DNA of 25,317 nt, taken from the IMG/VR virus record IMGVR_UViG_3300025767_000116, positions 1 to 25,317 of that record; one strand, given 5' to 3'. The position numbers were made by a program, and so were the translations under genes. Below are positions 1 to 25,317 of this stretch, one piece after another. The stretch's first letter is position 1. Each line of letters opens with the position of its first letter. Under the pieces are notes generated by a model. The model did no database searches, was not told the DNA's origin, and was given only the letters and a program-made list of their open reading frames with translations. The DNA comes from a virus.

Positions 1-119
1 TGCTTATGATTATCACCTAAATAAACATTATCTTGATCCTGCATTGATAACAATGTAGCTTCAAAATCTAATATCTGTTTTCTTTTTTCTTTTACAGATT
101 TCGTTAATTCTTTTGACAT
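1..119 (-). CDS. Partial CDS, N-terminal 39 residues of an unknown phage protein
   Basis: The reverse complement opens with ATG at 119-117 and stays open to the window edge, so the 3' part is missing. The 39 visible residues begin MSKELTKSVKEKRKQILDFE and are basic, then acidic, with no recognisable domain. The leader is A/T-rich (AATCAAATTAT before the ATG) and resembles the leaders of the genes starting at 16659 and 22434. The gene follows the 465-aa tail protein, so it is the next gene of the same late transcript. The stretch 'FEATLLSM' faintly recalls the start of small cupin-like proteins of marine phages, but that is only a guess. That an open gene starts here is fairly sure; its function is unknown. 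Confidence 0.6.
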   Translation of the reverse strand, partial: MSKELTKSVKEKRKQILDFEATLLSMQDQDNVYLGDNHK

Positions 120-129
120 ATAATTTGAT

Positions 130-1527
130 TTAATACGAAGATACTACAAAATTTGATCCAACACTCCATAATTCTTTAGCGCCACCAACATCTGTTATTG
201 CGTCAGTAGAAAAAGTAACAGTAGCGAAATACCCTTTAATACCAGACATTTCATTACCCCAAACTACTTCACCGTCTCTTGCTGGACTATTGTTTATTAG
301 ATTTGCAAAATATTTGTTTTCTTTTCTATCAAAGCCTAATCTATAAATAACACCACCATCATTGTATGTTTGACTATAACTTGGTACTTGAGCTGTTGTA
401 TCGTCGTAACTAACCCATCCGTTGTTTATATAATCATATCTTTGAGTATCTGAAACAAAACTTGTTACTTGCCAACCATTATCTCCTTCGTAGTTTACGG
501 TTTGAAAGTTTTTAGATATTCCAGAATTTTCATTAAAAACAAAAGTTATATTAGATGGAGCATATAATCCATAAAAAATACCTCTATTATTTCCACTTGG
601 ATTACTATAATGTTGGTAGATTGAACCGTTTTTAAAACTATAAAACTTATTTTTAAGACTAGTTGTAAATGTTGGTTTATAAGTAAAGAAACTACTCCAT
701 CCATTTACTAACTCATCAAAAGTTAATGTTGCATAAGTTGAAGCAGTATCAGGATTACCTTGCCAAGCAGGTGTTGTCTGTAAAGATAAAGTATAGTTTT
801 TGTTATGAATATCATAACCTCCAACCATACGTCCAGACTCTCCTATGTTACTCATATAGTCTCTAAAATAATCTAACATACCATAAGATGATATTTCAGT
901 TAAACCATCCATAGATAACCTTAAAACAGCATTCCTATCCTTGTCTGTAAAGTATTTTTGATAACCATAGACAGCGAAGCTTTCTGGGTTTCTACTAATA
1001 CCATAATTACCAGAATAAGGCACAATTTGACCTATGACTAATTGTGTAGAGGTTACAGCTGCATTTCCTTCAGCAGAGTATATAGCGTCTTTATCTATTA
1101 AAGCTCTACTTACTTTGTTTTCCTGGAATACTATTAAATTGGTATCTTCAGCATAAAGTTTTTGAATTGATCCATTAGCTGGATCAGTAGCTTTTGTTAT
1201 GCTTTCACCTACCGAGAATTGATTTGTGTTGTTTATACCAGTTCTTGAATTAAATATACCTGAGTATATTAAAGCATTTAATCTATGTTGCTGTTGAGAT
1301 TCGTCTTCGACTAAATAAGCTTTTACGCCTAAATCTACTTGTGTATTGTTATAACCACCTCTAATTCTTGATTCTTCAATAAACCAGTTATTATTTCCAG
1401 CTGTAGCAGTTCCAGGAAAAGTGTTTTGATACGGATAACCATTTGGCCAAACAACTTCGTTACTTGAATTACGAACCTGTTTTAACCAAAACGAATTAAA
1501 GTATGATACTTCTATTGATGCTGCCAT
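130..1527 (-). CDS. Tail/virion structural protein (465 aa), crAss-like/marine phage type
   Basis: The 465-aa protein starts MAASIEVSYFNSFWLKQVRN and is rich in Asn, Tyr, Ser and Thr, with few charged residues, as in beta-rich virion proteins. A central segment (about residues 165-225) contains PYSGNYGISRNPESFAVYGY and later YFTDKDRNAVLRLSMDGLTE. From memory, this resembles a conserved block in tail proteins of crAss-like and marine Bacteroidetes phages, sometimes annotated as tail or stabilization proteins. It lies just downstream of the 1188-aa tail protein, with 37 bases between them, so the two are probably co-expressed and assemble into the same tail structure. There is no signal peptide or membrane segment. 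A virion role is likely; the exact tail position is not resolvable from sequence. Confidence 0.7.
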   Translation of the reverse strand: MAASIEVSYFNSFWLKQVRNSSNEVVWPNGYPYQNTFPGTATAGNNNWFIEESRIRGGYNNTQVDLGVKAYLVEDESQQQHRLNALIYSGIFNSRTGINNTNQFSVGESITKATDPANGSIQKLYAEDTNLIVFQENKVSRALIDKDAIYSAEGNAAVTSTQLVIGQIVPYSGNYGISRNPESFAVYGYQKYFTDKDRNAVLRLSMDGLTEISSYGMLDYFRDYMSNIGESGRMVGGYDIHNKNYTLSLQTTPAWQGNPDTASTYATLTFDELVNGWSSFFTYKPTFTTSLKNKFYSFKNGSIYQHYSNPSGNNRGIFYGLYAPSNITFVFNENSGISKNFQTVNYEGDNGWQVTSFVSDTQRYDYINNGWVSYDDTTAQVPSYSQTYNDGGVIYRLGFDRKENKYFANLINNSPARDGEVVWGNEMSGIKGYFATVTFSTDAITDVGGAKELWSVGSNFVVSSY

Positions 1528-1564
1528 AATTTATAATCACTTATTTTTATAGATATTTAACATG

Positions 1565-4500
1565 TTAGCAACTGCATTCACTTGCCCCTGTTACGTCTTG
1601 AGTACCTCTTTTTTGAGGATCAGTATCGTAAACATCGTAACAGTTACCAAACACCCTTATATTTTCTCCTTTGTTTAAATTATCTAAAGATTTAACGTAT
1701 AGCTCTTGAGATGAACTAAAACAAGCTGGTTTTAATATGTAGTAGTTGTATACAGCAGGACAATTTCTTTCTCCTGTAACAGTAAATCCAACACCTCCGC
1801 CAACAGGGTTTGTAACAAGACCATCTATGGTGTAATAAAAACCATCTAATCCTAAAACTTGATCGCCATTGATTAAACCAGGTTGTTGCGTTGTAGTTTG
1901 AGTTGATCTAAATCCTGATTGTCCAGTTTCACATTTCTTTAAACCATAGTAAGTAGTAACACTAGTTACACCGTATTCTACAGAAACCCTATAATCTGAC
2001 AATGCTTTAACATTATTGAACGTATAAGAAACAGTTCCGCTAAATCCTGAAGATTTTGTTTGTGTATCTAAAATAACATCGTCCTCCATAAACCTATAAG
2101 TAGTTGTATAAAGTAAACTACTGTTTATCAATGTAACATTAGCAGTCATTGTGTTATTAGCTGGAACATCAATAACCCTAGTATCTTGCACTCCGTTTGT
2201 TGCTGGGCCTTGAAGCGTTTGATAGAATTTATTAAACTGTTCCCATTCTAATACCCATTCGCCCGCATGTGGAGTAGTTAAGTTGAAATACCTTGTTGTA
2301 ACTTGCAACAAACCAAAAGTAACTTTTAGCTCACATGGATCAGACGTTAATCCCCCAGCGTCCTCTAAATTAACTGTTATTTGGTAATTACCTTCTTGTT
2401 CAGCTGTTCCATTAGGGTTTGTTAAAACTCCAGAAACTTCATCTATAACAAATAAGTTATTATTTTCAACAACCTCTCCGTTGTAACTAACGTTTGATAT
2501 ACTCCACGTTAGACCTTGTGTTGAATCTACTAAAGAACCATTATTTCCTTGGAAAGTATAAATAGTCCAAGGATCATTTAAATCCACTCTATTTAATAAT
2601 TCTGTCACACAATTTGTAATTGTTGGAGCTACATTTTGAACTGAACCAGTAAACTGTAATTGCTCTGTTGTACCTCCAATTACATCTTGGCAATTAATTG
2701 TAAATGTAAAAGATCTATTGCCTAAGTCATAAGATGAATTTGAACCATAATAAAATAAACCATTTGTGGTTATATCAAATTGATAAGCTGAGTTAGGTGT
2801 TTTAGATAATGTAAATTCATTAGTTCTATTTACTCCGTTACCATCTATAACAGAAGCAAAACTAAAGTTTACCTGTGTTGTTATTGGAACATTGCTGCTA
2901 TCTTCTGTAAACGCTCCGCTAACTACTTTTGTGCCTGACGTCATTCCTTCGTTTTGATTATAACCACCATTTAAGTTAATAAAGTAAGGACCAACAAACC
3001 CAGAATTTATAGCTTGATTTAATTCCGATATTAGACCAGTTGTACTAGTTTCCCAATATATGTCTAATAAGGAAACAACAGGTGAAGTCTCATAAACACC
3101 TAATGTTATATTATACGTTTGATTTGGGAGTTGCTCAGGTCTTCCTATTGCAGTGCTTTTTCCAACCTCAAGCTGAGTACTTATTCGTCCTATTAATGGA
3201 TTTGTAATACTTTCATAAAACTCGTCATATTCTAAATCAGTTCCATTGCTTAAATTGTAGTTTGTATCAGCTAGTGTTGATATAGAAACAACAGTATCAG
3301 ATAGTATGCCAGGATAATATTGTCTATTTAAATTTGGCACATCTGCAATAGTAGGTGTAACTCTTCCAAAAAGTTGCACACTACTTCTGTACTGTCTTTG
3401 ATCAGGACCAACTTCAGATAAATCTCTAGGTACTTTATTTATATTGTCATTTATTAAAACTATGTTAGCTGTTTTATTTAATTCAATTCCACTTCTATTA
3501 GGATACCCGTTGAGTATACCGGGCAAGTAAACATTGTAGTAATCTTGTTCTTGCTGTCTAACAACCACTTTATATGAATACCATCCTAATGGGTTAGTTG
3601 TACTATATAAACCAGGATAACCTTCAATATCTAAATTAGAAGGTATAGGAGAATTAAATAAAACTCTTAGTGCATAACCAGGCCAATTTAGTATATCAGA
3701 TGGGTTTCCATTAAAATAAGGCAAATATATAGTTGATCCACCATACTGTACTCCTTCTTCATTTTCTCCCGTATCTTTTGAAGACAATATAACAGAGGAT
3801 TGTCTGCCAAATTTATCTGATAAAACAATTCCAACTTGATAGTTTCTATTTTGCTTTGTAGTGTGATTAGGGTATTCTACTTGACTGTTTTGTAGCTTTA
3901 AAGAATAACCAACACCGTAATCTATAGATTTAGGAGGCGACATTCTATCGTAAAAGTTACCATACATCACCCTGTTTCCTGATACCTCTTGAGCTAAAGC
4001 TCTAACTGGTACCATATCATAAACTCTAACACCTTGACTAGCTGGTAGTGTTTTATATGGTTTTGTAGATATGTAAGTAAAATTGTAAACCTTTTTGTTT
4101 ACATTAGATTTCATTTTGTTAACCACAGAGTTTACAGGAATAGACTCAACAACCTTTATGTTAACTGTGTCTGACTCTCTGTATATTATCTCTAATTCAC
4201 TTATGTGTAGATCAGTTTCAGGGTTTTCAGTTTCAAAAGGTATGTTTAAACCTATCTGTGTTACGTTGTTTTCTACAAATTGAACTATAGTGCTTCTGTA
4301 AGCTTCATCTTGATCTCCATCTAAAAAATAACCTTGTTGTTTAGGTATGAAGCATGTTTGGGTAAAAGGAGCCATTAAAGAGTATTCTCCATCATCAAAC
4401 TTATATCTATAACTAAATCTAACAAATTTATCTTGTAAAAAGTTAGGATCACCAGCCCAGTTAGCGTTATAATCAGGGTTTGGCGTTGTTCCGTCAGGCA

Positions 4501-5131
4501 TAAACTCTTGAGCAGGATTTATCATTGTCGATTCTAATGGTAATCCCTGAGCTATATTAACTAATTTTATAGCTTCAAGAGGCGCTGGTTTTGCTACAGA
4601 AATAGTGTCTTCACTAGAATAATAAGTAGGACTTGAGCTACCGCTTGGGTTAGCTGAATCAACATTTATTTTCCTTGGTTGGTTTCTATTATCAGTAAAA
4701 AATAAAAGATTTTCAAGTATGTTTACCCCAATGATGGGGTTGTTTTTAGCAAAGTTTAAAAATCTACCTTGAACTAGTTTAGTGTATATTTTTGTAGACG
4801 TGTTGTATCTTGATATAATACAATTTGCGTTTGATGGTGCGAAATTAGATATACCACTAACAGAAGTATCTATGTAATCTGTTAAAAACAAATATATATT
4901 ATTATTAGCATTATCTGCTAAAAAACCTATAACATCTATATTAGGTATATTTAATACAGTAGAAGATATAACAGAGTTACCCAATACGTTTTCTAAAGCA
5001 CCTACGTCTGAACCTTCAGATCTACTTATTGAAACATTTTGAGCATTTCTATATTCTCCAGTTGGAACAAGCCTGTCATCCAGGTCTTTGTTCATCTTGG
5101 CTTTTATAAAAGTATTTTTAATTTCAGCCAT
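1565..5131 (-). CDS. Large tail protein (1188 aa) with propeller-like N-terminus and cadherin-like repeats
   Basis: This is the longest gene of the window. The N-terminus (FIKAKMNKDLDDRLVPTGEY, then NAQNVSISRSEGSDVGALEN) is a block I associate with large tail or 'stabilization' proteins of crAss-like and marine phages. Residues about 60-180 hold short beta repeats such as IGFLADNANNNIYLFLTDYI and LLFFTDNRNQPRKINV, which suggest a propeller-like fold. Residues about 740-835 and 845-935 look like two tandem cadherin-like beta-sandwiches; the second has FVIDEVSGVLTNPNG followed by YQITVNLEDAGG. The C-terminal 70 residues carry several cysteines and end ECSC. It starts only 4 bases after the connector-type gene stops. 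A short-tail component, possibly a tail nozzle or adhesin, is my inference. The virion assignment is firm; the detailed role is not. Confidence 0.75.
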   Translation of the reverse strand: MAEIKNTFIKAKMNKDLDDRLVPTGEYRNAQNVSISRSEGSDVGALENVLGNSVISSTVLNIPNIDVIGFLADNANNNIYLFLTDYIDTSVSGISNFAPSNANCIISRYNTSTKIYTKLVQGRFLNFAKNNPIIGVNILENLLFFTDNRNQPRKINVDSANPSGSSSPTYYSSEDTISVAKPAPLEAIKLVNIAQGLPLESTMINPAQEFMPDGTTPNPDYNANWAGDPNFLQDKFVRFSYRYKFDDGEYSLMAPFTQTCFIPKQQGYFLDGDQDEAYRSTIVQFVENNVTQIGLNIPFETENPETDLHISELEIIYRESDTVNIKVVESIPVNSVVNKMKSNVNKKVYNFTYISTKPYKTLPASQGVRVYDMVPVRALAQEVSGNRVMYGNFYDRMSPPKSIDYGVGYSLKLQNSQVEYPNHTTKQNRNYQVGIVLSDKFGRQSSVILSSKDTGENEEGVQYGGSTIYLPYFNGNPSDILNWPGYALRVLFNSPIPSNLDIEGYPGLYSTTNPLGWYSYKVVVRQQEQDYYNVYLPGILNGYPNRSGIELNKTANIVLINDNINKVPRDLSEVGPDQRQYRSSVQLFGRVTPTIADVPNLNRQYYPGILSDTVVSISTLADTNYNLSNGTDLEYDEFYESITNPLIGRISTQLEVGKSTAIGRPEQLPNQTYNITLGVYETSPVVSLLDIYWETSTTGLISELNQAINSGFVGPYFINLNGGYNQNEGMTSGTKVVSGAFTEDSSNVPITTQVNFSFASVIDGNGVNRTNEFTLSKTPNSAYQFDITTNGLFYYGSNSSYDLGNRSFTFTINCQDVIGGTTEQLQFTGSVQNVAPTITNCVTELLNRVDLNDPWTIYTFQGNNGSLVDSTQGLTWSISNVSYNGEVVENNNLFVIDEVSGVLTNPNGTAEQEGNYQITVNLEDAGGLTSDPCELKVTFGLLQVTTRYFNLTTPHAGEWVLEWEQFNKFYQTLQGPATNGVQDTRVIDVPANNTMTANVTLINSSLLYTTTYRFMEDDVILDTQTKSSGFSGTVSYTFNNVKALSDYRVSVEYGVTSVTTYYGLKKCETGQSGFRSTQTTTQQPGLINGDQVLGLDGFYYTIDGLVTNPVGGGVGFTVTGERNCPAVYNYYILKPACFSSSQELYVKSLDNLNKGENIRVFGNCYDVYDTDPQKRGTQDVTGASECSC

Positions 5132-5135
5132 TTAA

Positions 5136-6359
5136 TTAGTGTTTAAGCCATTTAGATTTACCTCGCATTACTTGTACTATCTCGCTAAGCTTTATATTTG
5201 ATAATCTTATTTTAGCATTTCTCAATGCTGCAGATCTATCTCTTTTAAATCTTTGTACTACATACTCAGGTTGATTTGCTCTTGTAGCAAGTATGCTATA
5301 CACTATATGCAGGTACATAGCTTCTTCAGCCATCTTAGGAACTTTTGTATCCATATCGTAAGCTAAGCCATCAGATATATATTCTAGTATAATAAGCTTG
5401 TTAACTAAATCGCTTGAAAAAGATATTTTACCTTCTCTTTCATTTACAGTAAAAGTACCATTAACATTAGCATTTTGTGGATCTAAACCATATGCTCTAC
5501 CATAAAAGTTACCGTTATCAAACCATTGACCATCAACATCTAAACCGCTATTGTAGTTATCTAATGAAGCTATATTGTTTATCAATGTAGTATTTGCTAC
5601 CTCCCATCTTTCCTCTGTTTGAGAAGATCCTTGTAAGTTTTCTTCGTAGTTATCTTGAACGGGAACACCGTCTTGATCTTGCAAAGGAGTAGTATATGGG
5701 TTGCTAGTTAGTTGTGTTGGGAATATTTGATGTTTAACACCCAGTCTATCTACCCAGGACATTTTAACATAGTTAACATAGTCTTGTGGCATAACAACAC
5801 TTAAGCTTGGTGGTATAGATAACTCTTGTGATTTAATACTTTTTAACGTATCATAACTAAACTCTTGTAATCCTCTTTTAGCGTGGAATATAACATCTGT
5901 TCTTTTAACGTCAGATATTAATTTACCAGCGCCAACGTAAGCTACTAAAAAGTTATTTATAATATCGTTTAATGTTACATACGTGTATCCACCATAATTG
6001 TTTTCAACAACATCGCCAAAAGCGTTTTCGTTACCATAGTTTCCACCGCTGTTACTTTTAAGTTGTATTATTAAATAACTGTTAGCAGAAAGTGCGGTAG
6101 CTAATGTAATAACATTGTCTACAACAGTATATGGCAAAGTGTACTCGCCAAAAGTTCCTGGCAAGCCTGTGGTGCTTGTATATAACACAAAGTTATTTAA
6201 ACCATAATCTGAAGTATTAGGGCTATAAGCGCCAAAAACTAAATCTGTATTAAAAGTAGCAGTAAAAGATGTTTGGCTACTGGTTGTTGTAAAACTTTGA
6301 GATCCAGCATAATACTGGCTATTAGTTTCGGTTATTAAACCGTTATTTGGTTTTGCCAT
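5136..6359 (-). CDS. Head-tail connector / ring-type protein (407 aa)
   Basis: The 407-aa protein has a Ser/Thr/Asn-rich beta N-terminus (residues 1-110) and a conserved middle: FHAKRGLQEFSYDTLKSIKS followed by a stretch ending MPQDYVNYVKMSWVDRLGV. I recognise this pattern (a helix with 'LQEFSYDTLK' followed by 'PxDYVxYVxxSW') from structural proteins in the connector region of crAss-like and marine Bacteroidetes phages. The C-terminus is helical and basic (VVQRFKRDRSAALRNAKIRL). It sits between a second connector-type protein and the large tail proteins, which suits a ring or tail-tube adaptor below the portal. It has no membrane segment. Which ring it forms cannot be decided here. A tail tubular protein comparable to T7 gp11/gp12 is an alternative name for the same position. 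Confidence 0.7.
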   Translation of the reverse strand: MAKPNNGLITETNSQYYAGSQSFTTTSSQTSFTATFNTDLVFGAYSPNTSDYGLNNFVLYTSTTGLPGTFGEYTLPYTVVDNVITLATALSANSYLIIQLKSNSGGNYGNENAFGDVVENNYGGYTYVTLNDIINNFLVAYVGAGKLISDVKRTDVIFHAKRGLQEFSYDTLKSIKSQELSIPPSLSVVMPQDYVNYVKMSWVDRLGVKHQIFPTQLTSNPYTTPLQDQDGVPVQDNYEENLQGSSQTEERWEVANTTLINNIASLDNYNSGLDVDGQWFDNGNFYGRAYGLDPQNANVNGTFTVNEREGKISFSSDLVNKLIILEYISDGLAYDMDTKVPKMAEEAMYLHIVYSILATRANQPEYVVQRFKRDRSAALRNAKIRLSNIKLSEIVQVMRGKSKWLKH

Positions 6360-6365
6360 AATCTA

Positions 6366-7097
6366 TTAGCTTTTTTTATTTACTTCTTCTGCTTGCGCCT
6401 GTTGTGCTGCAACTTGAATTATTTGTGGGTCTTTAATAACAATACCCATATATAACAATACATTTGTTATTACATTGGTTTGTTCCGTAGCGTCTAATTC
6501 AAATTGAGTAGATGTTGATGGGTTATATATATAAGGACCAGATGTCCAAGTACCTCCACCTAATTGTTGGTAACCCCAAACAACATTAGCTGGTTTTCTT
6601 ATGTAAGAAACCGTTATATCAGAAGCTGTAGTTATAGTTTTTGGATATACATATATACGCGGAGGGTTTGTAGTAGTACCATCTTCATAGACGTATATAG
6701 GGTGAGTTGTAGTTGGTTTTGTTAAAGGTGAAAGATTAATATTAAGTAATTCATTTCTTTGAACTCTTTGCAACTCTACTTCATCTTTATATATAACAGT
6801 ACCAATTCTATGTGTATTACTTGGTGGTAAAAAATACCCAGATACATTATAAGTAGAATTACCTATAGTTTTAAATATGGATATATTATTATCAATGTTT
6901 TTTTGTCTGTCAGCGTATTCACTGTCAGCTTGCGGCACGCGTAGTTGTTGATTAAGATCTTCAAAGTACTTTTCAAATATTTCTAATTGAACTTGCGTAC
7001 CTATCTTATTAAACTCATCAGGTGTTACATAACCCCTTTGTTCTTTATTGAGTATTAACAGAACTGTTTTGTAAACTGTATCTACGTTTATTGCCAT
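6366..7097 (-). CDS. Head-tail connector / ring-type protein (243 aa)
   Basis: The protein begins MAINVDTVYKTVLLILNKEQ and continues RGYVTPDEFNKIGTQVQLEI, a helical start that I know from connector-region proteins of marine and crAss-like phages (the 'LNKEQRGYxTPxEFN' pattern). The middle is beta-rich with many Pro and Thr (YPKTITTASDITVSYIRKP). The C-terminus is helical (VITNVLLYMGIVIKDPQIIQ), ending in an Ala/Gln-rich stretch. It precedes the 407-aa connector-type gene by only 6 bases, so the pair is surely co-translated. A ring or adaptor under the portal is the likely role. The leader contains a strong GC hairpin at 7119-7138. Confidence 0.68.
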   Translation of the reverse strand: MAINVDTVYKTVLLILNKEQRGYVTPDEFNKIGTQVQLEIFEKYFEDLNQQLRVPQADSEYADRQKNIDNNISIFKTIGNSTYNVSGYFLPPSNTHRIGTVIYKDEVELQRVQRNELLNINLSPLTKPTTTHPIYVYEDGTTTNPPRIYVYPKTITTASDITVSYIRKPANVVWGYQQLGGGTWTSGPYIYNPSTSTQFELDATEQTNVITNVLLYMGIVIKDPQIIQVAAQQAQAEEVNKKS

Positions 7098-7118
7098 TTT
7101 ATTTTTTATTATAATATA

Positions 7119-7138
7119 GGGGTGAAATTAATCACCCC
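7119..7138 (-). other. Intergenic GC-rich hairpin
   Basis: A perfect 7-bp inverted repeat (GGGGTGA / TCACCCC) with a 6-base A/T loop lies in the 59-base gap between the 277-aa and 243-aa genes. Further A/T pairing outside the stem is possible with one bulge. On the transcribed strand the stem is followed by TATATTATAATAAAAA, not a clean U-run, so it is a poor intrinsic terminator. It may act as a weak terminator, an mRNA end stabiliser or a processing site. Confidence 0.5.
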
Positions 7139-7156
7139 ATATATTAATATTACGTA

Positions 7157-7990
7157 CTATTTAAATTTTTTCTCTATAGACTTAAATATTTCTACACCTT
7201 CATCAGTCTTAAAGAAAGCAGCCATAGCTGAGTATGGATTTTCATCAAAAGGAACAGTCATTAGTTTAGCGTTGTTTGTACCCCACATAAACGTTCTTTG
7301 ATCCTGTGATAGTTTTATAATACCAGCTTCAGAAGCTTTAATCGCAAAATTCCTTAATTGTACATTTTCATCATTAGCTAAATCCATGAACAATACTGGG
7401 TTTCTTTTTGCAAATAACAACAAGTCTCTTCTAATTTCTTTAGAACTCATAGCAGAAACAGCAGATCCAATTTCAACTCTTAAAATAGCTTCAGCTTGAT
7501 CAACATCTATTTCTCTTGCAGCTACTAAAGCATCGATTTGAATATCTAAGTCTTCTAATTCGTTGTTAGCCGTTACAACAGCATCAAATTCAGCATACTT
7601 AATATTTAAACCAGGGTGATAAAGAGACAGTAGTTTTTGTAAGTTTTGTTTTTCTTTTGGTACGAATAAAGTACCATTTTTAAACATAATATGCCCTAAT
7701 GTTGCTTCGCCTTTTTGTTCGTCTACAAAAGGAGAGTTTTGATTAGTTGCATATCTAATTTCTTTTTGTTCACCATTTTCTTTGTTAAACCATAATAACG
7801 GGTATCTAGACGTGTGTCTTGAAGATAAAGTAAAAGTTAAAGGACTATGTGATCCAGTTAAATAATACGTTCTATCTTTTATTTCCCACTCAGGTTTAGC
7901 AGGTGCTTTTGGTGTTTCTTTTTTAGGTTGTTCAACAACCATAGTTTCTTCAAATACTTCTTCTGTAGAAGCGGTAGCTTTTTTAGCCAT
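7157..7990 (-). CDS. Putative head/virion protein downstream of the capsid gene (277 aa)
   Basis: The 277-aa soluble protein has a disordered N-terminus (residues 1-35, rich in Lys, Glu, Pro and Thr), then a beta segment (KDRTYYLTGSHSPLTFTLSS), then a helical body. Around residues 100-130 it has GTLFVPKEKQNLQKLLSLYH. It follows the major capsid gene, separated by a terminator-like hairpin, and precedes the connector genes, a position typical of a head-completion or head-auxiliary protein. I recall similar proteins at this position in marine Bacteroidetes phages but know no assigned function. No catalytic motif is visible. The structural role rests on synteny. Confidence 0.55.
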   Translation of the reverse strand: MAKKATASTEEVFEETMVVEQPKKETPKAPAKPEWEIKDRTYYLTGSHSPLTFTLSSRHTSRYPLLWFNKENGEQKEIRYATNQNSPFVDEQKGEATLGHIMFKNGTLFVPKEKQNLQKLLSLYHPGLNIKYAEFDAVVTANNELEDLDIQIDALVAAREIDVDQAEAILRVEIGSAVSAMSSKEIRRDLLLFAKRNPVLFMDLANDENVQLRNFAIKASEAGIIKLSQDQRTFMWGTNNAKLMTVPFDENPYSAMAAFFKTDEGVEIFKSIEKKFK

Positions 7991-8020
7991 AATATAATAA
8001 GATTAAATAATTAATAAGAG

Positions 8021-8054
8021 TAAAAATTACCCCCGTCAGTACAACGAGGGTAAT
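8021..8054 (-). terminator. Intrinsic terminator after the major capsid gene
   Basis: An inverted repeat pairs positions 26-35 of the 8000s with 45-54 (TTACCC...GGGTAA at the base, one C/A mismatch, about 9-base loop). On the minus strand it is followed directly by TTTTT, so it has the hairpin plus U-tract of a Rho-independent terminator. It begins 16 bases after the capsid stop codon. Partial termination here would leave more capsid mRNA than mRNA for downstream head and tail genes, which fits their copy numbers. Confidence 0.7.
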
Positions 8055-8069
8055 AATTACAAGTTGTTG

Positions 8070-9515
8070 TTATGCAGATGCAGTAAACAATACGAAGTTG
8101 TTAGCTGCTTGAACTACTAAACATCTTTCAGACAAGAAGTGTACTTCCATAGCATCAAGATCAGAAGTGTAAGCTCCACCTACAGAACCAGTGATCCAAG
8201 ATTTCATTCTTCTGTCGTCAGCTTGAGAAGCTCTATAACGCACGTGTAAGAATGGTCTTCTGATGTTTGTTCCTAAGATTTGATCGTATACTGTAGAAGT
8301 TCCAGCAGGTACTAATACACCATCGATACCAGATCCTACTTGTCCAGCTCCGTTAGAAGCACCACGAGTAGAAGCATCGTTTAAGTATTTCCAGTCAGTC
8401 TTATAGAAATCGTAAGAACCTCTTCTGAATCCAGTGAAACCTAAGTTTAACGCCATTTCAGCAGAGTTTTCAAACAATCCATAAGCAGTACCTCCGTTAG
8501 CTCCAGCAGATAAGCCAGCAAGCATATCGTCAAAATCTAAAGAAGTTTGTCTGTTTAAGAATAACATGTTTTCTTCAATTGCTCCTTGAGTGTCTAAGTT
8601 TTTCAAGATGCTATCAAAGTCAGCTAATCCAGAAGCTGCAGTAAAGTTGTTTAATACGTTACCTCTTGATTGTACAGCTGCGAATAAACCTTCAGTACCT
8701 TTGATACCTTCAACAGTATCTAGTGTAGAAGCTCCAGAAACTAATTCTCCTTCAACTACAGACATTTCTAAGTAATCTTCAAAACGTAAACGAGTTTCAG
8801 ATTCAGCTTTTAAATACCATAAGAATCCAGAAGCACCATCTTCAGTAGCAACTTCAACCCATCCAATTTGAGCAGTATCAGATCCAGAGATAGCATATTT
8901 CTCTTTGATAATGATTGGAGAGTTAGAGTACTGAGTGAAAGAAGGTGTTACAGACTTAATATCAGCATCTGTAGTCCCTTTTTTGTATTCAGAACCATAA
9001 ACGAAGATTTTAAGTGCTCCAGCAGTTCCAGATAAAGCAGCCATATCAGCAGCAGTGTAAGGTTTTACTGTAATAGTAGCCAATGTAGGAGAAGTGTTAA
9101 CACTGTCTGTTACAAAAACTTTTAAGTCTTGTCCAGTTGCTGGATCAATAACTACTAATGTTTGGTTTTTAGAAATAACGTTTTGTACAAAGTTTGGTCC
9201 AGCTGTTGCATTCAAAGCGAATGTTAAAGTTGTATCAGTTGCTTTTGTAACGCTATCGTAAGCGATATGTAATCTGTTTTGCTCAGACCATACGATTTGA
9301 TCAGAAGACATTGGCATTTCAGCTCCTACCATTCTTAAGAAACCAGATAAAGTTCTATTTCCATAGCGCTCTACTTCTGCCTCATAAATCTCAGGTAAAT
9401 ACTGTTGTGCGAAATCATTTCCAGATCCGTCTGTAAAGTTTAAATAATTGCTCTCAAGAAGTTGTTGCTTCTGAGATGGTTTAATTGACCCATATACGGG
9501 TGCGACTACTGCCAT
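8070..9515 (-). CDS. Major capsid protein (481 aa), HK97-fold inferred
   Basis: The protein is 481 aa with the location and size expected of a major capsid protein: portal, scaffold-like gene, this gene, then head and connector genes. The N-terminal arm (MAVVAPVYGSIKPSQKQQLL) is followed by ERYGNRTLSGFLRMVGAEMP. Near the C-terminus (about residues 400-440) are DGVLVPAGTSTVYDQILGTN and RRPFLHVRYRASQADDRRMK, which resemble the C-terminal part of capsid proteins of crAss-like and marine Bacteroidetes phages. Codons look more uniform and G+C slightly higher (about 42% in a sampled line) than in neighbours, as expected for a very highly expressed gene. An intrinsic terminator follows. The HK97 fold is family knowledge, not seen directly. 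Confidence 0.85.
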   Translation of the reverse strand: MAVVAPVYGSIKPSQKQQLLESNYLNFTDGSGNDFAQQYLPEIYEAEVERYGNRTLSGFLRMVGAEMPMSSDQIVWSEQNRLHIAYDSVTKATDTTLTFALNATAGPNFVQNVISKNQTLVVIDPATGQDLKVFVTDSVNTSPTLATITVKPYTAADMAALSGTAGALKIFVYGSEYKKGTTDADIKSVTPSFTQYSNSPIIIKEKYAISGSDTAQIGWVEVATEDGASGFLWYLKAESETRLRFEDYLEMSVVEGELVSGASTLDTVEGIKGTEGLFAAVQSRGNVLNNFTAASGLADFDSILKNLDTQGAIEENMLFLNRQTSLDFDDMLAGLSAGANGGTAYGLFENSAEMALNLGFTGFRRGSYDFYKTDWKYLNDASTRGASNGAGQVGSGIDGVLVPAGTSTVYDQILGTNIRRPFLHVRYRASQADDRRMKSWITGSVGGAYTSDLDAMEVHFLSERCLVVQAANNFVLFTASA

Positions 9516-9526
9516 AATAAATTTTT

Positions 9527-10699
9527 TTAATTGTTAAATTTTTTTGTTTTAATTCTAAGTTTTGAAGAATCGTAACCACTAATAGCTTTGACTTTTAATC
9601 CATTTACATAAACATCACCAGCAGCTGCTTGTCTTGTTTCAGCACTAGGATTTTTTGAATTAGTAACAACTTCTTTTACCGCGTCAGCTTTACCTTGCTC
9701 GTAAAAGTGAGATGCTATTTTGTCAATGTTATCAGCAGCATACATAGCCTTGTGATAACCTCTCGCATCTACAACTTCACCTTTATCATTTAAGAACTTC
9801 TTAATTAGGTTATTGATGTTTGATTGGTTCTCAGCTACTTTTTCAACATTTTGAATACCGTACCTAAATTTCTTTTCTCCTACATTGATGTCAAAACCTT
9901 TGAAATCATCAGAAAAAAGCCTTTTAGTTTCAGCTTTAAATTTCTCGTGTTGCTCAGCAGCTATGCTTTGCTCTTCGTTGTATCGGTTGAAAAAGTCAAG
10001 TGCTTTCTTTTGCTCTTGGGTAACACCAGGTCTCAACTTGATTTCCTCGTAATATTTACCTTTAAGATCTTCAAGATAGTTCTTAGCTTTTGCAACTTCT
10101 TCTTTATAAGCGAGTTTTCTTTTTCTTACATCTCGCTCTTCATCAAGTTCCTCATCATAGCTAAAGTTATCTTCCATAAGGAATTGTATTTCTTCAGCGT
10201 CTAAATGTGGTCTTGTTTTTTTATAGTATTCTTTAAGTAATGCAGTGTTGTCTACATTTGTGTAATCAGCATTTAATCTAACGTAGTCTTCAACTGTTCC
10301 ACCAGTTTCCTCCATAAAAGAAACTAATTTTTCAATGTTTTCAGGTAGTTGTTTACCTGTTTCTTGACTTTGTTGAACAGCTTGTTCTACTTGTTCTGTT
10401 AAATCTTTAACTTCTTCTTCTTCGTCTGTTATTTCTTGAATAACTACTGGCTCATCTTCAATAACCTCTGTGGCAGCGACTGCGGGTTTTTCGTCTTGTT
10501 CAACCACTTCTTGCAGTTCCACTTCGGGTTGTTCTGCGCGTAACACGCTTTCATCTGCAACTTGCTCTTGAACGGCATCCTCTTCTTTTTTAGGTGTTAG
10601 ATCAACTTTAATGACATCTTTATTGCCACTTAGTTTTTTCATTGCGGGTTTTTTCTTTTGTAATTTAAAATCCCCTTCTTGTTTTACTGTTTCTGACAT
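9527..10699 (-). CDS. Scaffolding-like protein (390 aa), acidic and coiled-coil
   Basis: The 390-aa protein is highly charged. Residues 35-130 are strongly acidic and low complexity (for example DEEEEVKDLTEQVEQAVQQS), residues 170-260 are helical and coiled-coil-like (RKRKLAYKEEVAKAKNYLED), and the C-terminus is basic (SKLRIKTKKFNN). A charged helical protein encoded between portal and major capsid genes is the classic place and character of an internal scaffold. The basic tail could bind the capsid inner surface. The capsid gene starts 11 bases before this gene's stop on the map (just upstream), so the two are co-expressed. No protease motif is seen, so whether it is processed is unknown. 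The function is inferred from context and composition. Confidence 0.62.
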   Translation of the reverse strand: MSETVKQEGDFKLQKKKPAMKKLSGNKDVIKVDLTPKKEEDAVQEQVADESVLRAEQPEVELQEVVEQDEKPAVAATEVIEDEPVVIQEITDEEEEVKDLTEQVEQAVQQSQETGKQLPENIEKLVSFMEETGGTVEDYVRLNADYTNVDNTALLKEYYKKTRPHLDAEEIQFLMEDNFSYDEELDEERDVRKRKLAYKEEVAKAKNYLEDLKGKYYEEIKLRPGVTQEQKKALDFFNRYNEEQSIAAEQHEKFKAETKRLFSDDFKGFDINVGEKKFRYGIQNVEKVAENQSNINNLIKKFLNDKGEVVDARGYHKAMYAADNIDKIASHFYEQGKADAVKEVVTNSKNPSAETRQAAAGDVYVNGLKVKAISGYDSSKLRIKTKKFNN

Positions 10700-10730
10700 G
10701 ATATGATAATATATAATTAATTAATATAAT

Positions 10731-13139
10731 TTACCTAGGAGCAAACTGCTCTAGGTTGAATCCACCAAGAGTGTCGTTCCCTTGTGATTCAAAATCTTTT
10801 GGTAATAAATCATTTTGTCTTTGATCTATTAACTCAGATTGTTGTGTAGCTTGTATTTTAGTTCTTTTATCTTTGCGATCTTCTACTTCTTTTATTTTCC
10901 CAGCTTCAGCGTTAGCTTTAATCTGAGCAAGTTGCATTTGATAATTAAACTCTTCAGCCATAAGCTCTCTTTTTATTTGAGCTTCTGTTTGCATTCTTTG
11001 TATTTCAAACTGAGATTTAGCTTGTTCTATACTAACTTTCTCTTGAGTAAGAGCTTGTTGTTTCTGAACCTCAGCCATAGCAGCCCTTTCATTTGCCTCT
11101 GAATTAGCTTGGGCTTGTGCTTGTATATTAGCTAATTGCGCTTGCTCTGCAGCTTCTTGTTTCTTTTTCTGTCTAAACTTGAGAAGTTGATTAGCTAATT
11201 TTAAATTAGAAATATCCCTAATATCTATAGCGTCCTCTAAACCAATCATACCAGCTTGCAAAGCTATTTGTATATTTTGCTCAAGTTGAGATTTTTCTTC
11301 TTCTTCTGGTTCTAATTCTAAGAATATACCAAAATCGTGAAGATTCAAATACTCTATCTCCTCTAAAACAGCTGTATTAAAAGTATTTATACTATTTACT
11401 AAAGACATTTTAGTTAAAGGGAAATTAAGCACGTCTGAAACCCTCATACTGACGTTCTCGCATGTTCTAACGGTTAAATAGAACATAGACTGTAATATGT
11501 GTCTAGTGGCAACATTAGATTGATTAGCGGCCATCTTTTGCAATCCTAATAAAGCGTCTTTATCTGGGTTGCTACCATCTCTCGCTTCGTTTAATCCAGT
11601 TACATCCCTTATCATTTGTAGATAATAGTTGTAAGTGTTTATTAATGAAGCTATTTTACCTTGACCAGATGATGAGGATAATTCTTGAACTGGTACTTTA
11701 CCTCTATTTAATTCACCATCTTGTGTTAAAGATCTACCAACTACACTACCTGTTTGGAAGTACATGTTTAGTGCCTCTGCTGGGTTATAGTTTGTTCCGT
11801 TACCAAGATCAACTTCAGCTAAACCATCCATATCTAAGAACACACCATCTGGTACTATTCTTGACATTACTTGCTGTAGTTTTAAATGAGTTAATTGAAT
11901 CATATCAGCAAAACCAGTTATTTTGCTAACTACAGACTCAATTCTTCCTTTGTACATTCTTGGAGCAGCAATAGAATAGTTCATAGCTACTTTAGTGGTA
12001 TCAGCATAAGGTCTTGTCATGTTCTCAGCTAATTTCCACTCTAACATAGTATTATTACCTAATACTTTGGCTCCAGAATATAAAACCTCTATTGTTCTTG
12101 ATACTCTTTCAAAGTTATCATTTACAGGTGGATTAAAACTATCATCTTTTTCAATAGCTTTTTCTAATCCATTTTCTGTTTGCTTTATCTTAAATACTTG
12201 ATTATTGTAAGTCTTGTATTCAAAGTATAAAACCTGTACAGTATTCTCATCGTAATTACCCCAACCAGTTATATATTGGTTGTTGCCAGGCATGTTTTGA
12301 ATATTTTTTAACTCTTCTTCAGATATATATGGAAATTCTTTTTTTAATTCTGGTATAGTTATTGATTTAACTTCACCAACATAATATATATCCTCAAAGT
12401 TAGGATCTTCCGTGTAAGAATAAACTAAATAAGCTGGATCTACATAATCAATTACAATACCGTTTGAAACATTGAAACTTGTTTTAACACAAGATATACC
12501 TAATATTGTTAGATCTTGAGCTACTCTTTTTCTAGTTTCATCGTACTTGTTTTGATTTAAAACAGTCTTTATTACTTCCTCTTCAGCTATTTCTACACTT
12601 TGCTTGTAGCTTAGTTGCATAAAGAGATCTAACTCTTCTTTATTATCTGGTAGTTTATCAGGTTCTGCAGAAGCGTATAAATTTTGACCAAACTCAGCAT
12701 TTATTTGATCTATATATGCTTTGTTCTCAATGTCTCTTAAAGCGTTAAAAGCATAGTTAGTTCTTTGTTTTAAAGCAAAAGGATCAGTTGCCATTGCTTT
12801 TACTTGATAACCTTTCTGCGTCATACCGTTAACAACTATATCTACAAACTTAGATATAACAGGTACTGGTTTCCAATCTAAATTAAGATAAGACAAGTCG
12901 CCATTAATAGCCAACTCATCTTTATATTTTTGTATAGACTGCTCACCTCTAGCGTATAATCTTAACTGATGAAAGTTATTATAATTTGTTTGATACCTGT
13001 TAGCATTAGTTCTTCCTTGATCAAACCATTCTTGTTCAATGGCTCTTGCCACTTGAATACCATACTCTAACGATGCTTTTTCCACATCGCTAACCACTTG
13101 GCTTGGAAAAGAACTATTGGTATTTGTGTATATGTTCAT
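10731..13139 (-). CDS. Portal protein (802 aa) with long C-terminal coiled coil
   Basis: The 802-aa protein is directly downstream of the large terminase (the terminase stop at 13140 abuts this start). The N-terminal half has RANxQ-type repeats and a WKPVPVISKFVDIVVNGM block typical of portal clip/wing regions of crAss-like phages. Residues about 500-560 contain YYLQMIRDVTGLNEARDGSN and then PDKDALLGLQKMAANQSNVA, a strongly conserved portal block. Residues about 658-755 form a Gln/Ala/Glu-rich coiled coil (EKVSIEQAKSQFEIQRMQTE), corresponding to the portal barrel/crown helix. The short C-terminal tail ends QFAPR. The dodecameric ring at the capsid vertex is the DNA entry and exit channel. The length is in the range of crAss-like portals and larger than most HK97-like portals. 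Confidence 0.85.
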   Translation of the reverse strand: MNIYTNTNSSFPSQVVSDVEKASLEYGIQVARAIEQEWFDQGRTNANRYQTNYNNFHQLRLYARGEQSIQKYKDELAINGDLSYLNLDWKPVPVISKFVDIVVNGMTQKGYQVKAMATDPFALKQRTNYAFNALRDIENKAYIDQINAEFGQNLYASAEPDKLPDNKEELDLFMQLSYKQSVEIAEEEVIKTVLNQNKYDETRKRVAQDLTILGISCVKTSFNVSNGIVIDYVDPAYLVYSYTEDPNFEDIYYVGEVKSITIPELKKEFPYISEEELKNIQNMPGNNQYITGWGNYDENTVQVLYFEYKTYNNQVFKIKQTENGLEKAIEKDDSFNPPVNDNFERVSRTIEVLYSGAKVLGNNTMLEWKLAENMTRPYADTTKVAMNYSIAAPRMYKGRIESVVSKITGFADMIQLTHLKLQQVMSRIVPDGVFLDMDGLAEVDLGNGTNYNPAEALNMYFQTGSVVGRSLTQDGELNRGKVPVQELSSSSGQGKIASLINTYNYYLQMIRDVTGLNEARDGSNPDKDALLGLQKMAANQSNVATRHILQSMFYLTVRTCENVSMRVSDVLNFPLTKMSLVNSINTFNTAVLEEIEYLNLHDFGIFLELEPEEEEKSQLEQNIQIALQAGMIGLEDAIDIRDISNLKLANQLLKFRQKKKQEAAEQAQLANIQAQAQANSEANERAAMAEVQKQQALTQEKVSIEQAKSQFEIQRMQTEAQIKRELMAEEFNYQMQLAQIKANAEAGKIKEVEDRKDKRTKIQATQQSELIDQRQNDLLPKDFESQGNDTLGGFNLEQFAPR

Positions 13140-15365
13140 TTACGTTATAATTTTTGAGGTACTACCATCATTATTGTATCTTTTTATACCTAGATTAACA
13201 GGTTGTCTTTCTATTCTGTTTATAGGTACATACCTATGTTTATTGCAAGCCATTAAAGCTAAACCTGAACTAATAGACGCATCGTGACTTGTTCTATTGT
13301 TTATATTAAATCTAGCCCAATCTTCTAGTGTTCTTTGGAAATACATATCTCCGTAGCCAGTATCAGATAAACCAATATGAGATTCAACATAGGTTTCAAT
13401 AGCAGCGGCATGCGCTTGCTTTATATCTTCACTGGAGTTAGGTATTCCACCTATTTCTCTTTCTGTTACAGATAATTTATTCCAAATCTTATCTGGTCTA
13501 TTCATTGAAAAACCTCTATAACCTCTTCTTTTAAAATGATATAAAAGTCTAGGCTTATTGTTTTCAGCTAGTATTGGCATACCATAAAAAATACAAGCCA
13601 TCAAAACTTCTTCAAAAAATATCTCAGCAGTTTGTGGTCTTGCTATGTATTCTAAGAAAAAATGATTTGGTGGAACATCTTCCATAGAAAATTTAGTTAA
13701 ACCGTGTAGAGATCCATTTGAACCTCTTTGATCAACAGTACCTGATATATCGTAACTATCGCATCCAAATGCACCAAGCTGTTCATTTCCTGGCCATTTA
13801 GCACCATTCTTTATTATCACTTGGTTTTGAAGATGTTTAGGTGGTACCCAGGTTATTTTAAACCTTCCATCTTTGTGCGGATTAAATACTACTCTAGTAT
13901 CTGGCATACCGTTTTCCCATGCAAAACTACCAGTTGTTACTACAGAGGTATTCCTAAGATCTTCATTGTAATCTATTTGTTGGTATATTTTTGTAAGATT
14001 AAACAGTGATTGCTTAGCCTCATCTCTAAATGCGTGTTGTTCAGTTCTTGGGAACTGACGGTACATTTCGTTTAAACCATCTTGGTCATTCTTTAAACCA
14101 TCAACTTCATTTTGCCAGTGTTCTATAACACCATAATCTACTAACGATCCATCCGCTGCTTTAACGGGTTTCTCTGGAGTGTCGAAGACAGGTATTCCAT
14201 AAGTATCAATGAATCCTTCGTAGTTCCATTCCATAGGTATGAACAAAGAATATAATCCTGAACTAGTCTGTCCGTTGCGGTTTCTCTTGGTAACGTCTGA
14301 GTCATAATAAAGTTTTTTAAAGTTTTCACCTCCTTTATCTAAAGCATTTGATGTTGATCCCATCATACACTTACCAATAATTCTACTACCAAGTCTTAGA
14401 GTTGTTTTTGTAACCCTCCAGTTATTTAATATATTATCAGGTCTCTCCCATTTACCTGATTCATCATGTACTAAAAGTTTGAGCTTTTCACCGTCGTAGG
14501 AGTTATCACCGGTGTTTTTCCAGTCGATGGTCGTATCAAGTCCTTGTAATTCGTTTTTGGCAATGGATACCTTATCGACGGACTTTCTGGTGATTTTAGA
14601 CGCGGGTACACGGTAGGCGAGCTCGGTCTTCGGTCTGTCCATTCCGTCCTGAATTGGTTTGAAGAAGAAAGGATAGTTGATTGATATAGGTACCACCTTA
14701 TCTGTAAACATCTTCTTAGCATCTGCGCCTGATTTTGATAAGATCCCGAATCTCGCATCAGAAGATATTGTTGCCATATGAACTGCTGCTCCGCTGGCCA
14801 TGAAGCTAAAACCGGACCTCCTATTCTTAAGGTAGCACATTCCGAAACATCTGCTATCTGCCATGCAAGCTTCCCAGAAGATGAAGAATAATCTATTTGC
14901 TTCCCTAAAGTCTGGCTGCCCAACATCAATCTTGGTCCACTGCAGGTACATGTAATGAGTGCCAGTGATGTAAGTAGGAATGCCTTTATTATAAAACGAA
15001 AAACCTTTTTCCCTGTACTCAAACTCTTGATCAATATATTCATACCATTTGTTTTTAAAATGATCAGGAAAAGTATCCCACTCAAAAATTGTTTTAATTT
15101 TTGATAACTCCGTTGGAATTTTATGAGACTCCCAATACTGATCTAATTTATTTTCAGATCTTGAATAAGCTTTATCTATGTAAGGTAAAGCTATTTTTAA
15201 TCCTTGTATTTCATATATTTCTCCAATCTTTCCAGTCTTGCTTATAACAACAACATCGTGTTCTTTGTTGTAACCATATTCCCATTTTTTATATCTATTT
15301 TGGGTTTTTATGGTTTTAGACTTAATATGATCAGGCAGTACTTTGTATAGTGTTTGCTCGTACAT
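13140..15365 (-). CDS. terL: Terminase large subunit (741 aa), ATPase plus nuclease
   Basis: This is the DNA-packaging motor. The ATPase domain covers about residues 90-400. A P-loop candidate lies at residues 179-189 (LKNRRSGFSFM), lacking the usual GK[ST]. Walker B is at 297-302 (LLVHDE, with D301/E302), and a coupling motif with Ser/Thr is at 336-339 (GSTS). The RNase H-like nuclease domain shows D536 (GCDSYD), E601 (ILAEN) and D695 (SHDAS), a plausible metal triad. The protein overlaps the small upstream gene by one base (TAATG). The portal gene begins immediately after its stop. Length and motifs resemble crAss-like and marine phage terminases. An internal region at about 14480-14960 has distinctly higher G+C (about 45%) than flanking terminase sequence (about 32%). 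The identity is secure. Confidence 0.88.
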   Translation of the reverse strand: MYEQTLYKVLPDHIKSKTIKTQNRYKKWEYGYNKEHDVVVISKTGKIGEIYEIQGLKIALPYIDKAYSRSENKLDQYWESHKIPTELSKIKTIFEWDTFPDHFKNKWYEYIDQEFEYREKGFSFYNKGIPTYITGTHYMYLQWTKIDVGQPDFREANRLFFIFWEACMADSRCFGMCYLKNRRSGFSFMASGAAVHMATISSDARFGILSKSGADAKKMFTDKVVPISINYPFFFKPIQDGMDRPKTELAYRVPASKITRKSVDKVSIAKNELQGLDTTIDWKNTGDNSYDGEKLKLLVHDESGKWERPDNILNNWRVTKTTLRLGSRIIGKCMMGSTSNALDKGGENFKKLYYDSDVTKRNRNGQTSSGLYSLFIPMEWNYEGFIDTYGIPVFDTPEKPVKAADGSLVDYGVIEHWQNEVDGLKNDQDGLNEMYRQFPRTEQHAFRDEAKQSLFNLTKIYQQIDYNEDLRNTSVVTTGSFAWENGMPDTRVVFNPHKDGRFKITWVPPKHLQNQVIIKNGAKWPGNEQLGAFGCDSYDISGTVDQRGSNGSLHGLTKFSMEDVPPNHFFLEYIARPQTAEIFFEEVLMACIFYGMPILAENNKPRLLYHFKRRGYRGFSMNRPDKIWNKLSVTEREIGGIPNSSEDIKQAHAAAIETYVESHIGLSDTGYGDMYFQRTLEDWARFNINNRTSHDASISSGLALMACNKHRYVPINRIERQPVNLGIKRYNNDGSTSKIIT
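14480..14960 (-). other. High-G+C, codon-shifted tract inside terL
   Basis: Hand counts on seven 60-base lines from 14521 to 14940 give 189 G+C of 420 (45%), peaking at 57% in 14581-14640. Lines either side (13201, 14281, 14341, 14401 and 15061) give about 30-33%. The reading frame is intact. The tract covers the P-loop region through just before Walker B, and its boundaries look abrupt. It may be a recombinant or gene-converted segment. Confidence 0.6.
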
Positions 15366-15637
15366 TACTTAGATCTACCTTCAGCGAAACCTCTGAAATT
15401 TTTTTGTGGTGAATCAGCAGATTCATCATTTAACAATTGTTCTTCTTGTTCAATACGTGAAAGTATTTCAAAAGCATCAAATATTGCTAATTTCTTTGTA
15501 GCAGCAGCATTTTTTAATCTATCAGCTGATATGTCATCATCTGAGTCAACTATTTTTTCTCTAGCTACTTTTATTAATTCCTCAACTGCTTTTTGCCCAG
15601 CTAGGATTATATTCTTCTTCGTTTCCTTGGTATTCAT
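15365..15637 (-). CDS. Small helical protein before terL, candidate terminase small subunit (90 aa)
   Basis: The 90-aa protein is predicted mostly helical: NIILAGQKAVEELIKVAREK is an amphipathic helix, then DDDISADRLKNAAATKKLAI and FDAFEILSRIEQEEQLLNDE. It contains no internal Met, so the start at 15637 is the only ATG. This forces a 56-base overlap with the end of the upstream GroES-like gene, whose tail is well formed in its own frame. The stop overlaps the terminase start by one base. A short helical protein immediately upstream of terL is where a small terminase subunit usually sits, and its acidic and basic helices are compatible with that. No sequence-specific DNA-binding motif is obvious, so the role is inferred from position. 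Confidence 0.55.
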   Translation of the reverse strand: MNTKETKKNIILAGQKAVEELIKVAREKIVDSDDDISADRLKNAAATKKLAIFDAFEILSRIEQEEQLLNDESADSPQKNFRGFAEGRSK

Positions 15638-16187
15638 ATTTAATTACAATATCATTAGATTTCATACAGTATAATCTTTCCTCATCAACTACAAATTCAA
15701 ATTCGCCGCCAGGAGTATAACCCACAAGGTCCCCAGGATTGATTTCTAGCGCTTGTAAGGAACTATTACCGTATTTAAGTATACCAATAAGCTTTTGCTC
15801 TTTTTCAAGAGAGAAGCTGTCTTTATTTTTAATTGGAATAATAAAACATCTATCATTAAATGTCTTCCATTTTTTAGGTTTTCCATATAAATATATTTGA
15901 TCTGGTGCAACAAAATATAATCCATCAATAAACATTGATCTACTATCTTTTTGATTCCCTTTCATATCATAAAACCTCCTAAATACGTTGTGGTGAATAA
16001 CCACAATATCTCCAACGCTAATACCCGTGTCATAAGCTAAAGGAGTTGCTACTACTTCAGCATAATTACTTACAGATTTATAGCTCTCTATTGACGAGTT
16101 TGTAACAAGTGTTTTATCGCCAACTTTCTTTTCGTTGTCATAGCGCTTGCCGACTGGCTTCACAATGAAGTCGTAAATACTTCTCAT
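15582..16187 (-). CDS. Two-lobed GroES/Cpn10-like phage protein (201 aa)
   Basis: The 201-aa protein seems to contain two similar beta lobes. Lobe 1 (about residues 3-101) opens IYDFIVKPVGKRY and has GDIVVIHHNVFRR (59-71) near its middle. Lobe 2 (about 112-185) opens RCFIIPIK and has GDLVGYTPGGEFEF (152-165), then LYCMKSNDIVIKY. The pattern of a short 'F-I-x-P' strand, a loop and a 'GD-[IL]-V' turn is that of Cpn10/GroES-like folds, and I recall marine phage proteins of this length annotated as chaperonin Cpn10. It ends QGNEEEYNPSWAKSS. It sits directly before the putative small terminase and terL, far from groEL. It may be a virion-assembly co-chaperone or a structural beta-barrel. The fold assignment is moderately supported. 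Confidence 0.55.
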   Translation of the reverse strand: MRSIYDFIVKPVGKRYDNEKKVGDKTLVTNSSIESYKSVSNYAEVVATPLAYDTGISVGDIVVIHHNVFRRFYDMKGNQKDSRSMFIDGLYFVAPDQIYLYGKPKKWKTFNDRCFIIPIKNKDSFSLEKEQKLIGILKYGNSSLQALEINPGDLVGYTPGGEFEFVVDEERLYCMKSNDIVIKYEYQGNEEEYNPSWAKSS

Positions 16188-16414
16188 TAGTATTCTAGAT
16201 CATACTCAACAGATATTGCCATGTTAGAATTAAACTTCTTCCATGGCATTACCTCGTTGCTTTTCTTTATGTGAATGTTATAAGAGCTATCTTCTTCGTC
16301 GAATAATATATAGGCTATCTCGTGACCACCATAAACAGATTGACCAACAGCATAGTGCATAGCGTCATTCTTGTAGTCAGAACCTATACTTATTTTTCTT
16401 ATAACAGAAGCCAT
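16187..16414 (-). CDS. Small conserved-looking phage protein (75 aa), unknown function
   Basis: The 75-aa protein starts MASVIRKISIGSDYKNDAMH and ends FNSNMAISVEYDLEY. It is predicted beta-rich with no membrane segment and no catalytic motif. From memory, similar small proteins (beginning 'IRKISIGxDYK' and ending near 'EYN') sit in the same position in marine Bacteroidetes phages, upstream of the Cpn10-like gene. Both borders are one-base TAATG overlaps with neighbours, so it is translationally coupled in the terminase operon. I cannot assign a function. Confidence 0.65.
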   Translation of the reverse strand: MASVIRKISIGSDYKNDAMHYAVGQSVYGGHEIAYILFDEEDSSYNIHIKKSNEVMPWKKFNSNMAISVEYDLEY

Positions 16415-16659
16415 TACTCTTCTTCTTTAACAATTTCAGTATAAGTACCTGTTTCTATATCAATAGTAATAGCACCATACTCTTTCTCAAGTTCAGCTTT
16501 AAAAGCTTCAATTTCCTCGTTTAGTCCAGCTTGTTTATGTAATAAACCATGCTTTTGAACTTCCACAAAACCAATATCTTTTAAAATATTAGTCAGGTCT
16601 TTTTGCTGTTCTTGAATTTTAGTTAATTGTTCTTTTGTAATTTCTTGTACTTTTTTCAT
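16414..16659 (-). CDS. Small coiled-coil protein (81 aa), unknown function
   Basis: The 81-aa protein is helical and highly charged (QLTKIQEQQKDLTNILKDIG, then HKQAGLNEEIEAFKAELEKE). It ends with a short beta-like segment and a glutamate-rich tail (IVKEEE). Its ATG follows a leader with three tandem AAATC units, similar to the leaders of the genes at 119 and 22434. It overlaps the next gene by one base. Charge and helix pattern suggest an oligomeric accessory protein. I do not recognise the family with confidence. Confidence 0.62.
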   Translation of the reverse strand: MKKVQEITKEQLTKIQEQQKDLTNILKDIGFVEVQKHGLLHKQAGLNEEIEAFKAELEKEYGAITIDIETGTYTEIVKEEE

Positions 16660-16685
16660 TTGATTTGATTTGATTTAATTAATTG

Positions 16686-17138
16686 TTATTTATTTTCTTT
16701 TATTGCTGATCCAAAATAGTATCCAAATATTGATAAAGCAACACCTTCTACTATTCCGATCAAATGTATGAAAATTTCTTTATTTGATTCTGGCACTTGT
16801 GTGGTAACTACAGTATAAACTAAAAAAGCAAAAGCAGTTAATCCAACTATGCCAGTAAGATTAAACATCCAGTCTGTTCCGTATTTTCTTAAATTTACTT
16901 CTCTTTTCCTAGCAGAGTCTCTATCTTCTACTTCTAACCTATAAAGTTCTACCAATCTATCGTGTGCTTCAGCTTTTTGATCGTCACTTAGATTTGGGTC
17001 TTTATCTATTAACTTTTTAACTACTCCTAAAAGACCTTTATCTGGAAGCACATCACCTACAACGTCTATTATAGTAGAACCAGCTCCTAGTAGAAACTTA
17101 CCTAATCCTGTTTCTTTAAAAGGTTTTTTATCTTTCAT
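16686..17138 (-). CDS. Two-TM membrane protein, holin-like (150 aa)
   Basis: The 150-aa protein has an amphipathic N-terminus (residues 10-45), a charged linker (SDDQKAEAHDRLVELYRLEV, then EDRDSARKREVNLRKYG) and two hydrophobic segments at about 90-112 (WMFNLTGIVGLTAFAFLVYT) and 121-145 (IFIHLIGIVEGVALSIFGYY). The charged linker before the membrane helices, and the overall size, resemble the phage/GTA 3-TM holin type. It begins one base into the stop of the upstream MPFKMK gene. A holin or membrane anchor for lysis is plausible. The 50-aa membrane protein next to the peptidase (19533-19685) is a competing holin candidate, and the two could act together. Confidence 0.6.
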   Translation of the reverse strand: MKDKKPFKETGLGKFLLGAGSTIIDVVGDVLPDKGLLGVVKKLIDKDPNLSDDQKAEAHDRLVELYRLEVEDRDSARKREVNLRKYGTDWMFNLTGIVGLTAFAFLVYTVVTTQVPESNKEIFIHLIGIVEGVALSIFGYYFGSAIKENK

Positions 17139-17476
17139 TATTTGTATTTAAATTGGGCTTTAATATCAGGATTTTCTTTTTGAATTTGCTTTGAGTAATT
17201 ATCAAATTGCTGCGGCGTAATTCCTCCAGCGGCATTGTACGTTGGAATAGCACCACCTTCTTGCAACCTATTAGTACTTCTTTTAACATATTTAGAAAAC
17301 TTACCAAGATTAACTCCTGTTGGTGTAGATATTTTTTCACCATGCATCTCATTAATAGTGTTAGCTAAATTCTCTGTTTGAGATTCAGTTAATTTACCTT
17401 TACTTTTTTTAGTGTTATCACCAGGTCCTTCGTTTATTTTACTCAAAGGACTTGAGTATTTCATTTTAAACGGCAT
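17138..17476 (-). CDS. Small protein with MPFKMK N-terminus (112 aa)
   Basis: The 112-aa protein begins MPFKMKYSSPLSKINEGPGD and is rich in Lys, Asn, Thr and Ser. It is probably mostly disordered up to residue 45, with helical stretches after. Its first six residues match the 216-aa gene at 18159, and the DNA around both starts is nearly identical over 22 bases (see the repeat entries). A Gln-rich segment with GGITPQQFDNYSKQIQKENP lies near the C-terminus. No domain is recognised. The shared start peptide suggests a common targeting or packaging role for these small proteins, but that is inference. Confidence 0.62.
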   Translation of the reverse strand: MPFKMKYSSPLSKINEGPGDNTKKSKGKLTESQTENLANTINEMHGEKISTPTGVNLGKFSKYVKRSTNRLQEGGAIPTYNAAGGITPQQFDNYSKQIQKENPDIKAQFKYK

Positions 17477-17480
17477 AGTT
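17459..17480 (-). repeat. 22-bp start-region repeat, copy 1 (MPFKMK gene at 17476)
   Basis: Positions 17459-17480 match 18792-18813 at 21 of 22 bases. The repeat covers AACT before the start codon and the codons for MPFKMK of the 112-aa gene. The only difference is a synonymous change in codon 2 (CCG here, CCA in copy 2). Confidence 0.7.
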
Positions 17481-17799
17481 ATTTAGTTTTAGATTTGTTA
17501 TAAGCTTCTTTTTCCCAAGGAAGGTTTTTAGCTCCTTCTTCCATTTGTGCCCTTGAATATTTTTTACCTTTCCAAAAAACAGCGCTATCATTATAATCAA
17601 GATCACCTCGTTTCATTTGATCGATGTGAACTTTTTCGTGATTAATTACATCTTGCTTTTGTTTTTCGTCAGTAATATTTTTATTTATAAGTATACTACC
17701 ATTTCTATCGGCTTTACCTAACACTTCATCACCTAAGTCTACGTTATATATAGGTGTATTGTCGATGTAATATGGTGGATTACTTAGTTTGAACGCCAT
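17479..17799 (-). CDS. Small HExxH zinc-metallopeptidase-like protein (106 aa)
   Basis: The 106-aa protein contains HEKVH at residues 54-58, a zincin HExxH motif (ligands H54 and H58, catalytic E55). Downstream is WEKEAY (95-100), whose E98 (or E96) could be the third metal ligand, as in gluzincin-type families. The N-terminus MAFKLSNPPYYIDNTPIYNV shows a variant of the MPFKMK start seen in neighbours, followed by a beta segment (GSILINKNIT). It overlaps the 55-aa gene upstream by 20 bases. A small zincin in a phage virion or lysis cassette might process a structural protein or cell envelope. The motif is clear; substrate and activity are unknown, and a catalytically dead domain is possible. 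Confidence 0.62.
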   Translation of the reverse strand: MAFKLSNPPYYIDNTPIYNVDLGDEVLGKADRNGSILINKNITDEKQKQDVINHEKVHIDQMKRGDLDYNDSAVFWKGKKYSRAQMEEGAKNLPWEKEAYNKSKTK

Positions 17800-17947
17800 T
17801 ATATGGGAACATGTTGTTTAAAGCTTCTTTTCTTTTTTGGCAACCACAAGGGATATTAAGACCCTCTGATACTTTATCAACAACAGATTTAATACCAGTT
17901 GCTGTAGTTATCTTTTCTATAGTGTCACCTAGTCCCTTGGATTCCAT
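17780..17947 (-). CDS. 55-aa protein with CGC motif
   Basis: A short open frame begins at ATG 17947-17945, overlapping the stop of the upstream 69-aa gene by one base (TAATG), and ends with TAA at 17782-17780, overlapping the next start by 20 bases. The product begins MESKGLGDTIEKITTATGIK and later has NIPCGCQKRKEALNNMFPYN. The CGC (C34, C36) followed by a KRKEALN helix and FPYN is a pattern I recall in small proteins of marine Bacteroidetes phages and prophages. It is predicted as an N-terminal helix, the CGC turn and a second helix. The coupling at both ends and intact frame support a real gene. Function is unknown; the Cys pair could bind metal or redox-pair. Confidence 0.7.
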   Translation of the reverse strand: MESKGLGDTIEKITTATGIKSVVDKVSEGLNIPCGCQKRKEALNNMFPYNGVQTK

Positions 17948-18156
17948 TACTTAGAACAGTGCTTACTCATCCAAGATCCAGTCATCTTCATAGGAGAACA
18001 ACTCATTTTAGCAGGTGATCCATACATAGACATTGGACTATCATCTTTCATTCCTGCTTGAGCATTTTTAGCATAGTTTTTTCTAGCTGATGCATTAAGT
18101 GATTGGTTGCTTGCTTCTTTAACGTCGTAAGCTGTTTTTTTACTAATGTTTGGCAT
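17947..18156 (-). CDS. Small Met/Ser/Lys-rich protein (69 aa)
   Basis: The 69-aa basic protein has repeated SPxxM-like units: MSMYGSPAKMSCSPMKMTGS. Residues 1-40 (MPNISKKTAYDVKEASNQSL onward) are polar and helical; the C-terminus carries two Cys and ends SKHCSK. The SPxKM units recall the start peptide MPFKMKGSP of the neighbouring 216-aa gene. It is unlike any enzyme I know. Its stop overlaps the start of the 55-aa gene by one base. The function is unknown. Confidence 0.6.
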   Translation of the reverse strand: MPNISKKTAYDVKEASNQSLNASARKNYAKNAQAGMKDDSPMSMYGSPAKMSCSPMKMTGSWMSKHCSK

Positions 18157-18158
18157 AA

Positions 18159-18809
18159 TTATTTCTTTTTTGAGATTCTTTTTTCTATTCTTGTCGCTCT
18201 TTTATTTAACCTGTTGTGTTTAGCTCTTGCAGCTTTACCTTCCATTTGACCTCTAGAACCAGCGTTGTAATCAGATTTTACTTTAGCTGCTTTGTTTTTA
18301 GTTTTAGCCAATCTCACTTCTTTTCTACTCTTTGAAACTTCAGTTGATTTAGTAGACTTAGCTTCTTCAGTTTTGGTTGTTTGTTTTCCTGAATTTAAAA
18401 ATTTAGCAGCTTTTACTCCTGCTTCTGACGTTGTTTTTGCATTAGATGTTTTATTTGCGTTTGAAGTAAACGAACGAGTTGTCAGTGGTTCTGAGGATAC
18501 AGGTGTTTTTTTATTTGTTTTTTTAGGTGAAGTTTTTTTATTTTCAGTAACCTTCTTTTGTCTAGGAGCTGAGGAAGGAGTTGTTGTTTTTGCTTTTGGT
18601 TTTGTTTCAACAGGTGTCGTGTCAGCTATTGTAGGTATAGTAAAACCTCTTGGAGTCGTAGGACCTTGAACAGTACCAATTGTGTTTGTTCTAGCAGAAC
18701 TTGGTGGATCTTGGTATGTAATTCTTTTCGTTACTCCTTCTACTTTTACAGTTCCTGTTGTTTTATCTCCAAGTGCGTTTAATGGAGAACCTTTCATTTT
18801 AAATGGCAT
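18159..18809 (-). CDS. Basic Lys/Thr/Ser-rich low-complexity protein (216 aa)
   Basis: The 216-aa protein begins MPFKMKGSPLNALGDKTTGT, with a short beta-like start (TVKVEGVTKRITYQDP), then a long Lys/Thr/Ser/Pro-rich disordered region (residues about 75-150, for example NKKTSPKKTNKKTPVSSE), ending in a very basic tail (RLNKRATRIEKRISKKK). The start is repeated in the 112-aa gene at 17476. A highly basic disordered protein could bind DNA or RNA, or be an internal virion protein. No folded domain is recognised. The composition is typical of some phage internal or DNA-associated proteins, but that is weak evidence. Confidence 0.6.
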   Translation of the reverse strand: MPFKMKGSPLNALGDKTTGTVKVEGVTKRITYQDPPSSARTNTIGTVQGPTTPRGFTIPTIADTTPVETKPKAKTTTPSSAPRQKKVTENKKTSPKKTNKKTPVSSEPLTTRSFTSNANKTSNAKTTSEAGVKAAKFLNSGKQTTKTEEAKSTKSTEVSKSRKEVRLAKTKNKAAKVKSDYNAGSRGQMEGKAARAKHNRLNKRATRIEKRISKKK

Positions 18810-18813
18810 AGTT
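18792..18813 (-). repeat. 22-bp start-region repeat, copy 2 (MPFKMK gene at 18809)
   Basis: Second copy of the start-region repeat, 21 of 22 bases identical to 17459-17480, covering the leader AACT and codons for MPFKMK of the 216-aa gene. Confidence 0.7.
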
Positions 18814-18833
18814 TTATTTTTTATATATTAATA

Positions 18834-19076
18834 TTAGCATTTCCACTTACGTCTTGCAATGTCGTTTGGACAATCACCGTTTTTATCTGGATTTTTACAT
18901 TTTTTAATACCAGCTGATCTAGCGCAGTATGATTTTTTTCTACTACCACCTTCTGGTTGAGGTGCCTGTAAGTTTCCACCAGTTTCCCTGTTGTACTTTC
19001 TTCTCTCAGCAGCAGACATACCTGCTTCGTATGGTTTAGTCCTTAAAAAAGGAGATTTACTTTGTACGTATGCCAT
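18834..19076 (-). CDS. Small basic four-cysteine protein (80 aa), marine phage type
   Basis: The 80-aa protein has a charged N-terminus, then GNLQAPQPEGGSRKKSYCAR and a C-terminal half with cysteines at 51, 60, 69 and 80: CAR..., KKC, DCPND and WKC as the last residue. This evenly spaced set could bind a single zinc. The 'KSxCAR ... ALRKWxC' pattern is known to me from small hypothetical proteins of marine phages, annotated only as a DUF-type family. It is highly basic and sits directly after the M15 peptidase gene, with which it shares one base at its start. No function is assigned. Confidence 0.65.
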   Translation of the reverse strand: MAYVQSKSPFLRTKPYEAGMSAAERRKYNRETGGNLQAPQPEGGSRKKSYCARSAGIKKCKNPDKNGDCPNDIARRKWKC

Positions 19077-19531
19077 TATATTAGTTTGTATTTTGATTTG
19101 CCATTTAATTTGTAAGCCTTCATAATTCTTCTTCTATTTTCATCAGAAGAAACATAACTAACATGCACCCAGTCAGGATTATTATCGTTTCCAAATTCCC
19201 AAATTAATTGATCGAAATCTAAGTTATCTTTTATATAATTAAACATTTCAGCATTTGTCTTATGACCAAATGTATCATCTAAGTCAATAGCTCTACCTTC
19301 ACAATGTTGTGATCTAGAACTTCCGCCAATAACTGAGTTTAATTCTTTGCACCTATAAAAAGAATTAATCTTTATAGGTCCTCCAACCCACTCTCTAAGT
19401 GGTTCAAAAACAAGTTCAGCAATTATCTGCATGTTAACCAAGTGATATGGCTCAGGTGTATTGTCTATATCAAGTCTTAAAGCAGTTCTTGAATAAACAC
19501 CTTCTTTATCAGATATATGCTTGCTAATCAT
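19076..19531 (-). CDS. M15-family zinc peptidase, endolysin candidate (151 aa)
   Basis: The 151-aa protein carries the M15 peptidase pattern: SQHCEGRAIDLD at residues 74-85 gives ligands H76 and D83, E112 (QLIWEFG) is the likely catalytic base, and H123 (WVHVSY) is the third ligand. The N-terminal part includes NTPEPYHLVNMQIIAELVFE and a Ser/Tyr/Arg segment (INSFYRCKELN) typical of D-Ala-D-Ala carboxypeptidase/L-Ala-D-Glu-type phage endolysins. Such enzymes cut peptide cross-links of peptidoglycan. No signal peptide is present, so export would depend on a holin. It lies directly downstream of a 50-residue membrane protein (2-base gap), making a classic holin-endolysin pair. The enzyme class is secure; exact bond specificity is not. 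Confidence 0.85.
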   Translation of the reverse strand: MISKHISDKEGVYSRTALRLDIDNTPEPYHLVNMQIIAELVFEPLREWVGGPIKINSFYRCKELNSVIGGSSRSQHCEGRAIDLDDTFGHKTNAEMFNYIKDNLDFDQLIWEFGNDNNPDWVHVSYVSSDENRRRIMKAYKLNGKSKYKLI

Positions 19532-19532
19532 T

Positions 19533-19685
19533 TTACTTCTTCTTATACAAGTGATACCACTTATTAACAGTATACCCTATAGTAACTAATAATAACGTGA
19601 TCTTCAATACAGGCTCGATACTTGTCATAGAAACTAATAAAGATATTGCGTTAATGATGTACAGTTTAATATCAGCCCCTGCCAT
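19533..19685 (-). CDS. Small membrane protein, holin candidate (50 aa)
   Basis: I take the internal ATG at 19685, giving 50 residues starting MAGADIKLYIINAISLLVSM. A longer frame from 19736 exists but would overlap the preceding gene by 65 rather than 14 bases, and its extra residues are not membrane-like. AAGGGA lies just upstream of this ATG. Two hydrophobic stretches (about 7-20 and 26-42) are separated by a short TSIEP turn, and the tail is basic (WYHLYKKK). It lies just before the M15 peptidase. A two-helix peptide of this size next to an endolysin is a typical small holin. The start choice is inferred from context. Confidence 0.65.
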   Translation of the reverse strand: MAGADIKLYIINAISLLVSMTSIEPVLKITLLLVTIGYTVNKWYHLYKKK

Positions 19686-19890
19686 TTCCCTTAGCATAAG
19701 TTTTAGACGTAATAGGTCCTTCTGAATAAGGAACATCAGCCATACTAACTTTCATACCATTTTTTCCGCTGCTAGATCCTTTGCCCATTGGAAAACCAGT
19801 AGTGTCTAACGGTCCATCCCATAAAGCATTAGCTCCTGTTGTGCCGTGAGCTTCTATTTTACCTACAGCTGGTGTTATAGTTTTTTTCAT
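19672..19890 (-). CDS. Small Gly/Ser/Lys-rich protein (72 aa), unknown
   Basis: The 72-aa protein begins MKKTITPAVGKIEAHGTTGA, is rich in Gly, Ser, Thr and Lys, and ends AKGNGRG. No membrane helix or domain is visible; it is probably flexible. It lies between the EF-hand-loop protein (24 bases upstream) and the holin candidate, with which it overlaps by 14 bases. The overlap and order suggest a real gene of the lysis-adjacent cluster, but function is unknown. Confidence 0.5.
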   Translation of the reverse strand: MKKTITPAVGKIEAHGTTGANALWDGPLDTTGFPMGKGSSSGKNGMKVSMADVPYSEGPITSKTYAKGNGRG

Positions 19891-19913
19891 AATATCTTTT
19901 ATTAGTTTAATAA

Positions 19914-20189
19914 TTATTCTTTGTAACCTTCTACCCTTGCCTTTATGACATCTGCTCTAGTGATTTTACCATCACCAGTTTGATCTTTCATAAACATAGG
20001 GGTTCTATTACCCATAGACATTTGTCTTTGCTCTACATCACCGTAAAGACCTTGAGCAGCTGTTTGAGTAGTATCATTAAAAACAGGTTTAGCTACACCA
20101 AGTGTATTACTAGGCGCTGGTGGAACAGCAGTTTGCTGCATTGGCATACCAGTCATAGGGTCTATCATTTGTTCGTTTGGATTGTACAT
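19914..20189 (-). CDS. Small protein with one EF-hand-like calcium loop (91 aa)
   Basis: The 91-aa protein has a Pro/Met/Gln-rich N-terminus (MIDPMTGMPMQQTAVPPAPS) and ends with DQTGDGKITRADVIKARVEG. Residues 69-80 follow the EF-hand loop pattern: D69, T71, D73, G74, I76, T77 and D80 in the final position (usually Glu, Asp tolerated). Only one loop is present, and the preceding helix is short, so it is closer to a dockerin-type or single-loop Ca site than a full EF-hand pair. The gene sits between the winged-helix gene and the lysis cluster. The calcium link is a motif-level inference. Confidence 0.62.
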   Translation of the reverse strand: MYNPNEQMIDPMTGMPMQQTAVPPAPSNTLGVAKPVFNDTTQTAAQGLYGDVEQRQMSMGNRTPMFMKDQTGDGKITRADVIKARVEGYKE

Positions 20190-20190
20190 A

Positions 20191-20637
20191 TTATCTATCT
20201 TTATCTTTATTTACGTTATCAATTGCAGTCTTTAGAACGGTATCCATATAGGTTTTACCCTTCATTATTTTATTTCTTCTATGACTTGTAGGTATATCTT
20301 CTTCACCAAGCATAATACGATACATTCTACTTATAAGTTGCTTGCACTTAAATGAAACTTTATATATATGATATTTTTGAGTGGTGTGGTTTCTTTCTCT
20401 CCAAACCGTAATCCACCCTTCTTTCAATAATCTGTTCCAGCGCGTGTTATCCCAACTATAAGCATACGTACCGATTTTATAATCTTGTTTGGTGAAAAAA
20501 CCCATACAATCAAAGTAGATCAGTAACTCTAAATCTGCATCATTTAAGTCGTTGTTTCTACAAGCCCATTGCCTTATTATTCGGTAATGTTTTAACAAGT
20601 TTAATTCTTTAATATCACTTGCTTCTAGCCTTTTCAT
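20191..20637 (-). CDS. Winged-helix-like DNA-binding protein (148 aa)
   Basis: The 148-aa protein begins MKRLEASDIKELNLLKHYRI. Residues about 30-100 fit a winged-helix pattern: a helix (LNDADLELLIYFDCMGFFTK), a recognition-helix-like segment with DNTRWNRLLKEGWITVWRE, then a beta wing (KYHIYKVSFKC). The C-terminus is basic (TSHRRNKIMKGKTY). I recall similar small proteins in marine Bacteroidetes phages. The start overlaps the groES stop by four bases (ATGA), so it is translated with the chaperonin genes. A transcriptional regulator of late genes is plausible; target unknown. Confidence 0.6.
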   Translation of the reverse strand: MKRLEASDIKELNLLKHYRIIRQWACRNNDLNDADLELLIYFDCMGFFTKQDYKIGTYAYSWDNTRWNRLLKEGWITVWRERNHTTQKYHIYKVSFKCKQLISRMYRIMLGEEDIPTSHRRNKIMKGKTYMDTVLKTAIDNVNKDKDR

Positions 20638-20894
20638 AGAACAACAACTACATCCTGAATTTTTATAATATGGTAAATATCTTTATCTACCTCTATTTTA
20701 TGCCCAGCATGACGATCATAATAAATTTGATCACCCTCTTTAATACCAGCTGTTTCATCACCTACAGAAACAACAGTAGCCATAATATACCTAATGTCTT
20801 CTCTTTGGTTTTCAGCAAGAAGTAAACCACCTTTTGTTTCAGTGGTACCTTCTTTTACCTTTTCTATTATTAAGTTTCTACCTATTGCCTTCAT
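20634..20894 (-). CDS. groES: Phage GroES co-chaperonin (86 aa), dome loop missing
   Basis: The 86-aa protein aligns to GroES/Cpn10. The mobile loop that docks on GroEL is visible as TKGGLLLAEN (residues 20-29), with L24-L26 in the place of the IVL of E. coli GroES. The 'AT-VVSVGDE ... IKEGDQIYYD' segment matches the core barrel. Between VGD and GDQ there are about 6 residues where GroES has about 15, so the roof (dome) hairpin is deleted, as in T4 gp31, another phage co-chaperonin. The gene starts within the last 17 bases of groEL and overlaps the winged-helix gene by 4. The pair would cap GroEL and enclose folding clients. Identity is secure. Confidence 0.85.
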   Translation of the reverse strand: MKAIGRNLIIEKVKEGTTETKGGLLLAENQREDIRYIMATVVSVGDETAGIKEGDQIYYDRHAGHKIEVDKDIYHIIKIQDVVVVL

Positions 20895-22434
20895 TAATCC
20901 TTAAGTTATTAATTACACAATCCGTAGATAAAATAGTTGTAGCGACTGAAGCTGCATTTTTAAGCGCGCTTTTAGTAACTAGTAGCGGATCAATAATCCC
21001 GTGTTTGATCATATTAACCTTTTTACCAGTTATCACATTTAGACCCATTCCTTTGCCTCTTTTAGATTCTTGGTATTCTATACCTGCATTTTCTAAAATG
21101 GTCTTAAATGGCGCCTTAATAGCCTCTAACAGCGCTTCTTCACCTATTGTATTAGCTTTAACTGTTTCCGATGCGTTTAATAGAGCGATTCCACCGCCAG
21201 GTACAATACCTTCTTTAATTGCGGCTTTAGTTGCGCAGATAGCATCTTCAACCCTATCTTTCTTTTCTTTTAATTCTATTTCTGAATTAGCACCTACTTT
21301 TACTATAGCTATTTTAGCTGCTAGTCTTGCTAATCTTTTTTCAAGCTTTACTATTTCGTAAGGCTCTTTAGTTGTGACAAGTTTTTCTTTAATACCTTTT
21401 ATAGTATCTTGAACCTCTTCTGAAACTTCTCCAACTTGTAATATTGTTTCTTCGTCTGTAGTTACACTTTTTATACAATTACCTAGGTATTGAGGATTAA
21501 TTAAATCTAAATCATCTCCTAAGTCTTCGTTTATAATAGTAGCACCAGTTAGCATTGCAAGATCATCTAATGTTTCTTTTTTAGCTACACCGTATGTTGG
21601 CGCATTGATAACATTAATCTTTAAATTACCTTTAACTTTATTCATTGCTAAAGTTGCAAGTACTGGTTGGTCTACGTCTGCAATTACAAGTAAAGACTTA
21701 TTACCTTTTATAACAAACTCTAGCACGCTTTGAATTTGTCTAATATTATCAATTGGTGATTCAACTAATAATACATAAGGGTTTTCTAATTCAGCAACTC
21801 TTTGACTTTTGCTTGTAACAAAATGCGAGTTCGTTAGCCCTTTATTATATTGTACTCCATCAACTATTTCTACTGCTGTAGTACCATCTGACGATGTTTC
21901 CATCATAACTACACCTGTTTCATCAACAGATCTAAATGCGTCACCTATTAATTTACCAAGCTCTGCGTCATTGTTTGTAGATATAGTAGCTATTTGATCT
22001 ATCATATCTCCTTGTATATTAACTGAAATTGATTCTAAGTATTTAACTACTTTCTCAACAGCGTTGTCTATACCAATTTTTAAATCCCTTGAGCTAATTT
22101 TATCAGCTACATTGTAAGCTTCAGTTAATATAGCGTGTGCTAACACAGTTGCGGTTGTTGTACCGTCTCCTGCTTCACTTACGGTTTTTCTAGCAGCTTC
22201 TTTTAAAAGTGTAGCCCCCATATTTTCAACAGGATCTAATAGTATAATACTATCTGCTACTGTTACACCGTCTTTAGTTATGATTGGTCTTCCATTTCCA
22301 TCTTCTAGCATCACACATTTACCGCTAGCCCCGAGCGTGGAGCTAACGGCTTTTGTGAGTTTTGTGATACCTTCAAATACTTTGTCCTTAGCTTCGTTAC
22401 CGAAACTTAGGTTTTTGACAATTGCGTCTGACAT
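20878..22434 (-). CDS. groEL: Phage GroEL chaperonin (518 aa)
   Basis: The 518-aa protein is full-length chaperonin except for the C-terminal GGM tail. Nucleotide-site signatures: ITKDGVTVA (52-60), GDGTTTATVLAHAI (89-102, with D90 equivalent to E. coli D87), D397 in RVEDAICATKAAIKEG (equivalent to D398), PGGGIALL (412-419) and GIIDP (479-483). The first site has LGASG (34-38) instead of LGPKG. Apical-domain substrate-binding positions differ: L200 and H204 replace the two tyrosines of E. coli (GYLSPYF). It ends LRINEGNR. GroES overlaps it by 17 bases. The order groEL then groES is reversed relative to bacterial operons. It is surrounded by phage genes, so it is phage-borne. Confidence 0.9.
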   Translation of the reverse strand: MSDAIVKNLSFGNEAKDKVFEGITKLTKAVSSTLGASGKCVMLEDGNGRPIITKDGVTVADSIILLDPVENMGATLLKEAARKTVSEAGDGTTTATVLAHAILTEAYNVADKISSRDLKIGIDNAVEKVVKYLESISVNIQGDMIDQIATISTNNDAELGKLIGDAFRSVDETGVVMMETSSDGTTAVEIVDGVQYNKGLTNSHFVTSKSQRVAELENPYVLLVESPIDNIRQIQSVLEFVIKGNKSLLVIADVDQPVLATLAMNKVKGNLKINVINAPTYGVAKKETLDDLAMLTGATIINEDLGDDLDLINPQYLGNCIKSVTTDEETILQVGEVSEEVQDTIKGIKEKLVTTKEPYEIVKLEKRLARLAAKIAIVKVGANSEIELKEKKDRVEDAICATKAAIKEGIVPGGGIALLNASETVKANTIGEEALLEAIKAPFKTILENAGIEYQESKRGKGMGLNVITGKKVNMIKHGIIDPLLVTKSALKNAASVATTILSTDCVINNLRINEGNR

Positions 22435-22464
22435 AATTTAATTTAATTTGATTGAAGTAGTATT

Positions 22465-22755
22465 TTATTTAAAGGTCTTAACGACTTTAGGCCCGTCTAA
22501 GAATTCCAGCTTTTTAGCGTAATGCTCTACTGTTGAATCAATAGCAGCTTCAGCACCAGCAACTGTTTCTCTTCTGGTTACGTCGTTCCAAGTATCTTCT
22601 TTTTCTAGATCTTGGTATTCGGTTTGAAAAAAACCGTTTGGTAATTGGGTGATTCTCCAGTTAGTTTTTTCAGCTATATGCTTCCATAACTTTTTGGTTT
22701 CATCGGTGATTTGTGGTTCACTACTCCACGAATGAGTGCGGTAAAAAAGTGTCAT
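22465..22755 (-). CDS. Small hypothetical protein (96 aa) upstream of groEL
   Basis: The 96-aa protein begins MTLFYRTHSWSSEPQITDET and is rich in Trp, Thr and Glu with predicted helices (KLWKHIAEKTNWRI and AAIDSTVEHYAKKLEFL). No domain is recognised. It is separated from groEL by 30 bases and from the fibre gene by 51 bases, so it is probably in the same transcript. It looks like a genuine soluble protein with a conserved-type composition, but I cannot name it. Confidence 0.55.
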   Translation of the reverse strand: MTLFYRTHSWSSEPQITDETKKLWKHIAEKTNWRITQLPNGFFQTEYQDLEKEDTWNDVTRRETVAGAEAAIDSTVEHYAKKLEFLDGPKVVKTFK

Positions 22756-22806
22756 TGGTTTTGGTTTATTGTTAATAGTTATAAGATTACGTGTTTTTTG
22801 GTTTTT

Positions 22807-22938
22807 TTAAGCAGTATATGTTCCGCTAGATGTATAAGTTAGTATTGTGTCAGAACCATCTGTTGTAACCGTAGGGCTTCCTGTCGTAGTTCCTGAATAG
22901 TTTGCTGTTGGCATACGAAGAATAACTACTCCAGAGCC
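22807..22938 (-). repeat. Paralogous C-terminal repeat, copy in the 365-aa fibre
   Basis: The last 43 codons plus stop encode a C-terminal block nearly identical (41 of 43 residues) to that of the other fibre at 24303-24434, but with many synonymous differences (7 of the last 14 codons). It is a protein-level repeat. Confidence 0.8.
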
Positions 22939-23904
22939 TCCGTTTCCACTTGTACCAACAGAGCCAGATAAAAGACCTGCAGAACTTCCGCCACTACCTC
23001 CACCGGTATTTGCCGTACCAGATTGTCCATCTTCAAAGCCACTAACAGAATAACCTCCATTACCACCGCCGCCAATTCCACCACTACCAAATTGATTATT
23101 TCCTGCTCCAGACTCTGGGCCACCAGCGCCTCCACCGCCTGCATAATAGACAGAAGAGCCAGTTATACTAACTAAAAGACCACTTCCGCCATCTCCAGGC
23201 CCATTAGAAGAATTACCTTGTTGTCCAACACTTGAAGCACCACCGCCTCCTCCATTTACCTCAGAATAACCGCCTAAATTTGTACCATTTCCACCAGCAT
23301 AACCTTGACCAGACGTTCCAGTTCCAGGTGTTGAAGTAGTCCAACAACCACCTCCAGAACCTCCGCTGCTTCCATCAAGGTATTGAGAACCTCCAGGAGT
23401 ATTTCCAGTAGCTCCACCGCCACCTCCTATTGAAGTAATTGTAGTTATGTCTAATCCAGATAAAAAACTATCAGAACCATTTCTTGAAACCGCTGTAGTT
23501 GCGGGTACATTATTTCCAGATGCCCCAGCTCCAATACTTATTGTATAAACATTAGATGGATTAAATGTTATATTATTTTCAGAAACAGAACCACCTCCAG
23601 ACGTAGAACCGTAAGATGTTCTTAATCCGCCTGCTCCACCACCTGCACCATAAGTTATACCTCCTGCACCGCCGCCAGCAACTACTAAGTAATCTACCGC
23701 ATAAGGTGGGGGCGGAAGCGTATCCAAAGTTAGCCACTCTGTGCCATCGTATGTTTCCATAACATTGTCAGTGGTGTTAAATCTAATATACCCAGCTTCT
23801 GGCGATACAGGACGTTCTGCCGTAGTTCCTTTAGGGAATACAGTTGCACCTGTAGACGAATTTAAATCTAATAAATCTGGGTGGTTTATTTTTGTAGTCG
23901 CCAT
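22807..23904 (-). CDS. Glycine-rich tail fibre/adhesin (365 aa)
   Basis: The 365-aa protein has an N-terminal segment (residues 1-60: MATTKINHPDLLDLNSSTGA, then GTTAERPVSPEAGYIRFNTT) typical of virion-attachment starts in phage fibres, a PPPP linker, then DYLVVAGGGAGG and about 230 residues rich in Gly-Gly clusters with Asn, Ser and aromatic residues, and a conserved C-terminus (VVILRMPTANYSGTTTGSPT). The VxYLVVAGGG opening is known from glycine-rich phage fibre domains, some forming polyglycine-II-like folds. A paralog lies at 24303. Together they would form host-recognition fibres or be alternative receptor-binding proteins. The virion/adhesin role is well supported; its receptor is not. 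Confidence 0.75.
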   Translation of the reverse strand: MATTKINHPDLLDLNSSTGATVFPKGTTAERPVSPEAGYIRFNTTDNVMETYDGTEWLTLDTLPPPPYAVDYLVVAGGGAGGITYGAGGGAGGLRTSYGSTSGGGSVSENNITFNPSNVYTISIGAGASGNNVPATTAVSRNGSDSFLSGLDITTITSIGGGGGATGNTPGGSQYLDGSSGGSGGGCWTTSTPGTGTSGQGYAGGNGTNLGGYSEVNGGGGGASSVGQQGNSSNGPGDGGSGLLVSITGSSVYYAGGGGAGGPESGAGNNQFGSGGIGGGGNGGYSVSGFEDGQSGTANTGGGSGGSSAGLLSGSVGTSGNGGSGVVILRMPTANYSGTTTGSPTVTTDGSDTILTYTSSGTYTA

Positions 23905-23905
23905 A

Positions 23906-24289
23906 TTATTCTTCTATAATTACCTCTTCCCAGTTAACTAACTCTTCATTCCATTTGTACAGTTTCCCGTCTTCTGGATAAGGCACTGGAGAATCCCAAA
24001 GACAAGTGTCTTCGTTCAATGTCCAGCTATTAAAAGGTTGAGGTGGAATAAAAGCATCTCTTGTCGTATCGTAAGTATACCCAATACCAGCGTAGTTTTT
24101 TCTAAGTGCCTTAGACTGGTCTTCACTTGGTTCGTTAGCGTTAGGCTGGTAATGTACTCCTCCTCTTGTGTTGTAAGAAGTCTGAATCCATTGCCCTGGA
24201 CTATCGTCTACGAAGTTGTTAAAAAAATCTGCTTCAGCTACAATTACTCTTGTAACTATTCCGTTTGAAACTTTTGCAAAGTGTCCCAT
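23906..24289 (-). CDS. Marine-phage virion-associated protein (127 aa)
   Basis: The 127-aa protein begins MGHFAKVSNGIVTRVIVAEA and contains QWIQTSYNTRGGVHYQPNAN, NYAGIGYTYDTTRDAFIPPQ and FNSWTLNEDTCLWDSPVPYP. I recognise this from many marine cyanophage and pelagiphage genomes as a widespread small protein near fibre genes, usually hypothetical or structural. It is rich in Tyr, Asn, Trp and Pro with no membrane segment. Located between two paralogous fibre genes, it is probably a fibre-associated or baseplate accessory protein. I do not know a demonstrated function. Confidence 0.72.
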   Translation of the reverse strand: MGHFAKVSNGIVTRVIVAEADFFNNFVDDSPGQWIQTSYNTRGGVHYQPNANEPSEDQSKALRKNYAGIGYTYDTTRDAFIPPQPFNSWTLNEDTCLWDSPVPYPEDGKLYKWNEELVNWEEVIIEE

Positions 24290-24302
24290 AGTATTAAATT
24301 AA

Positions 24303-24434
24303 TTATGCGGTGTATGTTCCGCTAGATGTATATGTTAAAATTGTATCTGTTCCGTCTGTTGTAACTGTCGGCGAGCCTGTGGTTGTTCCACTGTAGTTAG
24401 CCGTTGGCATTCTAAGTATTACTATACCAGAGCC
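24303..24434 (-). repeat. Paralogous C-terminal repeat, copy in the partial fibre
   Basis: Second copy of the 43-codon C-terminal block shared with 22807-22938. Residue changes are V to I and S to T only. Confidence 0.8.
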
Positions 24435-25317
24435 TCCCTGTCCTCCTGATCCACCACCTCCACCTGTGTTTGTAGTACCAGCTGTGCCAGCTTGATTCAT
24501 AGGATTATTATTATTACCGGTACCACCGCCTCCAAGCCCAGGGGAGCCAGGAATTGGGGACCCAGAAATACCTCCCCATTTATCTGCACTTCCACCCCCA
24601 GCATAATAAACAGGAGTGCCTGTTATTGAAACCTGCAAACCGTTTCCGCCATCACCACCGCTATTTGTACCCCCATTTACTCCAACTGCAGCCGCACCTC
24701 CCCCACCACCTCCAATATAATTTGGAGAAGTTGCTGCAATACCTCCTGCGTATCCTTGCCCTGTAGTACCAGCTCCGCCGTTAGGACCAACGTACCAAGA
24801 CCCGCCTCCGGATCCGCCATCCGCTCCAGTGTTACCCGGAGCACTGTCATTATTTCCTCCAGAACCACCACCAATAGATTCTATTGTTGAAAAAGATGAA
24901 TTGGCACCATTAGTTCCTCTGTTAGGTGTATTAGCATTGTTCCAAGTGCCGGTAGTGTTTCCGCCTGCTCCAACCGTTATAACATACTGTGTGCTTTGTG
25001 TTGTAATCAATGTATCTTCCGATGTGGCTCCCCCTCCAGAAGTTGACCCGTATGAAGTGCGCAACCCTCCAGCCCCACCAGCTGCTCCTCTTGAACCTCC
25101 ACTTCCCGCTCCTCCTCCAGCAACCACTAAATAGTCTACTGAATAAGTAGGTTTAAGATTATTAATCTTCCTCCAATCAGTACCATCAAAGGTTTCTAAT
25201 TTAGTTTCGTCTATTTCAGAGTTATGTCTTAGTGTTCCTTCTACTGGGTTAGATGGTCTTTGTGCTGTTGTTCCAACTGGCAAACCTAAAGCATCAGTAT
25301 CTGAACCTAAGTCTAGT
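24303..25317 (-). CDS. Glycine-rich tail fibre/adhesin paralog, 5' end cut by window edge
   Basis: The frame is open to the right edge. A TTG at 25283 is an artefactual start, because the codons before it (LDLGSDTDALGLPVGTTAQR) align with the 365-aa paralog (LDLNSSTGATVFPKGTTAER) at the same spacing. About 11 residues including the ATG lie outside the window. The body shows DYLVVAGGGAGSGG, long Gly clusters with Asn and Ser, and the conserved C-terminus (IVILRMPTANYSGTTTG). It looks like a second, slightly more divergent adhesin of the same module as the gene at 22807. The role is host-binding fibre by family inference. Confidence 0.75.
   Translation of the reverse strand, partial: LDLGSDTDALGLPVGTTAQRPSNPVEGTLRHNSEIDETKLETFDGTDWRKINNLKPTYSVDYLVVAGGGAGSGGSRGAAGGAGGLRTSYGSTSGGGATSEDTLITTQSTQYVITVGAGGNTTGTWNNANTPNRGTNGANSSFSTIESIGGGSGGNNDSAPGNTGADGGSGGGSWYVGPNGGAGTTGQGYAGGIAATSPNYIGGGGGGAAAVGVNGGTNSGGDGGNGLQVSITGTPVYYAGGGSADKWGGISGSPIPGSPGLGGGGTGNNNNPMNQAGTAGTTNTGGGGGSGGQGGSGIVILRMPTANYSGTTTGSPTVTTDGTDTILTYTSSGTYTA

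Follow-up and report, generated by a model that had tools for sequence, protein, structure and literature searches.

Results

Unrelated late proteins of one marine phage lineage share a short N-terminal tag

One lineage of marine phages carries M-[A/P]-F-K-[M/L]-K, or the related M-A-Y-x-Q-K-N-N-P-F, as a short N-terminal peptide that is swapped among many small, lysine-rich late proteins with otherwise different bodies. This tag was examined starting from a stretch of 25,317 nucleotides of the IMG/VR virus record IMGVR_UViG_3300025767_000116, hereafter the window, a marine phage sequence with its late genes on the minus strand (Table 1). The initial annotation had reported that the 112-aa and 216-aa genes both begin with MPFKMK, and the two starts (17476 and 18809) carried this hexapeptide exactly. 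The 22 bases around them, AACT-ATGCC[G/A]TTTAAAATGAAA, were identical at 21 of 22 positions, also as reported. When all called minus-strand starts of the window were compared pairwise (465 pairs), these two ranked first with 21/22, followed by pairs with 17/22 and 15/22, and the similarity is not due to chance because the next best pair reached only 17/22. The MAFKL start and the zincin-like HEKVH (HExxH) motif of the 106-aa gene and the repeated SPxKM-like units of the 69-aa gene were equally confirmed. The initial annotation missed the MAYVQSKSPF start of the 80-aa gene, a variant of the same tag; the encoded protein matched DUF6321 (PF19846) in Pfam with 43.6 bits at a gathering cut-off of 28.5. 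No PHROGs or Pfam family was assigned to the 112-, 216- and 69-aa genes, which gave matches below the curated cut-off only.

Table 1. Tagged genes, their neighbours and further features discussed in the text. Positions refer to the window.
Feature	Position	Strand	Remarks
44-aa ORF	10444..10578	-	Fourth MPFK ORF, MPFKSKLQMKACYAQNNPKWNCKKW...; +1 frame inside the putative scaffold gene (9527-10699)
112-aa basic protein	17138..17476	-	Start MPFKMKYSSPL; relatives in the nearest phages only
MPFKMK tag codons of the 112-aa gene	17459..17476	-	ATGCCGTTTAAAATGAAA
106-aa zincin-like protein	17479..17799	-	HExxH (HEKVH); tag variant MAFKL
55-aa GLGD..CGC protein	17780..17947	-	Untagged in the window; homologue with MAFKMK in L143
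69-aa protein	17947..18156	-	Untagged; three SPx(S/K)M units (SPMSM, SPAKM, SPMKM)
216-aa basic low-complexity protein	18159..18809	-	Start MPFKMKGSPL
MPFKMK tag codons of the 216-aa gene	18792..18809	-	ATGCCATTTAAAATGAAA
80-aa DUF6321 protein	18834..19076	-	Related tag MAYVQSKSPF
GroES-like and GroEL genes	20634-22434	-	Late region
Glycine-rich protein	22807-23904	-	First of a pair
Glycine-rich protein	24303-25283	-	Second of a pair

The window MCP, portal and terminase and several tail-side proteins matched PHROGs head-and-packaging families. The closest annotated relatives were the freshwater metagenomic phage ctfjg026, Flavobacterium elemo phages, Maribacter phage Panino and Cellulophaga/Tenacibaculum phages, with TerL identities of 63% to ctfjg026 and 28-44% to the cultured phages. 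Homologous MCP, portal and terminase proteins place the window, at the lineage level only, among a flavobacterial podovirus lineage (Pachyviridae/Pervagoviridae/Elemovirus relatives). Its host, like those of the tagged lineage as a whole, is probably a flavobacterium, since the nearest annotated relatives in culture are flavobacterial phages. The late region also carries GroES-like and GroEL genes that are kept in relatives. Two glycine-rich proteins encoded further along have nearly identical C-terminal ends (..LRMPTANYSGTTTGSPTVTTDGxDTILTYTSSGTYTA) and are probably duplicated tail or adhesin proteins.

The tag is specific to protein starts and restricted to one lineage

The motif ATG[C/G]CNTTTAAAATGAAA matched at least 120 stretches in IMG/VR, and 137 of the 141 listed matches were start-like, representing at least 132 distinct proteins. 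A match was considered start-like when it opened an ORF of at least 30 aa with no upstream in-frame ATG and with an upstream stop within 40 codons. A permuted control, with the composition retained and the order changed, matched 40 stretches in all of IMG/VR, with 5/40 start-like. The proline form found in the window (34 stretches; 38/43 matches start-like) and the MAYxQKNNP form (109/114) were likewise start-specific. A longer version of the motif yielded seven matches in 85,000 GTDB genomes, none at a plausible gene start. At the protein level, [AP]FKMK stood at residue 2 in 153 of its 161 occurrences among 3,852 distinct lineage proteins (995,076 residues). Most of the eight exceptions retained the core behind a short extension (MSTPFKMKG, MNTPFKMKP, MSEYTPFKMKG, MKSKQGPFKMK and MKKGPFKMK), which favours a function of the peptide.

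Whole-record scans of 44 records chosen by their capsid gene regardless of the tag served as an unselected test, with gene calls being simple ORF calls and records being mostly fragments. These scans contained 60 M[AP]FK starts, the nested scaffold ORF included, versus one for the reversed sequence, and 17 strict tags versus none for the reversed control. They replaced the short clade II capsid loci, in which the tag occurred in 5/97 families, a weak count because most loci stop before the tag region.

The terminase was close to that of the window in 47 of 50 tag-bearing records, mostly 70-81% identical, and the tags lay on the TerL strand in every record compared. The tag matches in the remaining three records (L114, L133 and L159) look like chance. 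Strict tags were common in the second clade (8/24 records, most of these fragments). Within the clade of the window they were confined to its closest relatives, and the 20 records sampled from this clade had none. Recurrent tags were not seen in the compared stretches of phi38:1, elemoF, phi19:3, Panino and ctfjg026. Composite 30-residue queries, which are insensitive at this length, did not find the tag in annotated phage records, and no relevant published description of MPFK/MAFKMK was found in the part of the open-access literature searched.

The tag is exchanged between different protein bodies

Each long record carried 3-9 tagged genes with unrelated bodies. The same CNKPRRSPK..KACEGGKEKIIHYG (GGKE) domain was found behind MAFKMKGFSPF, MAFKLTNPPF, MAYVQKNNPF or a long MAYVQKNNPF..CGRRR leader, and ctfjg026 is among those that have it without a tag; its MAFKMK and MAFKL versions were 89% identical overall. 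One C-terminal domain thus occurs with MAFKMK, MAFKL, MAYxQK or no tag, indicating that the tag is a module at the peptide level that can be swapped. Both tag types were also found on KACWxGY, VWPSAYASG and DUF6321-type domains. The proposal that different phage proteins have the tag in common is therefore strongly supported, by many unrelated families, exchange and N-terminal position within one lineage.

None of MCP, portal, terminase and scaffold was tagged. In loci partly chosen for carrying the tag, the counts of which therefore show variety and not frequency, the 59 tagged proteins compared were all encoded on the late strand (59/59), and their lysine content was 16%. There were 79 MAFK families in these loci (an upper bound, because clustering splits low-complexity proteins), with GLGD..CGC (1/39) and SDAPDAKGKF (1/13) being tagged in part; the net charge per residue averaged +0.10 for tagged late proteins and -0.01 for those lacking the tag (P = 3.5e-15), and the density of SPx[KREQ] was 3.65 per 1000 in tagged versus 0.44 in untagged proteins of the lineage (about 8-fold). 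Runs of SPMDK, SPMKM or EPMKMKE repeats occur in tagged proteins lineage-wide, as in L338, L177 and L134. The CNKPRR..GGKE domain matched a segment of phrog_220 (minor head protein and DNA pilot), and DUF6321 genes of cyanopodoviruses lie between scaffold and MCP or directly after MCP.

The 106-aa protein, a small putative zinc protease (HEKVH..LPWEKEAY), is one of a conserved family whose members almost all begin with an M[APGS][FY]K-like sequence. M1, F3 and K4 were as constant as the HExxH residues in an alignment selected for M[APS][FY]K, and nearly all unselected members start likewise; the following residues vary. H54, E55, H58 and WExEA were invariant. In the predicted model, residues 1-16 form a coil before the fold, with confidence lowest in the first ten, and a structure comparison gave weak matches only, to the minimal metallopeptidases abylysin and selecase and to IrrE/PprI (best E 0.23).

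A putative MPFK ORF is nested in two different host genes

The 44-aa ORF inside the putative scaffold gene was present in 42 distinct versions in relatives. Identity in the nested versus the host frame was 0.90 vs 0.61, 0.68 vs 0.55 and 0.42 vs 0.33 in three subgroups, and the third codon position of the nested frame was the most variable. The same nested protein, 76-79% identical, was observed inside a giant virion protein gene in L001 (35959-36090, + strand) and in elemo phage records; ctfjg026 has it in the +1 frame, and the coordinates place it likewise in elemoF. One nested ORF thus resides in two different host genes, a scaffold gene and a giant virion protein gene. Alternatively, a conserved host-frame motif could account for the pattern. 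In clade II scaffold genes (L137, G001, G029 and G004), another ORF, MKLKKVTLTTxEWLxxxKxPSPHKNKKKYNRK, is nested in the +1 frame at a comparable position.

The tag is a candidate virion-targeting signal

On balance, the tag is somewhat more likely than not to be a virion (capsid) targeting signal, with a function comparable to that of the phage T4 capsid targeting sequence (CTS). This reading is supported by the start specificity relative to the permuted control (137/141 vs 5/40) with the core at residue 2, by the restriction to one lineage, the module swapping, the late-strand location and positive charge, the phrog_220 match of the GGKE domain, the presence of DUF6321 among cyanophage head genes, and the T4 and P1 precedents. 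Position on the late strand and a positive charge are, however, compatible with other late functions as well. As we envisage it, the tag would bind a procapsid component, which may be scaffold, portal or inner shell; the initiator Met is probably removed, which would leave an A/P-F-K N-terminus. In this way the particle would take up the tagged proteins ahead of DNA packaging or in its course, for delivery together with the DNA; they may form a rapidly evolving internal set comparable to that of T-even phages, to which the putative zinc protease and the small DUF domains would belong.

No binding partner of the tag was found. Scaffolds of the window clade have [DE]FK[IMLV] close to their N-terminus, near residue 10, and this motif was not found in scaffolds of the tag-rich clade, so scaffold mimicry was rejected as a general mechanism. 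The idea that the tag is cleaved, also raised by the initial annotation, gained no support: there was no S78 prohead protease in 12 records in a search whose control worked, and no L/I-x-E cleavage motif in the tag residue table. A search for a T4-type S77 (gp21-type) protease also gave no match and is uninformative because its control failed to register as well.

The tag could instead be an intracellular address or interaction label of late infection, directed for example to the membrane, a lysis complex or a phage hub protein, on proteins that do not enter the virion. Tagged genes near M15 endolysin, GroEL/GroES and terminase genes, and a large tagged family of putative proteases, would suit such a label. 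We consider it unlikely, as the restriction to one capsid/terminase lineage agrees better with a virion partner than with a host partner, and the tags sit on lysine-rich proteins and on domains that elsewhere belong to head regions or DNA pilot proteins.

A lower probability still is given to the explanation that most tagged proteins are rapidly diverging paralogues descended from a single disordered gene, with a conserved N-terminus and no separate targeting role. Many of them are indeed low-complexity, the 79 MAFK families being an upper bound, and tagged genes stand in tandem in G004, G013 and L115. Against common descent, at least eight distinct domains are tagged (zincin, DUF6321-type, VWPSAYASG, CNKPRR..GGKE, KACWxGY, GLGD..CGC, SDAPDAKGKF and SPD-type), several of them exist both with and without the tag, and selection would have to be invoked in any case to account for the constancy of F3 and K4.

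Conservation follows the peptide and ends with it

In 149 tagged starts, the information content, initially about 2 bits, was down to 0.4 bit at codon 7 and close to 0.1 in later codons; upstream of the starts, the only feature was a richness in A. We regard it as very improbable that the start codons ATGGCNTTTAAAATGAAA serve as a translation-initiation or mRNA element boosting late-gene expression in an AT-rich, Shine-Dalgarno-poor host. The A-rich leaders, GCA favoured at codon 2 as at other early codons, and AAA at lysine codon 4 (88% vs 70% in other genes) fit such an element, and the AAA excess may reflect some nucleotide-level preference at the tag; Phe and Ala codons were used there at roughly background levels. 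However, synonymous TTC, AAG and varied GCN/CCN forms exist, F/Y and A/P interchange with the amino-acid class kept, the core is retained behind short extensions, and the MCP, portal and terminase genes, which are presumably highly expressed, lack the tag. The remaining proposal of the initial annotation, that gene starts were copied by recombination, holds for an older shuffling of modules that is clear at the protein level; as a recent DNA copying event or a DNA repeat or recombination site it has hardly any likelihood left and was rejected despite the 21/22 bases shared by the 112- and 216-aa genes, because conservation ends with the tag codons at codon 6-7 in starts that are only A-rich upstream, and wobble positions vary, the window pair itself differing at a wobble base.

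Discussion

The internal proteins of phage T4 are a diverse set with only the CTS in common (PMC3012670), and 10 residues of the CTS suffice (PMC9026906). As with the CTS of IPI, IPII, IPIII and Alt, the tag is a short N-terminal peptide on several otherwise different proteins per phage, and the sole commonality of diverse small, basic late proteins. It appears to differ from the CTS in sequence, in showing no L/I-x-E motif alongside no detected S78 protease, and in occurring on more kinds of domains; the phages that carry it have a podovirus-type portal and scaffold and not the T4 core. By eye, M[AP]FKMK and MAYxQKNNPF show no resemblance to the T4 IP propeptide. Encapsulin cargo-loading peptides are short terminal peptides common to unrelated cargo of an HK97-fold shell; they belong to cellular compartments, are usually C-terminal and are presumably unrelated to the tag in sequence.

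In phage P1, the N-terminus of DarB directs a reporter to the capsid (PMC9024508), again with N-terminal residues as the head-directing signal; unlike the tag, this is a 30-residue signal of one large protein, with no hexapeptide common to many proteins. The crAss001 virion resembles the present case as a podovirus-like particle of a Bacteroidota phage that stores viral proteins in capsid and tail; its cargo is large and multidomain and is not known to have a common N-terminal tag (PMC10172136).

More tentatively, interchangeable M[AP]FKMK and MAYxQKNNPF may form an undescribed sorting code of an abundant marine lineage, independent of the T4 CTS, that could route modular, fast-evolving proteins into the virion without a T4-type protease. 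If the tag is a packaging signal, well over 100 unannotated ocean phage proteins would be marked as particle-borne and delivered at infection, the tagged set would be a place to seek counter-defence and take-over factors, and six residues would provide a handle to load foreign proteins into a phage head. Whatever the destination, a common, swappable terminal peptide on unrelated viral proteins reveals protein sorting of a kind that escapes annotation based on whole-protein families.

Follow-up and report, generated by a model that had tools for sequence, protein, structure and literature searches.

A small HExxH protein gene widespread in uncultured viruses of bacteria: an N-terminus resembling that of a probable scaffold protein hints at carriage into the virus head

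The window, the whole stretch of DNA analysed here, is a virus record of 25,317 bases. On its minus strand (as for every feature located below), running from 17799 to 17479, lies the gene of a 106-aa protein with HEKVH at residues 54-58 (codons at 17626-17640) and W95-E96-K97-E98-A99-Y100 near its C-terminus; read in the frame shown, the plus strand across 17479-17799 is interrupted by stops. The preliminary description of this DNA had the ORF and the exact place of HEKVH right, and to these only the strand need be added. Upstream is a 55-aa gene (17780-17947; a GLGDTI...CGC protein matching phrog_32048, of unknown function, at E 1.5e-5), the 3' end of which shares 20 bases with the start of the HExxH gene, and two bases separate the HExxH gene from the next gene downstream, that of a 112-aa low-complexity protein beginning MPFKMKYSSPL (17138-17476), so that the HExxH gene looks operonic. 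Proteins similar to the 55-aa one (GLGDTI...CGCQKRKEALN) are also found in sister lineages without the protease (L083 and L174).

In the window the 112-aa gene is followed by that of a 150-aa protein (16686-17138), presumably holin-like, with weak PHROG matches of unknown function. On the other side lie the genes of a 69-aa protein (17947-18156) with repeated SPMxM and GSPAKM-like motifs toward its C-terminus (SPAKM repeats occur in L162 too), of a 216-aa low-complexity protein beginning MPFKMKGSPL (18159-18809; no PHROG match at E <= 1 and no Pfam match at E <= 0.1), of a small DUF6321 protein (18834-19076; PF19846, 4.7e-11), and of an M15 peptidase, the endolysin (19076-19531; PF08291, 2.9e-13; phrog_894 endolysin, 5.4e-26), an enzyme distinct from the HExxH protein. 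Elsewhere the window encodes GroES and GroEL (recognised by eye in the translations), a terminase, a portal and a virion structural protein that is presumably the major capsid protein. Between the portal and capsid genes, a position that points to a scaffold role, is the gene of a 390-aa protein without a PHROG match (9527-10699), whose N-terminus, EGDFKLQKKKPAMKKL, includes FKLQ at residues 11-14 (codons at 10658-10669).

The HExxH gene has a wide distribution among uncultured bacterial viruses, judging by sequence matches: 505 relatives were confirmed in one scan of IMG/VR, the best 80 of them being fetched, and later scans, with the HExxH family or a neighbouring gene as bait, supplied more. 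Each of H54, E55, H58, E88, W95, E96 and E98 is present in all of 105 distinct proteins; with distant and fused forms included, H54, E55, H58, W95, E96 and A99 are kept in 180 of 180, E88 in 179 and W76 in 169. Close homologues without H54, E55 or H58, named at the outset as the telling observation, were looked for, and neither set contains one. (The motif seemed to be missing from 6 of 179 ORFs; this was an artefact of calling starts at ATG only, the 43-aa fragments having another start codon and being extended upstream.) E98, put forward as the third zinc ligand in the preliminary description and also at first in this analysis, from an EREAN pattern, is glutamate in only 168 of the 180, distant members having N (5), R (2), K (2), D (2) or G (1). 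Because E96 is constant while E98 varies, the third ligand is most likely E96 (codon at 17512-17514).

The invariant residues are written with synonymous codons (among 177 genes, H54 is CAC in 94 and CAT in 83, E55 GAA in 123 and GAG in 54, H58 CAT in 151 and CAC in 26, E96 GAA in 166 and GAG in 11), and the median pairwise dN/dS is 0.21 (3,544 pairs, 177 distinct genes; 5-95% range 0.08-0.37). This value indicates purifying selection and, together with the invariance of the catalytic residues, argues that the gene is not a relic. Its product is very probably a real zincin protease, zinc binding and proteolysis being predicted, and would be a small zincin of the glutamate type, with H54, H58 and E96 as ligands and E55 as the putative catalytic base. 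As was proposed from the start, a zincin-type metallopeptidase would thus stand beside, and separate from, the M15 enzyme.

Structure prediction is in keeping with this assignment. Two AlphaFold models, built on 51 and 38 aligned sequences, have mean pLDDT of 82.2 and 84.1, the first ten residues being the least confident part of both (block means 61 and 59). In each, HEKVH lies on a helix (residues 45-64), three short strands follow, and PWEKEAY is on a helix at 94-104; the features that define Glu-zincins are found here as HExxH in 180 of 180 relatives and, on the predicted following helix, the invariant E96 in its presumed role as ligand. VIA-align ranks IrrE (3dte) first for both models, at Z 6.4 (84 residues, 3.8 Å) and 7.0 (82 residues, 3.7 Å), even the best of which falls in the range that the tool calls common. 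The next rows are PprI (8sln; Z 6.2 and 6.5) and 6mdw/6mdx ('protease dependent DPC repair'; 5.0 and 5.5), which we take to be SPRTN. Lower in the first list are BepA, abylysin and CapP, at Z 4.5, and selecase 4qhf, at 4.2; in the second, ArdC (5.1), abylysin (4.9) and 4qhf (4.8). The upper rows are presumably all HExxH proteins, and the aligned range of 3dte, which ends at 123 against 106 in the window's protein, would pair Glu113 of IrrE with E96, provided that the last helix aligns without a gap; for these reasons the modest Z values carry more weight. The zinc ligands of IrrE are His82, His86 and Glu113 (PMC5552922). Foldseek against the PDB found no solved structure at E <= 0.001 (its best values, 0.55 and 0.14, were both to PprI, and PprI/IrrE chains span 0.14-0.84 over both models); a comparison with predicted viral proteins gave 11 matches at E <= 0.001, of which three bear the name SprT-like and one, at 8e-11, is an 'uncultured virus' protein of 301 aa. 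The modelled fold can be described as mini-Glu-zincin-like, with IrrE and PprI heading the solved structures at modest scores.

Sequence searches add hints of the same kind. For the window's HExxH protein Pfam yields no family above cut-off (best E 0.064), a search of PDB sequences reaches 0.093 at best (its Exotoxin A rows being weak and at chance level), and a profile search of PDB sequences gives just two unrelated rows, at E 0.44. When 51 members are compared with Pfam all matches are weak, and metallopeptidases are four of the six commonest (DUF6782 in 26, M91 in 12, M76 in 11, M78 in 8); non-peptidase rows also recur weakly (DUF6487 in 20, Tet_res_leader in 9). PF06114 (M78; cut-off 22 bits) is not listed for the window's protein and has no match across the whole record at E <= 0.001 (0/1); the 8 of 51 members that match it at E <= 0.1 do so at 0.004 at best, E 0.08 corresponding to 13.2 bits. 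The cut-off of SprT-like PF10263 (25.6 bits) is not reached by the one member of 51 that matches it (E 0.024), nor by a Melnitz phage homologue, at 22.4 bits. Among PHROGs, the metallo-protease family phrog_87 matches 6 of 38 members and the window's protein only at E 0.066; phrog_16532 and phrog_10499, both of unknown function, align with residues 50-102, from HExxH to PWExEA (E 1e-9 and 1.2e-8), and hence with the C-terminal half only.

The preliminary description had called the protein much smaller than usual zincins, which is true of classical zincins and not of solved mini-zincins (4jiu, 105 aa; 4jix, 104 and 112 aa; 4qhf, 109 aa); PMC3890501 supplies solved-structure precedents for zincins about 105 aa long. 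The protein resembles these minigluzincins (abylysin, jannalysin, selecase) in its length, about 104-112 aa in that group, in being a single domain, and in its Glu-zincin layout; it differs from them in being phage-borne, in bearing an N-terminal tag in common with other proteins, and in lacking sequence matches to such PDB chains. IrrE/PprI and the ImmA/IrrE (M78) proteins, the best structural match, likewise place an HExxH helix before a helix with the glutamate; M78 matches, however, are weak among family members, and the window's protein is only 106 aa long, without the further domains that IrrE, as we understand it, possesses.

An unexpected feature is the N-terminus. The protease's first ten residues, MAFKLSNPPY (codons at 17770-17799), fit a motif F-K-[LIM]-x that the 216-aa and 112-aa neighbours also begin with, and F3 is kept in all 178 relatives that have a letter at that position, 2 being gapped. 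Of the window's 47 ATG ORFs of at least 50 aa, only the protease, the two low-complexity neighbours and the scaffold-like protein, four in all, have FK[LIVM] within the first 25 residues. Near the protease in the fetched loci, 81 ORFs (48 distinct) that are otherwise different start M[AP]FK[MLI] or similar, and once the first 12 residues are removed they fall into 16 body clusters. DUF6321 homologues in related loci are tagged as well (MAFKLPNGPL..., a 91-aa form, and MAFNLPNGPL...), and the three tested, from L033, L056 and L059, match PF19846 at 7e-11 to 8e-11. The zincin, DUF6321 and the low-complexity proteins thus make at least three unrelated kinds of tagged body.

When the genes of 160 loci are grouped into 151 clusters and each cluster is represented once, 13 of them have FK[LIVM][KRQNSP] within the first 25 residues, compared with 1 of 997 other 25-residue windows and a shuffle expectation of 1.4 (maximum 7 in 2,000), chance figures that are optimistic, the patterns having been drawn up after the sequences were viewed, and per-cluster counts that are approximate, single-linkage clustering having produced one cluster of 240 members. 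Several of the tagged clusters may be remote homologues of one another whose bodies change quickly. SP[LFMIYA], enriched in the first 30 residues (37 of 151 clusters, 30 of 791 other windows), belongs to this pattern in a looser form and stands outside the main claim. Tagged proteins are basic (median charge +0.146 per residue; 41 distinct, at least 50 aa) relative to others (0.00; 2,608 distinct, at least 100 aa); for the HExxH proteins the figure is neutral, 0.00 (160 distinct). The first 18 bases of the 216-aa and 112-aa genes are identical at 17, and those of the protease gene match them at 11 and 12; the tag may have arisen by the copying of DNA, for example between the 216-aa and 112-aa genes. 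A free-standing protease gene is directly followed by a tagged gene in only 24 of 157 distinct cases, by one with an SP-type N-terminus in 15 and by a holin-like one in 12; the rest are 'other' (87) or have none within 250 bases (19). The strings MPFKMK, MAFKMK, MAFKLN and MPFKMKGSP were not found in a search of the text of the literature.

The same element is seen in the probable scaffold protein, the N-terminus of which in protease-bearing loci reads roughly MSE..KQEG[DE]FK[LI]K. Of 21 distinct homologues from HExxH loci, 18 have FK[LIVM][KQRT] within their first 25 residues (mean shuffle chance 0.018); so do 12 of the 44 from loci without a found protease, a group that includes 8 of window type whose fetched loci may stop short of the protease gene. 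The two groups overlap, there being 63 distinct scaffold-like proteins altogether. A looser form of the motif is present in 20 of the 21 and in all 44. Elsewhere in these proteins the strict form occurs in 3 of 882 windows. In sister lineages the usual start of the scaffold-like protein resembles MEIKVR or MEFKVR, and in elemo it is MFKMKLEG. The motif is short, it sits at about residue 10-16 instead of at residue 3, and homologues count as one event. With these limits on its reading, the resemblance between the N-termini of the protease, the probable scaffold and the small proteins nearby hints that the protease travels into the head. Alternatively, the FKL segment may have a structural role or act as an inhibitory pro-segment.

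In 11 loci the protease domain forms the N-terminal part of a long protein (10 distinct, 375-671 aa), and in all 11 a homologue of the window's 150-aa gene comes directly after it (25-31% identity, E 1.4e-10 to 2e-16, blastp). Part of the body of the fused protein in L326 matches, at 50% over 44 aa, free-standing tagged genes in L306 (E 9e-8) and L126 (E 3e-7), which directly follow the protease there; the other ten fused bodies match no free-standing tagged gene. Protease and tagged neighbour therefore appear to exist both split and joined, with one clear example. Together with the common N-terminal motif, these fusions to long bodies lend indirect support to the virion protease of the preliminary description. 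A different arrangement is seen on a contig of a flavobacterial MAG (L164), in which the N-terminus of the protease is extended, ending ...SPLKMGFKMKGSPY, and the gene after it (L164:1115-2698) encodes a 527-aa protein with a second HExxH (HELLH) and, later, GELYAN, and no Pfam match at E <= 1.

The window's terminase matches 87 phage records, 68 of Flavobacterium and 15 of Cellulophaga phages, so the host is probably a flavobacterium-like bacterium. None of 50,697 phage records contains a match to as much as 80% of the HExxH protein's length; the nearest homologue in a cultured phage is an Ochrobactrum phage protein annotated as ImmA/IrrE family (38.6% identity over 77% of the query, E 9e-6). 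The protease is absent from 28 of 28 Manatee-like loci and from the 41-kb stretches examined of Panino, elemo and the Manatee record; a homologous scaffold-like protein is present in these three and in many of the Manatee-like loci. Since relatives with homologous head genes dispense with the protease, it is best regarded as an accessory gene and not a core head function. Its co-occurrence with the tag was assessed with a bait independent of the protease, the gene of a 201-aa protein (15582-16187). None of the 28 Manatee-like loci (at least 7 kb upstream) has protease or tag; among the 28 window-type loci (with 5 kb or more upstream) the protease is present in 27, and 5 of these 27 carry the strict tag. 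Under a common 5-kb limit, the 61 usable loci of L167-L319 divide into 37 with neither, 5 with both and 19 with the protease only, an association that is confounded by phylogeny and so does not amount to strong support. The 201-aa protein is itself conserved beside the terminase; its elemo homologue is annotated as the co-chaperonin GroES, though the same record has a separate annotated GroES.

Three known systems bear on what such a protein might do. In T4 different proteins are loaded by means of a short N-terminal address, the core that receives them also containing a protease, and the internal proteins are called basic (PMC9026906). The likeness to the T4 capsid targeting sequence is that of a short N-terminal motif on different proteins plus a protease, drawn here from genes only; the T4 protease, gp21, is a serine protease, whereas the HExxH protein is a predicted zinc protease. 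Polyvalent proteins of phages and plasmids often hold zincin domains that are thought to process packaged or injected proteins, P1 DdrB and N4 RNA polymerase being suggested cases (PMC5512222). Here too an HExxH+E domain is phage-borne and can be fused to long proteins, and ArdC is a structural match (Z 5.1); in the polyvalent proteins the metallopeptidase is a domain of a larger protein, whereas here it is mostly separate and small, the fused form being confined to 11 loci. Crassvirus virions store several cargo proteins (PMC10172136).

As a whole, these observations are best explained by an accessory protease that is steered into the procapsid along with cargo, a reading to which we assign a probability of roughly 0.45. 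The protease would probably be made late in infection. The F-K-[LIM] tag, as on the scaffold-like and low-complexity proteins, would most likely bring these and the protease into the procapsid, where, or after ejection into the next host, the protease would most likely cut the co-packaged tagged proteins; in the fused forms it may cut its own attached body. A free mini-Glu-zincin with a scaffold-like address, adjoining or fused to addressed cargo, would combine the logic of T4, the polyvalent proteins and the crassviruses. Taken by itself, carriage of the HExxH protein into the head has about an even chance of being correct; that it acts on co-packaged cargo, its putative substrate, and not on host proteins can be suggested only tentatively. 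A further generalisation, which is somewhat unlikely, is that these relatives of flavobacterial phages have a head-targeting code of their own beside that of T4, with the scaffold's F-K-[LIM]-K copied onto the protease and onto rapidly changing basic cargo, all loaded together and the cargo then trimmed or released.

The chief rival reading is an intracellular protease directed at the host or its defences, which in the manner of IrrE/ImmA would cut a host regulator or defence protein, the tag being structural or autoinhibitory and any packaging incidental. The ranking of folds (IrrE/PprI, then 6mdw/6mdx and ArdC), the ImmA/IrrE annotation of the nearest cultured-phage homologue and an accessory distribution that omits sister lineages all speak for it. 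Such a role sits poorly with a gene located in the lysis/packaging block and tightly spaced with a tagged gene, with an N-terminal motif that recurs in the scaffold-like protein, and with the long bodies of the fused forms, and it is judged unlikely. That the protein is instead the prohead maturation protease, entering by its tag and, like T4 gp21, stripping scaffold and tags before DNA packaging, would account for the FK[LIM] common to it and the scaffold-like protein, and the terminase, portal, scaffold-like and capsid proteins include none that is recognisable as a protease. It is nevertheless a quite improbable proposal, inasmuch as the gene is absent from the Manatee-like loci (0 of 28) and from the Panino and elemo stretches, though many of these loci and both phages have the homologous scaffold-like protein, the gene does not adjoin the head genes, and the capsid protein has no propeptide that is obvious by eye. 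The envelope-acting peptidase of the preliminary description, here an envelope or peptidoglycan peptidase that would aid the M15 enzyme in lysis, has the nearby endolysin gene in its favour and is very improbable: no signal peptide or other export signal is seen by eye, the tag is common to the scaffold-like protein and neighbours, no peptidoglycan peptidase family figures among the Pfam and PHROG matches, and in the structural rankings BepA of the periplasm (Z 4.5) and BlaR1 of the membrane (Z 3.8-4.2) come below IrrE/PprI and 6mdw/6mdx. An inactive relic or chance ORF, which the window protein's want of a Pfam family above cut-off might suggest, is scarcely credible in the face of 505 relatives in one scan, invariant catalytic residues and purifying selection, unless the fold has been reused as a binding module with its ligands kept.

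If the procapsid reading is correct, a simple peptide address loads proteins into heads and the protease travels with the cargo, in a group of phages that is common among uncultured viral contigs. Such an address would mark packaged proteins among the many small phage genes of no assigned role; it would constitute a second case, beside T4, of address-plus-protease logic, and would offer biochemistry a small zinc protease. An invariant Glu-zincin-like family of 106 aa, whose member in the window has no above-cut-off Pfam match, is a useful annotation regardless. The family was not found in titles and the opening parts of abstracts on phage cargo and metalloproteases, elemo and virion proteomics, or Cellulophaga structural proteins.

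Two minor observations concern contigs and genes away from the protease. Contigs assigned to MAGs of Aliivibrio, Woesearchaeota and Alphaproteobacteria (L160, L163 and L165) contain the same phage gene block; they are probably phage contigs that were mis-binned. In the window, 22807-23904 and 24303-25283 encode two similar Gly-rich proteins with C-terminal ends that are near-identical by eye; they are perhaps related to tail fibres, and the second nearly reaches the end of the window.
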